NCBI RefSeq assembly: GCF_002834295.1
Contig: NZ_PISP01000001.1
Span: forward strand, 372,001-436,000
DNA length: 64,000 bases
Direction: 5' to 3'
Source: Rhodohalobacter barkolensis
GTDB lineage: Bacteria > Bacteroidota > Rhodothermia > Balneolales > Balneolaceae
The notes under the pieces were generated by a model. That model had not been told where the DNA came from and did no database searches. It saw nothing but the letters and a program-made list of their open reading frames with translations. Every line of letters begins with the position of its first letter. Within the stretch, counting starts at the first letter, position 1. A program made the translations under genes and the position numbers. Shown here in pieces: positions 1 through 64,000 of this stretch.

Positions 1-225
1 TCGACCGGGATGAAGAAAAAGACCCAAATTGCAGCGGCTTTAATTCATCAACCTAAGATTTTAATTATGGATGAGCCCTTAAGAGGCCTCGATAAAGAGA
101 CCCGTGTTATTGTAATGGACATGCTAAAAGAGATAAAATCAAACAATACCCTGATTTTTATGTCTTCTCATTACATGGGTGAGGAGGGTGAACTCTTTGA
201 TGAAATGATTCACTTTCCACTTTAG
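1..225 (+). CDS. ABC transporter ATP-binding protein, C-terminal fragment
   Basis: The reading frame is open from the first base and ends at a TAG at 223-225, so only the last 74 residues of an ABC ATPase are present. The first four codons read STGM followed by KKK, the position of the ABC signature (LSxGM[KR] variant). Then come Walker B ILIMDEP, the D-loop GLD and the H-loop histidine in MSSH. The protein stops about 18 residues after the H-loop, which is short for an importer ATPase but common in small exporter ATPases. The substrate and partner permease lie outside the window and cannot be named. The domain assignment is secure; the exact role is unknown. Confidence 0.85.
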   Translation, partial: STGMKKKTQIAAALIHQPKILIMDEPLRGLDKETRVIVMDMLKEIKSNNTLIFMSSHYMGEEGELFDEMIHFPL

Positions 226-279
226 TTTAATATCCCAGAAATGAACCACAAACTGTAATAAAAACTATTTTCTATTTAC

Positions 280-1203
280 ATGCCCGAGTTAAAACTACCC
301 GAAGTTGAACTGAATATTTATGGTCCAAAGGACCCGGTTGAAGTACCCGTTGTTGAAAATTATGTTATTACCAAAGAGTCCAGTCCAAACTTTGTTCGTC
401 ATATTACATTTGATATTTCAGGTACTGAATTGGTAGGCAGAGTTAAAGTAGGCCAGTCTATCGGAATCATCCCTCCCGGAAAAAACGAAAGAGGGCGGGA
501 CCATAAACTCAGACTCTACTCCGTCTCATCACCAAACGGTGGCGAAAATGGAAAACCACACCTGATATCAACCACTGTGAAACGGACTATTGAAGAGCTG
601 GACAATAAACTATATCTGGGTGTTGCCTCCAATTATCTTGCCGATTTACAGCCGGGCGACAAAGTGAAAATGACCGGGCCCAGCGGTAAAAGATTTTTGC
701 TTCCGGAAAACCCCAAAGAATTTAACTACCTGTTTTTTGCTACCGGAACCGGTATTGCACCTTTCCGGGGTATGATTATGGAGCTGTTTGAAAAAGGAGA
801 CTTCCAAAACGACTGTGCTTTAATTTTTGGCTGCCCATATCGAACAGATCTGCTCTATTCAGATTATTTCGAAAAGATGGCTCAAGAGCACAGTAATTTT
901 TATTATCTGAAAAGTATATCCAGGGAAAATCGCCGGAAGGATGGATCCAAGCATTATGTTCAAACTAAAATTGAGGATGAAGAGGAACTGCTTCTTCCTA
1001 TCCTTCAAAAGAAAAATACACTGATCTATATTTGTGGATTGAAGGGGATGGAAACCGGAATATATAAAGAGCTAATTCGTCTCGGTCTTGAGGAGTATCT
1101 GGATATTCGTAAAAAGCTACCTGAAGATTTGAATGAGATACCGCGTGGTGATTTCAAAATGTTCATCAAACCTTCGAATCGAACATTTGAAGAAGTATAC
1201 TGA
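280..1203 (+). CDS. Ferredoxin-NADP(+) reductase, plant-type fold
   Basis: This 307-residue flavoprotein would pass electrons between NADPH and ferredoxin or flavodoxin in the cytoplasm. FAD-binding RLYS is at 78-81, GVASNYL at 114-120 corresponds to the family GVCSNFL motif, NADP-binding GTGIAPFR is at 156-163, and YICGLKGMETGI near 250-261 is typical of plant-type reductases. The chain ends in an aromatic residue (EEVY), as most plant-type FNRs do to stack on the flavin. The usual cysteine of the GVCSNFL motif is alanine here. The ATG at 280 is 54 bp after the ABC gene. The next gene converges, leaving only 7 bp between them. No ferredoxin gene is visible nearby. Confidence 0.85.
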   Translation: MPELKLPEVELNIYGPKDPVEVPVVENYVITKESSPNFVRHITFDISGTELVGRVKVGQSIGIIPPGKNERGRDHKLRLYSVSSPNGGENGKPHLISTTVKRTIEELDNKLYLGVASNYLADLQPGDKVKMTGPSGKRFLLPENPKEFNYLFFATGTGIAPFRGMIMELFEKGDFQNDCALIFGCPYRTDLLYSDYFEKMAQEHSNFYYLKSISRENRRKDGSKHYVQTKIEDEEELLLPILQKKNTLIYICGLKGMETGIYKELIRLGLEEYLDIRKKLPEDLNEIPRGDFKMFIKPSNRTFEEVY

Positions 1204-1210
1204 TCAAAAA

Positions 1211-1861
1211 TCAAGACTTGAGTTTTGATATCAAAAACTTCAATTCTGCTTTTAAATTTTTATCAGGAGAAATGCTTTGTCCGGGCTCAATGAAATAGTT
1301 TGCAGGTGAAATAAACCCGGGCTGAACAGCATACCGTTTGTAGAAGTCTGTATACCTACGGACATACTTTTGAGCTGTACTATTTTGCAGCGGTTGTGGA
1401 CCTTTCAGGCACATCTGTCCTTTAAGTAGATTTTTTGAAAAGGGTAGTTTATAAAGACCCGACCTAAAGAGGAATTTTTGTATGCGCGCCGGTTCCGGAT
1501 TTCCAACTGTGAGGTCTTGATATATGCCAATATTGAAGTGCTGAACTTCAAAGGGTTGTCCATATAATCCATTTACTCTATATGATGTGAATGTATGTCT
1601 GACTCCTGATAATCTCAGCAGACCCCAGATTAATGGAAAGGTTACGATGAATAAAATGTATAGAAACACACCAACTAGGAAACTCAGTCTGGAGTCTTGA
1701 TCTAAACTCCTGTTTTCCAGTTCATGGAAAAAAAGATGAGTAGTAGGTCCGGAAAACTTCGATTCCGGGATATATTCCTTTTTCTTGGATATAATTTCCT
1801 CTTCAATAGACAACGATGAAAAATCTTCGTCAGAAGTTTTTCGTATTGCTTTCTGTATCAT
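1211..1861 (-). CDS. Degenerate bacterial sugar-transferase (PglC/WcaJ-like) homologue
   Basis: This 216-residue protein has a single hydrophobic segment at about 61-84 and no signal peptide. It aligns from memory with the bacterial sugar-transferase (polyprenol-phosphate phosphoglycosyltransferase) family in order: a membrane segment ending near a proline, RVNGLYGQPFEVQHFNI at 95-111 for the family RVGxNGKPFxxxKFRSM, FLFRSGLYKLP at 130-140 for FLRKTSLDELP, LLKGQMCLKGPQPL at 145-158 for VLKGDMSLVGPRPL, and RYAVQPGF at 176-183 for RxxVRPGI. The alignment from 130 to 158 has no gap. It places Tyr137-Lys138 at the catalytic Asp-Glu pair and Gln156 at the conserved Arg, so phosphoglycosyl transfer is unlikely. 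The protein may be a membrane scaffold or regulator. The family link is a visual alignment only. Confidence 0.6.
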   Translation of the reverse strand: MIQKAIRKTSDEDFSSLSIEEEIISKKKEYIPESKFSGPTTHLFFHELENRSLDQDSRLSFLVGVFLYILFIVTFPLIWGLLRLSGVRHTFTSYRVNGLYGQPFEVQHFNIGIYQDLTVGNPEPARIQKFLFRSGLYKLPFSKNLLKGQMCLKGPQPLQNSTAQKYVRRYTDFYKRYAVQPGFISPANYFIEPGQSISPDKNLKAELKFLISKLKS

Positions 1862-2052
1862 AAATAGGCCTTGAGAACGAACACAAATATTTTCAATGAA
1901 AATAATAAAGAGTAAATGCTGATAAAACTCATTTTTCCATCTTTATTGATAGGACTAATAAAAGAAGAGTTTGTTTCAATTTTTTAAAGCAATCTTGAAA
2001 ATTGGAACAGTGGTGCAGTTAGGTTAAAAGGAGTTTATAACGCGAAATTTAC

Positions 2053-2970
2053 TTATATCTTGGAGTGATATTTTTTAAGGGAAACGAATCTGTATGGTTT
2101 GATCTTTCCGCCATATTTTTCGGTATAAACTTGGGTAAAAACAGCACCCAGGAGAATGGTTTGAATGTTATAGTAAACCCAGATAATAAACACTACCAAA
2201 GAGCCCGCCGCCCTGTAAGTTGCTTCAATACCTGTGGCTAAGAAAAAATATCCTATCAGGAATTTGCCAATCAGAAAAAGTATGGTTGTGACACTTGCTC
2301 CAACCATAATGTCCGTCCATCTTGCATGCACATCGGGCAGAATTTTAAAGATGAGTGTGAAAAAGATAACTGCAAAAATCACCGTTACGGCTTGAGCAAT
2401 AACTCCATACAAATTTAAAGGGACTAAAGGCAGAATATCAGTTAAATAGGTAGAAGAGACCGTAAGCAGCAATTCGGCTGCAAGGGACGTGAGAAGAAGT
2501 AAACTGAACACAATGATCATCCCGAAGGCAAGAAGTCTGTTGAGAAGAAAGTTCCAGACAGAATTAATGGTAACATCAGCCACATTCCAGATTTTGTTTA
2601 AGGTTGATTTTAGCTGACTGATAACCGTAGTTGCTCCAAATATTACAGTACCGGTAGCGATAATTGTAGTAATCAATCCGCTTTGGTCCTGACGGCGGGA
2701 TGAGATATAGTCAGTCAGGTTTGTCAATACTTCTTCATCCAGATAATCTCCCAGATATTCTGAAGCTTGTTCAGTAACAAGCTCTTCGCTCAGAAAAATG
2801 CCTCCCAGGTAGACTACCAAAATAAATAATGGTGTGATTGAAAATATCGTATAAAATGCGATTGCCGCACCATGTACCATAATTTCATCATCAGCTGCTT
2901 TATTGAACGTATCGACAATTATATTCTTTACATCCCCGGCAACTTCTTTACTTTTTTTAAAAAATTGCAT
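2053..2970 (-). CDS. YihY/virulence factor BrkB family inner-membrane protein
   Basis: The 305-residue protein has the family N-terminus with HGAAIAFYTIFSITPLF near 35-50, followed by about five more hydrophobic helices and a cytoplasmic C-terminal tail. The middle segment SQLKSTLNKIWNV resembles the conserved region before the third helix in YihY proteins. The molecular function of this family is not settled. The gene overlaps the upstream aminotransferase gene by 14 bp on the same strand, so the two are probably translated from one message. The 190 bp between this gene's start-side neighbour group and the sugar-transferase homologue hold nothing recognisable. Confidence 0.85.
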   Translation of the reverse strand: MQFFKKSKEVAGDVKNIIVDTFNKAADDEIMVHGAAIAFYTIFSITPLFILVVYLGGIFLSEELVTEQASEYLGDYLDEEVLTNLTDYISSRRQDQSGLITTIIATGTVIFGATTVISQLKSTLNKIWNVADVTINSVWNFLLNRLLAFGMIIVFSLLLLTSLAAELLLTVSSTYLTDILPLVPLNLYGVIAQAVTVIFAVIFFTLIFKILPDVHARWTDIMVGASVTTILFLIGKFLIGYFFLATGIEATYRAAGSLVVFIIWVYYNIQTILLGAVFTQVYTEKYGGKIKPYRFVSLKKYHSKI

Positions 2971-4111
2971 TCAGTACAGTGTCCAACTCTTCTATCGTGT
3001 TATAGTAGTGGGGTGCAATTCTCAGTTTCCCCTCTCTGGATGATATGGTAATATTTTCCTTTTTAAGGGATTCTACAAACATTTCTGTGTCCGGTACCTT
3101 GTCAGTGGAAAAAGTTACAATACCTGCTCGACTGTTTTCGTCAAGCGGACTAATGACATTAGTATCTTTACGATTTGATAATTGAGAGGTTAAATAGCCC
3201 GTAAGGTTTAAAATTAAACTGTTGATTTTATCAGGGCCAATTTCTGTCAGAGTTTTTAAAGATGCATTCATCCCTACTAATCCCAGCATGTTGGGAGTCC
3301 CGATCTCAAGATGTTGGGATACTGGCAACCATTCCTGATCGAAGTTGGAAAGCTCCCACGGCTCTACAACAGATAGCCAACCGGTTTTATAGGGTTTTAA
3401 TTGATTACTTAACTTCTCTGAAAGATAAAGAAATCCGGTTCCCATAGGACTCATTAACCATTTATGTCCGCCGGTGGCCAAAGCATCAATGTTACACTTT
3501 TGTACGTCTATACTGCCTGCTCCAAGATACTGTATTGCATCAACCACGAAGATGACGTTATGCTTTTTACAAATCGACCCAATCTTTTCCAGGTCAGATT
3601 TAAAACCGGTTAAATACTGGACTGCACTGATTGAAAAAAGACGCGTTTTTGGTGTTATAGCCGATTCAACCATAGCCGGGGTAACTTTATGATCTTCAGG
3701 TTCGATGTATTGAACAGTGACTCCAAAACGCTCCAAAGCGCGAAATGGCTGAACATTGGTTGGGAACTCCATACGATTTAACAGAATCTCATCTCCCTCA
3801 TTCCATTGTAAACCTTCAGCAACAGCTGTAATTCCTTCCGAGGTATTACTCATAAATGTAATGTGATCGGGAGAAGATGCATTGATGTGATCTGATATGA
3901 TCTCGCGGGTTTCACTGACAATAGACATTCCCAGTTCAATATTGTCAATTTTTCCGGTTTGCCTGTCTTCTAAAAATTTTTCTATCGCTTGTTTTACCTG
4001 AACAGAAATTGGACTGATCGCCGCATGATTTAAGTAAGTATGTCCGGTTTTCGTGTGTGGGAAATAGTCCCGAAATTCAGCTATTTCTGTAGGAGTTATG
4101 GATGGGTTCAT
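2957..4111 (-). CDS. Aminotransferase class V-fold PLP-dependent enzyme
   Basis: This 384-residue fold-type I PLP enzyme belongs to the cysteine desulfurase / isopenicillin-N epimerase-like group. Visible landmarks are NTSEGI near 90 (phosphate binding), VDAIQYLGA around 190-199 with the cofactor-binding Asp, and GGHKW around 214-218, whose lysine should form the internal aldimine. A C-terminal KLRIAPHYYNTIEELD resembles the small-domain end of SufS-like proteins. The usual reactive cysteine loop of SufS/IscS is not obvious, so desulfurase activity should not be assumed. It ends 14 bp inside the yihY-like gene and starts 6 bp after the DUF502 gene, consistent with a three-gene operon. The substrate is unknown. 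Confidence 0.8.
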   Translation of the reverse strand: MNPSITPTEIAEFRDYFPHTKTGHTYLNHAAISPISVQVKQAIEKFLEDRQTGKIDNIELGMSIVSETREIISDHINASSPDHITFMSNTSEGITAVAEGLQWNEGDEILLNRMEFPTNVQPFRALERFGVTVQYIEPEDHKVTPAMVESAITPKTRLFSISAVQYLTGFKSDLEKIGSICKKHNVIFVVDAIQYLGAGSIDVQKCNIDALATGGHKWLMSPMGTGFLYLSEKLSNQLKPYKTGWLSVVEPWELSNFDQEWLPVSQHLEIGTPNMLGLVGMNASLKTLTEIGPDKINSLILNLTGYLTSQLSNRKDTNVISPLDENSRAGIVTFSTDKVPDTEMFVESLKKENITISSREGKLRIAPHYYNTIEELDTVLNAIF

Positions 4112-4117
4112 TTTTAT

Positions 4118-4693
4118 TTAACTCTTTATGGCTTCAATTTGTGTGACACCCGCACTTACAGCAAACTTCATCGCTTCTGACGGATCTATTTTTAGAATTT
4201 TAACCCGGTTTGGATCGACTAAAAAAAGATTACCTGAAAAGTTATAGGAGTGGGGACAGTACACTGCAACTCTGTTCTCAATATTTAGAATGCTCAGATC
4301 CCGTTCTGTGATGAAACCTATTCGATCCACACCGTCGGTCAGGGTTACAATGACAGGTTTATTGAATTTCTTTTTATCTCCAAGAAATGCTTCAGTAAAA
4401 TCTTTAAATGCAGTGTATATGATCTTAATAAAAGGAATTTTGGATAAAAGCGATTCAAAATAGGTTACAATCGGCCGGGTCAGTGCTGTAGATATTATGA
4501 ATCCAAGCAATGCGATGAAAATAATGGTAGTGAAGAGTCCCAATCCCGGAATATGTATTGGAAGCCATCCAAAAAGAATAGGGTTTACGGCAGAGTCGAG
4601 CCAGTTCACTAACACTACGATTACAAAGACGGTAGCATAGAGTGGAAAAATGAAGAGCAATCCTCTTAAGAAGTAATTTAAAATTGTTTTCAT
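4118..4693 (-). CDS. DUF502 family membrane protein
   Basis: The protein has two N-terminal transmembrane helices followed by a conserved segment SLLSKIPFIKIIYTAFKDF and a C-terminal soluble domain, the arrangement of DUF502 proteins. Their biochemical role is unknown. I place the start at the ATG at 4691-4693 (MKTILNYF), giving 191 residues. A longer version would start at a TTG at 4730-4732 and add 13 polar residues before the first helix, which is unlike the family. The gene is divergent from alaS with about 150 bp between the starts, so that interval should hold both promoters. It is the first gene of the leftward trio with the aminotransferase and YihY-like genes. Confidence 0.8.
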   Translation of the reverse strand: MKTILNYFLRGLLFIFPLYATVFVIVVLVNWLDSAVNPILFGWLPIHIPGLGLFTTIIFIALLGFIISTALTRPIVTYFESLLSKIPFIKIIYTAFKDFTEAFLGDKKKFNKPVIVTLTDGVDRIGFITERDLSILNIENRVAVYCPHSYNFSGNLFLVDPNRVKILKIDPSEAMKFAVSAGVTQIEAIKS

Positions 4694-4843
4694 AAGATCA
4701 TATTCAATTAAATGATAGTCCAATATACGCAAGTGTAAAGGTAATACGCATGAATCTGAAACTTTGAAATGAGGTTATGTTTAAAAATTGCTATTTTATA
4801 AAGCTTATAAGGAAAACATTTTTACTAAAGTTTAATTGAATAT

Positions 4844-7501
4844 ATGTCATTGAAAACGGCTGCTCAGATTCGTCGGGAGTTTTTGGAATTTTTTAAGGCT
4901 AAGGAGCATCTTATTGTTGATAGTGCACCTGTTGTTCCAAAAAACGATCCGTCCCTTCTTTTTACCAATGCCGGTATGAATCAGTTTAAACCTATCTTTT
5001 TGGGAGAACAGGATGGTCTTAAAGACGACGGTAAAATTTGGAAGCGCGCAGCTGATACTCAGCGCTGTATTCGTGTGAGCGGGAAGCATAACGATCTGGA
5101 AGAGGTAGGGCACGACACTTACCATCACACACTGTTCGAAATGCTCGGAAACTGGTCTTTTGGCGACTATTTTAAAGAACAAGCTATAGAATGGGCATGG
5201 GAGCTGTTGGTAGATGAATGGGGACTTGACCCGGATCGATTGTATGCAACGGTATTTGAAGGTGATGAATCTGACGGGCTTCCTGCCGATGATGAATCAG
5301 CACGGCTATGGGTAGAAAAGACATCCATATCACCTGATCATGTTCTGAAGTTTGATAAGAAAGATAATTTCTGGGAGATGGGTGAAACCGGTCCTTGCGG
5401 TCCCTGCTCTGAAGTTCATGTTGATCTTCGGTCAGATGATGAGAGGAAGAAAAAGCCCGGTGCAGAGCTTGTAAACATGGATGATCCCCGAGTGATGGAG
5501 ATCTGGAACCTGGTATTTATTCAGTTTAACAGGCAGAATGATGGTTCACTGGTAAAACTGCCGGCTCAGCATGTAGATACCGGGATGGGTTTTGAGCGAA
5601 TCTGTGCTGTGCTTCAGCGGAAAACATCCAACTACGATACAGATGTTTTTCAGCCAATAATCCAAAAAATTGCTGATTTAGCCGGGAAAACGTACGGAGA
5701 TGATGAAGAGACAGATATCGCCATGCGGGTTATTGCAGATCACATCCGTGCGGTGAGTTTTTCTATCATGGATGGAGCTTCTCCGTCCAATGAAGGTCGT
5801 GGGTATGTAATCCGCAGAATTTTGAGAAGGGCCATTCGCTATGGATGGGATCGACTTGATTTTAAAAAGCCATTTATGAGCAAACTGGTTCCGGTATTGG
5901 CGGATCAGTTTGCTGACGTATTCCCGGAGTTGGACGGACAGATTGAATACATACAAAATGTGATCCTGGCTGAGGAGAAGAGCTTTCTTAATACTCTGGG
6001 TCAGGGAATTGAGCTGTTTAACTCTATGATTGAGGGAAAGAAAAAACTATCAGGTGATGATGCCTTTAAGCTCCATGATACCTACGGATTTCCTATTGAC
6101 CTGACAGAGTTGATGGCCCGGGAAAAAGGAGTGGAAGTCGATACGGATCGTTTTTCCGAGTTAATGAAAGAGCAAAAGGAACGTGCACGGGCTGCCGGAA
6201 AATTCACAGCTTCGGAAAAAAGTGATTTGGAATGGACGGTGATTAAAGATGCAGAATCTGAGTTTGTGGGTTATGATGACGTCAAAACAAATACCTCAAT
6301 ACTGGCAACGGCTCAACGGGATGATCAGAAGTTGATCCTGTTGCAGCAGACACCATTCTATGCAGAATCGGGCGGACAGATTGCAGATACCGGCTTTATT
6401 GAAAGGGGATCGGAGAAATTAAGGGTTCTGGATGTTCAGAAGTCGGATAAGGGTCATGTGCATTATGTTGATCAGCTGCCCGAAGATCCATCCGGTGAGT
6501 GGATTGCATCTATTGATATTGAGCGTCGCCGTGAAATTGAAAAACATCACTCTGCAACTCACATTATGCATTCGGCATTGAGAGATGTTTTGGGAGATCA
6601 TGTAGCCCAGAAAGGATCACTGGTGGCTCCGGATCGTCTTCGGTTCGACTTTTCACATTTCGAATCGGTGAAACAGGAGGAGCTCGATCGGATTGAGCAG
6701 CAGGTGAATGAGAAAATTCAGGAGAATATTCCTCTGCTCGAGGAGCGAAATGTACCGATTGATCAAGCTCGTGATCAAGGTGCAATGATGTTGTTCGGTG
6801 AAAAGTATGGTGAGCAGGTCCGGGTCATTACGTTCGACCCCAACTACTCTGTTGAACTCTGTGGCGGAACGCATGTTGATGCAACAGGCAGAATCGGGTA
6901 TTTCCGTTTTTTAAGTGAAACATCTGCTGCTGCAGGAATCCGAAGGGTGGAAGCTGTTACCGGAAAAGCTGCGGATCAAAAATTGAGAAACGAGCAGAGG
7001 CTTTTAAAACAGATTCAGACAGTGTTGGGGAATCAAAAAGATGTGCTCCCCGGTATTCAGAATCTGATTGAGAAAAATAAAGAGTTGGAGAAAGAGCTTG
7101 AAAAATTACGGCAAAGTCAGGCCGGTGATTCATTAGATCAAATTCTTGAAAACGGAAAAGAAGTTTCCGGTGTTCAACTCTATACCGGAAAAGTTGACGG
7201 AGCCGATATGGATACGCTAAAGCAGCTGGGTTATGATGCTTTAGAAAAGATGAAATCCGAAACAGTAGTTGTATTGGCTTCTGTAGATACAGAAGAAGGG
7301 AAAGTCTATATAATGGCGGCGGTTACCGATGATTTAATCCAAAAAGGAGTGAAGGCCGGAAATATGGTGTCACAACTTGGAAGAATTGTTGGCGGCGGTG
7401 GCGGCGGACAACCTAATCTGGCAACAGCCGGAGGTCGGTTTCCGGAAAAAATCGAAGAAGCATTTGAGAAAGCAGAGGAGTTGATACAATCGGAGCTCTG
7501 A
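4844..7501 (+). CDS. alaS: Alanine--tRNA ligase
   Basis: The 885-residue enzyme charges tRNA-Ala in the cytoplasm and edits mischarged Ser and Gly. The N-terminal class II catalytic core is complete (RRExFLxFFxxKxH start, GRGYVIRRILRRAIRYG near 320-336). The editing domain has the zinc ligands HSATH near 567-571 and CGGTH near 671-675. A coiled coil around 740-765 leads to the C-Ala domain ending in the glycine-rich VGGGGGGQPNLATAGG. Length matches bacterial AlaRS, with no missing motif. It is the first gene in a rightward run with the pyruvate dehydrogenase genes, 84 bp upstream of pdhA, although their functions are unrelated. Confidence 0.98.
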   Translation: MSLKTAAQIRREFLEFFKAKEHLIVDSAPVVPKNDPSLLFTNAGMNQFKPIFLGEQDGLKDDGKIWKRAADTQRCIRVSGKHNDLEEVGHDTYHHTLFEMLGNWSFGDYFKEQAIEWAWELLVDEWGLDPDRLYATVFEGDESDGLPADDESARLWVEKTSISPDHVLKFDKKDNFWEMGETGPCGPCSEVHVDLRSDDERKKKPGAELVNMDDPRVMEIWNLVFIQFNRQNDGSLVKLPAQHVDTGMGFERICAVLQRKTSNYDTDVFQPIIQKIADLAGKTYGDDEETDIAMRVIADHIRAVSFSIMDGASPSNEGRGYVIRRILRRAIRYGWDRLDFKKPFMSKLVPVLADQFADVFPELDGQIEYIQNVILAEEKSFLNTLGQGIELFNSMIEGKKKLSGDDAFKLHDTYGFPIDLTELMAREKGVEVDTDRFSELMKEQKERARAAGKFTASEKSDLEWTVIKDAESEFVGYDDVKTNTSILATAQRDDQKLILLQQTPFYAESGGQIADTGFIERGSEKLRVLDVQKSDKGHVHYVDQLPEDPSGEWIASIDIERRREIEKHHSATHIMHSALRDVLGDHVAQKGSLVAPDRLRFDFSHFESVKQEELDRIEQQVNEKIQENIPLLEERNVPIDQARDQGAMMLFGEKYGEQVRVITFDPNYSVELCGGTHVDATGRIGYFRFLSETSAAAGIRRVEAVTGKAADQKLRNEQRLLKQIQTVLGNQKDVLPGIQNLIEKNKELEKELEKLRQSQAGDSLDQILENGKEVSGVQLYTGKVDGADMDTLKQLGYDALEKMKSETVVVLASVDTEEGKVYIMAAVTDDLIQKGVKAGNMVSQLGRIVGGGGGGQPNLATAGGRFPEKIEEAFEKAEELIQSEL

Positions 7502-7585
7502 TTTAAGATTCAGGCATCTGTAAACTTCTCAAATAATGGGTATATTTAACACAAATTAGAAATTGAACAACGATTAACTGTAAAT

Positions 7586-8689
7586 ATGGCGAAGAAAAAA
7601 GAAACAGATGCTATTTTTACTCCCATCGGGATTGAAAGTGGCAATAATGGCCAAATTGAAAAATCAGTAGATCTGCCTGATCCAACAGAGAAATCGCATA
7701 AAGATTTAGGTCTGTCGGATGATGATGCAATCAAAATGTTTGAGCAGATGTTCTTGCAACGACGTTTTGAAGAGCGTGCCATGCAGCAGTATCAAAAAGG
7801 AAAATTTGGTGGATTTCTTCACCTATATATTGGCCAGGAAGCTGTATCAACCGGAACCGTTCATGCATTAAATGATGATGACGATATCATTACCGCTTAT
7901 CGTGATCATGGCTGGGGACTCTTGCGAGGGGTTTCTGCCAAGTCTGGAATGGCCGAATTATTCGGTAAAGCCACAGGATGCTCCAAAGGAAAAGGCGGAT
8001 CCATGCACTTTGCAAATGTTGAAGAACATTTTTGGGGAGGTTACGGTATAGTTGGCGGCCATATCCCAATTGGTGGGGGGATTGCTTTTGCCAACAAGTA
8101 CCAGGAGAACGATCGAGTAACAGCAACCTTCTTCGGGGACGGTGCAGTTGATCAGGGTGCACTTCACGAGACCCTTAATATGAGTCAGCTCTGGAATTTG
8201 CCATGCATCTATATTGTGGAAAACAATGGATATTCCATGGGTACTGCGGCTCGTCGGCATACGGTTAATGAAATTCATGAACGTGCCAAAGGATATGGCA
8301 TGAAGAGTGCGGTATTTAATGGTATGGATGCACTTACGGTGTATGAGAATATGAAGAATATCGCTGATGAAGTTCGTAAAGACAGTAAGCCTTGGTTTGT
8401 TGAAATCCGGACTTATCGCTACCGTGGTCATTCCATGTCAGATCCTCAGAAATACAGAACCAAAGAGGAGCTCAAGAAGTATCAGGAGATCGATCCGGTA
8501 GAAAGAATGAAAACCTATTTGATTGACGAAAAAGTAGCGAAGAAAAAAGAAATTGAAGAGATCGAACAACGTATTGAGGATGATATACTGGAAGCAATTG
8601 AGTTTGCTGACAATTCCGATTTCCCGAAAGATGAAGCGCTCTATGAGGATATGTTTGCGGATACTCCTCACTTTCATGACAGAAAGTAA
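7586..8689 (+). CDS. pdhA: Pyruvate dehydrogenase E1 component, alpha subunit
   Basis: The 367-residue ThDP-binding subunit decarboxylates pyruvate together with PdhB. The ThDP motif starts at GDGAVDQG near residue 185 and ends in ENNGYSMG near 212-219. The region RYRGHSMSDPQKYR near 275-288 is the conserved phosphorylation-loop sequence of pyruvate E1 alpha. The N-terminal 40 residues are charged and probably disordered. pdhB follows after 40 bp. The set pdhA-pdhB-pdhC lacks a dihydrolipoamide dehydrogenase gene, so E3 must be encoded elsewhere. Branched-chain 2-oxoacid dehydrogenase is the alternative, but the sequence pattern favours pyruvate. Confidence 0.93.
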   Translation: MAKKKETDAIFTPIGIESGNNGQIEKSVDLPDPTEKSHKDLGLSDDDAIKMFEQMFLQRRFEERAMQQYQKGKFGGFLHLYIGQEAVSTGTVHALNDDDDIITAYRDHGWGLLRGVSAKSGMAELFGKATGCSKGKGGSMHFANVEEHFWGGYGIVGGHIPIGGGIAFANKYQENDRVTATFFGDGAVDQGALHETLNMSQLWNLPCIYIVENNGYSMGTAARRHTVNEIHERAKGYGMKSAVFNGMDALTVYENMKNIADEVRKDSKPWFVEIRTYRYRGHSMSDPQKYRTKEELKKYQEIDPVERMKTYLIDEKVAKKKEIEEIEQRIEDDILEAIEFADNSDFPKDEALYEDMFADTPHFHDRK

Positions 8690-8729
8690 TCGACTCAAAA
8701 AATAATTTTAAAGACAACGATTTATAAAA

Positions 8730-9713
8730 ATGGCTGAATTACAATTTAGAGAAGCAATTCGCGATGCGATGGACGAGGAAATGGCTCGCGACGAACGAGT
8801 CTTTCTGATGGGTGAAGAAGTTGCCGAATATAACGGTGCTTATAAAGTGTCGGAAGGCTTACTTGATAAGTATGGCTTTAAAAGGGTGATCGATACTCCA
8901 ATTTCAGAGCTTGGGTTTGCCGGAATAGGTGTGGGTGCGGCAATGAACGGTTTACGCCCCATCGTGGAGTTTATGACATTCAACTTTGCAGTGCTGGCAG
9001 CTGATCAAATTATTAATCACGCCTCCAAAGCGAGATATATGTTGGGTGGCCAGTTGAATACACCGATCGTTTTTCGGGGTCCCAACGCCTCTGCAGGTCA
9101 GCTTGGAGCGACGCACTCCGTTGCTTACGACTCGATGTATGCTCAGTTCCCGGGGCTTTCAGTGATTTACCCATCCGAACCTGACGATGCGAAGGGATTG
9201 CTAAAATCTGCAATTCGAAATGATGACGCCGTCCTTTTTATGGAGTCGGAACAGATGTACGGCTTGAAGGGTGAGGTATCTGATGAAGAGGATTATATTA
9301 TTCCGATCGGGAAAGGTAAAATTAAACGGGAAGGGGACGATGTGACGATTGTTGCCACCGGAAAGATGTACCATATTGCTAAACAAGCAGCAACGCAGCT
9401 TGCCAAAGATGGTGTAGAAGCAGAGATTATAGATCCTCGCACAATTAAGCCGTTAGATATTGAGTTAATTGTGGAGTCTGTTAAAAAAACCAACAGATGT
9501 ATCGTTGTTGATGAATCTCACCCGTTTGGCGGATTGGCATCGGAGGTGGGTTTCCTGATCCAGCGTGAAGCATTTGACTACCTGGATGCACCCGTTCGAA
9601 GAGTAACATTGCCGGACGTTAACGCTCCATTTTCAAAACCACTTTTTGATCTTTGGTTGCCGGATGCTAAAGAAATAATTGATGCTGTTAATGCAGTGAC
9701 TTACAGAAAATAG
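8730..9713 (+). CDS. pdhB: Pyruvate dehydrogenase E1 component, beta subunit
   Basis: This 327-residue transketolase-like subunit completes the E1 heterotetramer. It opens with LQFREAIRDAMDEEMARDE and contains GEEVAEYNGAYKVSEGL, DTPISELGFAGIGVGAA and EFMTFNFAVLAADQI, the standard E1 beta blocks around the ThDP and potassium sites. The C-terminal part VDESHPFGGLASEVG is also typical. The length is normal. It lies 40 bp after pdhA and 85 bp before pdhC, in the same direction, so co-transcription is likely. Confidence 0.95.
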   Translation: MAELQFREAIRDAMDEEMARDERVFLMGEEVAEYNGAYKVSEGLLDKYGFKRVIDTPISELGFAGIGVGAAMNGLRPIVEFMTFNFAVLAADQIINHASKARYMLGGQLNTPIVFRGPNASAGQLGATHSVAYDSMYAQFPGLSVIYPSEPDDAKGLLKSAIRNDDAVLFMESEQMYGLKGEVSDEEDYIIPIGKGKIKREGDDVTIVATGKMYHIAKQAATQLAKDGVEAEIIDPRTIKPLDIELIVESVKKTNRCIVVDESHPFGGLASEVGFLIQREAFDYLDAPVRRVTLPDVNAPFSKPLFDLWLPDAKEIIDAVNAVTYRK

Positions 9714-9798
9714 GTGATGCAAGCGAATTGAAGAGTTGATCTCTTCATAAATACCGAATGACGAAAACAATTTACAAACAGGATTAAGAAACAGGATT

Positions 9799-11091
9799 AT
9801 GGCTATAAAAATTGAGATGCCGAAGTTAAGCGACACCATGGAAGAAGGTGTTATTGCTAAGTGGAACATCAGCGAAGGGGACAAAATTGAAGCAGGTGAT
9901 GTAATAGCTGAGGTAGAAACGGATAAGGCTACAATGGAAGTTGAAGCTTTTGATCCGGGCACAGTTCTCAAAATTCTCGTAGGCGAGGGAGATGCTGTTC
10001 CGTTAGGAGGTATCATGGCTATTGTTGGTGAGGAGGGTGAAGACATCAGTGATTTACTGGAGGAGGCAAATAATGCCAACGGTGGTGCTTCTTCATCAGA
10101 TAGTGAAAGCGAAGAGAAATCATCAGAGAAAAAATCATCTGACAAGTCTGATAAAAAAGAATTTGATCCTATTCTGGATGATGTTGAGTCCGGTAAGGGT
10201 AAAAAAGAAGAATCCTCTGAAAAAACCAGCGACGACGGCAGAATAAAGGCGTCCCCGCTTGCCAGAAAAATGGCTGAGGATAAAGGTATTAGCCTTACTG
10301 ATGTTGAGGGTTCAGGTCCTGATGGTCGTATTATTAAACGGGATATAGAGGATTATAAACCTTCAGAAGCGAAGAAAGATAGCTCTGTTCAGGTTCCATC
10401 GTTTGCCTCAGAAGAGGATGAAGAGATTAAGATCTCGCAGATGAGAAAGGTAATTGCGCGTCGATTGAGTGAGAGTAAATTTAATAATCCTCACTTTTAT
10501 GAGACGATTGACATCGATATGGAGAAAGCAATTAAAGCCCGAGCGGCACTCAATGAGATTAGTGAAGTGAAGATCAGCTTTAACGATATAGTTGTAAAGG
10601 CTTCTGCGATGGCTCTCAGAAAGCATCCCGAAATTAACTCATCCTGGTTGGGAGATGTCATACGCAAGCATGGTGATGTAAATGTAGCGGTTGCGGTTGC
10701 CATTGATGAAGGACTGATGACTCCTGTTCTGAATCATACCGACAAGAAAACTTTACAACAAATATCAGCTGAAACCAGAGAACTTGCCGGTTTGGCACGA
10801 GATCGTAAACTGCAGCCTGAACAGATGGAAGGAAGCACATTTACCATCAGTAACCTGGGGATGTTTGGCATAGAAGAGTTTACGGCAATTATCAATCCGC
10901 CCAACGCGTGTATTCTTGCCGTAGGTGCCATTAGAGACGTACCTGTTGTTAAAGGCGGTGAAGTGGTACCGGGCAAACGAATGAAAGTTACATTGTCCAG
11001 TGATCACAGAATTGTAGACGGAGCCAAAGCCGCACAATTTCTGAATACATTGAGAACAATGATTGAGAATCCATTGGCTATGATGCTCTGA
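9799..11091 (+). CDS. pdhC: Pyruvate dehydrogenase E2 (dihydrolipoamide acetyltransferase)
   Basis: The 430-residue E2 core subunit transfers acetyl groups to CoA. It has one lipoyl domain (about 1-78) with lipoylated Lys43 in VETDKATM, and an acidic, Ser/Lys-rich linker (about 92-145). A peripheral-subunit-binding domain at about 148-185 begins ASPLARKMAEDKGI. The chloramphenicol-acetyltransferase-like catalytic domain ends with SSDHRIVDGA, where His403 is the catalytic histidine. The KSSDKSDKK-type linker is more charged than the Ala/Pro linkers of enterobacterial E2. It is the last gene of the pdh run and is followed by a strong terminator. Confidence 0.95.
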   Translation: MAIKIEMPKLSDTMEEGVIAKWNISEGDKIEAGDVIAEVETDKATMEVEAFDPGTVLKILVGEGDAVPLGGIMAIVGEEGEDISDLLEEANNANGGASSSDSESEEKSSEKKSSDKSDKKEFDPILDDVESGKGKKEESSEKTSDDGRIKASPLARKMAEDKGISLTDVEGSGPDGRIIKRDIEDYKPSEAKKDSSVQVPSFASEEDEEIKISQMRKVIARRLSESKFNNPHFYETIDIDMEKAIKARAALNEISEVKISFNDIVVKASAMALRKHPEINSSWLGDVIRKHGDVNVAVAVAIDEGLMTPVLNHTDKKTLQQISAETRELAGLARDRKLQPEQMEGSTFTISNLGMFGIEEFTAIINPPNACILAVGAIRDVPVVKGGEVVPGKRMKVTLSSDHRIVDGAKAAQFLNTLRTMIENPLAMML

Positions 11092-11118
11092 TTATAATAG
11101 AGCATTCTTTCCTTTTAG

Positions 11119-11151
11119 AAGCCGGTTGAGTTACTTCAGCCGGCTTTTTTT
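11119..11151 (+). terminator. Intrinsic terminator after pdhC
   Basis: An 11-bp stem (AAGCCGGTTGA with TCAGCCGGCTT, one G-U pair) and a short loop are followed by a run of T, 28 bp past the pdhC stop codon. This closes the rightward alaS-pdh group. Confidence 0.9.
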
Positions 11152-11374
11152 ATTCCTCTTTCACACTGATAGGATCAGCACTAAGCCCATCTCTGCAGTT
11201 GATCCGGAAGTTTTATTAGAACAGAAAAAGTCTAATAAATGTAAAAATCAGCATTTCTGAGTTATTGACTTCGATTTATGAGGCAGTGTATTTACCACGT
11301 AAAAATTAGAATTTCTTAATATTAATTTATTCTAATATATTTCTGTAGAGACAAGATGCTTTAGTGAGTCAATC

Positions 11375-11791
11375 ATGAGAAAGACAATAAAAATACTAAT
11401 ACTTGTACTGGCGGCCATCACGTTTTCTGCTGCGGATGTTATCGCACAAAATTTTGCCAGTGCAACGATGCAGGTTAAAGTTGAAGTGGTAAGTGGAAGT
11501 CAAATATCCAATAACCAAATTGCTGAACCTTTTTTGGTAAGGAATGAAGAGACAACATTTGGAGATTTTTCAATGAACCTTCCTAATGGTGTTGAGTTCA
11601 TTACAGAAGCTAATGAATCTGTAGAGATGAGTGATGGTTCAGATCAATGGAGTATGAAAGCAGAAATGAAGATCAATAGAGAAGACGACGGTACAGTTAA
11701 TGTGAAATTTATGACCCGGGACAATAAAAAAGAAAAACGTACGGGCACTACCTACCGCGGTAAACAAGTAGCTACGATTCAGTATCTATAG
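11375..11791 (+). CDS. Secreted DUF4402-like subunit candidate, convergent with the usher gene
   Basis: This 138-residue protein has a clear signal peptide (hydrophobic core about 7-21, cleavage probably after VIAQ near 25). A beta-rich mature part starts ATMQVKVEVVSGSQ and ends YRGKQVATIQYL. That opening valine-rich strand and a final YxG-x-beta-strand ending match the four secreted subunits encoded at 17113-19490, so I read it as a divergent fifth member of the same family. It faces the usher gene, with 18 bp between the two stops. The 283-bp gap upstream is AT-rich and holds the pdhC terminator and presumably this gene's promoter. The family link is by pattern only. Confidence 0.5.
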   Translation: MRKTIKILILVLAAITFSAADVIAQNFASATMQVKVEVVSGSQISNNQIAEPFLVRNEETTFGDFSMNLPNGVEFITEANESVEMSDGSDQWSMKAEMKINREDDGTVNVKFMTRDNKKEKRTGTTYRGKQVATIQYL

Positions 11792-11809
11792 ATGGCAATA
11801 CAGGCCTGC

Positions 11810-14800
11810 TTAATCGAGAATGAAAATTTCGAGAGGACGCAGGTCTGCTTTTTTGTTCACTTCGTTAAAAATTTCGATAAATCTTTCCCACGACCTGAAC
11901 TCACTTTGATCGAATAACCGAATGGCTTGCTGATCGGTCTCAATAGAAAGTCGTCTATTGGTAGCTCTGAAATAGTCTGTACTTATCTCTGTGTAATCAT
12001 CAATGTCAGAAATTTCACCCAGATAAATTCTAAAAGTCAAATTGAGTGGCAGAGAGGTTTCAGGATCAACTTCAATTTCCTGATTATCAATAAAACCTTT
12101 ATCCCGTAATTTGTTTAAAGCTTCATTAGCCGAATCAAATTCTGAAAAAGGTCCGGCTATGACATCGAAGACCTGAGTCGTTTCAGTTTTCACAGATACT
12201 TCAATCTCAAGTTTATCCGATATCTCATTAGCTAAATCCCTTGCCTCTGCCTCTTGGTCAAACTGAGCAATTGGAATGATAAAACGTGTATAGGTTTCTT
12301 CTACAGGCATTCCTCGGTCTGTACAAAGTCCTACGATCGCATACTGGTTAAGCGGATCCTGATCCTTAAATAATATCAGCTGAAACAGGGCATCTGAAAT
12401 ATTATCAATAGGGGACGTTCTCAGACCAAATAGTTCAGTAGATTCATTGTAGACAAGGAATATCTCTTCGTCCAACCGATCACTTATCTGATTTGCTTTT
12501 GCAGATGCTTCCCTGGCATTACCAAAACTTCCAACCTGAATTGGATAGCTGCAGGTAAGACTTTCCTGAGCACGAATTGGAGCAAATTCCATTGACCGAA
12601 TGTCTGCAAAAGGATCATCATCAACTGTACTAAACTCAGCTTCTTCCAAAATTTCAACAACTTTTGGTTCATCGGTTTCCAATGTATCTGTATCTAAAGA
12701 ATCAGGGGTTAACCCGGTTCTATCGATAGGTTCATAGATAACAATATCACGGCCGGTTATGCCTGTCGCTTCTTTGATGTTTTGATTGATCTGTTTCAAC
12801 TCCTCAAGGTCACTTACCCGACTCTCTGTTACGACCTGAAACCGGCCATCTTCTGTTTGAATGATTTGTAGCTCTTCGTCTATTTGATCGCGGGTATTTT
12901 CTATAAATTGCCGGGCACTTTCCGAATCCATGAATGTTTCCAGACTAAGGGCGTATGTCAGATCTGTTTGCGGCGCAAGTTCGTCCTCATCCTCCAATCC
13001 GGCAAGCAGTTCATCATAATAACCTTCAAAAGCCAGTTCGTGAAGTGTGGATACTAAAGCGCTTCGATTTGTAAAAGGTCCGACAAATACTCTGAATAGG
13101 TTACTATCCCGGTCGGGGTAAATAAATACATTTTGGTCTTCCAGTTCAGCTTGAATACGATCTCTTAAACTATTGGCGCGTTCTCGCGAATCGTACGCTC
13201 CAACATGGATATGTAGATCTTCATCACTATCGGGTGAATCGCAATGATGAATCACTGAAAGCCTCCCAATATTTGAATTTCTAAAGTCAGATATCTGATT
13301 TGATAGAGAGTCAAAGTCATCGAATGGAGTCGTTCTGACCGTATACAGCTGATTAGAGGCATTGAAATCAATCTGAAGCTCAAGATCGGATAGATTCTCT
13401 GCATACGAAGCGAGGTCAGCAGCGTCAGTAAAACCTGTAAAGGTTCCCAGCTGAATGCTATAACTACAGTTTTCTTTGTAGTTGATATTAGAATCGGTAC
13501 CGTTTAAACCAATGAGTGAGGCTGCTGTTATAGGAATTTCTTCAATCGGTTCACGGCGTTGAGGATCATCAGCCGGCAGCATAGTCATTTCAAGACCTTC
13601 AACAAAGTCACCCTCTGCCAAAGCTTCAACCTTAAATTCAATAGCTTCTAGTTCGGGAGTGGCATTTAGAAAGTTAAGCTGCGATGGATCCGGCTCAATC
13701 ACATAGTCTCCCGGTGGAACCTCATAGGTGTAAAAACTCCCATCAGAAAACGTTCTGATTTCTTCTGTATGCGGTTGAACTCCTTCAGGAACATTGATCT
13801 GTTTCAAATAGAGTCGGAGTCCGCCGAGACCGGTCGTTGTGCCATCAGGCATTTGACGTGTAATCTTACCCTCTACAATGCCGGACATGTAAAGCGGGAT
13901 CTCTATCAGCTTGTACTGATTTGGATCCGTTACTATCGAAAATTGTTCAAATTGTGGTATGAGCAACGGATTTGTAATGGATCCCTTATTTACCGTCATA
14001 TTGTACTGTCGGTAGGGCTGCAGTTGGGAGATATAGTTGATTTCTCCCTTGGAGAATGTATTTCCGCCTGCACGATCAATCCGAATAGCATTTTCTGGTA
14101 TTAATTCATCTCCTTCGTCATAAGTGCCATTGTTGTTGTTGTCAACAAACATACGTGTTGCAATTCCGGCTCGTCCTACTTGCTGTCTGTTTGTAAAGAG
14201 TGCGTAACTGTGGTTTGAATCGTAACCGACCGATCCTCTCAAGCTTTGTGTGAGAGTGGTTGAATTGCGTACAGATCGTACCGTTGTGTTTGAGCGAATC
14301 GCATCGAAGTCGAATGTGAGTGAAAATCTGAAGAGGTTGAAATCACCCACAAAGTTTCTTCCCGCAGAAAATTGAAATCGTCCTCTTCTTGTTACATTTC
14401 TGCTGAATTGAATTTCAGCATCTTCAATTCTGGAAATGGATGGAATATAATTGGCTTGAGCCCTTACAAATACACTTCGTAACAGTGAAGGGATATCCCT
14501 GCTTCGGGAAAAATTATATGTAATAGCAGAGTTTAACCGGGCTACCGGTGTTGTTTGAAATGAAAGGTTTCCCAATTGAGTGTCTCTGTACCCAAACCGA
14601 AGGTTAGCGCGGCCTACTCTTGTATTCAGGTCAAGTCTGTAACGAGTAACCGCACCGGTTTGACGTTGTTCGTTGGTAACAGACCATCTTAGGAACAGGG
14701 GCCAGTCTGCAATGTTTACCGGAGTAAATAGGTTTGCACGGATTGAAGATTGATTTCTGCTGGTATTGTAAATTCCACCCTGTGTGTTGTAGTAAGTGTA

Positions 14801-16192
14801 ATCTAAATTAAAACTCGCGTTGTTGGGGTAAATAACACTTCCCGTTGCCCTGTAGAACGCATTATTGGCTGCCTCAAAGGAGAGCAGATAGCTGTCGGCT
14901 AATCGAGTGGATAAACCGGCAGTAAACGTTGGCAGATCATTGTGAAAGTCTTCAAAATATTCAACTCCGCCTGATGCAGTGAAGCGGTCAGTAAGTCCTG
15001 CACTTAAATTTGCTTTGGAAACCATTCCACGATTAGTGGAACCGGCAACAGGATTATCAACACGGCCGGCATTTATGGTATAGTTAACTTCTCCGGGCGG
15101 TAAAAAATTGAATGGTATTTGTAATCTTGCATCGCGGGTAGTCATTTCGCCGGTTGGACTGTAAGCTCGTATCGTGTAGCTTGACGAACCATACGTTAGA
15201 GGAATGGAAAATCGATAGATACCGCTGCCATCAGCCTGTGTAAAATCGACGAGGGTGTTGTTTCGATAGAGTTCAACTTCTGAATCAGGTTCTACTGTAC
15301 CTGAAAAAACGGTCTCATCGTAGATATATCTCGGTTCAATGGGTTCGTTCGTAAAACGGACTCCGGTATATGCAACCGGGGCAAGACCTTCAGCCGTGGA
15401 TTGTCCGGCAATAATTGTACTTATCCATTCATTATCCCGGATACCGTAGCGCCATCTCAATCCGCTGGATCGCAGAGATGATGCCGTTTCGGAATAACTG
15501 CCAAAAAGTGTTCCCTGTAGGTCACCGCCCACTAATTCCGTCCCGATGTTGGTACTGTACAAATAACTGTTACCCGATTCATTCAGGTTAGCCGTCAAAT
15601 TGTAATCGATAAATCCGGCATCGAAAATACTCCTGTTCCGATCAAAGCGAAGGGGATAGAAATCACGTCTGAGTTCTCGTTGAGTTCGTAGGAGTCGTTC
15701 CCGTCGTACTTCACGTTCTCTTTGCGCAACAACCGGCATGGTATCAGGCGATTCCAGCGAAACAGATAGATTGCTGAAGTCGATAATGAACTCAAGTTCA
15801 AAGAGCTGATATAGTATTTCAGGATCGAGGTAGTATCCAAATTCAGTAATGACATAGTCATCGGCGGTGAGGGTGATGTCCTGATCTGAGAACTGTGCCC
15901 GGCGTGAATCGAAATTGAGTATATATCTGCCTTCGCCAAGATAATTACCGGATATTGTGAATGCCGCCTGATCAATAGTTACATCAATCTGAAGGGCTTG
16001 GAAAAGGTCTGCTACGGAAAGATAAAATTGATCGCGTTCGTATAACGCTGAAACATATGTGTTAACGACTCCTTCATGACGAAACTGTAGAAATACCTCC
16101 TGGTCTGAACTTTGAGCCTCTGCCGAATCAAATATCGAAGGACTCAGGAACAGAAGAAAAAGATGTGTTATCAGAAGGCATTTTTTAATCAC
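11810..16192 (-). CDS. Fimbrial usher-like outer-membrane protein fused to six SPOR-like repeats
   Basis: The 1460-residue protein has a signal peptide (1-26, ending AEA) and a copper-amine-oxidase/usher-like N-terminal region. A plug/E-set-like module around 275-370 contains GTVEPDSEVELYRNN and ends FLPPGEVNYTINAGR, and a long Tyr/Arg-rich beta-strand region to about 660 should form the barrel. DNNNNGTYDEGDE near 682-694 and a prealbumin-like domain follow to about 870. From about 905 to 1459 come six roughly 75-90-residue repeats starting YSIQLGTF, LHIHVGAY, YALSLETF, YPIQVGSF, FIIPIAQF and TFRIYLGE, of which several end with VxxGPF. This is the SPOR pattern, a peptidoglycan-binding fold. 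Its start is GTG, overlapping the chaperone stop by 4 bases (GTGA), so translation is coupled. Usher identity is from pattern; the SPOR fusion is very unusual. Confidence 0.7.
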   Translation of the reverse strand: MIKKCLLITHLFLLFLSPSIFDSAEAQSSDQEVFLQFRHEGVVNTYVSALYERDQFYLSVADLFQALQIDVTIDQAAFTISGNYLGEGRYILNFDSRRAQFSDQDITLTADDYVITEFGYYLDPEILYQLFELEFIIDFSNLSVSLESPDTMPVVAQREREVRRERLLRTQRELRRDFYPLRFDRNRSIFDAGFIDYNLTANLNESGNSYLYSTNIGTELVGGDLQGTLFGSYSETASSLRSSGLRWRYGIRDNEWISTIIAGQSTAEGLAPVAYTGVRFTNEPIEPRYIYDETVFSGTVEPDSEVELYRNNTLVDFTQADGSGIYRFSIPLTYGSSSYTIRAYSPTGEMTTRDARLQIPFNFLPPGEVNYTINAGRVDNPVAGSTNRGMVSKANLSAGLTDRFTASGGVEYFEDFHNDLPTFTAGLSTRLADSYLLSFEAANNAFYRATGSVIYPNNASFNLDYTYYNTQGGIYNTSRNQSSIRANLFTPVNIADWPLFLRWSVTNEQRQTGAVTRYRLDLNTRVGRANLRFGYRDTQLGNLSFQTTPVARLNSAITYNFSRSRDIPSLLRSVFVRAQANYIPSISRIEDAEIQFSRNVTRRGRFQFSAGRNFVGDFNLFRFSLTFDFDAIRSNTTVRSVRNSTTLTQSLRGSVGYDSNHSYALFTNRQQVGRAGIATRMFVDNNNNGTYDEGDELIPENAIRIDRAGGNTFSKGEINYISQLQPYRQYNMTVNKGSITNPLLIPQFEQFSIVTDPNQYKLIEIPLYMSGIVEGKITRQMPDGTTTGLGGLRLYLKQINVPEGVQPHTEEIRTFSDGSFYTYEVPPGDYVIEPDPSQLNFLNATPELEAIEFKVEALAEGDFVEGLEMTMLPADDPQRREPIEEIPITAASLIGLNGTDSNINYKENCSYSIQLGTFTGFTDAADLASYAENLSDLELQIDFNASNQLYTVRTTPFDDFDSLSNQISDFRNSNIGRLSVIHHCDSPDSDEDLHIHVGAYDSRERANSLRDRIQAELEDQNVFIYPDRDSNLFRVFVGPFTNRSALVSTLHELAFEGYYDELLAGLEDEDELAPQTDLTYALSLETFMDSESARQFIENTRDQIDEELQIIQTEDGRFQVVTESRVSDLEELKQINQNIKEATGITGRDIVIYEPIDRTGLTPDSLDTDTLETDEPKVVEILEEAEFSTVDDDPFADIRSMEFAPIRAQESLTCSYPIQVGSFGNAREASAKANQISDRLDEEIFLVYNESTELFGLRTSPIDNISDALFQLILFKDQDPLNQYAIVGLCTDRGMPVEETYTRFIIPIAQFDQEAEARDLANEISDKLEIEVSVKTETTQVFDVIAGPFSEFDSANEALNKLRDKGFIDNQEIEVDPETSLPLNLTFRIYLGEISDIDDYTEISTDYFRATNRRLSIETDQQAIRLFDQSEFRSWERFIEIFNEVNKKADLRPLEIFILD

Positions 16193-17019
16193 TCAATCGT
16201 AAACGTTGTTCGCTCACTTACTTCAGAAATTTGCAGCAGGTTTTGCGATGAGATATCATTTCTTTGCGATTCAAACATAGTTTCTACAGAGTATTGACCG
16301 GAAGGCCAGTTTGACGTATCAAATTCTACACGCTGATTGTTGCGAAAATAGACAGAGGTGGATGAACGCCTGGAATCAACTTCCTGACCATTGGAGTTCA
16401 TAACCCGGGTCCTTACACTTCCGATGAAAGGAGAGTTACCGGTGCGCTCTACATCAGTAATAACAACTAACCGGTCATCATCAACCATAGCTTCTGAACG
16501 GTGAACTTCCAATCCCGTTTCAGCACTTCCGTGCTGAACCAACACTGCAGTGACCTGGTCAATCTGGAAAGAGACCTGAGCGGCGACCTGTCCTTCAGCA
16601 ACCTCACCAATTGGCGGAGTAAGCTGATTAGAGGAGACACGCATTCGGGTCCAATACATTCCCGGATCAGAATTTTGAGGAATTCGTCCGACTAAACGAA
16701 CTGTTTGTCGCTCATTCGGCTGTAATACAAAAGTGGTTGGAAAAGCCCGTAAATGAGGTACAAGGGAAAATTTTTCTTCAGCTTCAGAATCTTCATAATT
16801 CAGAAAAACTCTTCCATCTTCATCCGTAGCAGGGTAGGCAAACTCGAAACCGAGTCGAACTTCTACGGCACTGTTTGATGGATTGGAGACATAGAATGAT
16901 CCGACCTTACTGTTTTTATCGAGAAAAACGGCGGTAGGAGAGATCGTTACCTGAGCCTGTACGGAAAAAGCAAAGAGCAACAGCAGAGCAAAAGGAAGTG
17001 ATAGTAGACGAATTTTCAT
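16189..17019 (-). CDS. PapD-like periplasmic pilus chaperone
   Basis: This 276-residue protein has a signal peptide (MKIRLLSLPFALLLLFAF, cleavage after VQAQ near 23). The mature start VTISPTAVFLDKNSKVGSFY, then VSNPSNSAVEVRLGF, then LQPNERQTVRLVGRIP around 115-130, follow the first immunoglobulin-like domain of fimbrial chaperones. A second beta-rich domain completes the boomerang layout. Such chaperones hold subunits in the periplasm by donor-strand complementation and deliver them to the usher. The gene sits between the terminator that follows the main subunit gene and the usher gene, with which it overlaps by 4 bases. The classical conserved Arg/Lys anchor pair cannot be assigned with certainty by eye. 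Confidence 0.75.
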   Translation of the reverse strand: MKIRLLSLPFALLLLFAFSVQAQVTISPTAVFLDKNSKVGSFYVSNPSNSAVEVRLGFEFAYPATDEDGRVFLNYEDSEAEEKFSLVPHLRAFPTTFVLQPNERQTVRLVGRIPQNSDPGMYWTRMRVSSNQLTPPIGEVAEGQVAAQVSFQIDQVTAVLVQHGSAETGLEVHRSEAMVDDDRLVVITDVERTGNSPFIGSVRTRVMNSNGQEVDSRRSSTSVYFRNNQRVEFDTSNWPSGQYSVETMFESQRNDISSQNLLQISEVSERTTFTIE

Positions 17020-17062
17020 GAACGTGTCATTTTATTCAACAAATATTGCTGAACTTACGAAA

Positions 17063-17092
17063 TAAAAAAACCCCACGAAATAGTGGGGTTTT
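17063..17092 (-). terminator. Intrinsic terminator between putative major subunit gene and chaperone gene
   Basis: Read on the minus strand, the stem is CCCCAC/GTGGGG extended by A-T pairs, with loop TATTTC and a following run of seven T. It lies 20 bp past the stop at 17113 and before the chaperone start at 17019. It would let the subunit gene be expressed at a much higher level than the chaperone and usher, which would then depend on read-through or their own promoter. Confidence 0.85.
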
Positions 17093-17112
17093 AACATATT
17101 GAAGTGTAAGTC

Positions 17113-17625
17113 TTAAATATTGTAATTTACTTCAAATACAAGTGGTAGACCACCCCCGGTATTTGTTGAGTAATTACCTGAAGCTGTAGGAGATTGGAGT
17201 TGTCCACCAATATCCAAGGTTAAATCACCACCACCAGATACGTTGTATCCTGTACCGTCAACGTCTGCTGTTACATCATTACCACCATCAAAAACTCTAT
17301 GGGTGAATGTAAGTTGATCTCCGTCAGCATTTTCAAGAACAGCATTTTGAGTAACTTCTACGATATACTCTTGTCCATCTGCGGTAATTGTGAGTGAACC
17401 TGCTGAAGGGGCACTTGCGTTTGAACTTGTAATATCACTTCCATTTGCCTGAACTTCTGCTACCGAACCTTGCTGAACATTTCCGAATGAAACATCAGTA
17501 CCAGCAACATTCAATTCGGCTAAAACATCTGCTGTAACACCAATTTCAGCAGTATTTGTTTGTGCAAAAACCGTCCCGGCTGAGAGTACAAATAGAGCAA
17601 TTATGAGAGAGCTTAATTTTTTCAT
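17113..17625 (-). CDS. DUF4402-like secreted subunit, putative major pilin
   Basis: This 170-residue protein has a signal peptide cleaved after VFAQ near 22. The mature part is rich in Ala, Gly, Thr, Asn and Val and low in Cys. The N-terminal strand EIGVTADVLAELNVAGTDVSFGNVQQG and C-terminal LPLVFEVNYNI follow the DUF4402 pattern, in which the first and last strands bracket an immunoglobulin-like fold. I call it the main subunit because it has its own terminator directly downstream and the most regular composition. It also has a 169-bp leader region separating it from the preceding subunit genes. Family membership is inferred from pattern. Confidence 0.7.
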   Translation of the reverse strand: MKKLSSLIIALFVLSAGTVFAQTNTAEIGVTADVLAELNVAGTDVSFGNVQQGSVAEVQANGSDITSSNASAPSAGSLTITADGQEYIVEVTQNAVLENADGDQLTFTHRVFDGGNDVTADVDGTGYNVSGGGDLTLDIGGQLQSPTASGNYSTNTGGGLPLVFEVNYNI

Positions 17626-17726
17626 TTTTTCGATGATTTTATTGTTGTTTAAAAATCTTTAGAGCGATTCTTTTTTGTTTCTACAAACAAGATAAGTGGT
17701 TGTCTGACTTACCCCAAGTTAGAGAG

Positions 17727-17738
17727 CTTTAATTAAAG
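17727..17738. promoter_or_regulatory. 12-bp palindrome in the leader region of the putative major subunit gene
   Basis: CTTTAATTAAAG is a perfect palindrome located about 100 bp upstream of the ATG at 17625, in the only sizeable gap of the subunit gene group. It may be an operator, or chance in AT-rich DNA. No promoter consensus was recognised with confidence. Confidence 0.25.
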
Positions 17739-17794
17739 GGCTATAATACCCGCTTAATACCGTTAGAGCCACTTAATGCAAGCCCGTTCGGTAA

Positions 17795-18367
17795 CTACTC
17801 ATAAATCACAGTCAGCACCACTTCACCGGTGTAGACGCCTTCAGGCACATTGCCAATATCTATATTTCCAAACACATAAATATAGAGTGAGCTCCATGCT
17901 GAATCCGGATTGTTTGATGGAGACTCCAATACAAGGCTTTGTCCGATATCGTTCAAAGGAGTACTGAGCTCAAAATCTTGTAGATCAAAATTTGTATATG
18001 CCGCCTGCAGTTCGATGGGGATTGTATCCAGGATATCCGGGTTTTCGTGCTGTAGTTCACGATCAGATTCCATTTGAATAATTAACCTTTGGGTTTGCAA
18101 GGCGCGAACTCGAAAGACTCCCATATTCGGAGAGCCGGGTGGAATTGTCTGAAGCCCCATTCCTGTGATGACCTGACCAAAATCGAGACTGCGCTCAACA
18201 GTAGTTTCAACTTCAGGCTCTACATCAATCTGAATGTTTAAAGATTGAGATTGAGCAATGATGGGTAACAGACTCAATAAAAGCGAAGCGAGCAGAAATA
18301 AAATAGGATATGCTTGAAAATAGTTTGAGCGAATATCAGAGAATGTAGAAAAATAAACCTTCTTCAT
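17795..18367 (-). CDS. DUF4402-like secreted minor subunit
   Basis: This 190-residue protein has an unusually long N-region before a hydrophobic core LFLLASLLLSLLP and a cleavage site near IAQS (about 41). The mature start LNIQIDVEPEVETTVERSLDFG and the end YTGEVVLTVIYE follow the same first-strand and last-strand plan as the neighbouring subunits. It starts 2 bp after the stop of the next upstream gene, so the two are surely co-translated. It is probably a minor or tip subunit of the surface fibre. No catalytic motif is visible. Confidence 0.6.
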   Translation of the reverse strand: MKKVYFSTFSDIRSNYFQAYPILFLLASLLLSLLPIIAQSQSLNIQIDVEPEVETTVERSLDFGQVITGMGLQTIPPGSPNMGVFRVRALQTQRLIIQMESDRELQHENPDILDTIPIELQAAYTNFDLQDFELSTPLNDIGQSLVLESPSNNPDSAWSSLYIYVFGNIDIGNVPEGVYTGEVVLTVIYE

Positions 18368-18369
18368 AT

Positions 18370-18987
18370 CTATCTGTACTCCACTGTGACCGTAATGGTG
18401 CCTCTGTAAGAACCCGCGACTACATTTCCGACATCAATTTGTCCATAGAAATAGAGATAAGCGGTTTCATTCACTAAAGATTGATCAAAATCTCCGGTGG
18501 GCGGTGTGGGTGGAGGCCCCGGTGGTCGCTGTCTGCGAGAAAGTATGGGAAACCGGGCATTACCGGTACTTAAGGAAGGTGTGTTTGCAATACCAATGGG
18601 TCTAGCAGATGATACATTATTCTCTCCGCTGTTTGTGAATGCCGCTTCCAGTGTAAACGGAATGGATCGCTGAGGGTCTGAATCATACGTCGGATTACCA
18701 TCCAGTAGTAATTTACCTTCAGCAGTGATATCTACATCCACGTCTAAATATTTTACCCCAATTATGGCCAGTACCTTAGAGTCGATCAGTTCAACCTGAT
18801 GTATCCCACTGTTGCTGTTAATCGGGCCTTGAAATACTAAATCTTCAAGACCAATATCTTCCAGTTCTATGGTATAGGTGCCATACTGGCCAAACTCGAT
18901 ATCCTGTGAAAGCGCACTATTTACAGATAATCCAATCAGTAGGACTGCAATGAACGCTGTTTTGATATGTTTGAAAATTAATATCAA
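18370..18987 (-). CDS. DUF4402-like secreted minor subunit with proline-rich loop
   Basis: This 205-residue protein has a signal peptide (hydrophobic core about 11-22, cleavage after ALSQ). The end YRGTITVTVEYR matches the other subunits. Near residues 160-172 a proline-rich stretch RPPGPPPTPPTGD is inserted in a predicted loop, a feature the others lack; it could be an exposed spacer or binding loop. The only start compatible with the signal peptide is TTG at 18985-18987, since no in-frame ATG follows near the N-terminus. The gene is 5 bp after its upstream neighbour and 2 bp before its downstream neighbour. Confidence 0.6.
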   Translation of the reverse strand: MILIFKHIKTAFIAVLLIGLSVNSALSQDIEFGQYGTYTIELEDIGLEDLVFQGPINSNSGIHQVELIDSKVLAIIGVKYLDVDVDITAEGKLLLDGNPTYDSDPQRSIPFTLEAAFTNSGENNVSSARPIGIANTPSLSTGNARFPILSRRQRPPGPPPTPPTGDFDQSLVNETAYLYFYGQIDVGNVVAGSYRGTITVTVEYR

Positions 18988-18992
18988 CTCAA

Positions 18993-19490
18993 TCAGATAT
19001 ACTCTATTTCGATTGTAAATTCACCTTGATAGCTGCCAGGATTTACGTCACTCAGATCTATGGTTCCACCTATCCAGAAGTAAAACTCACCCTCTTCGTT
19101 AAACTGCAGATCACGAATATCCTGATCCAGAAGTTCTGCGGTCTCCTGATCATCAATGCCATTACCGGCTACTTCATAATTAAAAAAGATGATGCCTTCG
19201 CCATCTAAGTTAACCAGTTCGCGTTGGCGGATGTAGTCAACCCTGAATTCTGCATTGGGCGTTCCGCGTGCGACCATCTTGCCGGATCGCTCACCAAAAA
19301 TCGGATCAACCCGTATTTCGGAACCTTCCTGCTCAATATCATCAAAATCTACGGTGTTGATGGTAATCATCTCCACGGTTCCGGCTACGGTGGCTGAGAC
19401 AGAAATACTCACGTTTTGCTGAGATTGAGCAAAAGCAAACAGTGGGAGCAGAGCTAAAATGAACAGTCCTAAAAGTCTTTTGTAAATCAT
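18993..19490 (-). CDS. DUF4402-like secreted minor subunit, first gene of the fibre operon
   Basis: This 165-residue protein has a signal peptide ending FAFAQ (about 22), a first strand QNVSISVSATVAGTVEMI and a final strand YQGEFTIEIEYI, as in the neighbouring subunits. It begins the group of four leftward subunit genes, 90 bp after the menE stop. No clear terminator separates it from menE on this strand, so some read-through from the menaquinone genes is possible. Confidence 0.6.
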   Translation of the reverse strand: MIYKRLLGLFILALLPLFAFAQSQQNVSISVSATVAGTVEMITINTVDFDDIEQEGSEIRVDPIFGERSGKMVARGTPNAEFRVDYIRQRELVNLDGEGIIFFNYEVAGNGIDDQETAELLDQDIRDLQFNEEGEFYFWIGGTIDLSDVNPGSYQGEFTIEIEYI

Positions 19491-19580
19491 GCTTAATAAA
19501 TTTTCTACTATAAAGATCCCAACTTAAAGACGGTTTAGCGAGTTAGTCTTTTTTAATTAAGGAGATCTAAAAACGGCGAT

Positions 19581-21053
19581 TTAATCTCTATATGAGCGTA
19601 ATAGTTCTCTTTTTTTGATTTTACCCAAAGCCGTAACTGGCAGACTATCTTTGCGAATCAGCTCTTTGGGAACCTGATAGGCCAGCAGTTCTTTTTTAAG
19701 ATAAGTTTTTAATTCCGTTTCATCTATTTGATCCATATCGGAGGTATAAAAAGCCACAACACGCTGACCCCATTTTTTATCATGTACGCCAATTACGGCA
19801 GAACGGCTGATTCCCGGAAATGTTTCAATGACTTGCTCTACATCATGTGGATTTACATTTTCACCTCCGGTAATGATTAAGTCGGTTCGTCTTGTTTCAA
19901 TAAAAAGCTGTTTTCGAAAGTTCAGATATCCAAAATCACCGGTTTTAAACCATCCATTCTCGTCAAACACAATTTCATTTAAATCTTCTGATAGATATCC
20001 GTCAAATATCTGTGGACCTTTTAACCAGATCTGGCCGGATTCCCGTAATGGGAGGGCGGCTCCTTCATCATTACGAATTTCGATCGAGTTTGGTGGAAAT
20101 AATCTTCCAACGCTGTTCTTAGGTGAATACATCCCGCTGGGCGAAAGAATGGGATTGGCTGCTATTTGAGCAAAGGTTTCGGTCATGCCGTAACTCGTCA
20201 CAATGGGAATTCCGCGGGTGATCGCCCATTCAATCAGTTCCAAAGTTATGGGCCCGCCACCCAGTAAAATGGCCTTGAATTTTGGATGAGTTTGAAAGTG
20301 AGAATCATCCATAATATTTATCAGCATGGTGGGTACCATGGATGCTACTTCGAACTCCCGATGATTCGCAAGCAGATTGCTAACTTCCTCGGTTTCAAAT
20401 TTGTCAACTCTATAGATAGCGGAACCGTAGAGTAACGATCTGAGTATGATTGAAATCCCTCCCACATGGTTGAGAGGAAGACATAAAAGCCAATATTTGT
20501 TCTTACCCGGTTTAAAATTCTCGGCTGATGCCTGTGCCGCAAAAAATACTTGTCGTCTTTTAATCGGTACAATTTTTGGAGTACCGGTTGAACCGGACGT
20601 TAAAAATAGTCCGGCTATTTGTTCGGGATCGTGTAAGCTAAAAGATGTGGTGTTGAAATCTGCTGTTCGTAATAATTCGTCATTAGAAATCTGAAGATTC
20701 GATGCGGTAAAAGTTTGGTCGAATCGGTTCTCATCAGTTGTGTAAATGAGAGCAGGGTCTATCTGATCCTTAAGTTTTTCTGCATCCGAATCAGAAAAAT
20801 CTTCATGAAGAGAAATGAAAGGTATTTTTAACAAAAAACAGGCAGAGATTAAAAAAATGACTTCATCAGAAGATGGAGAGCAAATTAGAAGAGGTTTGTG
20901 AGCAGAAAATGAGACTCCTTCTGTCTTTTTTAAAAGCCAGTCAGTAAACCCGTAAAGATTTTGATAGGTGTATTCATTCCGGTCCGAAGCCAAAAAAATC
21001 AGGCTTTTGTCAGGATTTTGAAACAGATCAGTATTTATGGATGCCGGAGTCAT
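19581..21053 (-). CDS. menE: o-Succinylbenzoate--CoA ligase (MenE)
   Basis: This 490-residue ANL-family acyl-CoA ligase activates o-succinylbenzoate for the naphthoate ring closure of menaquinone synthesis. The AMP-binding P-loop LTSGSTGTPK is near 153-162, the A5 motif SYGMTET near 290-296, and the hinge region has GDFGYL and RRTDLIITGGENVNP. The C-terminal catalytic lysine lies in LGKIKKREL. Assignment to MenE rather than another ligase rests on its position 34 bp after menC. The other menaquinone genes (menF, D, H, B) are not in this window. Confidence 0.88.
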   Translation of the reverse strand: MTPASINTDLFQNPDKSLIFLASDRNEYTYQNLYGFTDWLLKKTEGVSFSAHKPLLICSPSSDEVIFLISACFLLKIPFISLHEDFSDSDAEKLKDQIDPALIYTTDENRFDQTFTASNLQISNDELLRTADFNTTSFSLHDPEQIAGLFLTSGSTGTPKIVPIKRRQVFFAAQASAENFKPGKNKYWLLCLPLNHVGGISIILRSLLYGSAIYRVDKFETEEVSNLLANHREFEVASMVPTMLINIMDDSHFQTHPKFKAILLGGGPITLELIEWAITRGIPIVTSYGMTETFAQIAANPILSPSGMYSPKNSVGRLFPPNSIEIRNDEGAALPLRESGQIWLKGPQIFDGYLSEDLNEIVFDENGWFKTGDFGYLNFRKQLFIETRRTDLIITGGENVNPHDVEQVIETFPGISRSAVIGVHDKKWGQRVVAFYTSDMDQIDETELKTYLKKELLAYQVPKELIRKDSLPVTALGKIKKRELLRSYRD

Positions 21054-21087
21054 GACTTGATTTCTTCTGTTAACCTGATATTTACAT

Positions 21088-22170
21088 TCAGAATTTACTC
21101 AGTAGACTTTGATTTAAATCATTTAATTTAAAATTTCTGAAACCCGATTTTGGTACGTTGATTTCTCCTCTTACTATTTCCGGATCATCTGAAAGATCGG
21201 AATGAAAGAGATAACCTGTATTTAGGCCGTGAGCCAAATTTGGATCACCGATTAACGTGGCTGCTGAAGCTGCCATTGTCCTGCCAATCGAAGATTCCAG
21301 CGTAGTTGTAACAACGATCCTATTAAAATGAGTTCTTTCACCCCGTATTGTTTCAAATAGGTCGATTAAATTTCCAAGCAGCATCGGCTTGATCACTAAA
21401 AAGTTTTCAGGCAGTTCCCTGAGAAGCGTTTTTAAATGTTCAATATTTTGGATGGATTCATCCAACGCCAAAGGAATTGGAGATTGAGCACTTATTTTTT
21501 TGAAAACCTCGAGATCGTGCCATTTGAAAGGTTCTTCAATGTATTCGATATCGAAAGGTTCGAGCATTTGAATAGTAGATAGGGTCTGTTTTACCGGCCA
21601 GGATTGATTGGCATCGAGTCGAAATTTGAGTTCATGATCAGAATTTTGACGGAGCTTGGACAAAATTTGGATCTGGCTATCAACTGGAAAGCCACATTTT
21701 AGCTTAAACGTTTTGAATCCCTGATTTCTACTTTTTTTAAAATAAAGCAGAGAGGACTCCAGATCTTGAATAGGTATAATTTCGTTTACTTGAATATTGG
21801 GTATTTTCTGACAGTCAAAAAGCTCATAAAGAGATTGGTCTTTTCTTTTTGACAGGATCTGCAAGCCTAAGAAGCTTAATGCAAACTGTAAAGAGGGGAG
21901 GTTTGGAAAATCCTCTAAGATTTCCTGAAGATTTTGAATAGTAAATGGTTTGGACAGAAATTCATTCAACTCATTCTGTTTTTCTTTAAGTACACCGGAA
22001 ATTGAATCGATTGATTCTTTTGAGAATCCGGGTAGCGGGGAAGCCTCTGTGAGAACTTCTCCCGAGTGATCTGAATATCGAACGAGAACTCCTTCTCTAT
22101 GATGAAATTCACCTTTACCCGTAACAAACGGATTTTTGAAGGGCAGTTGATATTTATAGAGTTCAATCAA
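21088..22170 (-). CDS. menC: o-Succinylbenzoate synthase (MenC)
   Basis: This 360-residue enolase-superfamily enzyme dehydrates SHCHC to o-succinylbenzoate. The barrel residues can be followed in order: KLKCGF (KxK acid-base lysines), LDANQSW (metal Asp), YIEEPF (metal Glu), LALDES (metal Asp) and VIKPML (second catalytic Lys). The N-terminal capping domain begins YKYQLPFKNPFVTGKG. The start appears to be TTG at 22168-22170, 5 bp after the menA stop. The order menA-menC-menE with short gaps supports the assignment against other enolase-superfamily members such as dipeptide epimerase. Confidence 0.88.
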   Translation of the reverse strand: MIELYKYQLPFKNPFVTGKGEFHHREGVLVRYSDHSGEVLTEASPLPGFSKESIDSISGVLKEKQNELNEFLSKPFTIQNLQEILEDFPNLPSLQFALSFLGLQILSKRKDQSLYELFDCQKIPNIQVNEIIPIQDLESSLLYFKKSRNQGFKTFKLKCGFPVDSQIQILSKLRQNSDHELKFRLDANQSWPVKQTLSTIQMLEPFDIEYIEEPFKWHDLEVFKKISAQSPIPLALDESIQNIEHLKTLLRELPENFLVIKPMLLGNLIDLFETIRGERTHFNRIVVTTTLESSIGRTMAASAATLIGDPNLAHGLNTGYLFHSDLSDDPEIVRGEINVPKSGFRNFKLNDLNQSLLSKF

Positions 22171-22175
22171 AGAGT

Positions 22176-23060
22176 TTAAAGTATCAGACCGGCTGCAAAA
22201 AGGAAACCGAAAACCACCATCAACTTAGCTGTTCGTTCCAGGGTGTTATTCAGTGATCTTTTATCTTCGTGGTGCCAAACCTCTTTGGTTAGATTCCACG
22301 CAAAGAGAATGGATAAATATGGGAGAATGATAAAAATGGAATAATCTAAAAAGTAGTAGAAGTAAACGGGAGTCAGGTACGCTACTGCAATCATAGAAAC
22401 ATACTCGACTTTAAGCGCACTTTCGCCAAAAAGAACACCGAGTGTACGTTTACCTGTAATTTTATCCTGTTCCACATCACGCAGGTTGTTGACAACCAGG
22501 ATATTCACACAAAGTGCACCTACCGGGACAGATGCCCAGAATGCCTGCTCCGACCATTCCAGGGTATTCACGTAAGTTGTTCCCATAACGGCTACAAAAC
22601 CAAAAAAAATGAATACAAATATATCGCCCAACCCATTGTAACCGAGAGGAAAAGGGCCGCCGGTATATAGTATTCCAAAAAGTAGAGAGAGAAGACCTAT
22701 CCATAGAACCACCCATCCTCCAATCCAAACAAGATAGAGTCCGGCCAGGAAAGCGATGAACATCGTAAGAATAGTAGCCCGAAGCATGGTTTGCGGTGCC
22801 ACGGCACCCGAAGCGGTGGCTCGTTTAAATCCTATTCGATCTTCTGTATCGGCTCCTTTCACAAAATCAAAATAGTCATTGGCGAAATTGGTTCCGATTT
22901 GAATTGCAAATGCACAGAACATGGCTACCAGAGTGGCATCCCATAAAAGAGAATCATGCCTGTAGGCAATGGATGCCCCGACAAGCACAGGAATAAAGGC
23001 GGCGGCCAGAGTTTGGGGGCGAGCGGCATTGAGCCAGACTTTAAAAGCAGATGAATTCAA
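22176..23060 (-). CDS. menA: 1,4-Dihydroxy-2-naphthoate polyprenyltransferase (MenA)
   Basis: This 294-residue UbiA-family integral membrane enzyme attaches the polyprenyl tail to dihydroxynaphthoate. The first Asp-rich motif is NFANDYFDFVKGAD near 59-72 and the second is NLRDVEQDKITGKRTLGV near 192-209. About eight to nine hydrophobic helices are seen. The start is probably TTG at 23058-23060. It is the first gene of the menA-menC-menE group. Its product feeds the quinone pool used by the alternative complex III encoded at 40-49 kb. Confidence 0.92.
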   Translation of the reverse strand: MNSSAFKVWLNAARPQTLAAAFIPVLVGASIAYRHDSLLWDATLVAMFCAFAIQIGTNFANDYFDFVKGADTEDRIGFKRATASGAVAPQTMLRATILTMFIAFLAGLYLVWIGGWVVLWIGLLSLLFGILYTGGPFPLGYNGLGDIFVFIFFGFVAVMGTTYVNTLEWSEQAFWASVPVGALCVNILVVNNLRDVEQDKITGKRTLGVLFGESALKVEYVSMIAVAYLTPVYFYYFLDYSIFIILPYLSILFAWNLTKEVWHHEDKRSLNNTLERTAKLMVVFGFLFAAGLIL

Positions 23061-23179
23061 TGAGAATAATTAGTTAGTGACTCTATAAAAATTTCTGACC
23101 AAAGATACAGAATCAAAGACTCCCTTAAAAAATTCGACGGTATAACGGATTGGGTAAATTATTTTTGTCAGAGGCAAAA

Positions 23180-23194
23180 CTGAAAGCGCTTTTA
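23180..23194. promoter_or_regulatory. LacI/cre-like motif upstream of the glutamine synthetase gene
   Basis: CTGAAAGCGCTTTTA resembles a LacI-family operator half-pair around a central GCGC. Its first 12 bases recur exactly at 49360-49371 upstream of the respiratory operon. The remaining 23061-23333 gap between divergent menA and the glutamine synthetase gene is very AT-rich, with no other feature recognised. Confidence 0.25.
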
Positions 23195-23333
23195 ATTAAA
23201 TAAATTTTTTTAATTTAGTTTAAAACTTAAATAAATAATGAATTTTAAAATTAGTAAGAAAAAATTTTAATTATTTTGAAACACTGATATATTTCCGCTG
23301 TTCAAAACCCCGAACTAAAACTTCATTAATAAA

Positions 23334-25511
23334 ATGACACAGACACAACGTCGCTATGATACCCTTGCTGCAGCTAGAAATTGGTCACCTCAGGCCAATG
23401 GTGAGTTCAAACAGATGCATATCAAGGAAGTATTTGGAGAATTTACCCTCACACTGGATGATCTTAGAGAACGGCTTCCAAAAATTGTTTGGCAAGAGCT
23501 GAAAATGACCATTGAGGAGGGACAACAGTTGAATTTGTCCGTAGCTGATGCGGTTGCATTAGCCATGAAAGAGTGGGCAACCGAAATGGGAGCTACTCAC
23601 TTTACTCACTGGTTCCAGCCCCTTACAGGAGCAACTGCCGAAAAGCATGACAGTTTTATTACTCCAAACCAGGGAGGCGGTGCCGTTTCAGAATTTTCAG
23701 GTAAAGATCTGATTCAGGGAGAACCGGACGCATCCAGTTTCCCAAGCGGAGGTTTGCGCGCAACTTTCGAAGCCAGAGGATATACAGCATGGGATCCAAC
23801 ATCCCCGGTTTTTCTGATTGAAAACCAAAATGGTAAGTATCTCTGTATTCCAACAGCCTTTGCATCGTGGACTGGAGAAGCCCTCGATCATAAAACACCA
23901 CTACTGCGATCAGTAGAAACATTGGACGAGCAGACGAAAAGAGCACTGGCACTTTTTGGAGTAAAATCCAAAAGAGTAACATCAACAGTTGGCTGTGAGC
24001 AGGAGTACTTTCTGATTGATCAGGAGTTTTTCTATCGCCGTCCAGATTTGATGACTTCAGGACGAACTCTTGTCGGTGCAAAGCCTCCAAGAGGTCAGGA
24101 ACTGGATGATCATTATTTTGGATCTATTCCGGATCGTGTACTCTCATACATGCTGGAAGCGGAGAGAGAACTTTACAGATTGGGTATTCCGGTAAAAACC
24201 CGACATAATGAAGTGGCACCCGGGCAGTTTGAAGTAGCTCCAATTTTTGAAAACTGCAATATTGCAGCCGATCATCAGCAGTTGATGATGATTGTTTTGA
24301 AAAAAATTGCCAAAAAATATGGGTTTGAGTGCCTGCTTCATGAAAAACCATTCGATGGGCTGAACGGTAGCGGTAAGCACCTTAACTGGTCACTAAGCAC
24401 CACCGAAGGTATGAACTTGCTGGAGCCGGGTGAAAGTCCGCACGAAAATATGCAGTTCCTTTTCTTCTTTTCAGCAGTGTTAAGTGCGGTCTATAAGCAT
24501 CAGGATCTGCTGAGAATAGCTATAGCAAGTGCAAGCAACGATCACCGATTGGGTGCAAATGAAGCACCGCCTGCTATTATTTCAGCGTATATCGGTGAGC
24601 AGCTGGAAGATATTATCAAGCAGCTGTTGAACGGCGGTTTGAAGAAGTCAATGAAATCCGGTTTGATGGGACTCGGATCACCGGTTCTGCCTACCATCCC
24701 AAAACATGCCGGCGATCGCAACAGAACTTCACCTTTTGCTTTTACAGGGAATAAGTTTGAGTTCAGGGCAGTGGGATCAAGCCAGTCGGTTTCATTCCCG
24801 ATCGTGGTACTGAATACAGCTGTTGCAGAATCAATCGACACGATGTGCACCAGTCTTGAGAAGAAGATGGAAAAACAGGATCTGGAAAGTTCATTGAAAG
24901 AAGTTCTTGTTGAAACAATGAGTGAGGCAAGAGATATTATTTTTAATGGCGACGGATATTCTGATGACTGGCAGGAAGAGGCGGAAAAACGCGGTTTGTT
25001 GAATCTTAAATCGACGGCTGATGCGCTTCCGCTCTTAACAGATGAAAAGAATATCAATCTGTTTGAGAAGTACAATGTAATGTCATCTCGCGAAGTTCAT
25101 TCCCGTCTTGAGATCTGGGCTGAACAGTATGTTACCAATTTGAATATTGAAGTGGATACTACGGAAGCCATTGCAAAAACAATGGTATATCCGGCCGCAA
25201 TTCGATATATCAATGAGTTAACAGCTGCTGTTAAAGAGACATCAGAGCTTGGTCTGGATAATTATGGATCAAAAGAGATGCTTGAAACGGTAAATGGAGC
25301 GCTCAATGATCTGGGCAAGGCTTTGGTTGATCTTAAAAAGACACAGGATGAACTGGAAAGTGAAGACTTGATGGATCTTTGTAAAGAATACCGAGCAAAA
25401 ATAATCCCTGCGATGGGTAAAATCCGAGATTCGGTCGACTTCCTGGAGCGTTATACCGCAGACGATCATTGGCCACTGCCAATTTATCGTGAAATGTTGT
25501 TCGTGAAGTAA
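23334..25511 (+). CDS. glnN: Glutamine synthetase type III
   Basis: This 725-residue enzyme forms glutamine from glutamate, ammonia and ATP. The length and blocks are those of GSIII, not the 450-residue [21 protein letters not shown] at the start, [19 protein letters not shown] near 85-103, [10 protein letters not shown] near 222-231 and [17 protein letters not shown] near 298-314 (glutamate and metal binding). Further blocks are [12 protein letters not shown] near 345-356 and [16 protein letters not shown] near 402-417. No regulatory gene such as glnB adjoins it. It is monocistronic by appearance: menA diverges upstream and a strong terminator follows 58 bp after the stop. Confidence 0.96.
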
Positions 25512-25568
25512 TTCATAGTCCATCAGGACAATTACTAAACTGATAAATACTTAACATCGCAGTATCTT

Positions 25569-25606
25569 AACCCGTCAGACACATTTTGTATCTGACGGGT
25601 TTTTTT
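25569..25606 (+). terminator. Intrinsic terminator after the glutamine synthetase gene
   Basis: A perfect 11-bp stem, AACCCGTCAGA at 25569-25579 with TCTGACGGGTT at 25591-25601, is followed by a T run. It ends before the start I choose for the next gene. Confidence 0.93.
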
Positions 25607-25693
25607 ATCTCTTCTTCTCTCCAATATGTCCCTCATTTTCTTTATATATTCTCAACTAAATCTACGCAGATCAAAATAAAATCGGTTGGGACA

Positions 25694-26824
25694 TTGAATA
25701 TCTTAGCAGTTGAACCTTTTTACAGCGGATCTCATAAAGCCTTTTTGAAAGGTCTTCAGGAGAACTCCCGTCACAATATTATTCCCATTAAACTGAACTA
25801 TAAAGGGTGGAAATGGCGCATGCACGGCGACTCCGTTAAACTGGCCGAGATGTCAAGCCATGTTGATGAGGAGATTGACCTTTTATTGGTTAGCAGCATG
25901 ACCAATCTCCCGGCTTTTTTGGCTCTGACCAATCCGAGATTTGCCCATACTCCTAAGGTTATGGTGATGCATGAAAATCAGCTTACCCAGCCGATGCCGG
26001 AAGGAGAGGAGAGAGATCTGACCTACTGTCATATCAACTATTTAAGTATGTTATCGGCTGATAAACTGCTCTTTTCTTCCAACTTTCACATGAATGATCT
26101 GCTGGATGCCTTGCCCGAATTTTTAAACAATTTCCCGGATGATAAAACCTATAACACAGTTCAACAGATTAAAGATAAGAGTATGGTGATGTATCCCGGC
26201 CTGGACCTCAAGTTTTTTGATCAGCATCCGGATACAAGAGATCAGAATCAACGCCCGGTAATTGTGTGGAATCAGCGCTGGCAGTTTGACCGAAATCCCA
26301 CCATGTTTTTTAAGGTGCTGAATCGGCTGAATGATATAGATTTAGAATTTGATCTCATTCTGGCAGGAGATACCAAGCATGAAAAACCTGAGGAGTTTGA
26401 AAGAGCTTGGAAACGGTTTGGCGATCAGATCACCCATTTTGGATACGTGGATGATCCGGAACGCTACAGCAAACTTCTTCACTCAGGTGATATTGTTGTT
26501 TCTACTGCTACCTATGAATTTTTCTGTGTGGCTATTATGGAAGCCGTCTACTGCGGTTGCCATCCACTGGTTCCCAATCAGCTTCACTATCCGGAATTGA
26601 TACCCGAAAGTCTTCATAGACCTCTTTTACACTCATCGGTTCTTTATGAATCAGAGGATGAACTGTTTAAATATTTGAAAGATCTGTTAACCGGAAAAAC
26701 ACAGCCACTCCCAAAAACATCTCTTCAGAATATCAACAAACATCTGGATTGGAGCCGAATGATTGGAAAGTATGATGCTCTATTTGATGAACTGAAGCAA
26801 ACTGAGAGTTTGGCCTCGTTTTAA
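25694..26824 (+). CDS. tRNA-queuosine alpha-mannosyltransferase-like glycosyltransferase (DUF3524/GTDC1 family)
   Basis: This is a cytoplasmic GT-B glycosyltransferase of about 376 residues. The N-terminus NILAVEPFYSGSHKAF and the following LNYKGWKWRMHGD match the DUF3524 domain. The C-terminal half contains WNQRWQFDRNPTMFF, FGYVDDPERY and STATYEFFCVAIMEAVYCGC, which correspond closely to the human GTDC1 protein (QTMAN). GTDC1 mannosylates the cyclopentene-diol of queuosine in tRNA-Asp. I choose TTG at 25694-25696 as start: a longer frame would run back through the glnN terminator and adds 36 unrelated residues. Substrate assignment is inference from family; no queuosine genes are nearby. Confidence 0.72.
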   Translation: MNILAVEPFYSGSHKAFLKGLQENSRHNIIPIKLNYKGWKWRMHGDSVKLAEMSSHVDEEIDLLLVSSMTNLPAFLALTNPRFAHTPKVMVMHENQLTQPMPEGEERDLTYCHINYLSMLSADKLLFSSNFHMNDLLDALPEFLNNFPDDKTYNTVQQIKDKSMVMYPGLDLKFFDQHPDTRDQNQRPVIVWNQRWQFDRNPTMFFKVLNRLNDIDLEFDLILAGDTKHEKPEEFERAWKRFGDQITHFGYVDDPERYSKLLHSGDIVVSTATYEFFCVAIMEAVYCGCHPLVPNQLHYPELIPESLHRPLLHSSVLYESEDELFKYLKDLLTGKTQPLPKTSLQNINKHLDWSRMIGKYDALFDELKQTESLASF

Positions 26825-26928
26825 TTTATTGATTCATTCACTATGCTTAGCAGTGACTCCGGCATATTTAAAGACCTTTGGTGTCTAGTCTTAAATTGCA
26901 TAGCAGGAGGTTCTTATTTTTGCTAAGG

Positions 26929-27146
26929 TAATGTGAGTTCGATATAAAATGAATGTAAAGGCATTGAAAAAGTCCCCTCCTTTTTCAAGGAGGGCTCATT
27001 TTTGAGCGCGAAGCGAATATAGGGGTGGTTAAAACCAATAACGGATTAGGTTTTAAACCTGTGTTCATCAAGGCTACCTCCCCCCAACCCCTCCTTACAC
27101 AGGAGGGGAGAATCATCTTCAAGATCCATATGTCGAACTCACGTTA
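26929..27146. repeat. 218-bp MITE-like palindromic intergenic element
   Basis: The ends are 18-bp inverted repeats matching at 16 of 18 positions (TAATGTGAGTTCGATATA at 26929-26946 and its inverted copy at 27129-27146). Inside are an 8-bp hairpin (CCCTCCTT/AAGGAGGG, 26975-26994), a central AGGTTTTAAACCT palindrome (27048-27060) and a second 8-bp hairpin (CCCCTCCT/AGGAGGGG, 27088-27108). It has no open reading frame of note and no clear target duplication. It fills most of the 342-bp gap between two convergent genes; the flanks hold nothing else. It is probably a mobilised or REP-type repeat that also folds as RNA. Confidence 0.65.
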
Positions 27147-27166
27147 AGATAAATTGTACGGGGCGG

Positions 27167-28699
27167 TTAGAAAGGCGCCTCGTCATCTCCACCTGGACTG
27201 AATGGCGGAGGTGCTCCGCCTGAATCACCGCCGGCATCATTGGAAGGGGGCAACGCTCCCTGGTCATCTGAGTCACCAAACGGATTACTTTCTACCCGTG
27301 TCAGTTTTTCGAACCGGGCGTATTCCTTCACAAAGAACATCCGGGTAGAACCAACGGGTCCGTTACGCTGCTTTCCGATAATCAGTTCAGCCAGGCCATT
27401 TGTAGATTCACCTTCTGCTGTTGTCGTAATGCCGTAATATTCAGGTCGATAGAGAAAGCAAACCACATCGGCATCCTGCTCAATAGAACCGGATTCACGA
27501 AGGTCACTCAGTTGAGGACGTTTATCACCGCCTCTTTGTTCAACCTGACGGCTAAGCTGTGAAAGTGCAATAACCGGCACGTCCAATTCCTTGGCCAAAG
27601 CTTTCAATCCACGGGATATAGTAGCAATTTCCTGCTCCCGGTTTCCCACATCTTTTGATGTAGCAGTCATCAGCTGAAGGTAATCGACGACAATTAAGCC
27701 GATATCGTGCTCACTTTTCAAACGCCGGCATTTGGTTCGCATCTCCATCACACTCAGACTTGGAGTGTCGTCAATAAAAATGTTTGCTGTGAAAAGGCGG
27801 CTGGCCGCATCAATCAGGCGTTTAAAATCTTCATCTTTCAATCGTCCGGTTCGGGCCGCTTGTGCATCAATCCGGGCTTCCATGGTTAGAAAACGTTGAA
27901 CTAGCTGTTGAGATGACATCTCAAGGCTAAACAGTGCCACATTTGCCTGTAAATTTTCATCAGGATGGAGCGCCGCATTACGGGCACAGGTCAAAGTGAA
28001 TGCAGTTTTACCCATGGAGGGGCGCGCTGCGATTATAACGAGATCTCCTTTTTGCCAGCCCGATGTATAATTGTCTACATCCAAACCTGTGGGCACACCT
28101 GTAACTCCCGCAGGTTTACCTCTGAGGTCCTCAAGATGAGCGAGCGTGTCTTTCAGCACATCCCCAATTTTGGTGGCATTAGCGCGGCTTTTGGTATTCG
28201 CTATATCAAAAATGCTCTGCTCTGCATGGTCCAGCACTTCATACGCATCGGTGGTGGAATCGTATGCTGCTTTGATAATCTCATTGCAGTTTAGAATCAG
28301 GTTTCGTTTAACAGCTTTTTCAGAGATAATCTGAGCGTGATAGTCTACGCTTGCTGCTGAACTGACGGATCTGGTCAGATCAGCCAGATAACCGGGACCT
28401 CCAACTGTATCGAGTAGCCCGTTATCCCGAAGTTCATTTTCTACAGTGATCAGATCCAGAGGATTATCTCTCTCGTATAGATCAAAAAGAGTTTCAAAAA
28501 TATTTTTATGAGCCGGCTTGTAGAAATCGTCAGGTTTCAGAAGTTGAAGGGCGATAGTCGCCGCCTCGTGTTCAATCAGCATGGCTCCCAAAACAGCTTC
28601 TTCAATCTCTACAGCCTGCGGGGGTACTCTGCCGCCATCATGTGGAGCTGATGAATTCTGTTTACTGTTTTGATAGTTTGAGCCGTTCTGATTGGGCAT
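27167..28699 (-). CDS. dnaB: Replicative DNA helicase DnaB
   Basis: This 510-residue hexameric helicase unwinds DNA at the fork. The N-terminal primase-interaction domain starts PPQAVEIEEAVLGAMLIE near 26-43. The RecA-like domain has Walker A ARPSMGKTAF near 222-231, Walker B LIVVDYLQLM, and the DnaB signature SQLSRQVEQRGGDKRPQLSD. The C-terminal tail is Gly, Pro and Asp-rich (GGDSGGAPPPFSPGG), probably disordered. The first 25 residues are also Asn/Ser-rich. No intein or insertion is seen. It converges with the DUF3524 gene across the 218-bp element. Confidence 0.97.
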   Translation of the reverse strand: MPNQNGSNYQNSKQNSSAPHDGGRVPPQAVEIEEAVLGAMLIEHEAATIALQLLKPDDFYKPAHKNIFETLFDLYERDNPLDLITVENELRDNGLLDTVGGPGYLADLTRSVSSAASVDYHAQIISEKAVKRNLILNCNEIIKAAYDSTTDAYEVLDHAEQSIFDIANTKSRANATKIGDVLKDTLAHLEDLRGKPAGVTGVPTGLDVDNYTSGWQKGDLVIIAARPSMGKTAFTLTCARNAALHPDENLQANVALFSLEMSSQQLVQRFLTMEARIDAQAARTGRLKDEDFKRLIDAASRLFTANIFIDDTPSLSVMEMRTKCRRLKSEHDIGLIVVDYLQLMTATSKDVGNREQEIATISRGLKALAKELDVPVIALSQLSRQVEQRGGDKRPQLSDLRESGSIEQDADVVCFLYRPEYYGITTTAEGESTNGLAELIIGKQRNGPVGSTRMFFVKEYARFEKLTRVESNPFGDSDDQGALPPSNDAGGDSGGAPPPFSPGGDDEAPF

Positions 28700-28848
28700 T
28701 TTGGGAGAAAAATTTATACTTCTGAAATATTCAACTGAACCTGAGCCTGGAAATGTAATCGATTAAACTCCGGTCGGGTAAAGTACAAAAAAGTGGCCGG
28801 ATTGTTTATCTTTTTTAGATGAAAACTTCTTCAAAGTGAGAAGTTTTT

Positions 28849-29622
28849 TCAAGGTTTCCCACCGAGTTCATCATACCGTTTTCTTACCATCTGAACATCT
28901 TCCCATGTGGGGCGTTTCCACTGTTGGTTTCGCAGAAGAGCTGCCGGATGATAGGTTACAGTCAATTCATAATCTTTAAATGAGTGAAACTTTCCACGCA
29001 TGCTTTTCAGAGTTCCGTCACTGTTCAGCATAGTTTGACCTGAAATTTTACCAAGGCACAGAATGATTTTTGGTTTAACCAGTTCAATCTGTCTTTTCAG
29101 GAAAGGCATACTTCGTTTACACTCTTCATCGGTTGGATTTCGATTACCCGGTGGACGATGTTTTAAAATATTTGCAATGTAGATGTCATCACGCGAAAAA
29201 TTGATGGCAGCCAGTATTTTATTCAAAAGTTGTCCGGCCGCACCTACAAAGGGTTCTCCCTGTTTATCCTCTTGTTCACCCGGCGCCTCACCGATCAGCA
29301 TCAGATCTGCATTTGGATTGCCAACACCGAAAACCAGGTTGGTATTTTTAAGGTCGGTTCTAAGTTCATCGGCTGTAGAACAGAGTTGTTTTAACTCATC
29401 CAATGTTGAACAGGCCGCGAGTCTGTCAGAAAGGGTTAATGGCTTCGTCTCAGCTTCAGGTTGAACCTCTGTTTTTTCATCTTCTTGAATAGTTGCTGTC
29501 TCAGCTGTTTGATCAGGTCTATCAAAATCCCGTTTTGATACTGAAAAAGGACCATAAACTTCCCGCTCAGCTTTTAAATAGTTGATGATGTCATCAATAG
29601 ATATTTGGTCAGAATTACTCAT
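28849..29622 (-). CDS. Uracil-DNA glycosylase, family 4 type
   Basis: The C-terminal 185 residues form a type 4 (thermostable-type) uracil-DNA glycosylase that removes uracil from DNA. GEAPGEQEDKQGEPFVG near 112-128 is the catalytic loop, and the adjacent GAAGQLLNKIL and HRPPGNRNPT follow it. The second motif is VTYHPAALLRN near 225-235. Family 4 enzymes carry a 4Fe-4S cluster; I see only some of the expected cysteines (in AACSTLDELKQLCS near 69-82 and in ECKR), so cluster ligands need an alignment. The first 60 residues, rich in Glu and Thr, are a likely flexible extension. It is 149 bp upstream of dnaB in the same direction. Confidence 0.88.
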   Translation of the reverse strand: MSNSDQISIDDIINYLKAEREVYGPFSVSKRDFDRPDQTAETATIQEDEKTEVQPEAETKPLTLSDRLAACSTLDELKQLCSTADELRTDLKNTNLVFGVGNPNADLMLIGEAPGEQEDKQGEPFVGAAGQLLNKILAAINFSRDDIYIANILKHRPPGNRNPTDEECKRSMPFLKRQIELVKPKIILCLGKISGQTMLNSDGTLKSMRGKFHSFKDYELTVTYHPAALLRNQQWKRPTWEDVQMVRKRYDELGGKP

Positions 29623-29723
29623 GAATCATTTGAGGATAATGTGTGCAGAATGATTGTCAAAACTTTGCTACAGAGAAAATGCAAAAGAGATGGGAGAGGG
29701 GCAAAGGTTTTAGTTAAATGCAT

Positions 29724-29754
29724 AAAAAAATCCCCTGCAGTTGAACAGGGGATT
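29724..29754 (-). terminator. Intrinsic terminator after the M28 peptidase gene
   Basis: On the minus strand the stem AATCCCCTG/CAGGGGATT is followed by seven T. It lies 26 bp beyond the peptidase stop codon. Confidence 0.9.
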
Positions 29755-29779
29755 TGAATAAATTTTATCAGTGCAGTCG

Positions 29780-31387
29780 CTATTTACGTGGAAGCTTTTC
29801 ATCCAACATGGCTGTATGATAAACAAAAGTTGCAATAATTACTGCAGAACGCTGCAGATCTTGTTCAACCAATCGTTCGTAGTAATCCATATTCGAATGG
29901 TGCGTCATGGTGAAGTACTCAATTGGGTCCTGAATAAACTGGAATCCGGGGAGTCCAACTCTTTCAAACGCAATGTGGTCGGTTGAGCCTGTGTTGTTGT
30001 AGGTAACTGTGTTGGCACTCCACTCTTCAAACGGTTTCAGCCAGGTTTTGAACAGATGTCTTAAATCTTCATTCTGCTGAAGGTATACACCGCGTATTTG
30101 ACCGGTTCCATTATCAAAATTGTAATAGGCAGAGAAGTTATCGTAATCCTCTTTTTCTTCTATCCCTTCTGCCTGATTCCACGAACCTTCTGCCGAAGCA
30201 AAGTGATCTGATACATATTCCAGGGATCCGTTCAGTCCCTGTTCTTCACCATCCCAGAGGGCAATCCGAATGGTTCTGCGTGGTTCTACACCCAGTTCTT
30301 TTAAGATTCGAACGGCTTCCATCATTACGGCAGACCCGGATGCGTTATCGGCCGCTCCGGTAGATGCATGCCACGAATCGAGGTGTGCTCCCAGCATAAC
30401 CACTTCATCCTTAAGATCAGGATCCGTACCGGGAATTTCGGCTATCGTATTATAACCGTATAGGTCATCATCATAGAAGCTTACTTGCATATCGAGCTCA
30501 ATTTCTACCGGCACATCTTTTTCCAGCATTCTGAAGATACGCCCGTAGTGCTCTCGCATCAGGGAAATTTGAGGCACAACATCTGATACGTTCTCATCCC
30601 AAACTCTGGGGCGTTCTCCCCATGGTGTTCCGGGGGCTGACGGTATGGATGCAGCACCTACAGCTATTTGTCCGTACCAGCCGCGATAGCCGTAATCGAG
30701 GATTGCGAGTGGTTTCTCCTCCCATAAAAATTTCATGATCTCGTACTGTAGTTCTGCCCGCTGAGCAGCTTCCGGATTTGGCTCGCGCTGATTCTCCTGT
30801 TGCTCACGAACGGCTTCAGATGCATTGGCCAGCTCTAATAGTCTTTCATCACTGATTCGTGTAGCGATAGGATCCCAGCTGGGTTCAGACTCCTGAGGAA
30901 GATCCAGCATCACAAATTTATCTCCAAGCTCCCCTCTGTATTGTTCAAGCTCCTCAACGCTTTCTACATTTAGAAAAAGCACTTCACCCTCCACGGGTCC
31001 TTCGTGTCCCGGCGACCACGCTTTTGGATAAGCTGTAACCGGAAAGTAACTGTGAGGAGAGTTCGCATGCATGGCAAAACGATTCAATTCCCATCCTTTG
31101 CCAAAGGGACCCCATTGGTGGAGATATGCATTCTCGAGGCCCATCTCTTCAAGGGCGGTTTTTGTATATTCGTTCGCATTTCTCATTTGTGGAGAGTTGG
31201 TAAGCCTGGGGCCGTAAACATCGGTCAGCCAGCTGGCAATTTCCATTACCTGGGAACGCTCAATGCCTTCCTCAATAATTTGGTCAACAATTTCAATGTC
31301 TACACTTGTCTCAGAGATTGATTGTGCATCAATGAACTGCGGTACAGTAAAAATGAAAAGAAAAGACAGTAGCAGATAATTTTTCAT
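29780..31387 (-). CDS. Secreted M28-family zinc metallopeptidase with PA-type insert
   Basis: The mature enzyme is exported: the signal peptide MKNYLLLSFLFIFTVPQFIDA starts at the ATG at 31385-31387. The longer frame begins with TTG and adds 11 polar residues ahead of it, so I reject that start. Zinc-site motifs are GAHLDSW near 335-341, GAADNASGSA, WDGEEQGLNGS and STDHIAFE, giving the His/Asp/Glu set of M28 aminopeptidases and carboxypeptidases. The segment between about 120 and 290 is consistent with a protease-associated domain. The role is likely scavenging of peptides. A terminator follows it; the next upstream gene starts beyond 34 kb, with its end 112 bp away on the same strand. Confidence 0.88.
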   Translation of the reverse strand: MKNYLLLSFLFIFTVPQFIDAQSISETSVDIEIVDQIIEEGIERSQVMEIASWLTDVYGPRLTNSPQMRNANEYTKTALEEMGLENAYLHQWGPFGKGWELNRFAMHANSPHSYFPVTAYPKAWSPGHEGPVEGEVLFLNVESVEELEQYRGELGDKFVMLDLPQESEPSWDPIATRISDERLLELANASEAVREQQENQREPNPEAAQRAELQYEIMKFLWEEKPLAILDYGYRGWYGQIAVGAASIPSAPGTPWGERPRVWDENVSDVVPQISLMREHYGRIFRMLEKDVPVEIELDMQVSFYDDDLYGYNTIAEIPGTDPDLKDEVVMLGAHLDSWHASTGAADNASGSAVMMEAVRILKELGVEPRRTIRIALWDGEEQGLNGSLEYVSDHFASAEGSWNQAEGIEEKEDYDNFSAYYNFDNGTGQIRGVYLQQNEDLRHLFKTWLKPFEEWSANTVTYNNTGSTDHIAFERVGLPGFQFIQDPIEYFTMTHHSNMDYYERLVEQDLQRSAVIIATFVYHTAMLDEKLPRK

Positions 31388-31499
31388 ATAGTGGTGGTTA
31401 AATGACAATTCAATCAGCAATATGACAAGATTTAGACTAAAAAAATAAAGGTGTGCCGGGGCTTAAATACGAAATCGTGTAAAAAGATGTTTCTTCGAA

Positions 31500-34400
31500 C
31501 TACTTTCTTTCGGATTGTTCAAAACGGCGTAACTGTTCAAAATACCGTTCAATTAACCTCTGAAAGGATTCGGAAAAACTCGTATAGTTTGGGTCCTGAA
31601 GTCGAGTGCGGATCTCTTGTTCAAGTTCCTGAAGCGTCATTTCCGGTGGAAGAGTTTGATCATAATTGCTTGATGCCGTTCCTTCACGTTCTTCTGTTTC
31701 GCCTCTTTGCTCAAGAGCCTCTTCAGCATCCAGCATTCTGGATAGAATATTTTGTTGTCTTTGCGTCATAATCGGATCGGTCATCCCGCCGCGCATGTCA
31801 TTAATGGAATCTTCCATATCATCCATCATTCGCTGTAATTCACTCAAAACCCGATCGCCAGACTCAAGCCCGCCACGCCGTTGAATTTCCTGCAGCTGTC
31901 TTCGAACTTCATTTTGCTGGCGAGCCAACTGGTCAAGTCTTTCAGTCTGTTCCCGGCTCAAACGGTCTCCCTGCATGTCGTTGATGAGCTCTTGTAACTG
32001 TTGGTTGAGTTGTTGCTGGTTACCTGACATTTGCTGCATTTGCTCAATCATCTGTTGCATACTCATACCACCGCCACCATCACCATTTTGCTGATCTTTC
32101 AGTTGATCAATGAGGGAGGCAACCATGGATGCAAGATCATTGATTCCACTCAGGGCTTCTCTGGAAGCGATGGATGCATTCCGTTGATCCCGCTCTACCA
32201 TCTCCTCAAGCGAATTTCCAAGGCTGCGTTCCACTTCAGCTTTTTTCCGGTTAATCTGATTTGGAACACCGGGCAGCTCAGAAGAAACTTTAAAGAGAGT
32301 ATCTGCCGTGATCGAAAAATTGTCGGAGACATTTTTCTGGCTACGTGCCAATTCCACAAAACCTTGATTACGACTGCGAATTTCAGCAGCGCTTTGAGAA
32401 ATATATTCCTGCAGATCAGAAAGTTCTAAAAGTGTATAGAGCGCATGTTGAAGTGCAAGTATATTCACTTGAATCTGCTGACCGCTCATCTGACTACTCG
32501 CCGACCGAAGCTGTTCAGCCTGTTCCTGTAGTTGTTGGCTTAATTGCTGTTGATTCCCCTTTGTGGATTCATCCGTTTCTTCATCACCACTCTGGATTTG
32601 ATCTTCCGTTTCTCGGTCTAGATCATCGAAATCCTGCTCAATCTCATCTATTCGTTCTTGAGCCTCTTCTTTAATTTGCTTGATCTTTTGTTCAGATCGC
32701 TTCGGTGGATTTTGATCCAGATTGTCCAGCTGATTTTTAATCGAGTTTAAATCATCCTCACTATTCTGCAGCTCATTCTTCAGATTCTCAGGAGATTGAC
32801 TTTCAGTTGGTTGAATTCGATCTGCCAGATCTTCATATTGTCTGGCCAGTTTATCCAGGTCGCTATTCATTTTAAGTTGTTTGAATAGCTCTACAGTCCG
32901 TTCAATCCGTTCCCTGTATACATCTTCGTTAAAGCTGACATTTTCCAGAGCTTGCTCAATCTCGTCGGGCGACATATTCTGCAGCGCCTTTTGCAACTCT
33001 TCCATTGCTTCGCGCAGGGCAGGGTCATCCAGCTCATCCATCAGTTGCTGTAGTTCGCGGTAGGCCCGTTGTGTCTCCTCAGATACATTATCATTCTGCA
33101 TCATTTCGGATCGGAGCTCTTCAAATTGTTCATTCATTTCACGAACCGCATCATCTATATCCGATTGCTGGTCACGAATCTCTTCCATCATCTGTTCTTC
33201 TTCAAAACCTCCCTCAGGATTTTGCCGAAGCTTTTCCAGAAACTCTTCATACTCATTTTCCATGTTTCTGAAGTTATCCGAAATATTATCCAGCTCTCCC
33301 TGTACATCCCGTTCCTTGCTGTCCAGTTCCTCAAAGCTTTCTGCAAGTGAGGGCACGATCAAGGTTACAATGTTTGAATCACTGTATTTGGGACCGCTAA
33401 TTTCGTCATTATCCCACACCCGAATTTTAAATTCAACAACATCCCTTGGACGAAGATCAAGAGAATTCAGATCCCAGTTTATCGATTCTGTATATCCGTT
33501 TCCGGGATTCGAGAGACGTTGTTGATTCTGTATCGGATCATCCACAAAAGCTCGCTGCAGTTCCCATCGAAGTTCAGCCCGGGTAATACCAAAATCATCC
33601 GTTGCCCGAAACTGGATCTCCATATTTTCGGGTGAGGAGCTTTGAATGGTGCCCGTAGGGTCAAGTATAGAGACGACAGGGTTCTCGTCATCAGTAAGAG
33701 TGAGTACTGTTCGATATCGGTTCGAATTTTGGAGTTCATCTATGTCTGACAGATAAAAAGCGAGTGTGTCATCGTTCTCGGGAGCAAACTGATAGGTAAA
33801 AACCGACTGGCCATTCTCCGTTTGAAGTTCTGGCACTGAACTAAAATCTTCACCTTCAATTCTTAAAGTGAGCAGCTCTTTATTTGTTCTGCCTGAAAGT
33901 GATATTTCAGAACCCGGATAAAAAGAGATGTTTGAAAAGGGATAGGTATATTCTGACGACGATAGTTGAGTGTATGAAGGAGGCTGTACATCAACCATTA
34001 ACTCTTCAAACCTGGGCTGCAGACGGACCGTTGCTTCATACTCTTCACTTTGAAAGCCATCCATCTCAAAACGATAGGTTATACTGTTGGTTAACTCAAT
34101 TTGGGAAGAGGCAAATAGCCTATTTCCGCCAGATTCTGTAGGACGTGAACGAAACCCATCTTCAACATCTGTCTTGTAGGAAAAAAGAATCTGGTCCGGA
34201 ATATTACCATCCAGAAATTTGATTTCCGGGTTAAATGCAGAGCCGTGTTCCACAGTGGTGTTTCCGGGTGAAACCGTAAATTGAAAAGGATTAGGTTTTG
34301 AGTAGGTTTCCCAAAAATGAAAAGTCCTTTGGAGAGAATCCGTGTAGATGAAAGAAAAAGTAGCGATTAACAGGAAGGAGGCCAGAAAGAAAAAAGCAGA

Positions 34401-34874
34401 TTTTTTAAATGACTTCGTTTCCGGTTTTTGTAGAATGAACTCATTTAACTCTCTTCTGACATCCCCGATATTCACATTTTTTAAATTGGAAGATATCGCC
34501 GCATCATAAAAAACTGAGCTTTGCTGATCGGGATAAAGATAGAGATCAACTGCACTGAGTACTTTCGACTGATCACTATTGGAAAAAAAATCAGTGTAAA
34601 ACGTTTGAAATGAACTCGTTTTAAACTTCTTATAGAGTGAGTAACCTAACAGCAGGGACAATCCCAAAAGGAGAACCACCAATCCGGTTTTAACGCCGGA
34701 GGTCAAGTACAAACTTTGTTCAAGAAGAACGAAAGCTGATAATCCGGCCAGGAATAGTCCAAATGCGTAAAAGCCGAGCGTGGTTTTTTTGAAACGTGTG
34801 TACCGTTCATACCCTCTTTTCAAAAGAGCAATCAGCTCATCGAGTGTTTTATTATTTGAGGGTTTTTCAGGCAT
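31500..34874 (-). CDS. Giant coiled-coil membrane protein, DUF4175-like
   Basis: This 1124-residue protein has two transmembrane helices near 28-75 and a third near 150-172. A beta-rich region of about 180-510 follows, then a very long Gln/Glu/Arg-rich helical part from about 515 to the end. Visible helical repeats include LREAMEELQKALQNM and QQLNQQLQELINDMQG. The general layout matches DUF4175 proteins (TIGR02302-like), whose function is not established. The helical region should form coiled coils outside the cytoplasm. No enzyme motif is visible. It stands between the peptidase and a metallo-hydrolase on the same strand; the gaps are 70-112 bp. Confidence 0.65.
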   Translation of the reverse strand: MPEKPSNNKTLDELIALLKRGYERYTRFKKTTLGFYAFGLFLAGLSAFVLLEQSLYLTSGVKTGLVVLLLGLSLLLGYSLYKKFKTSSFQTFYTDFFSNSDQSKVLSAVDLYLYPDQQSSVFYDAAISSNLKNVNIGDVRRELNEFILQKPETKSFKKSAFFFLASFLLIATFSFIYTDSLQRTFHFWETYSKPNPFQFTVSPGNTTVEHGSAFNPEIKFLDGNIPDQILFSYKTDVEDGFRSRPTESGGNRLFASSQIELTNSITYRFEMDGFQSEEYEATVRLQPRFEELMVDVQPPSYTQLSSSEYTYPFSNISFYPGSEISLSGRTNKELLTLRIEGEDFSSVPELQTENGQSVFTYQFAPENDDTLAFYLSDIDELQNSNRYRTVLTLTDDENPVVSILDPTGTIQSSSPENMEIQFRATDDFGITRAELRWELQRAFVDDPIQNQQRLSNPGNGYTESINWDLNSLDLRPRDVVEFKIRVWDNDEISGPKYSDSNIVTLIVPSLAESFEELDSKERDVQGELDNISDNFRNMENEYEEFLEKLRQNPEGGFEEEQMMEEIRDQQSDIDDAVREMNEQFEELRSEMMQNDNVSEETQRAYRELQQLMDELDDPALREAMEELQKALQNMSPDEIEQALENVSFNEDVYRERIERTVELFKQLKMNSDLDKLARQYEDLADRIQPTESQSPENLKNELQNSEDDLNSIKNQLDNLDQNPPKRSEQKIKQIKEEAQERIDEIEQDFDDLDRETEDQIQSGDEETDESTKGNQQQLSQQLQEQAEQLRSASSQMSGQQIQVNILALQHALYTLLELSDLQEYISQSAAEIRSRNQGFVELARSQKNVSDNFSITADTLFKVSSELPGVPNQINRKKAEVERSLGNSLEEMVERDQRNASIASREALSGINDLASMVASLIDQLKDQQNGDGGGGMSMQQMIEQMQQMSGNQQQLNQQLQELINDMQGDRLSREQTERLDQLARQQNEVRRQLQEIQRRGGLESGDRVLSELQRMMDDMEDSINDMRGGMTDPIMTQRQQNILSRMLDAEEALEQRGETEEREGTASSNYDQTLPPEMTLQELEQEIRTRLQDPNYTSFSESFQRLIERYFEQLRRFEQSERK

Positions 34875-34944
34875 TCATTCAAAATGTTGGTAATAGAGAG
34901 TCATTTATTAATCCATCGATATAACGCAGCTGCAAGCCCGGTGA

Positions 34945-35817
34945 TTATTCGATGTCGGAGATCTTCATGGATTGATCCATGGCATATTTTCCATTCTCCT
35001 CATTTATCGTAATGATTTCGTGTTCTGCATCGTGTTCCATGTAGATGTACCATTGATTTTCCACGGCCTCCTTCAAAAACGCTTTCTTCTCTTTCAGGGT
35101 TTGAAGTGGTTTCATATCGTATCCCATAATCCACGGCAGGGGTATGTGAGCGAAGGTAGGGAAGAGGTCCGCAGAATAGATAATGGTCTTCTTTCCGTCT
35201 GTAAAATGTGGCAGCTGTTGACCTTCTGTATGACCATCCATTACTACGGTTTTAAATCCTTCCTCGAATTCACAATTATCTTCGGTGAGATTTAATCGAC
35301 CGCTATTCTTAATGGGATCGATATTTTCAGGAAAAAAACTGGCAGTTTCACGATCATTGGGATGATTTGCAGTTTCCCAGTGACGTTTATTCACGTGGTA
35401 GGTAGCATTAGGAAAAACCTCCACCAGATTTCCCTCCTGATCATAATCTGTAGTACCTCCGCAGTGGTCAAAATGGAGATGAGTGTAAACCATATCCGTA
35501 ATTTCTTCAGGGTTAACTCCAATTTGACTCAATGAATCGATCAAATTACTGTGTTCATAATCCAGCGAATAGATCTTCTCCATCTTCTCATTAAACTTAT
35601 TTCCACAGCCGTTATCAATCAGGTAAATCCGATCCGTTTTTTGAGATTTAACCAGCATACAGCGCATGGCCATCGGAATTCGGTTTTTATCATCTGCCGG
35701 TATTTGACGGCTCCATAATGTTTTAGGTACTACACCAAACATAGCACCTCCATCCAATCTGAATCTTCCGGTTTCTACGGGAAAGAGCTCGAGGTTTCCA
35801 ATTTTTAAACTATTCAT
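34945..35817 (-). CDS. Metallo-beta-lactamase-fold hydrolase
   Basis: This 290-residue protein has the binuclear zinc motif THLHFDHCGG near 113-122 (HxHxDH), a further metal His in DGHTEGQQ near 194-201 and an Asp in YSADLFP. The arrangement and length resemble the quorum-quenching/AHL-lactonase-like branch, but substrate cannot be read from sequence. No signal peptide is present, so it is cytoplasmic. It starts 98 bp from the terminator that closes the respiratory operon. Confidence 0.85.
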   Translation of the reverse strand: MNSLKIGNLELFPVETGRFRLDGGAMFGVVPKTLWSRQIPADDKNRIPMAMRCMLVKSQKTDRIYLIDNGCGNKFNEKMEKIYSLDYEHSNLIDSLSQIGVNPEEITDMVYTHLHFDHCGGTTDYDQEGNLVEVFPNATYHVNKRHWETANHPNDRETASFFPENIDPIKNSGRLNLTEDNCEFEEGFKTVVMDGHTEGQQLPHFTDGKKTIIYSADLFPTFAHIPLPWIMGYDMKPLQTLKEKKAFLKEAVENQWYIYMEHDAEHEIITINEENGKYAMDQSMKISDIE

Positions 35818-35861
35818 CGTGTCCGTCTTGAGTTGAGTTTATGATGGAGTGAAATGTAAAC

Positions 35862-35894
35862 AAAAAAAGCCGATCTCGTAAGAAATCGGCTTTT
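35862..35894 (-). terminator. Intrinsic terminator closing the act-cta respiratory operon
   Basis: Ten-base stem AAAAGCCGAT (35865-35874) with ATCGGCTTTT (35885-35894). On the minus strand it is followed by a T run, 21 bp past the COX4 stop. The A/T symmetry could give weak bidirectional activity. Confidence 0.9.
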
Positions 35895-35914
35895 AAAAAC
35901 AGAATAATACTTTA

Positions 35915-36217
35915 TTAGAAACTTGGTATTGGATCAATTCTGAATAGGGTATCCAGCAGCGTAATTCCAATCAGGAGCAGGAAGAAGATGATTGAAAAAA
36001 CAAAGAGTAAACTGTTGAATTTACTGTCCCAATAAAGGTTCATGAAAAAGAGAAGTACCAACAACGCTTTTACAATTGCAATACCGATAGCCACTACTAC
36101 ATTCCAGGGATCAGGAATTTCAATCCAGGTAACGGCAACCGTAACAAATGTTAGGAAAAACAGGGCAATTGCAATTCCCCACAAAAACTTGGCTGATGAA
36201 ATATGATGTCCACTCAT
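35915..36217 (-). CDS. Cytochrome c oxidase subunit IV family protein
   Basis: This 100-residue protein has three transmembrane helices and the prokaryotic COX4 pattern, including IEIPDPWNVVVAIGIAIVKALLVLLFF split over helices one and two. It is an accessory subunit of the caa3 oxidase. It is the last gene of the operon and begins 21 bp after the subunit III gene. Length matches prokaryotic subunit IV (CtaF/CaaD-like). Confidence 0.85.
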   Translation of the reverse strand: MSGHHISSAKFLWGIAIALFFLTFVTVAVTWIEIPDPWNVVVAIGIAIVKALLVLLFFMNLYWDSKFNSLLFVFSIIFFLLLIGITLLDTLFRIDPIPSF

Positions 36218-36238
36218 GTTGTGATATAATTTTTTCGG

Positions 36239-36898
36239 TTAGTCGATCAGATAGAGTAATGGAAAGAGGAAAATCCAGATGATATCCACGAGGTGCCAGT
36301 ATAATCCGGTGATTTCTACAGGTGTGTAGTATCCTTCGTGAAACACATTCTTTTTCGCCTTGATAACCAGCCAGATCATAAGCGCGATACCAATGGTTAC
36401 GTGAACCCCGTGAAGACCGGTCATCATGTAGTAGATACTAAAAAAGATATTCGCTTTTTCGTGCTCCAATCCATCATATGTGTAATAACTTCCGGGTGCA
36501 ATTCCCTTATAAAGCTTCTCAGAGTACTCAAAGTATTTAATCACCATAAAGGTTAAAGCTAATCCAATGGTAATATATAGGTTGATGATCAATCCCTTGA
36601 TCTGATTCAGCTGGGCTGAACGAATGGCCATGGCTACCGTGAGTGAGCTACCGATAAGCACCAGTGTATTCACACCGCCCCAAAAAGCATTCAGTTGAGT
36701 GGATGCCTCAAGGTAGAGTTCGGGATACCAGGCACGATAGGCGATATATGCGGCAAAAAGTCCTCCAAACATGAGAACTTCAGTCACAATAAATACCCAC
36801 ATTCCCATTTTTGCGGATTCGAACTGTTGATCACTGTCAACAAAGTGGTGTTGAACGTGATCAAGCCTTTTTTCTTCAATAGCAGAAGTTGATGACAT
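36239..36898 (-). CDS. ctaE: Cytochrome c oxidase subunit III
   Basis: This 219-residue, mostly hydrophobic protein has WVFIVTEVLMFGGLFAAYIAYR near the start, with the conserved Glu of subunit III. YMMTGLHGVHVTIGI and TGLYWHLVDIIWIFLFPLLYL lie near the end. Seven helices would include two in the N-terminal part. It supports proton uptake and subunit I stability in the caa3 oxidase. Start and stop are 19-20 bp from its neighbours ctaD and COX4. Confidence 0.93.
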   Translation of the reverse strand: MSSTSAIEEKRLDHVQHHFVDSDQQFESAKMGMWVFIVTEVLMFGGLFAAYIAYRAWYPELYLEASTQLNAFWGGVNTLVLIGSSLTVAMAIRSAQLNQIKGLIINLYITIGLALTFMVIKYFEYSEKLYKGIAPGSYYTYDGLEHEKANIFFSIYYMMTGLHGVHVTIGIALMIWLVIKAKKNVFHEGYYTPVEITGLYWHLVDIIWIFLFPLLYLID

Positions 36899-36917
36899 GA
36901 TTTCTTTTTCCTTTGAT

Positions 36918-38663
36918 TTACACTTTATCTTGTACTGATGATTCCGGTACGTTCACCGTTTCTTCTGCGTGGTGCCCGTTGTGTGAAGATGCAACTCCCA
37001 ACTGGAATTCCGACATCGGTTTATGATAGTCGTAAGGTCCGTTAATTATTACCGGTACATGTTCAAAGTTATGCAGCGGCGGTGGAGATGCTGTTTGCCA
37101 TTCGAGAGCCCGGCTTCCCCAAGGGTTAGATCCGGCTCGTTTCCCCTTAAAAAGGGAATGAATGAGGTAGAAAGCAATAATCAGGAAACCAACCCCCATG
37201 ATGTAAGCACCTATTGTAGATGTTTGATGGAATGGTTGAAACTGCTCAATGTAGTTGAAGTATCTTCGTGGCATTCCCTGAGATCCCATGATAAACTGCG
37301 GAAGGAATGTCATGTTAAATCCAATAAAGATAAATCCAGCAGCTATTCGTGCCCAAATTTCACTGTACATCTTTCCGAACATCTTAGGCCACCAGTAGTG
37401 AATACCTCCGAGAAAAGCCATCACCATACCGCCAACCATCACGTAATGAAAGTGAGCAACTACATAGTAGGTATCGTGCAGGTGAATATCTACGGAAAGA
37501 GCGCCGAGCATGATTCCGGTAAATCCACCGATGGTGAACAGGAACAGGAAGATCATGATATATAGCATAGGAGCCTTTAAATCGATCGAACCTTTGTACA
37601 TCGTGGCCAGCCAGTTAAAAATCTTAATTCCGGTTGGAATACCTACCATAAAGGTTAAGAATGAGAATACCATGTTGGCCAATGATGACTGACCTGCTGT
37701 AAACATGTGGTGGCCCCAAACAAGGAACCCTATAAATGCAATTGCCAGAGAAGAGAGTGCAATCGCCCAATACCCAAATATAATTTTCTTGGAAAAGGTA
37801 GAGATTACTTCAGAGACAATTCCAAAGCCGGGTACAATCATAATATATACGGCAGGGTGGGAGTAGAACCAGAAAAAGTGCTGATATAGCACGGGATCAC
37901 CTCCCATATTAGGATCAAAAATACCTATACCCAATGCTCTCTCCATAGCGAGAAGAAGAAGTGTAATTGCAAGTACAGGTGTTGCTAAAATCTGAATAAT
38001 GGATGTTGCATAAAGTGCCCAGAGGTTTAGTGGGAGTTTAGCCCAGGTGATGCCCGGTGAGCGCATTTTATGAATCGTAACAATGAAGTTTACACCCGTT
38101 AATATGGAGGAAAAACCGAGAATAAATATCCCAAGGGTCATCAATAACACATTACCGCTTGTTGTAGCACTGTAAGGCGTATAGAATGTCCATCCGGTAT
38201 CAACACCGCCTGTCAATATAGCGGTAAGTGTAAATAGTGCACCGATTACGTAGATATAGAAACTTGCAAGGTTCAGGCGAGGGAAAGCCACGTCTTTTGC
38301 TCCAAGCTGAAGGGGTAAGACAAAGTTACCCAGAACGGTTGGAACGGATGGAACCAGAAAAAAGAAAATCATGATGGCGCCATGCAATGTAAATACCTGA
38401 TTGTACATGTCGGCATCAAGGAAGTTTCGGGCAGGTGTCCAGAGTTCGGTTCTAAGAACCAAAGCCAGAATTCCTCCTACAAGGAAAAACAAGGCAATCG
38501 AAGCCAGGTACATCAGACCAATCTTTTTATGGTCTACTGTTGTTAACCAGGCCCAAAGTCCTTTTTCTTCGTTGAGATAATGTTTTTCAGGATTTTCATC
38601 CGGCTTATAACGCCGGACCTGTATTTTTTTGTAAGTCGTATTGGATGCTTCGGATGTAGCCAT
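36918..38663 (-). CDS. ctaD: Cytochrome c oxidase subunit I, A2-type
   Basis: This 581-residue, 12-helix subunit binds low-spin haem, haem a3 and CuB and reduces oxygen. CuB/haem ligands are seen in [17 protein letters not shown] near 262-278, [10 protein letters not shown] near 313-322 and [15 protein letters not shown] near 398-412. The motif reads YSHP, where A1-type oxidases have Glu in GHPEV. YS in place of Glu defines the A2 type, known from Rhodothermus caa3 oxidase. The first 40 residues are polar and cytoplasmic. It lies directly after ctaC (3 bp) in the operon. Confidence 0.96.
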
Positions 38664-38666
38664 GAT

Positions 38667-39608
38667 CTATTGTAAGGTTTTTATATACTCAATGATTGCA
38701 TCAATCTGTCGGTCGTCGAGAGTACCTGCATAAGAAGGCATAACTCCCTGGAAACCTTCGTGTACTTTCGCATTTGGCTCCAGGATACTTTCACGAACAT
38801 AGTTTTCATCAAACTCTACTGTTTCGCCGTTTTCGAGAGGTACTTCAGATCCCCACGCTCCCTGAAAGGATGGACCTGTAAGTCTGGATCCGTCTGTGGA
38901 GTGGCAGGTAGCACATGCATTACGCTCAATAAGCATTTCACCTCTTTCTGCAGGTGACATATCTTCATCATCTCCGCCACCCGATTCCAGCCATGTTTGA
39001 AAATCTTCTTCAGAATGAACAATTGTAGTTGCAAGCATATTTGAGTGAGATGTTCCGCAATACTCAGTACAGAATATTACAGATTCACCCTCTTCAGTGG
39101 CTTCAAACCATACAGAGGTATAACGATTGGGTAGTACGTCTTTTTTTACTCTGTAATCCGGAATATAAAAGGAGTGTAGTACATCGTCTGAACTCATAAC
39201 CAGTTTCACCGGCCTGTCTACAGGAACATGCAGTTCGTTAACACTTACGGTGCCATCATCGTAATGGAATTCCCAAAGCCAGCTTTTACCTACAACTCGG
39301 ATTTCGTAGGCATCAGAAGGAGGGGTGATATTTTTCACATAGGTGCTATAACCCCATCCAAATACAATGATCACCAAAATTAGCGGTATAACCGACCACG
39401 TAATCTCGAGCTTGTTGTTATGAGAAATAACCGGTGTAATATCATCTTCAGATTTTCTCCTGTATTTCCAGGCAAAGAGTATTATTGCAACGGTTATTCC
39501 AAAGAGAAGAATAAAGCTGGTAACATTGATGAAGTAGAACAATGCATCTGTTTCGCCGGCCATCGTACTTTTTGCCGGGGGAAGCATATATTCAATAAGT
39601 CTATTCAT
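38667..39608 (-). CDS. ctaC: Cytochrome c oxidase subunit II fused to cytochrome c (caa3 type)
   Basis: This 313-residue protein has two transmembrane helices (about 26-47 and 70-90) and a CuA cupredoxin domain with a His in VLHSFYIPDYRVKKDVLP and CTEYCGTSHSNM near 180-191. The C-terminal class I cytochrome c carries CATCH near 232-236 and a late Met in MPSYAG. The fused haem makes it caa3, able to accept electrons directly from alternative complex III. The cytochrome domain closely resembles the second cytochrome domain of ActE at 42209-43195. Its start overlaps the SCO gene end by 8 bp. Confidence 0.95.
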   Translation of the reverse strand: MNRLIEYMLPPAKSTMAGETDALFYFINVTSFILLFGITVAIILFAWKYRRKSEDDITPVISHNNKLEITWSVIPLILVIIVFGWGYSTYVKNITPPSDAYEIRVVGKSWLWEFHYDDGTVSVNELHVPVDRPVKLVMSSDDVLHSFYIPDYRVKKDVLPNRYTSVWFEATEEGESVIFCTEYCGTSHSNMLATTIVHSEEDFQTWLESGGGDDEDMSPAERGEMLIERNACATCHSTDGSRLTGPSFQGAWGSEVPLENGETVEFDENYVRESILEPNAKVHEGFQGVMPSYAGTLDDRQIDAIIEYIKTLQ

Positions 39609-40443
39609 TTTCAGTAGTTATTTTTGAGGATTGTGTAGAACGGCGTTCGCGCCTCCAAAAAATTCCAAGAAATATACCCAGAATAATCACGGTAGCCAAG
39701 CCACCAAGTTTCATAATATTCATCGCAACCGGTACATAACTTTGCGATGACGGATCGTAAGTAAAACAGTATAAAACGACTTGATCGATGGCTGAACCGA
39801 TTTTTCCGTCTGCAGATTCATGGAGTGCATTTCGCAAATCCAATTCTCTGAACGTAGCTCCATATAGATACCGGGTAATTTTACCTTCAGGGCTCAAAAG
39901 CATGATACTTGCCAGATGAAGATACTCACCTGTTTCTTCATCATACTTATACTTGAAGCCAATCGATTCTGTCAGAGCTTCAATATTTTGTTGATTACCT
40001 GTTAAAAAATGCCATCCTTCATCAGCGTTAGGCCTGTCGAGTGATTCTAAATAAGATCTTTTGTTTTGAGCAGCCAAATCGGGTCCTTCTTCCGGATCTA
40101 TACTAAATGAAATAATGGTGTAGTCATCACCGGGCGACCACACAAGCTGATCAACAACTTTATATACAGCATCGAGTACCAAACTGCAAAGAGTAGGGCA
40201 CTCATAATAAAGAGGATTTAAAAGAACAGGTTTTCCACTTTCTAGGAGATCACCCAATCGAACTGAATCGCCTTCAGAGTTGGCAAATTTAAGATCAAGA
40301 GGAATATTATCTCCGAGTTTTTCATCAACACCAATGTCTTCGAGTATTTGCGGTTTTGATTGATTTAACTGAGCAGATACTGAGCCGGCTGAAAAAATGA
40401 AAAACACTGAAACCCAAATTGCGATTCTCAGTGTGTACTTCAT
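39601..40443 (-). CDS. SCO1/SenC family copper chaperone
   Basis: This 280-residue thioredoxin-like protein helps build the CuA site of the adjacent subunit II. It has an N-terminal signal (hydrophobic 6-24, ending VSAQ) and the copper-binding cysteines in YYECPTLCSLV near 77-87, with a likely His ligand in YLHLASIML near 168-176. A C-terminal transmembrane helix near 242-262 and a basic tail anchor it in the membrane, an arrangement seen in SCO proteins of this operon type. It overlaps ctaC by 8 bp. Confidence 0.9.
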   Translation of the reverse strand: MKYTLRIAIWVSVFFIFSAGSVSAQLNQSKPQILEDIGVDEKLGDNIPLDLKFANSEGDSVRLGDLLESGKPVLLNPLYYECPTLCSLVLDAVYKVVDQLVWSPGDDYTIISFSIDPEEGPDLAAQNKRSYLESLDRPNADEGWHFLTGNQQNIEALTESIGFKYKYDEETGEYLHLASIMLLSPEGKITRYLYGATFRELDLRNALHESADGKIGSAIDQVVLYCFTYDPSSQSYVPVAMNIMKLGGLATVIILGIFLGIFWRRERRSTQSSKITTENE

Positions 40444-40452
40444 AAAGATTGA

Positions 40453-40959
40453 TTAATTACTTTCATTCACTATTTCTGAAATAGCCTGATCTATCGGTAT
40501 GCGATAAATTCCTTCTTCCGAATCAACAACACCGTAACTGTTTAGCGTTTCGGCTTCTCGTTGCTGAATTTCCTCAATATTGTAAAACTGGCTTTCTTCG
40601 GATGTTCTGTCTGCTACGTTAGACGTAGTGTAACTGTGTACATAGAAAACAGAAACAATGATGAGTAGAACCACTGCAGATCCAAAAGCACTCCAGAACA
40701 CAATTCTTTGATAATTCGGAGTATCGAAGGAAGCACCGTAAGTGACTGATTTATCATAGTCGTCAGTAACTTCAATAGATACGCTATCGTCATCATTAAC
40801 GTCAGTAACGCCTGTTTCGCGCATCCAATTCCGTATTTCTTCAACAGAAATACCATGTTCTTCTGCAAGCTCTTGCAGCTTACTTTCTTGGCCGGATGCA
40901 GCTTTTAAAGCGATGGCCGCTTTTTCTTCTTTAGTGAAATTTTTTGAGCTGTTACTCAT
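40453..40959 (-). CDS. Small membrane protein with transposase-like HTH N-terminus, in the act-cta operon
   Basis: About 168 residues, started at the ATG at 40957-40959 because a longer frame would need TTG. The N-terminus FTKEEKAAIALKAASG... LAEEHGISVEEIRNWMRE follows the helix-turn-helix pattern of IS3/IS911-type transposase OrfA proteins. A single transmembrane helix follows near 89-108, then a periplasmic tail ending LNSYGVVDSEEGIYRIPIDQ. That tail resembles the YGxVDxxxGxxRIPIxxAM motif of small proteins next to SCO genes in other oxidase operons. So the tail fits its location, while the HTH head is unexpected. Its function is unknown; it may be a membrane-tethered regulator or an assembly factor. 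Confidence 0.6.
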   Translation of the reverse strand: MSNSSKNFTKEEKAAIALKAASGQESKLQELAEEHGISVEEIRNWMRETGVTDVNDDDSVSIEVTDDYDKSVTYGASFDTPNYQRIVFWSAFGSAVVLLIIVSVFYVHSYTTSNVADRTSEESQFYNIEEIQQREAETLNSYGVVDSEEGIYRIPIDQAISEIVNESN

Positions 40960-40981
40960 AGCTAAAAGCAATTAAAAAAGA

Positions 40982-42181
40982 TTATTGGTGATACTCTTTG
41001 TGTAGCGAGTCCGGTAAATTTGGATCGTGAATCGGAACCATATTATGATTTTTGAATGTCTGAAAGAACATTCCCATAAAAATTCCACCAAGACCAATCA
41101 ACGTAGCAATGTCGAGCCAGCTGATTGCAATTCCATGATGGTGCAGGGTAGGCATTACTATCCAATGTATCTCTACAAAATGCATCACAAGAATTAATAT
41201 CGATGTAACGATCAAAAGTACTTTGTTATGCTTCGACTCTCTGTTCATAAGGAGAATGAAAGGGATTACAAACCTGCCAAACAGGAGCATATAAGTAACG
41301 GCCTCCCAGCTTCCTTCTAATCTATGGTAGTACCAAAGTGTCTCCTCAGGGATGTTAGCGTAGTAAATCAGCAAAAACTGACTAAACGCGATATAGGCAT
41401 AAAATACAGTAAAGCCAAAAAACCAGGCACCCAGATCATATACATGCGCTTTTTGAATAATATCGTTCATTATTCCATTGCGATGCATCCAAAACACCAT
41501 CAAAATGATAAAAGGAAAGAGAGCCTGAAAACTCATTGCAAAATAGTATACTCCGAACATGGTAGAGAACCAGTGAGCATCGAGAGACATAATCCAGTCA
41601 AAGCTTGCAAATGCTATGGTTAATGCAAAGAGCAGGATGCCGGGGGCACTGAACTTTCTAAGCAGTGCTGTTAATCCCCAATCACGGGTGCGATCCATTT
41701 TTATAGATACACTGTGCAGCTTGTAGCCTAAGAAACCCCAGATGCCAAAGTAGATAAACTGACGGATGATGAAGAATGGCTCATTCAAGTAAGGTGTCTT
41801 ACCCGCAAGAATGGGATCATTCATTACATACTCAGTATTAGTCCAGGTATACAGATTGCTCATTCCTAGAAGTATGGGGATGAAGAAGAGACCCCAGATC
41901 CAGAATTTTGAAAAAAGTGATTCCGGAATTCGTCGAATTACCGCACCCCAGGAAGATTTTGTAATATGATGGATCATCACCAATATCAGGGCTGCAAGAG
42001 CGAAACTGGTGAAGAACGTGAAACTTGTCAGATAAGAGAAGAAAAACTGATCTGCGTTTAAAAAGTATCCAACGCCGCTGGCAATAAGGCCAACGATACC
42101 TACTCCGTAAAATGCTTTTGTTGCATCTTTTTGGGCTGGAAATTGAACGGAATCAGCTAATTTTGGACTGTTTGAAGCCAT
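40982..42181 (-). CDS. actF: Alternative complex III subunit F (quinol-binding NrfD-like)
   Basis: This 399-residue integral membrane protein has about ten helices, as expected for ActF, which is related to ActC/NrfD and contributes to the quinol side. Characteristic parts include FAFASFDWIMSLDAHWFSTMFG near 190-210 in two helices and the His-containing HFVEIHWIVMPTLHHHG near 340-356. It follows actE by 27 bp and precedes the HTH-membrane gene by 22 bp. The start ATG at 42179-42181 gives a polar 30-residue N-terminus. Confidence 0.9.
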   Translation of the reverse strand: MASNSPKLADSVQFPAQKDATKAFYGVGIVGLIASGVGYFLNADQFFFSYLTSFTFFTSFALAALILVMIHHITKSSWGAVIRRIPESLFSKFWIWGLFFIPILLGMSNLYTWTNTEYVMNDPILAGKTPYLNEPFFIIRQFIYFGIWGFLGYKLHSVSIKMDRTRDWGLTALLRKFSAPGILLFALTIAFASFDWIMSLDAHWFSTMFGVYYFAMSFQALFPFIILMVFWMHRNGIMNDIIQKAHVYDLGAWFFGFTVFYAYIAFSQFLLIYYANIPEETLWYYHRLEGSWEAVTYMLLFGRFVIPFILLMNRESKHNKVLLIVTSILILVMHFVEIHWIVMPTLHHHGIAISWLDIATLIGLGGIFMGMFFQTFKNHNMVPIHDPNLPDSLHKEYHQ

Positions 42182-42208
42182 GAATTTATTTCTTTTTATC
42201 GCTCAGTG

Positions 42209-43195
42209 TTAATTATCAGAAATTGTTTTTAAGTACTCTATAATGGATTGGATTTCACCATCAGAAAGGTAAGAGTAGGGGGCCATTACATTGTCATAGC
42301 TTTCTACAACCTTAGCACCCGGCTCTATAATAGATTCTCTGATGTACTCTTCATCCGCGACTGTTGATGAACCGTCTGCAAAATTCCTTTCAGCTCCATA
42401 CAATCCTTCAAAACTTGGTCCTACCAACCTTGAACCATCTACTGAGTGGCAGGCGTTACAGGCATTTGCTGTAATGAGCTGCTCTCCACGAGCCGCTGAA
42501 ACTTCTTCTTCGCCGCTTGCTGCAGCACGTTGTTCAGCAAGTTCTTCCTCACGCGCTCTGCGCGCTTCATCTTCCTGCTGTAGTTGTGCTAAATCCACAT
42601 CGTATTGTTCCATTTCAGATTCAGGAACGTTTTGGCTGCGTTGCAGAGCTCTTACATAGGCTACAATTGCCCATCTGTCTTCAACTTTGATCTGTGAAGC
42701 GTAAGCCGGCATGTTTCGAATACCGTTTGCAATGGCTGAGTAAATCTCACCATCCGGCATATTGTAACTGTCTTCTCTGTGGAAAGTGGGAGCAGGTACA
42801 TATCCATATCCGCCGGTCATAATGATACCCTGTCCATTCCCGGTTCCGCCGTGACACATCTGGCAATAAACTTCAAATTTGTCTTTTCCTCTGTAAAGGA
42901 ATGATTCAGTCAAATCAAATGGGATTTCGTTGATATAATCACCGTTTTCATCAACTCCCTCATACAAAGCCGTATCGTGGCGAAGTTGCCCACGGGCTAC
43001 AGTACCTTCAACAGGGGTACGCATTGCCCGACCATCTGCAAAGAATGGATTGGATTCCTGAGCATTAAATCTATCCTGAAAATCCATATTCTGTTGAGGA
43101 TGAATCGGTGGTTTTTCAGATTTTTGACCACGGCATGACATCATCATGACCGAGATCAATAAAAGGGCACATATTCTGGCTGTGTTTAATTTCAT
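42209..43195 (-). CDS. actE: Alternative complex III subunit E, two-domain cytochrome c lipoprotein
   Basis: About 328 residues from the ATG at 43193-43195; the longer frame begins with TTG. A lipobox (VMMMSC) near residue 19 predicts an outer-surface lipoprotein. There are two haem c sites, CQMCH near 113-117 and CNACH near 247-251, separated by a charged, Glu/Ala-rich linker (QQEDEARRAREEELAEQR). The first domain is the expected ActE cytochrome. The second is nearly the same as the cytochrome domain fused to ctaC (shared CHSxDGSRLxGPSFxG). ActE in characterised complexes is described with one haem, so the extra domain is notable. Confidence 0.88.
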   Translation of the reverse strand: MKLNTARICALLLISVMMMSCRGQKSEKPPIHPQQNMDFQDRFNAQESNPFFADGRAMRTPVEGTVARGQLRHDTALYEGVDENGDYINEIPFDLTESFLYRGKDKFEVYCQMCHGGTGNGQGIIMTGGYGYVPAPTFHREDSYNMPDGEIYSAIANGIRNMPAYASQIKVEDRWAIVAYVRALQRSQNVPESEMEQYDVDLAQLQQEDEARRAREEELAEQRAAASGEEEVSAARGEQLITANACNACHSVDGSRLVGPSFEGLYGAERNFADGSSTVADEEYIRESIIEPGAKVVESYDNVMAPYSYLSDGEIQSIIEYLKTISDN

Positions 43196-43323
43196 CTGTC
43201 TGAACAAATTAAAATTTAAATCAGATGCAACAGCTTTACGATTTTGCTGAATGTATATCGTTTTGACTGCTGTAAATTTTAGTTATTTGAAAATTTTATC
43301 TATTTGATACGTAAATAAACGGG

Positions 43324-43875
43324 TTAATTATCGTAAATCTCTTCAATATTGGTGCCACCGGCATCTTTCAGCATACTTTGTACTTTATCTGCATCAAATT
43401 GTGGATCAGCAGCTTCAATACATACAAAAAACCCATCATCCGTAACTTTGGCGAAATTATCTGAATTAAAAAGCGGATGATTGAATTTTGGCAGCCCATT
43501 TAAGAAAAACATTCCAAAAACTGCACCGAAAGCGGATAGAAGCACGGTCAATTCAAAAATTACAGGAATCCATGCCGGGATATTCAGTAATGTTTTACCA
43601 CTGATATTGAGAGGGTAGTCGGCAACCATCATAAAATAGATCATGGCAAATGAACCGATTAACCCGATCAATCCGTGTGAAATTACAATCCATCCCAATT
43701 TGGATTTCGGAAGATTCATAGCCTTATCGATACCGTGAATAGGGAACGGGCTGAATGTATCAAACTTCTTATATCCGTTCTGATTGATCATTTTGGCTGC
43801 GTCAACGAGTTCTTTAGGATTTCTAAACTCGGCGAGTACACCATACATATTATTTTCTACAGTTGATTTACTCAT
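43324..43875 (-). CDS. actD: Alternative complex III subunit D (DUF3341)
   Basis: This is a protein of about 183 residues with the DUF3341 layout: a soluble N-terminus beginning YGVLAEFRNPKELVDAAKMI, two transmembrane helices at about 62-83 and 98-120, and a soluble C-terminus. It stabilises the membrane part of the complex. I prefer ATG at 43873-43875 over the GTG one codon upstream. It begins 4 bp after actC; a 116-128-bp gap to actE is the largest in the act group and might hold an internal promoter, though none was recognised. Confidence 0.9.
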   Translation of the reverse strand: MSKSTVENNMYGVLAEFRNPKELVDAAKMINQNGYKKFDTFSPFPIHGIDKAMNLPKSKLGWIVISHGLIGLIGSFAMIYFMMVADYPLNISGKTLLNIPAWIPVIFELTVLLSAFGAVFGMFFLNGLPKFNHPLFNSDNFAKVTDDGFFVCIEAADPQFDADKVQSMLKDAGGTNIEEIYDN

Positions 43876-43879
43876 CACT

Positions 43880-45316
43880 TTATCCTTTTTGTGCAGAATC
43901 TTTAATAGGTTCCGGAATTTCTACTTTAGGAGGATTGAACTCTCCATTCTCATCATAGTTATGAGGGTCTGCTTGCGGTATTACAGCTTTTATCTCTGCT
44001 ACTGCAACCATTGGCAGGAATCGAAGAAAAAGCAAGAAGAATGTAAAGAACAGTCCAAATGTCCCAACGTAAGTAATTACGTCCCAAAATGTTGGCGAAT
44101 AGTAACCCCAAGACGATGGAAGGAAATCGGTTGATAGTGAGGTTACAGCAATCACAAATCGTTCAAACCACATCCCGATATTCACTACGATCGATATGAA
44201 AAATGTAAAAGCTACATTACGCCGTAATTTCTTAGACCAGAATACCTGAGGAGAGATCACATTACATGTAATCATAATCCAGTAAGCCCAGGCATAGGGT
44301 CCGGTTGCCCGAAGTATAAAAATTGCTTTCTCGTACTCAACACCGCTATACCATGCAATAAAGAATTCCATCAGATAGGCAAAACCGACCATTGAACCGG
44401 TAACCATAATAATGATATTCATTTTCTCGATGTGATCAAGGGTCATAATCTCTTCGAGACCATAAATTTTCCGCACAATGATCATGAGTGTCAATACCAT
44501 CGCAAAACCGGAGAATACCGCACCGGCAACGAAATAAGGTGGAAAAATGGTGGTGTGCCAACCCGGAATGAGGGAAACGGCAAAGTCGAAGGATACAATG
44601 GTGTGTACAGAAAGTACCAGCGGAGTAGCCAGCCCTGCAAGAATCATGTATGATTTTTCATAATTCCACCAATGGCGGTTACTTCCTCTCCAACCGAGGG
44701 CAAAGGTACCGTAAATGGTTTTGCCAAGTTTGCTTTTAATTCTGTCTCTGATTGTGGCAAGGTCAGGAACAAGGCCTACATACCAGAAGAGAAGTGAAAC
44801 GGTAAAATAGGTTGATACGGCAAATACGTCCCAAAGTAGCGGGGAGTTAAAGTTGGGCCACATGGCCATTTGATTGGGCAGTGGGAAAACCCAATAGATG
44901 ACCCAAATTCGACCGACGTGGATGGCAGGGAATATACCCGCACACATTACGGCAAAGATGGTCATTGCCTCCGCAAAACGGTTAATGGCCGTTCTCCAAT
45001 CTTGACGGAACAAGAAAAGTATGGCGGAAATCAGTGTACCGGCGTGACCGATACCGACCCACCATACAAAGTTAATAATAGCCCATCCCCATCCTGCAGG
45101 GGCGTTCAACCCCCAAATTCCGGTTCCTTCCCAAATGAGGTATCCAATGGAAAAAAGAAGAACAAACAGCAGAATATTGGAAATACCGAATGCAATGTAC
45201 CAGCCTTTAGGCGTGGGACGCATATTAATATCGGTAATAAGCGCTGTAAGACTCTTAAAATCGTGATTCCCCTTTACAAGAGCGGGTTCAGTAACGTATT
45301 CGTACGTTTTACTCAT
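43880..45316 (-). CDS. actC: Alternative complex III subunit C (NrfD/PsrC-like)
   Basis: This 478-residue protein has about ten transmembrane helices, including [20 protein letters not shown] near 85-104, whose Gly/His-rich helix is typical of ActC. Later segments are [28 protein letters not shown] and [20 protein letters not shown]. It houses the main quinol-oxidation site next to the ActB iron-sulfur protein. It follows actB by 32 bp. The C-terminal 40 residues are polar and proline-rich. Confidence 0.93.
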
Positions 45317-45348
45317 GTTAAATCAGTTGCGATTAAATATCCTGGTTG

Positions 45349-48300
45349 TTAAGCCAATTCTGAGTTAGTATTTCGTAGTTTAGCAAGGTATGAAGTTCTT
45401 GGTCGAACATTCATCTCTTCGAGCATCACATAGTTTCGATCATTCTGCTTATGCTGTGATACCACACTGTTTCGGTCGGTTAAATCGCCGAATGTGATTG
45501 CATTAGCAGGGCATGCTTGCTGACAAGCTGTTTGAACAGATCCGTCAGCTGGTTTTTTGGAACCTGTAGCAATTTTTGATTCGATCTTCGCTTTGTTTAC
45601 TCGCTGTACGCAGTAAGAGCATTTTTCGATCACACCTCTGAAACGAACAGTCACATCCGGATTCATTGCCATCTGGATGATTTCCGGGTCGTCTCCGGTG
45701 GTTAAATATTCTTTTGTATAGTTGAAGAAGTTGAAACGTCGAACCTTAAACGGGCAGTTATTAGCACAGTACCGTGTACCGATGCATCTGTTATAGGTCA
45801 TCTGGTTCATGCCATCTTCACTGTGTGTAGTGGCTGCAACCGGGCAAACCTGCTCGCAAGGAGCCATTTCGCAATGCATACATGGAACCGGCTGGTGATA
45901 TGCTTTTGGATTATCACGATCACCTTCAAAATAGCGATCCGTTCTTATCCAGTGCATGATACGTCTGCGGCCAACTTCGCGTTTTCCAATTACAGGAATG
46001 TTGTTCTCGGCCTGACAAGCAATGGTACATACACCGCAACCAAAGCAGGCATTCAGGTCAATGGCCATTCCCCATTGTGGTTGATAATCCGGACCGTACT
46101 GTTCTTCAAATAGTGAAATGGGTCCGCGATCGTCTCCTTCCGCTAATGCTTCTTTAATTCCGGGAACTTCATACCCGTGAATACTCTTATAGGTAGCAAA
46201 ATCAGGATTTTCGCGATACTCCTCGAGTGTCGCTTCGCGTACCATGTCGCGGCCTTCAATACTGTTGTGGTCCTGGACACAGGCGATTTCGTACATTGCC
46301 CCGGTTTTTTCAACCTCAGCAGGTCTGAAAAACATTGCATCGCTGCTTCGAAGAGGGTAGGTATCCACTCCAACTCCGTCAGCTACACGGCCAACGTTAT
46401 TTCGCCCATAGCCCGTTGTAAGGGTGATAGAATCATCCGCATGTCCCGGGAGGACCCAGGCTGCAATTTCCAATGTATTCCCGCCGGCAGAAATCCTAAC
46501 CATAGGTACATCATTGGATTTAAAATTTTGTTCAGGTGGGATACCCAACGATTCCGCAGTACTTGGACTCATCAGGGCTACATTATCCCAGGTAATTTTC
46601 GTCATGGGTTCAGGTAATTCCTGAAGCCATCCGTTATTGGCAAACCGGCCGTCAAAAAGAGTAGCGTCCGGTTTAATTGTAATTTCTATACCATTAATCG
46701 GTTCAGCAGAAAGATAGGAGCGGATGTCTGAAGCAAAACCTGAGCGAACAGATACATTTACCTGTTCAAATCCACTTTCTCTGTCTACTCCATCGTGAAG
46801 GACAGTTTCCCACTGACGGTCGAAGTTTGATGTAAAGTAATTGCTCCATGTTTCCTGAACCAGGTCGTAACCGGTACTCTCTTCGCCTGTAACAATTGTA
46901 TTTAAAAACTCAATTTCGCTCAATCCATCAAAAAGAGGAAGGATTTGCGGCTGAATGACTGATCGATGTCCGGTGTAAGCAAGTCCGTCACCCCAGGCCT
47001 CAAGGAAGTGTGCACGATTTACGTGCCAGTTTGATGCTTTTGAGGTCTCATTATAATAGTCGGAGAGATGAATTGTAGTATCCACGTTACCCAAAGCCTG
47101 AGCAAATTCAAGATCGGCAGGTGCGGAGTAAGCCGGGTTTGTACCTACAAGTACAACGGTATCGTAATTACCGGCTTTCAACTCTGTAATCGCATTTAAA
47201 AATTCTTCAGTCTGATTTTCATCACCGTAATATGGCAGTTCGTGATAGGTTACGGTACTACCAACATTATTTAATGCGCTATTGATTGCGGCAACTGCTG
47301 CATGAGCACCCGCTGAATGGTCAAACCCGAGACTTACAACTGAACTTCCACGGTTTGAAAGCAAATCATTGGCTAACCTTTCAATCCAATCGTGATTGCT
47401 GAATGCGTTGGACACATTACTAAAGGCAGAAAGACCGTTTACACTTTCTGAAAGTTTAGCTGCCAAAGCATAGGCAAATGGCTCAATTTCTGATGTTTTT
47501 AATCTTAAACGGTGATCTGCATAAGATCCGGTAGATGTGAAAGAGTTTTCAACGCAGTAGATACGGGACATGGAGTCATCCGTACTGCTTACTTTTCGTC
47601 TGGAAGTAACTTTATAAGCATTTTCAACACTGTTTTTATGTCCAAACGGGCTCATAAAGTCATCATTCAAGGCTACAACAACATCTGCGTTATCATAGTG
47701 ATTAACCGTTCTGAGTCTTTGACCAAAAGCGATGTTTGTGCCTTCAATGGCATTGTCATCATTGAAGGGCTCAAATGTTACCCAATTGGCGTTTGAAAAT
47801 GTTTGAAGTGCATTCTGTTTAATTCTGTTGTACGTAGGAGAGGAGTTGGCCTCACTTATAAATAGAACTCTTCTGTTTCGATCAGAAAAATGATCAGATG
47901 CAAACTGAACAAATTCATCCTTTGACGTGCTTTCACCATTTCTTCGGGGCGATCTGGAACGGTCCGGGTCATAAAGATTCAGAATACCGGCCTGATTGTA
48001 AATATTTGTTCTTCCGCCGCTTGAAGGGTGTTGTTCATTACCCTCAAGTTTAGTAGGTCTACCTTCATTATTCTCAACCAGAATCCCTGTAACCGTATCC
48101 TGAAATGGCATACTGGTTGCGTAGTAATTTGGTTCGCCAAGTACTACATCTTCCGGCTGTTTAGAAAAAGGTAAAATCTTTTGAACAGGTTTCCGGCAAG
48201 AAGCGAAACCGGCCAGGGCAATGGAAGCTCCCATTACACGAAGGAAACTACGGCGGGAGACCTGGTCGGTCATTTCAGTTGCGTTTTCAGGAAATTCCCT

Positions 48301-48384
48301 TTCAGTGTACTTTTTGTACTCTTCGTTTTTGGCAAGTTCGTTTAAACTTTTCCAGAAAGTAGTTTGATTTGACTGATCACTCAT
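45349..48384 (-). CDS. actB: Alternative complex III subunit B (molybdopterin-oxidoreductase-like, iron-sulfur)
   Basis: This 1011-residue Tat-exported protein has the twin-arginine motif SRRSFLRVMG at 43-52 after a long polar n-region. Residues about 70-740 are the CISM-type molybdoprotein-like domain, in which ActB lacks cofactor. The C-terminal ferredoxin part binds clusters through CFGCGVCTIACQAEN near 774-788, CMHCEMAPCEQVCPV, CIGTRYCANNCPF, CSYCVQ and CQQACPANA. These clusters take electrons from quinol towards haem. It follows actA by 50 bp. Confidence 0.95.
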   Translation of the reverse strand: MSDQSNQTTFWKSLNELAKNEEYKKYTEREFPENATEMTDQVSRRSFLRVMGASIALAGFASCRKPVQKILPFSKQPEDVVLGEPNYYATSMPFQDTVTGILVENNEGRPTKLEGNEQHPSSGGRTNIYNQAGILNLYDPDRSRSPRRNGESTSKDEFVQFASDHFSDRNRRVLFISEANSSPTYNRIKQNALQTFSNANWVTFEPFNDDNAIEGTNIAFGQRLRTVNHYDNADVVVALNDDFMSPFGHKNSVENAYKVTSRRKVSSTDDSMSRIYCVENSFTSTGSYADHRLRLKTSEIEPFAYALAAKLSESVNGLSAFSNVSNAFSNHDWIERLANDLLSNRGSSVVSLGFDHSAGAHAAVAAINSALNNVGSTVTYHELPYYGDENQTEEFLNAITELKAGNYDTVVLVGTNPAYSAPADLEFAQALGNVDTTIHLSDYYNETSKASNWHVNRAHFLEAWGDGLAYTGHRSVIQPQILPLFDGLSEIEFLNTIVTGEESTGYDLVQETWSNYFTSNFDRQWETVLHDGVDRESGFEQVNVSVRSGFASDIRSYLSAEPINGIEITIKPDATLFDGRFANNGWLQELPEPMTKITWDNVALMSPSTAESLGIPPEQNFKSNDVPMVRISAGGNTLEIAAWVLPGHADDSITLTTGYGRNNVGRVADGVGVDTYPLRSSDAMFFRPAEVEKTGAMYEIACVQDHNSIEGRDMVREATLEEYRENPDFATYKSIHGYEVPGIKEALAEGDDRGPISLFEEQYGPDYQPQWGMAIDLNACFGCGVCTIACQAENNIPVIGKREVGRRRIMHWIRTDRYFEGDRDNPKAYHQPVPCMHCEMAPCEQVCPVAATTHSEDGMNQMTYNRCIGTRYCANNCPFKVRRFNFFNYTKEYLTTGDDPEIIQMAMNPDVTVRFRGVIEKCSYCVQRVNKAKIESKIATGSKKPADGSVQTACQQACPANAITFGDLTDRNSVVSQHKQNDRNYVMLEEMNVRPRTSYLAKLRNTNSELA

Positions 48385-48434
48385 TCTTTACAGAATATTA
48401 AATTGAAACTCAGGGTTTGAATTAGATCAAACAA

Positions 48435-49079
48435 TTAATAGTGGCAACTCTGGCAATATGTAGGAGCGTTGATGTTGTGTTTTGCAACCAATTCGCGTCC
48501 AATTTCAAGTTGATTTTCTACAGAGTAACCCATTGTGGTTACTTCTGATACCGGTCGAACATGTTTTTCCGGTTCACGGTGACAATCCAGACACCATCCC
48601 ATACTAAGCGGTTCTGCCTGATGCACAACTTCCATACGATCAACACGACCGTGGCAAGATTCACATCCCACACCTACATTTACGTGTGCCGCGTGATTGA
48701 AATAAGCATAATCGGGTAACATATGAACACGAACCCACTCAATGGGCTCGCCGGTTTCCCAGCTGTCGCGAACAGGTTGTAATGATTCTACATCTGTGCG
48801 AATTTGACTGTGACAGTTCATGCAAGTTTGAGTAGCCGGAATATTAGCGTGTCTGGATTCTTCTACTTGGGTATGACAGTACTGGCAATCCATGCCTAAC
48901 TGCCCTACGTGTACCTGGTGTGAAAAGGGGACAGGCTGTTCAGGAGCATAGCCGACATCGGTAAATTCAGGAGAGAAGAAATACCATATACCAAATACAA
49001 CAGCATTTAAAAGTATGATAGAACCTATAAGAATTCGCTTGGGCGCTTCATCTGCCCATTTTGGAAAAATCTGAGCCAT
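48435..49079 (-). CDS. actA: Alternative complex III subunit A, pentahaem cytochrome c
   Basis: This 214-residue protein has one N-terminal transmembrane anchor (about 15-36) and five CxxCH sites in order: CQYCH, CMNCH, CESCH, CLDCH and CQSCH, the last next to the C-terminus. Further His residues such as in FSHQVH and FNHAAHV are likely distal ligands. It passes electrons from ActB clusters to ActE. It is the first gene of the 13-gene-length leftward respiratory operon, whose promoter must lie within 49080-49523. Confidence 0.95.
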   Translation of the reverse strand: MAQIFPKWADEAPKRILIGSIILLNAVVFGIWYFFSPEFTDVGYAPEQPVPFSHQVHVGQLGMDCQYCHTQVEESRHANIPATQTCMNCHSQIRTDVESLQPVRDSWETGEPIEWVRVHMLPDYAYFNHAAHVNVGVGCESCHGRVDRMEVVHQAEPLSMGWCLDCHREPEKHVRPVSEVTTMGYSVENQLEIGRELVAKHNINAPTYCQSCHY

Positions 49080-49523
49080 AAGATTTATTGAAAATTATCA
49101 ATTCCTTTTATCGAAATTTACCGGAAATTAATCAGCCATGAAGGTAGCGAAAATTATAAATTCTCCATACCTATTCTGTGATAGACCAAAGTATTTAAAC
49201 TCATTCTAAATAATAGGGTCTCGGTAAACATCGTATCAATTGCTCACAAAGATAGTGGACAGATCTATAAATTGCTTAAAATTTGATGCTTTTTTTATGG
49301 CTATATGGCAGACCATTAGTGTTAAGAATAAGAGCAAATAATCCAATTTGTTAAAACGCCTGAAAGCGCTTCAGTTAGGAATGTTATAGTGTCTCAAAAT
49401 TGTTTACCAACAATTAATATTGAATGATTTAAAGGGAAAAAATATTCAGAATTGTTCAAGAATTGATTTCTGAATGTTGTAATTTTGAGCGCGAAAAAAT
49501 TAATTGATTGAACTCTGTCAGAT
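49080..49523. other. 444-bp divergent intergenic region upstream of actA and the DUF420 gene
   Basis: AT-rich, no open reading frame and no RNA gene recognised. It must carry the promoters of both directions. At 49360-49374 lies CTGAAAGCGCTTCAG, a near-palindrome with 5-bp arms around GCGC; its first 12 bases equal those at 23180-23191. No promoter consensus was identified with confidence. Confidence 0.5.
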
Positions 49524-50093
49524 ATGAAAGAACCAAACAGTAAGGAACTCACTGTCGATTTTTTAAAAAAAATAAGTGTAGCAAAAGCATTAGGTGTTAT
49601 ACTGCTGATTAGCGGCCTGGCTTTTCTATTTTTGATCTGGTTAATCTATTTCAGGGAAACTGCTGATGAGACTGCGGCATGGGTTTCAAACTTACCTGCA
49701 CTCAATGCACTACTCAATACCGCGAGTACAGTATTTATTGTACTGGGCTTTATAGCGATTAGAAAACGAGAATTTGTTAAACACATGAAGATGATGCTCA
49801 CCGCGTTTGTTACATCATCTTTATTTTTAATCAGCTACTTGGTTTATCATAATTTTGTTGGTCATACACCTTTTCCGGGAGAGGGTATCATCCGACCGAT
49901 CTACTTCTTTATTTTAATTAGCCACATCATTTTGTCTGCTTTTGTTGTGCCTCTGGTTCTGACCAGCTACTACTTTGCATTTTCAGGGAAATTTTCCACT
50001 CACCGTAAAGTATCCAAGTGGACATTGCCAATCTGGCTCTATGTTTCTGTAACCGGTGTGGTGATCTTCTTTATTCTGAATGCTTATGTGTAA
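49524..50093 (+). CDS. DUF420 membrane protein (CtaM/YozB-like)
   Basis: This 189-residue protein has five hydrophobic helices (about 20-43, 58-77, 88-110, 125-150 and 165-187). Conserved histidines are seen in FVKHMKMML, YHNFVGHT, ISHIILS and STHRKVSKW. This is the DUF420 pattern; members such as CtaM are needed for cytochrome oxidase maturation. Its position next to and divergent from the act-cta operon supports an assembly role. It converges with the propeller regulator gene with 37 bp between the stops. Confidence 0.85.
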   Translation: MKEPNSKELTVDFLKKISVAKALGVILLISGLAFLFLIWLIYFRETADETAAWVSNLPALNALLNTASTVFIVLGFIAIRKREFVKHMKMMLTAFVTSSLFLISYLVYHNFVGHTPFPGEGIIRPIYFFILISHIILSAFVVPLVLTSYYFAFSGKFSTHRKVSKWTLPIWLYVSVTGVVIFFILNAYV

Positions 50094-50130
50094 AGAAGGA
50101 GCGATCTGAAATTTCCGGCGGTAAATGTTG

Positions 50131-52824
50131 CTATACAGAATTTAAGAAATCGTGCAGATCTTCTTCGGTATCCAGTTCCAGCTTTTTACGTAACCGGGAT
50201 CGGTTTATATAAACACTTGAAGGCTGGATATTTAAAAAGTCAGCGATCTCCTTGGAGTTGAAGCCCAGTTTTAAATAGGCACAAAGTCTGAGATCGTTAC
50301 TGGAGAGCTGGGGATAATTCTTTTTCAATCTTTGGAAAAATTCCTGATGCAACTGATCCATCTGAATTTCAAAGGTGTTGTCTTCTTCAGTAGAATATGA
50401 ATCAAGCAAATTGCTGATTTCATTCCATCGAGTTTTGGATGATTCTGAATTTTGCTCAATCTTCTCAATTTTCTTCTTGAGCTTTTCAATCAGCCGATTT
50501 TTATCCTCGTTTTCTTTTGCCTTGTTGGCAAGCTCAATTGTCTTCTCCCTCAGCTTCATTTTCAGTTGATCATAATCTTCCTGCAAACGCTCCTGTTCAA
50601 ACTGTAACATTTTTTGGCGGTGTTTTTCAGCTTGTTCACGCAAAGATTGCTGCTTATTAATCAGATACTGTTTTTCGTGTTTCTTTAAAGTGTACATTTG
50701 CCACAAATAGAGCAGATAGATACCTATTGCAATTAGTATCAGGTATAGGAGATAGGCGTACCAGGACTGATACCAAGGCGGTGCCACACGAAATGAGAGG
50801 GTAGACCGGTCAAATATCTCACCGTTTTTCATAGCTTGTACAGATAGCTCGTAATCACCATAGTCTAAATTGATCAGATCAATTCCACTTTCTGCAGACC
50901 ACTCACTCCACGATTCACTACCGTTTAGTTTGTATTGATATAGAACATCTTGCTGATTGGGAACCAGATATTCTACCCTGACATTGTTATAAGCATGAGA
51001 AATGGTTTCACCGGGATAAGATTGAATGCTCTCTTCGTTGTTATAGGCTTCAATTTGTCTGAAAATCAATTGCGTACTATCGGAGTTTTCTATAAACCCC
51101 TTTTCAAGAGACCGGAGGGCGAAACCATTGTAGAGGGGAAAGAATTCATATTCATCATTCAGAGAAACGGAACGGTAAATCCAGGGCATCATTTCTTCAG
51201 GACCTGAATGAAATGCGATCTCATTTTTTGTACTAAAACTGCTGTCTTCCGGTGAGTAGGTATATTCAAATTCATCAGTAACAACCTGAACGCCCGAATC
51301 ATTTTTCGCAATGTAGGGATCAGCACCTTCAAAGATATCGTTCAAGAAAATTTTTCTATCCGTCGGATTAAGGTCGTCATCGAGTTCAGCTCTGATAACT
51401 CCGTAATTAGGTATGTTGGTCCATAGTATGTTGTCTCGCTCAATCAAAACCTGATTGGTTGATCCACGAATCAGATCCATTCTTTTCAGAAACGACCATT
51501 CTCCTGATGATTTTTCAAAAATGGAAATTCCATTATATGTCCCACCCAGCAAGTAATCTCCATAGGGAGTGATTTCCCAGAAGCCCTGTTGGGTTCCTAC
51601 TCTTTCCAGTTGATTATTGTTCAGAATGAAAAGCCCGCGATCGTGGGCAACAAATAGTTCATCTTCAATCGTATTTAACGACCACACCTGTCCTTCGCTA
51701 CCCGGAATTTCATTAAAACCGTAAAATTCAATGTCGTTTTTAAGTAAGTCCCAGTCTGAGGTATAGAGACCTTTGTTTGTACCCAGATAGAAACGTTCAT
51801 CCTTCAATTGAGCTGTATATCCCGTACCAAAATCACCTCTGAAATCATAGATAAATGTCAGATTACTATTTAGATTCAGTGAAGAAATCCCATAGTCCAA
51901 TCCCATCCAAAGTTGACCATTAGAACTGTAATGGAGACTTAATATGGTATTGTTGAGGAGTCCTTTATTTCTGTTGATATAGTGGATAATGTTTCCATCC
52001 ATATCACTGATATATAAACCCTTTTGTACGGTTCCGACGGCTAAATAATTTTCCCGGATTTGTTCAAAACTAAATACGTTGGAATTTTCGAGAATACGAG
52101 ATAAGGGTGTTTCAAGCCGGGTCAAATTCCCATCAGAGTAAAGAAAAAGACCGGAATCGTATGTAACAAGCACAATTCCCTCTTCATGATGGTAGATTCC
52201 TGAAATTTCATAATCGAAATCATCGGGAAACTCAGCAACTGGGTTTAACGATAAATCATCGAATTGAAGTAAACCCAACTCTTCATCTGAGAAATAGATC
52301 GAGTCTCCAACTGAGTAGCTATCTGTTAACCGACTGGGAGCTGATATTTTAGTGAGATTTTCGTTTCTAAAAATGTAGATGTTGTAATCTGATACAAAGA
52401 GAATATTCTCTCCTGATTGATGAATGTTCCAAAACTCCTCATTCAAGTCAATCATATCCTCCCGGAAAGGATAAAGGGAACGGTATTCAAAATCCTGGTA
52501 CCTGTTTTTTTGCCATATGCCGAAGTCCAGGTCAGAACCGGTGTAGATAAGCGAATCACTGACTACATGGATAGAACGGGTGAAACCTTCACTACCATTA
52601 AAGCTGTTCCAGGTTTTGCCATCGTATTCAAGTAGTCCACCATCGGCGGCCATGTAGACAATACCGTTTGGAGCCGTATCGATATCCCATATTTTACCCT
52701 TATTGTTATACTCTAAGGGGGTAAAGTTCTGCATCAACGGTACACCTTTTTCTGGTATCTGTTGTGCATGTACTGAAACTGTGCTAATCAGTAGTATTAT
52801 TAAATATGTTATCGGTCTCACCAA
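50131..52824 (-). CDS. Membrane-spanning one-component regulator: beta-propeller, Y_Y_Y domain, LuxR-like HTH
   Basis: This 897-residue protein starts with a signal-like segment (TYLIILLISTVSVHA) and a periplasmic beta-propeller of about 650 residues. A triple-tyrosine domain ends near 685, followed by a transmembrane helix SWYAYLLYLILIAIGIYLLYL and a long coiled coil (about 712-800). The C-terminal LuxR/GerE-type HTH has LSSNDLRLCAYLKLGFNSKE near 840-860 and an arginine-rich recognition part ending at 897. No HisKA, HATPase or receiver domain is present, so signal crosses the membrane to DNA in one chain, unlike hybrid two-component systems. Its place beside the glucan genes suggests it senses their oligosaccharides. 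The start is TTG or the adjacent GTG. Confidence 0.8.
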   Translation of the reverse strand: MVRPITYLIILLISTVSVHAQQIPEKGVPLMQNFTPLEYNNKGKIWDIDTAPNGIVYMAADGGLLEYDGKTWNSFNGSEGFTRSIHVVSDSLIYTGSDLDFGIWQKNRYQDFEYRSLYPFREDMIDLNEEFWNIHQSGENILFVSDYNIYIFRNENLTKISAPSRLTDSYSVGDSIYFSDEELGLLQFDDLSLNPVAEFPDDFDYEISGIYHHEEGIVLVTYDSGLFLYSDGNLTRLETPLSRILENSNVFSFEQIRENYLAVGTVQKGLYISDMDGNIIHYINRNKGLLNNTILSLHYSSNGQLWMGLDYGISSLNLNSNLTFIYDFRGDFGTGYTAQLKDERFYLGTNKGLYTSDWDLLKNDIEFYGFNEIPGSEGQVWSLNTIEDELFVAHDRGLFILNNNQLERVGTQQGFWEITPYGDYLLGGTYNGISIFEKSSGEWSFLKRMDLIRGSTNQVLIERDNILWTNIPNYGVIRAELDDDLNPTDRKIFLNDIFEGADPYIAKNDSGVQVVTDEFEYTYSPEDSSFSTKNEIAFHSGPEEMMPWIYRSVSLNDEYEFFPLYNGFALRSLEKGFIENSDSTQLIFRQIEAYNNEESIQSYPGETISHAYNNVRVEYLVPNQQDVLYQYKLNGSESWSEWSAESGIDLINLDYGDYELSVQAMKNGEIFDRSTLSFRVAPPWYQSWYAYLLYLILIAIGIYLLYLWQMYTLKKHEKQYLINKQQSLREQAEKHRQKMLQFEQERLQEDYDQLKMKLREKTIELANKAKENEDKNRLIEKLKKKIEKIEQNSESSKTRWNEISNLLDSYSTEEDNTFEIQMDQLHQEFFQRLKKNYPQLSSNDLRLCAYLKLGFNSKEIADFLNIQPSSVYINRSRLRKKLELDTEEDLHDFLNSV

Positions 52825-52912
52825 GGATGAATGGTCATAATGTTTTTAGACTTCATCTGCTCAAATCCAGCCTTAATAGATTGGATATTTCAAGTATCCA
52901 TTCTAAAGTAAT

Positions 52913-52943
52913 TTTTGGTTTAACCAAAATAAGAGTTTAACCA
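52913..52943. promoter_or_regulatory. Candidate operator upstream of the propeller regulator gene
   Basis: A 17-bp palindrome TTTTGGTTTAACCAAAA (52913-52929, 8-bp arms around one base) is followed by a second GTTTAACCA (52935-52943) on the same face after 17 bp. It lies about 90 bp upstream of the regulator start and in the gap after the last glucan enzyme gene. The other 150 bp of this gap hold a GGATA/TATCC repeat and nothing else recognised. Confidence 0.35.
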
Positions 52944-53061
52944 TTTCCGAATGTTGTAATAGTATGTAACTGCAAATACATAATTACCGGTAAGATTAAA
53001 CTCTGAGTTAAAACTGACAAATTTCAATTATTTGTGAAGCGGAGACACGCCGTGCTCCCAA

Positions 53062-53985
53062 TCAGTCATACATCATGGCAAGCTTGGGCGTTCTGTCAGT
53101 TTTGAAAAGTCCCCAGTGCTTTTCGGGTTCCAAAGGTTCGGGCGAACCTTTCCAACTCTCATCAAAGGCTTCGAAGTAGAATGTAAGAATGTTCTCTTTT
53201 TCAACCCAATTCATAAGTTTTTCAAAATAGATTTTCTGAAACTCTTCGTTGACAAATTCCGGGTTGATGCCTCTACCATTAGATTTTGTAGCCCAACCGG
53301 CTTCTGTGATGACAACAGGTTTATCGGGGTATTTTTCGGCAACAGCGCTATAGTTTTCTTTTGTATAATCTATAGCTTCATTGATGTGTTTGTACTCCCA
53401 AACTGGGTAGGTGTGAATAGAAATAAAATCTAATTCGTTAGCGAGAGGTTCAAGCTTTGAAAGCCAGGGGGCGTAATTTTCGCAAAATGTTACAGGTTGA
53501 TTCGCAAGACTTTTTACTTTTTGTACATAGTGCAGCACTTTCTCTTCATGAACCAGGTGATCTGTCCAATCCACACACGCCTCGTTACCTACAGAAAGGG
53601 AGAAGATGATATCCGGGTACTGATTTGCAAATTCAGCCAATTTGAGCATCTTTTGGCTGTTGTTTTCGGTATTTTGTTCGAGTACTTTTTTGGGATGAAT
53701 TCCACCTCCCCAGGGACAATTGAAATTATTCATTTCGGCTTCAATATAAGCCCCAAGCATGATCTGAAAATCAAGATTTTCATTTCGGATCACATCGAGT
53801 ACAATCTCTGCATGTGTGTCGATATTAAATAATCTAAGGTATTTCCAATGGTTGTGAAGAAGCAGTAAATCTTCTTTTACTTCTTCGTAATTGGGGTATT
53901 TACCACCCGGATGCTGTCCTTCTCTGAAACCGGAATAGCAAATGGCTTTTCCGGGAGCTAAACCCAGTTCTTTATATGTGTTCAT
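53062..53985 (-). CDS. GH17-like beta-1,3-glucanase, cytoplasmic
   Basis: This 307-residue protein has the (beta/alpha)8 fold of family GH17. The acid/base is Glu135 in SVGNEAC and the nucleophile is Glu228 in ITEAGWA. There is no signal peptide, so the enzyme would act on imported oligosaccharides. It is the most divergent of the four GH17 domains here, closest in its ends (CYSGFREGQHPGG, YFEAFDESWKGSPEP) to the lipoprotein copy at 58902-60209. It is the last gene of the leftward glucan operon, 2 bp after the next GH17 gene. A beta-1,3-glucosidase-type action on short chains is equally possible. Confidence 0.83.
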   Translation of the reverse strand: MNTYKELGLAPGKAICYSGFREGQHPGGKYPNYEEVKEDLLLLHNHWKYLRLFNIDTHAEIVLDVIRNENLDFQIMLGAYIEAEMNNFNCPWGGGIHPKKVLEQNTENNSQKMLKLAEFANQYPDIIFSLSVGNEACVDWTDHLVHEEKVLHYVQKVKSLANQPVTFCENYAPWLSKLEPLANELDFISIHTYPVWEYKHINEAIDYTKENYSAVAEKYPDKPVVITEAGWATKSNGRGINPEFVNEEFQKIYFEKLMNWVEKENILTFYFEAFDESWKGSPEPLEPEKHWGLFKTDRTPKLAMMYD

Positions 53986-53987
53986 CC

Positions 53988-54896
53988 TTAGTATTTAAGT
54001 TTTCCTTTTTTATCCCAGATTCCCCAATATGCACCTACATCTCCTTCAGAATCAACTTTCCAGGATTCATCAAAAGATGAGAAATAGAAGACTTCGATAT
54101 CTTCATCCTGAGTCCACAAGCATGTGTTGATGAAGTATTTCTTAGCATTTTCTACAGATGGTGTTGCGCCGCCTAAAGCTGTTCCTTTACTTGGCCATCC
54201 GGTTTCGGTAATTATCACTTTTTTACCATTACCTGCTTCTTTGGCTTGATAATACATCTGTCGCATATGCTGTAGTGAGTGTTCGAAGCTGGTACCTTCC
54301 CAGAATGGATAGCAGTTACATAAAATCACATCGCAGACATCCGATACTTCCGGTCTTTGAACGAATTCGTAATATGCATCTACATAGCCTACGGGTATAT
54401 CTTTTGGAATTTTACTTCGAACTTCTTTGATGTAGTCAATGAGAGTTTCCGGTGTAAGATCACCTCTATAGAGGACCTCATTACCTACTGCCGCAATATC
54501 TACCATTCCATCATTAGCTAACTTTACCAAATTATCGATCTCTTCCCTGTTCTTTTCTTCATCGTCGCTAAGCCATGCTCCAACCAAAGTCTTCATTTTA
54601 AATTCTTTGGCTACTTTAGGTACAAATTCATTTCCTTCCGTAGTTGAAAAAGATCGTATTGCATTAGTGTAAGGTTTCAAGATCTTAATCCTTTTTCGGA
54701 TTTGTTCTTCTGTAACAATGGTTCCCGGACCCTGTCCATCCTCATACATACTGTAACAAAATCCATAGATGCCATTATCTAAAACTTCTCTAAACAGGCT
54801 ATCTATTTCGTCATTTGCCATCTCATCCAAATAATTCAATTTTGGAATGAGATCAGATCTCTTATAACTTAAAAATTGTTCCTTTCTATATGACAT
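53988..54896 (-). CDS. GH17-like glycoside hydrolase, cytoplasmic
   Basis: This 302-residue protein carries acid/base Glu140 in AVGNEVLYRGD and nucleophile Glu231 in ITETGWPSKG, with the family end FYFSSFDESWK. It has no signal peptide or membrane helix. It is a near relative of the GH17 part of the adjacent transporter fusion; both share GFC, LVGAW, RSFS, CDV and NCYPFWEG in the same order and spacing. That suggests a tandem duplication in which one copy became fused to the transporter. It starts 1 bp after the fusion gene stop, so translation is probably coupled. Confidence 0.85.
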   Translation of the reverse strand: MSYRKEQFLSYKRSDLIPKLNYLDEMANDEIDSLFREVLDNGIYGFCYSMYEDGQGPGTIVTEEQIRKRIKILKPYTNAIRSFSTTEGNEFVPKVAKEFKMKTLVGAWLSDDEEKNREEIDNLVKLANDGMVDIAAVGNEVLYRGDLTPETLIDYIKEVRSKIPKDIPVGYVDAYYEFVQRPEVSDVCDVILCNCYPFWEGTSFEHSLQHMRQMYYQAKEAGNGKKVIITETGWPSKGTALGGATPSVENAKKYFINTCLWTQDEDIEVFYFSSFDESWKVDSEGDVGAYWGIWDKKGKLKY

Positions 54897-54897
54897 T

Positions 54898-57249
54898 TTA
54901 GTTTACTTTTAACTGTTCATTTTTATTCCAAAGTCCCCATCTCGCTCCAACATCACCTTCGTGTCGGGCTTTCCAGGATTCGTCAAATGAAGAGAAGTAG
55001 AACACTTCAACTTCCTCCATTTCGCTCCATTTCTTCAAGCGGATGAAATACTTCATCATATTTTCGATGGAGGGTTCAGCCTGATCCACATTTTTCCCGT
55101 ATGTAGGCCAACCTGTTTCTGCGATGATTACTTTTTTATTATCAGAGACCTCTTTTATTACTTCATACATCTTAGCCAAATACACTGATGAATTCTCGGC
55201 ATCGTAGCCTTCCCAGAACGGATAACAATTGGCAAGAACAACATCACAGGCTTCAATAACTTCAGGACTCTGGTGGAGTTGATAGTAGGTGTCTACATAA
55301 CTTACCGGCACTCCGGGTAAAGCCTCCTTAACCTGATTAATGTAAGCGATGATCTGATCCTCACTCAGTTCTCCCCTCAATAAGCATTCGTTACCAATAG
55401 CGACGATATCGGCATGACCAGCTTTGGCAACCTTAATTAAATTCTCTATCTCAGTTTTATTGGCTTCCAGATTATCATCAATCCAGGCTCCAACTAAGGT
55501 CTTTAATCCCATCCCTTTGGCAATTTCCGGGATCAGTTCGTTACCATCGGTACATGAGAATGAGCGAACCCATTTAGTATGTGGAGCCACAATTTTCATT
55601 CTTTTCTCTATTTGTTCTCTTGAAAGCTGATCACCCAGGTTTTGGCCTTCCAGGTAGGGGCTAAAACAGAAGCCGTGAATACCGCTGTTCAGTGATTCTT
55701 TGAAGCTTTTCCGTAACTTCTTGATACTAAGCTGATCGATCTCAGCCGCGATAGCTTCCACTTCAGAATCGACAGAGGTAATAGAGAGCAACCGGTCTTT
55801 CTGGTAAGAATACGGGACAGCAACTGCATCTTTTTCTGCTTTTCGGGCATCTAAAATTTCCCGTACCTCATTCGCTTTTTCTTCGGTTACATCATAATCT
55901 CGCATTACCCAAAGAGCCACCAATGTTCCAAACATTGGCAGAGCTGAAAAGAATAATCTCAGTCCTGTGATCGCTCCTTCAGGCTGAACCGAGAGATTAC
56001 CATCAAAACCGACTACGGTAAGAATGACCCCGCTTAATCCCCCGGCAATCGCAAAACCAAACTTCACCATATACCAGTAGATCGCACCGAATATTCCCTC
56101 TCTTCGTTTTCCATAATTGAGTTCGTCAATATCAATAACATCTGCAGTCATCGACATCATCAACACAAATAAACTACCAATCCCAAATGAGTGAAAGGGC
56201 AATGCCAGCAAAAACATCCACGGTTTTCCGGGGACAAATAGGAACCACAGACTTGCATACCCAAATAGCGCTATGGTTTGCGCGATCATGAATGCATTTT
56301 TTTTGCCAAGTTTTCTTGACATACGAGCCACAATCGGGATCACCAAAAAGGTGGTAACCAGTGCTCCTGCACTCCCAAACAGGGGAGTCCAAATGCCCGC
56401 TTCGCCGGCGTCTCCGCCGAACAAATACCAGACAATAATGAAGAAGGAAAAACCGGCAACGGTGTTAAAGGCATTAAAGATGAAAAATGTTGAAATACAG
56501 AGCTTTCTGAATGGGGTTAATGACAATGCCTCCTTGAACCCCCTGATGATTTGTTTGAGACTCCGCTTAATGTTGTTCAGAGTCAGCGATTCATAATCTT
56601 CGTTTACCGTAGATTTACTGGGAATAAAAAGTCCGGGAATCATAGCGCAGAGTGCAAAGATAATACCAACGTAGATGGCAAGCTCTCGAGTGGCTGCTTC
56701 AGCGCTTGGGAACCATGCCGGATCGTACATGATCACCCAGAACCAAGGTGCGATTACCCATGCCCATTGACCAATCCACTGTGCGATGGCCATAATTTCG
56801 GTTCGCTCATGAAAATCGTCGCTCATTTCATAACCCATAGCCACATAAGGCACACTGAATATGGTTAAGCCGATGTAGAAGGCAAATGACCAGAATAAGA
56901 AGTAGCCAAAATTGTAATTGACTGTGTTTTCTGCATAGAGCTGCCACATGATCGTAAAAGCAACACCCATGATAACAGCACCTGAAATCACATACTGCCT
57001 TCTGCGTCCAAATCTTGAGCGGGTATTATCAGATATAAACCCCACGATAGGATCGGTAACAGCATCGAGAACCCTAGGCAGGAAATAGACGATGCCCCAC
57101 ATCCAACCGGGGAATCCTAAATTCTGAACAAGCACCACCATGAATATTCCCAACGTTGCGGGAAACATCTGATTGGCCAACATACCCATCCCGAATGCTA
57201 TCTTATGCCGATAGGGTACTTTCTTTTTTATGGTTTTAGACTGCGACAT
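54898..57249 (-). CDS. MFS (GPH family) sugar transporter fused to a C-terminal GH17 glycosidase domain
   Basis: In this 783-residue single frame, residues 1-450 are a glycoside-pentoside-hexuronide:cation symporter: DAVTDPIVGFISDNTRSRFG near 62-81 is the family motif, with 12 predicted helices and a cytoplasmic C-terminus. Residues about 450-515 form a charged linker. Residues about 515-783 are a complete GH17 domain with acid/base Glu621 in AIGNECL and nucleophile Glu711 in IAETGWPTYG. With both ends of an MFS protein in the cytoplasm, the glycosidase would sit at the inner mouth and cut oligosaccharides as they enter. I see no frameshift, stop or start between the parts; the linker lies well inside the reading frame. 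Confidence 0.88.
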   Translation of the reverse strand: MSQSKTIKKKVPYRHKIAFGMGMLANQMFPATLGIFMVVLVQNLGFPGWMWGIVYFLPRVLDAVTDPIVGFISDNTRSRFGRRRQYVISGAVIMGVAFTIMWQLYAENTVNYNFGYFLFWSFAFYIGLTIFSVPYVAMGYEMSDDFHERTEIMAIAQWIGQWAWVIAPWFWVIMYDPAWFPSAEAATRELAIYVGIIFALCAMIPGLFIPSKSTVNEDYESLTLNNIKRSLKQIIRGFKEALSLTPFRKLCISTFFIFNAFNTVAGFSFFIIVWYLFGGDAGEAGIWTPLFGSAGALVTTFLVIPIVARMSRKLGKKNAFMIAQTIALFGYASLWFLFVPGKPWMFLLALPFHSFGIGSLFVLMMSMTADVIDIDELNYGKRREGIFGAIYWYMVKFGFAIAGGLSGVILTVVGFDGNLSVQPEGAITGLRLFFSALPMFGTLVALWVMRDYDVTEEKANEVREILDARKAEKDAVAVPYSYQKDRLLSITSVDSEVEAIAAEIDQLSIKKLRKSFKESLNSGIHGFCFSPYLEGQNLGDQLSREQIEKRMKIVAPHTKWVRSFSCTDGNELIPEIAKGMGLKTLVGAWIDDNLEANKTEIENLIKVAKAGHADIVAIGNECLLRGELSEDQIIAYINQVKEALPGVPVSYVDTYYQLHQSPEVIEACDVVLANCYPFWEGYDAENSSVYLAKMYEVIKEVSDNKKVIIAETGWPTYGKNVDQAEPSIENMMKYFIRLKKWSEMEEVEVFYFSSFDESWKARHEGDVGARWGLWNKNEQLKVN

Positions 57250-57303
57250 CCTTTAGTTATTTGAGATTTATGACAGATCAATCATGGGGCGGGGTAGCAC
57301 CGC

Positions 57304-57326
57304 TTGAATAGTTTTTTTGTATTCAA
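57304..57326. promoter_or_regulatory. Inverted repeat upstream of the transporter-GH17 gene
   Basis: TTGAATA (57304-57310) and TATTCAA (57320-57326) with a 9-base spacer lie 55 bp upstream of the transporter start, in a 148-bp gap that is the largest inside the glucan gene group. It could be an operator for an internal promoter or a weak hairpin. Confidence 0.3.
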
Positions 57327-57397
57327 AGGAGACTTTTTGCCCAATGCAATGGTTAGTTACTATTGGCAGATATTCGTTAGGTTTTTCAGATGATTAA

Positions 57398-58900
57398 TTA
57401 TGTATCTAAATCGGTAATGACGACGGTTTGAATTGCTTTTCCACTGATTGAAAATTCAGTCGATTTTCCATTCAAGTTTAAATTGATGCTTTTTGCAACT
57501 TCTTCAGGATTAAACAGCACAACGGCTATTGATCCGTCGGGGTTTTGTGCAGCCGTTACCATCAAGTTTTCATCAGAATGATTATGACCAATTCTAACGG
57601 CTCCGGGTCTGATGTATCTGCTGAAGTGAGCCATGGTGTAGTAAAGAGGAGTGAAGTAGACCTCATCCTGTTCGGGATCCACAATGACGGGAGCTGCACA
57701 CCAGTTTTCGGCCCAGTTTGGCCCGCCCTGACGATCCAGCACCATATTCCAGTCAACCCAGCCATCAACCCAGTTGTTTAAAGTTCCAATCATATCCCGA
57801 GCGTATCTGAAAACGGGTACATACTTTGTGTGAAGATGTCTTCTCTCCTCAGGCGCCCAGTCATAGCCCCAGTCTGTAGCTTCCTTAGACCAATACCACG
57901 CGTCGTCTTTCCAGGCAGGAACCTCAGCATCCACCGTAGCCTCCGTTTGTATCAAATGTTTATTCGGAGCCTTGCTGTGGGCATATTGTAACTCTTCAGG
58001 GAAGTAATGATATGTACTTCCATACCAATGCACGGCAGTTCCATCATAATATTGAGCAGCTTCCGGGTCGTCATACATTGTATCCACCCACTCGATCAAC
58101 TCTTCATCCCGGTTTTGGTCATATCCCAGAATCTTAACATCCTGTTCGGCCTGTTGCAACCGTGGCCCCAGATGGTTTTTAACAAAATCATTCTGCTCTT
58201 CGGGTGTAAAGTGCATGCTCTCCCAATTGCTATCATTGCCAAGAGGTTCATTCTCTACAGTAAACGCCCAGATATCAATTCCCTCTTCCCGATAGGCATC
58301 CAGATATTTTGAAAAGAACAGAGCCCAGGTTTCATAATATTCGGGAAGCAGTTTGCCACCTTTCCAATCTTTGTTATCCTTCATCCAGGGTGGAGCCGTC
58401 CATGGAGACGCAATGATTTTAAACCCGTCTTTAGATATTTCCATCGCATCTTTAATCATCGGAATCATGTCATCCCGGTCTTCATCGATGGAGAAGTTTT
58501 CCAGGTTAACATCTCCCTCAACCGGAGCGTAAGAGTAATTAGACAGGGAAAAATCGCTGGAGTTCATATGTTTTCGAGTCAGTGAGTAACGGGCTCCGTC
58601 TTCACCGAAGTAGGCTTCCAGAATTTTCATCCGGTTTTCATTGCTCAGCTCATTCAACAGATAAGCGGATGCTTCAGTAAATGATCCGCCAAAACCGGTA
58701 ATTTCCTGGTACGTATCATCAGGGCTGATCGAAACTTCCACACGCTGATCAGACTCCTGAAACTCTTGCAGCTCAGTAAGTTGATTTCCGCTCTCGGAAG
58801 TTTCAAATATTTGTATGTTCATCTCATTATTATTCATATCACAGCCGGTAAGTGTGAAAATAAGTATCGTAAAGAAAGCTATTATTGCTGTTGATTTCAT
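57398..58900 (-). CDS. GH30 lipoprotein glycosidase (beta-1,6-glucanase/glucosidase-like)
   Basis: This 500-residue protein has a lipoprotein signal (LIFTLTGC, Cys near 20), so it is membrane-anchored outside the cytoplasm. The family core begins QEITGFGGSFTEASAYLL near 65-82 and includes SPWTAPPWMKDN near 165-176. The acid/base is Glu218 in TVENEPLG, the nucleophile Glu320 in IQTEATVD, and a C-terminal beta-sandwich carries the KAIQTVVI end. Within laminarin loci GH30 enzymes remove beta-1,6 branches; that role is inferred from neighbours. It begins 1 bp after the GH17 lipoprotein gene stop. Confidence 0.9.
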   Translation of the reverse strand: MKSTAIIAFFTILIFTLTGCDMNNNEMNIQIFETSESGNQLTELQEFQESDQRVEVSISPDDTYQEITGFGGSFTEASAYLLNELSNENRMKILEAYFGEDGARYSLTRKHMNSSDFSLSNYSYAPVEGDVNLENFSIDEDRDDMIPMIKDAMEISKDGFKIIASPWTAPPWMKDNKDWKGGKLLPEYYETWALFFSKYLDAYREEGIDIWAFTVENEPLGNDSNWESMHFTPEEQNDFVKNHLGPRLQQAEQDVKILGYDQNRDEELIEWVDTMYDDPEAAQYYDGTAVHWYGSTYHYFPEELQYAHSKAPNKHLIQTEATVDAEVPAWKDDAWYWSKEATDWGYDWAPEERRHLHTKYVPVFRYARDMIGTLNNWVDGWVDWNMVLDRQGGPNWAENWCAAPVIVDPEQDEVYFTPLYYTMAHFSRYIRPGAVRIGHNHSDENLMVTAAQNPDGSIAVVLFNPEEVAKSINLNLNGKSTEFSISGKAIQTVVITDLDT

Positions 58901-58901
58901 A

Positions 58902-60209
58902 TCAGTTTGTGTTTTGAGATTGCAATCTTTCCTGAATTTCCTGATCTGTTGGCGGCACTTTAACGTCTTCCATCATAGCATCAAAATCACCATTGTATGT
59001 TTTTGTGATTGGCATTCCGTCACGCGTCAATCCTTCAAACACGCCTGCATCAACCTCGTCCCAAAGCACATACTTAGCCTCAGATTGCAGGTTGATCAGC
59101 CCGAAATGATTTTCTGAGCCGAGCTGATTTTCTGCATCTTTCCATTTTTCATCAAATGCTTCAAAATAGAAGACGGAGACTTCATTCTCGTCAGACCACT
59201 CCCGAATCATGTCGTGGTACATCTTCATTTTATACTCATCCGTAGCTCGTGAACCTTCAGGTCCATAATATTCGTTCGATATGGTTGCCCAACCGGTTTC
59301 GCCGATATGAACCTCTTTGTCTACTCCAAGGCTCTTCATATAATCGACCACGCTCTGATACTGCGACACTGCATAGTCGAGCGATCGATCAAGGGCAGCA
59401 TCAATCTTCTCCATGTCTGATAGGTTTTCCTCATCTTCAGGTACACCCCAGAAATCGGGATTGTAGTGCGTATCGTGCATAGGGTAGGTGTGCATCGAAA
59501 TGTAGTCTACCGTCCGAATAAGTTCATTGAGATCCTCTTTGTGATATTCCTCACCGCCACCACCCCAGGAGGCAAAGTTATCCGAGCTGGTTATCCATAA
59601 ATCCTCGGGCAGCTCTCCGTTTGCTTTCCGCTCCTGAAGATTCTTTACCCATTTTAAAATAATTCCGGGTTCTACATAATACTCCTCCTGCCAGTGTACC
59701 ATGGCCTCGTTGCCAACTGCAATCACTTTAACAATGTCGTGGTATTGGCTTGCAAGGTTTGCGGCCCTGTCGATCTCTTCGGGATTTCTCGGGTGATCTT
59801 CATCCCGGATGCGTTCGGGTTCGTCGGTCCATGCATTTTTAGCATCAATCCAGGCCCCCATCATCACATACATTTCGAAATCGGGGTCTTCCTCTTTCAT
59901 TTCCCGAATGGCTCGCAGCAGATTGGGAACCGCATCGAGGTACACATTGTACGTTCGCACAATTTTTATACCCATTGCCGAAAGGATTTTCATGTCTTCT
60001 TTCAACTCTGGAATTGTAGGCTGAATATCTCGCGAAATTCCCCGGTAGCCGCTATATGAAATAGCGGGGTAATCCGGATTACCAAGAATTTCTTCAGCCG
60101 TGTCGGATGATGTTTTTGATTCGGCTGAATTTTCATTCGATGAACTGTTGCAGGAATTCATAAGCAAAGGAACTAGTAGTGCAAGCAGCAATAAGTGTAA
60201 TTTTTTCAT
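58902..60209 (-). CDS. GH17-like lipoprotein glucanase
   Basis: This 435-residue protein has a lipobox LLMNSC near residue 20 and a Ser/Asn-rich spacer. Its GH17-type barrel begins AISYSGYRGISRDIQPTIPE. The acid/base is Glu168 in AVGNEAMVHW and the nucleophile Glu304 in IGETGWAT. The C-terminal extension after YFEAFDEKWKD is about 80 residues longer than in the cytoplasmic copies. As an exported lipoprotein it would trim beta-1,3-glucan outside the cytoplasm before uptake. It is 26 bp after the phosphorylase-like gene. Confidence 0.87.
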   Translation of the reverse strand: MKKLHLLLLALLVPLLMNSCNSSSNENSAESKTSSDTAEEILGNPDYPAISYSGYRGISRDIQPTIPELKEDMKILSAMGIKIVRTYNVYLDAVPNLLRAIREMKEEDPDFEMYVMMGAWIDAKNAWTDEPERIRDEDHPRNPEEIDRAANLASQYHDIVKVIAVGNEAMVHWQEEYYVEPGIILKWVKNLQERKANGELPEDLWITSSDNFASWGGGGEEYHKEDLNELIRTVDYISMHTYPMHDTHYNPDFWGVPEDEENLSDMEKIDAALDRSLDYAVSQYQSVVDYMKSLGVDKEVHIGETGWATISNEYYGPEGSRATDEYKMKMYHDMIREWSDENEVSVFYFEAFDEKWKDAENQLGSENHFGLINLQSEAKYVLWDEVDAGVFEGLTRDGMPITKTYNGDFDAMMEDVKVPPTDQEIQERLQSQNTN

Positions 60210-60235
60210 TATTTTCCTTGATTAGTACAGTTAGG

Positions 60236-63200
60236 CTACATGAATCTATCACTATTCAAATAAACAGTGATCAGCTCTATTTCACCGGTGCGATTAAATA
60301 CTTTTTCACTGGTTTCTTGATCCAGGCTCAGCCCGTCAAATTCCCGTGATTCCCCGTTTGCATGTTCAACCGTGATTTTATCTATTCCTGTTTGTCGGTA
60401 AACCACCGGAACCTGACAAAATGTAAAGGATAGGGAGTTTGGCTGAAGGTTCAACTTTTTGGGCTCTTTTTGTACATCGACATACTTGAATGCTGCCGCT
60501 TCTGTCAGTAATTCATCTTTTTTAAGAAGAAGCGGTTTGAAAGAAACTTTTCCGTCTTTTATAAACACTCCCAACTCACCGATTCGCACCAATATATCTT
60601 CCTTTACCTGTCCGGTCATACCGGGCTGTTGTGCACCTCTGTGATAAGGAGTATGTGAGTATGGATCGGTTGGGAAAGCCCCATAATCTTCAGGAGATTT
60701 ATGAATTCCAATTCCATCGCCAACTTCGTAAAAGTGGTTTCTCAGACGATTGAGAACAGATTCATCCGCCTCTTTATGATATGCATCAAGAGTTACCTCT
60801 TCTACGGCCAGATAGAGTTTGGAAACCATATGCCAGTAGATAGAACCCAATCCTTCAAAGGCAAAGAAAGTGCCCGATCGGCCTGTAAATGCTTTATGGT
60901 TAAATACCTCTTCAAAGATTTGAAGCAGAAGATCAAATTCCTTTTCAACCAAAGGTTGATATTCCGTTGACTCCAGTTCATGCAGAGCTTTTTTTAGATC
61001 CCCGGCATTTCTGAAATTTCCGTTGAAGTGGTAATTACCTTCCACATCTCTGTTGATAATTTGCCGGTTACCGTCTGCAATCATTTTCTTGAGCAGTTCG
61101 GATTTCTCAACCAGACTTTCAGGAACGTTGTTTTTTTCTAAAAATCCGGGCAGATCCTTGTTAGGGTAGAGGATGTAACTGTTCTGATCTTCCCGGTAAA
61201 GAGAACTGTTGCGAAGAGCATCCAAAACGTCAGCAGATTCCTTCGGGCTCAAATACCCTGAGCTGAGAACGGCAACCTGTCCTTCGAGCATTTCATCCAA
61301 TCGAGAAACTGAGACTCCGTCAGCGTTTATGCTCATTAAATTATATGCGTGATACAGCTTGTCTTCTCTTCGGTTGGCTTCAATGGAATGCTCCAAATAG
61401 GAGAGGGCCGTGTTCAGGAATTCTGAGATATGATCAATTTTCACAGTCTCTTTTTTTCCGCTGAACCCCTTGCTATAGATTTTTTGTCTGTAGTCGCTAC
61501 CCGCAGTTCCTAAGCCATCCGTTACAGCTTTTCTGTCTGCGTCATCAATACGATTGTTTAATAAGTCTTGATGCTGCTGTAGGGTGTCTGAAATTTGAGT
61601 GAAAAAGCGATGGAGCTCTTCAGAGATAACCAACTCGTTAATTTCCGTTTCTGAAAGGGTATCTTCAAAGAAATTTAAAAACCGCCTCAGGTAGTAAAGT
61701 GTCACCATTGAGACCCCATTTCCTACAAGGGCATTATTGGCGTCATTCCACTCGGGGCGCTGGGTGTTCATCCAGATGCCGCCTTCAGGTATAAAGTTGG
61801 ACATCTTAGCAAGAACTGTTGCCAGAATCTTCTCAATAAAGTTTACCCTATGAATATCACTCTGTTTACTTTGAAGGAGTGCACCGTCAGCACCAATTTT
61901 TTCAACTTTCTCACGAACTTCCTGATCTGATTTCTCATCAAAATCGATGGTGTTCTTCGGATCTTTTACGATCTGTTCGTAAGGTTTAATCCGGTAGGGG
62001 ACATTGGCGTAAGCGAAATACTCTTTGTTGAAAATCCGCTCGAGTGCATCCGGCTGAAGGTTTCTGTAAAACTCTAAAAATTTCAGCAGATAAATAATCT
62101 GATGATCCCCCCAATAGCCGATGTAGGACCATGGATCGTCCGGATCGATGGTTTCCCAATCAAATCCGCCTTTTGTGACTCGGTATGGATTGTACCCGTC
62201 AAATGTAGTGGCGTTCAGGAATTTGAAAATCATCCCTTCAATAAAACCGGGATAGGAGTGAACCAATGCCTCCCAATTCTGGAAAATATCTCGCCAGTTT
62301 CCTTCATAATCCAATATTTTGGATCCATCCAGTTCGCTGTGCGTGTTGATGGAAAATTGATTCCAGGGACGGCTGGGATCTCCATGTCTTCGGCTGAATT
62401 TCAGCGGCAGATACTCTGTTGACAAGCGCAGCAGATCCGGATCGTCTGTATTTTCAAGTTGATCATACAATTCTCTGTTGTTGAATACATCGTTCAGGTT
62501 GCTGATAAAATCTTCATTTCTATGAAAGACCTCTTGATTGGCACTTTTCAGATAAGAGACAAAGTCACCCTTTTCGATGTTGTAATTATCATCAAAAATA
62601 CCGCCGCGCATGATGTTAAATAGCACATTGGAGTAGTGCCGCGCATCTTTCAGGTGATCTGATGTTTTCTGGAGTCCATCGGCGCTGCCTGTGAGCAGAA
62701 GAAGTCGCTCGGTACCTTTGTCTACATCTTTCCGGAGTTTCTTGTTAAGCTGCTGATCCTGTTGAATCGCCTTACTAAGCTCAACAACTTGCGACTGGTT
62801 CTGATTTACATTCGCTACAATTTTCCACTCTTTGGTTTCGCTTGCCGGTAAATCTACATCGGCATGAAGAAAGTATGCGCCTTTCTCACCTTTAACATCC
62901 TGCTCTTCATAAATTTCTTCCCGTTTTCTGAATTTATTTAACTGAAGGGATGATAACAGGTGTTGTGGATTTTCAAGACCGTAAGACCAGGCGATGTTTG
63001 CCTTAAGTGCTTCGCTCGGTTCCGCCTTGTCTACAATGATGGCGCTCAATGCAAAAATGGCCAACCCGGATTCGGGGACCAATTCCGTTCGTTTGTAAGC
63101 ATCTGCAAGATTACTGGATGTCTGCTGCATGTCGCTCTCAACTCCATAGGGAAGAACGTTTTGTATACCGTCTATGAATGAGAGGGAGTAATCTCGATCC

Positions 63201-63715
63201 GAGTGATTGATCATTTCGGACGTTCTCACAAACCCATAAAGATTGCTTGAATTCCATTGATATCTGAAAGTCAGATTCAGGTCGTGATTAATCTCTTCAA
63301 ATAGGATTTTGTTGCCGTAACGGTTCTTATAGATATTCCGGCTAATGGAGTAGTTATCGGCAAACCGATCGGAAAAGGGTTCCCAAAGCAGAGTTTCTTC
63401 TTTTTCCTTAATCTGAATAATGGTTTTACTGCCGGTGGTGTCAGCTAAATCTGTAATTTTATCATCGGTGTAGTAGGGAAAAAGGGCATATTCTGAATTT
63501 TTACGCCCTGCGGTAAGCCCACCGTTACTGGATATAAACATCCAATGGTTCGAATCGCTAACAACGCTCATGAAAAATGGTCGAAACTGGTCGTGGTTAC
63601 TGATTTTAAACCATTTTTCACCGTCAAAATTTTCTACTGATATGGATTTTGCCAATGTTCTGCTATTCGTTTTTTTAAATTTTTTAGAAATTAAATATGT
63701 ATGTAAGAAATCCAT
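60236..63715 (-). CDS. GH149-like beta-1,3-glucan phosphorylase
   Basis: This 1159-residue cytoplasmic protein lacks a signal peptide. Its large beta-sandwich N-terminal part (SDSNHWMFISSNGGLTAGR near 53-71) and (alpha/alpha)6 barrel resemble GH94-related phosphorylases. The candidate general acid is Asp658 in PEWNDANNALVG, and SYIGYWGDHQ near 543-552 lies in the same barrel. The length and the glucan context fit GH149, founded on a Euglena beta-1,3-glucan phosphorylase. Such an enzyme would split cytoplasmic beta-1,3-oligoglucans with phosphate to glucose 1-phosphate, saving ATP. GH94-type cellobiose or laminaribiose phosphorylases are shorter (about 800). The start codon lies within a hairpin. 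Confidence 0.72.
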   Translation of the reverse strand: MDFLHTYLISKKFKKTNSRTLAKSISVENFDGEKWFKISNHDQFRPFFMSVVSDSNHWMFISSNGGLTAGRKNSEYALFPYYTDDKITDLADTTGSKTIIQIKEKEETLLWEPFSDRFADNYSISRNIYKNRYGNKILFEEINHDLNLTFRYQWNSSNLYGFVRTSEMINHSDRDYSLSFIDGIQNVLPYGVESDMQQTSSNLADAYKRTELVPESGLAIFALSAIIVDKAEPSEALKANIAWSYGLENPQHLLSSLQLNKFRKREEIYEEQDVKGEKGAYFLHADVDLPASETKEWKIVANVNQNQSQVVELSKAIQQDQQLNKKLRKDVDKGTERLLLLTGSADGLQKTSDHLKDARHYSNVLFNIMRGGIFDDNYNIEKGDFVSYLKSANQEVFHRNEDFISNLNDVFNNRELYDQLENTDDPDLLRLSTEYLPLKFSRRHGDPSRPWNQFSINTHSELDGSKILDYEGNWRDIFQNWEALVHSYPGFIEGMIFKFLNATTFDGYNPYRVTKGGFDWETIDPDDPWSYIGYWGDHQIIYLLKFLEFYRNLQPDALERIFNKEYFAYANVPYRIKPYEQIVKDPKNTIDFDEKSDQEVREKVEKIGADGALLQSKQSDIHRVNFIEKILATVLAKMSNFIPEGGIWMNTQRPEWNDANNALVGNGVSMVTLYYLRRFLNFFEDTLSETEINELVISEELHRFFTQISDTLQQHQDLLNNRIDDADRKAVTDGLGTAGSDYRQKIYSKGFSGKKETVKIDHISEFLNTALSYLEHSIEANRREDKLYHAYNLMSINADGVSVSRLDEMLEGQVAVLSSGYLSPKESADVLDALRNSSLYREDQNSYILYPNKDLPGFLEKNNVPESLVEKSELLKKMIADGNRQIINRDVEGNYHFNGNFRNAGDLKKALHELESTEYQPLVEKEFDLLLQIFEEVFNHKAFTGRSGTFFAFEGLGSIYWHMVSKLYLAVEEVTLDAYHKEADESVLNRLRNHFYEVGDGIGIHKSPEDYGAFPTDPYSHTPYHRGAQQPGMTGQVKEDILVRIGELGVFIKDGKVSFKPLLLKKDELLTEAAAFKYVDVQKEPKKLNLQPNSLSFTFCQVPVVYRQTGIDKITVEHANGESREFDGLSLDQETSEKVFNRTGEIELITVYLNSDRFM

Positions 63716-63735
63716 CTGAGTCTTCCATCAGATGG
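63712..63735 (-). promoter_or_regulatory. Hairpin covering the start codon of the phosphorylase-like gene
   Basis: CCATCTGA (63712-63719) and TCAGATGG (63728-63735) form an 8-bp inverted repeat with an 8-base loop. On the mRNA the ATG at 63713-63715 falls in the 3' arm. The repeat fills most of the 31-bp gap after the GH16 stop, so it could tune translation or mark a processing site. Confidence 0.4.
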
Positions 63736-63746
63736 AACCAAGTGTT

Positions 63747-64000
63747 TTAATTTTCAAGGTCATAAACCCGAACGTAGTCCACCATCATGGTTTGTGGAAA
63801 AGGAGTAAGGGATGTAGGAGAGCCTACAAATGTTCCGCCAACCGCTACGTTCAGGATGATATAAAATGTATTGTCATTGAATACCCATTCTCCGTTGACA
63901 TCTTCAGGAGTGATGGTATTGTAAAGGATATCGTCTACATAGTACCTGATAAAATCGGGTCCCCACTCAATGGCAAAAATATGAAATTCAGTATCAAATC
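63747..64000 (-). CDS. GH16 laminarinase, C-terminal fragment
   Basis: The minus strand is open from the window edge to a TAA at 63747-63749, giving the last 83-84 residues. They read DTEFHIFAIEWGPDFIRYYV, then LYNTI, NVAVGGTF and FPQTMMVDYVRVYDLEN in order. This is the terminal half of the GH16 jelly roll, including the strand pair after the catalytic cleft; the catalytic ExDxxE lies off the window. The Asn-Val-Ala-Val-Gly-Gly stretch and DYVRVY end are typical of beta-1,3-glucanases. It is the first visible gene of the leftward glucan operon, 31 bp before the phosphorylase-like gene. Confidence 0.88.
   Translation of the reverse strand, partial: FDTEFHIFAIEWGPDFIRYYVDDILYNTITPEDVNGEWVFNDNTFYIILNVAVGGTFVGSPTSLTPFPQTMMVDYVRVYDLEN

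Follow-up and report, generated by a model that had tools for sequence, protein, structure and literature searches.

Why should the outer-membrane pore of a fibre-assembly system end in repeats of a fold that binds glycan? The question is raised by six ORFs on the minus strand (11810–19490) of the window, i.e. the 64,000-nt stretch of Rhodohalobacter barkolensis DNA analysed here (NZ_PISP01000001.1, 372,001–436,000), which encode four small exported proteins, a putative chaperone (276 aa) and an usher-like protein of 1460 aa. In the ORF list of the window, all six lie at the positions and on the strand given in a preliminary description of this DNA. To our knowledge, ushers have been treated as pores with neither an energy source nor a wall anchor of their own. 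Among the matches listed in the open-licence PMC literature, as far as the excerpts go, none describes an usher combined with either SPOR domains or FliG/MotA. The answer favoured here, with a probability of about 0.72, is that the locus is a chaperone-usher fibre system of Rhodohalobacter-like Balneolaceae whose pore is clamped to peptidoglycan via a SPOR tail.

The cluster begins with a 165-aa fibre subunit candidate (18993–19490), followed by candidates of 205 aa (18370–18987), 190 aa (17795–18367) and 170 aa (17113–17625), the putative periplasmic chaperone (16189–17019) and the usher-like gene (11810–16192), which has a GTG start that overlaps the chaperone stop. This order of subunits, chaperone and usher recurs across many relatives and so is not due to chance. 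On the plus strand, an exported 138-aa ORF (11375–11791) converges on the usher gene; homologues are found beside ushers in several loci and, judging by eye from its ends, it is possibly a fifth subunit-like protein.

The 1460-aa product is predicted by fold to be an outer-membrane usher of the FimD/PapC type. Its identity was settled by fold because recognition by sequence family gave nothing or weak matches, with no Pfam usher family found in the ORF up to E 10. An AlphaFold2 (AF2) model of residues 26–901 (alignment of 60 sequences; pLDDT 89.9) was compared with the PDB by Foldseek, where the top 19 matches are all FimD or PapC (best E 1.9e-29; about 11% identity), and VIA-align placed it on FimD with Z 23.1 (627 residues aligned, rmsd 8.4), the next unrelated entry reaching Z 13.3. 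The barrel region (residues about 190–658; 14219–15625), delimited by DSSP of the model, has 24 strands, with a six-strand plug inserted after strand 6 (DSSP strands counted by eye). By its position in the model, read by eye, the plug domain covers residues about 287–361 (15110–15334), a region with a weak Pfam match to SdrD_B (residues 305–353) and, using a profile of 60 relatives, a weak collinear match to PapC (E 0.03). Two predicted periplasmic C-terminal beta-domains follow (residues about 659–873; 13574–14218). The VIA alignment spans model residues 146–845; the N-terminal domain is beta-rich in the model, and the VIA rows to solved ushers begin only at residue 146. The usher barrel with plug proposed in the preliminary description is thus borne out by the model.

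The 276-aa protein is likewise predicted, by fold only, to be a PapD-like chaperone with two Ig-like domains. Its AF2 model (pLDDT 89.8) matches chaperones of the PapD family, the best of them at E 2e-8, in agreement with what had been proposed (Foldseek: CfaA, 2.0e-8; EcpB, 8.1e-8; PapD, 2.9e-7; CsuC, 6.2e-7), and VIA gave FimC and YadV at Z 13.2–13.3, although the top match in both searches is an Enterococcus WxLIP protein rather than an usher chaperone. By sequence, the Pfam PapD_N match of the window protein (E 0.19) is below threshold, PapD_N was matched in 5/36 chaperone relatives (best E 0.0014) and a search against PDB profiles gave no match.

The four small exported proteins are candidate fibre subunits from their position and weak family matches. 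All four had been described as DUF4402-like; this holds in weak form for the 165-aa and 205-aa candidates (E 0.00095 and 0.0075; 20.3 and 17.4 bits for the two matches, below the cut-off of 25.2), while Pfam found no DUF4402 match in the other two. The 190-aa candidate has no Pfam match and the 170-aa candidate none above cut-off. Relatives of the 170-aa, 190-aa and 205-aa candidates occupy the same place in other loci, and the 165-aa candidate was also assigned by alignment. Signal peptides were recognised by eye, as were alternating N-terminal and conserved C-terminal patterns, which bear on a possible donor-strand completion between subunits. When all six frames of the window genome were searched with DUF4402, nothing was matched at E 0.001, and one candidate compared with PDB profiles gave nothing or weak matches.

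The remainder of the usher is occupied by its tail, in which Pfam SPOR (PF05036) is matched at E 4.4e-26 (91.5 bits; cut-off 21), with four stretches passing. A SPOR model built from the family detects five repeats, at residues 911–964 (13301–13462), 994–1046 (13055–13213), 1080–1133 (12794–12955), 1216–1268 (12389–12547) and 1304–1357 (12122–12283). A degenerate sixth (residues about 1385–1440; 11873–12040) gives no match alone, and is proposed because residues about 1207–1460 align collinearly with a three-repeat cassette of MotB from relatives described below (71.6 bits). The tail therefore appears to consist of two collinear cassettes, each with three SPOR repeats, the sixth of which is degenerate, in agreement with the 'about six SPOR-like repeats' previously placed at residues 905–1459. 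The preliminary description had made its interpretation depend on an usher fold and on a SPOR profile match, and both were found. Against PDB profiles, the RlpA SPOR alone was matched by the tail (E 0.065), and a single SPOR stretch gave no match.

In the available part of PMC6895207, Q270 and three arginines of the RlpA SPOR domain are described as holding denuded glycan; columns in the usher repeats were matched to these residues by eye. On this basis Gln and Arg are kept together only in the repeats that open the two window cassettes (SPOR 1 and SPOR 4). The Gln is replaced by His in SPOR 2 (with a basic residue kept nearby), by Ser in SPOR 3 and by Pro in SPOR 5, and is absent from 4/6 repeats, the sixth having been judged by eye. 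As a point against clamping, affinity may then be low, or the ligand another.

The usher core is present in 63/118 related genomes (single copy in the window genome) and in 93/244 genomes of the class. Within the genus, distribution is patchy, with an usher in 11/28 genomes including that of the window. Contigs carrying the core are labelled Balneolota, Algoriphagus, Kapabacteria, Ignavibacteria, Gemmatimonadota and Neomarinimicrobiota, and named isolates with family members include Rhodohalobacter halophilus, Gracilimonas and Algoriphagus. Over the usher core, R. halophilus is the closest named isolate (80% identity), and a MAG labelled Chitinophagaceae has 85% identity. That no sequence-family model recognises the usher, and that sequence matches of the chaperone and subunits are weak, counts against a clamped pore, as do this patchiness within the genus, the first rank of WxLIP for the chaperone and the unmatched N-terminal domain of the usher.

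Family membership, fold and make-up of the tail are what the analysis establishes directly. Four tail states were found among 95 usher rows, namely SPOR (one to five detected repeats), OmpA, TPR-like and none, using tail models built from the same usher sequences as were scored. OmpA is found at the C-terminus in 10/95 rows (model built from those tails plus MotB), and Pfam OmpA was matched in two such tails tested (E 3e-10 and 1.8e-11). OmpA domains bind stem peptides along the whole wall. The TPR-like tail is about 100 residues long, with Pfam TPR_2 matches below cut-off in two tested (E 0.0037 and 0.0045). Ushers of the family in Algoriphagus and Neomarinimicrobiota have no tail, and fibre assembly therefore does not depend on anchoring, a further point against the clamp.

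Downstream of TPR-tailed ushers come first a gene with FliG domains and then genes for a TPR lipoprotein, MotA and MotB. A profile of 11 of the FliG-domain proteins matches solved FliG over its middle and C-terminal domains (E 1.4e-21), and gives E 0.006 for the FliG N-domain and E 0.068 for the FliF ring. Among the same proteins Pfam recognises FliG_C in 11/11, FliG_M in 10/11 and FliG_N in 8/11, and the FliF C-terminal family weakly in 5/11 (best E 0.005); a hydrophobic stretch between the FliF-like and FliG parts was noted by eye. The gene resembles a fusion of FliF with FliG, a claim that is weaker for the FliF half. MotA was recognised at E 1.6e-18 in one locus tested. MotB contains a plug and an OmpA domain, to which three SPOR repeats are added in many loci of Balneolaceae, and its transmembrane Asp is at the same position in the rows read by eye. 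MotA and MotB are found beside 16/22 TPR-tailed ushers; of the other six, contigs end first in L036 and L047, and L037, L039, L066 and L161 have none in the fetched flank. TPR-like sequence is common to the usher tail and the motor lipoprotein.

The window represents the motor-less, SPOR-tailed state: in its genome (97% complete) neither the rotor nor MotA was matched at E 1e-5. A further genome (G040) carries both a SPOR-tailed usher (L083) and a separate FliG/MotAB locus with no usher (L106), and the mutual exclusion of SPOR tail and motor thus applies to the locus, not the genome. A recent origin of the tail, by a deletion that joined the usher to the SPOR-bearing end of a neighbouring MotB, was considered and rejected, as most usher cassettes best match other usher cassettes and not the MotB cassette of the sister locus. 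One usher cassette (L067) is an exception, with MotB cassettes as its best match, and an old common origin of usher and MotB cassettes is possible.

Tails are exchanged within the family and the TPR-like tail is linked to the motor. Among the 87/99 ushers that were scored, a FliG gene follows 0/36 with SPOR tails, 0/9 with OmpA, 0/20 without a tail and 22/22 with TPR tails (Fisher p 3.7e-18 for FliG presence with wall-binding vs TPR tails, kinship ignored). This count leaves out L110 (a fragment of the already counted usher L037), L054 (a broken second copy in G079) and L158 (too little usher core). In an earlier scoring of 83/95 rows with a complete 3′ end and at least 1.5 kb downstream, L110 and L054 were the two 'no-tail' rows with FliG; L110 resembles a TPR tail by BLAST (65 bits), and L054 is without a tail by the tail models. 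Predictions made beforehand from ORF length alone were correct in 14/14 loci, 7/14 of them independent, as 8/15 prediction regions were contigs already examined.

On a tree of the usher core, motor state changes at least nine times (11 in a second tree without ten long-branch rows, which were kept in the count); both were quick LG+G4 trees, with a program warning about long branches and unevenness of composition for the first of them. In nine independent pairs differing in motor, the wall-binding tail differs in the opposite direction in 6–7 and never in the same direction (p 0.016 by sign test, ranging to 0.031). The fetched flank contains DLAT or PDHB for 17 ushers with a SPOR tail and eight that are motor-linked (absent in the other 70/95 rows), and both tail states thus share one chromosomal address beside pyruvate dehydrogenase genes.

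One tentative reading, given slightly less than even odds, is that two states swap at this address: a clamped usher (SPOR or OmpA) and a driven one, in which a rotor turned by MotAB, as an ion motor of the flagellar type, would rotate or otherwise work the fibre. In the driven state, the TPR-tailed usher would be coupled via the TPR lipoprotein to the FliF-FliG-like rotor, the TPR-like tail meeting either rotor or lipoprotein, and the wall anchor would have moved to MotB. Alternatively, the tails and FliG/MotAB genes may be passengers of a recombining chromosomal block, their linkage then being silent on joint function. Whole blocks could indeed be swapped beside the pyruvate dehydrogenase genes, where both states are found, and the FliG/MotAB loci lacking an usher indicate that such a motor can exist without one. 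However, repeated changes of motor state accompanied by opposite changes in the wall-binding tail, agreement of tail and downstream gene in 87/87 ushers counted, and the TPR-like sequence shared by usher tail and motor lipoprotein all argue against mere passengers, which we regard as unlikely.

Among SPOR-tailed ushers, binding-residue columns were counted in the 33 whose 3′ end is complete, four cut at the 3′ end being left out. The Gln is present in one or more repeats of all 33, and 31/33 have one repeat combining Gln with a basic residue at either of two columns. Repeats that are first in a cassette, marked by a preceding Cys, keep Gln in 21/23 and Arg in 20/23 cases, while the remaining usher repeats keep Gln in 51/81; in MotB, 32/33 SPOR repeats have it. 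Repeat number and linker length vary widely among usher tails. Wall binding by the tail is probable because these residues are conserved and because OmpA takes the same position elsewhere in the family. The earlier suggestion that the tail might fix the pore in place gains support because that OmpA module is a wall-binding one unrelated to SPOR.

In the proposed mechanism, subunits would cross the inner membrane and then be held by the PapD-like chaperone, and the usher barrel would polymerise them into a fibre, as the folds and the known pathway suggest. The SPOR tail, presumably periplasmic and hanging from the usher C-terminal domains, would hold denuded glycan strands, with the leading repeat of each cassette contributing most, and the pore would be clamped to peptidoglycan while the fibre pulls on the usher.

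The tail might instead be a targeting device, placing fibre assembly at the septum or new pole without serving as a mechanical anchor; a tie to division sites was also among the suggestions of the preliminary description. SPOR domains bind peptide-stripped glycan that is enriched at septa (according to the part of PMC6895207 available), and retention of the binding residues in first repeats fits this use. However, a septum-specific role would not predict OmpA at the same place in other members, for which reason anchoring is favoured over septal targeting, and MotB of motor-linked loci, where an anchoring role is natural, carries a similar cassette; targeting is accordingly rated a little less likely than the passenger explanation above. 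Least probable is that the SPOR repeats no longer bind the wall and are now spacers or protein-interaction modules, e.g. for periplasmic partners, since loss of Gln from most window repeats and many non-first repeats elsewhere, and the wide variation in repeat number and linker length, are outweighed by its retention with Arg in first-of-cassette repeats and by replacement of the tail elsewhere with an unrelated wall-binding domain.

An usher family that exchanges built-in, putatively wall-binding tails for a TPR-like one together with a FliG/MotAB-type motor makes it directly testable how a platform for fibres is held in place or driven, and bears on the recruitment of rotary motors to new machines.

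Compared with FimD/PapC ushers and FimC/PapD systems, the window locus has the same predicted barrel with plug, two periplasmic C-terminal domains and PapD-like two-domain chaperone, with subunit-like genes in the same cluster. It differs in that neither usher nor chaperone is recognised by profiles at threshold (identity of the usher being about 11%, as above) and in that SPOR, OmpA or TPR-like tails follow the C-terminal domains in this family. The archaic and alternate pili (Csu, ECP, CFA/I) are approached in some respects: CfaA, EcpB and CsuC are among the better matches of the chaperone model, two window subunits are weakly DUF4402-like and sister ushers have weak TcfC E-set matches (E 0.12–0.14). 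Unlike these, the present family has several subunit types per cluster and tailed ushers. The SPOR repeats belong to the same family as those of RlpA, FtsN, DamX and DedD, and first usher repeats keep the Gln and Arg of the glycan site, but here they form part of an outer-membrane usher, where they come in threes and sixes.

In the T9SS, the motor is GldLM, not FliG/MotAB. A putative peptidoglycan-binding module in a secretion machine is likewise found there in PorE, for which the available part of PMC9127263 gives TPR, propeller, carboxypeptidase-regulatory and OmpA_C domains; however, PorE is a separate protein and not the pore, whereas here the wall-binding module is on the usher. The motor-linked relatives share with the flagellar motor (FliF, FliG, MotA, MotB) the FliG domains, preceded by a periplasmic part that is weakly FliF-like, as well as MotA and a MotB that keeps the transmembrane Asp. 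Unlike in the flagellar motor, a single protein encoded next to an usher combines the FliG and FliF-like parts, and MotB often has extra SPOR repeats. These relatives may be more than a variant of the chaperone-usher kind.

In L066, a motor locus of related genome G068, the usher is TPR-tailed, the rotor reading frame downstream is broken by stop codons, and both MotA and MotB are absent between the usher and the next gene; this motor is decaying, among SPOR-tailed kin. L110 and L111 (genomes G072 and G075, respectively) each encode a TPR-tailed usher followed by a rotor-like gene and a TPR lipoprotein, and MotA/MotB were not found adjoining this pair. At L161, from a MAG whose label (Sphingobacteriaceae) places it outside Balneolota, an usher with two TPR-like stretches in tandem precedes the rotor and TPR lipoprotein, with neither MotA nor MotB seen beside the usher locus.

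A second motor locus, comprising five genes and without an usher, was identified in L106, L107 and L108, all from genomes of the family to which R. barkolensis belongs. It encodes a FliG-like rotor, a protein of 357-392 aa (no Pfam match for the L107 copy, the one examined), a TPR lipoprotein, MotA and MotB. Neighbouring genes, where examined, look housekeeping or regulatory.

Among 11 rotor proteins examined with Pfam, one has a LysM match (E 2.1e-5), assigned by eye to L186 (537-2852, + strand). In the ushers of L075 and L077, low-complexity linkers of roughly 300-400 residues join the usher core to the SPOR cassette, and are perhaps long enough for the cassette to reach the wall.

Upstream of the subunits, motor locus L079 carries the final portion of a large protein (2-2647, + strand), in which both an Invasin_D3 domain and a type IX secretion tail are present; a long ORF occupies this position in several further loci. 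In the window, an exported 138-aa ORF (11375-11791, + strand) converges on the usher gene. Its homologues adjoin ushers in SPOR and motor loci alike (e.g. L061, L064, L065, L066, L072 and L195), and its ends, by eye, resemble those of the subunits; it is perhaps a fifth fibre protein.

The top match of the structural model of the window chaperone (16189-17019, - strand) is an Enterococcus WxLIP protein (Foldseek E 2.8e-9; VIA Z 13.9), and the Pfam model for WxLIP peptidoglycan binding matches two of the 36 chaperone relatives in set A3. WxLIP proteins and PapD-like chaperones are possibly akin.
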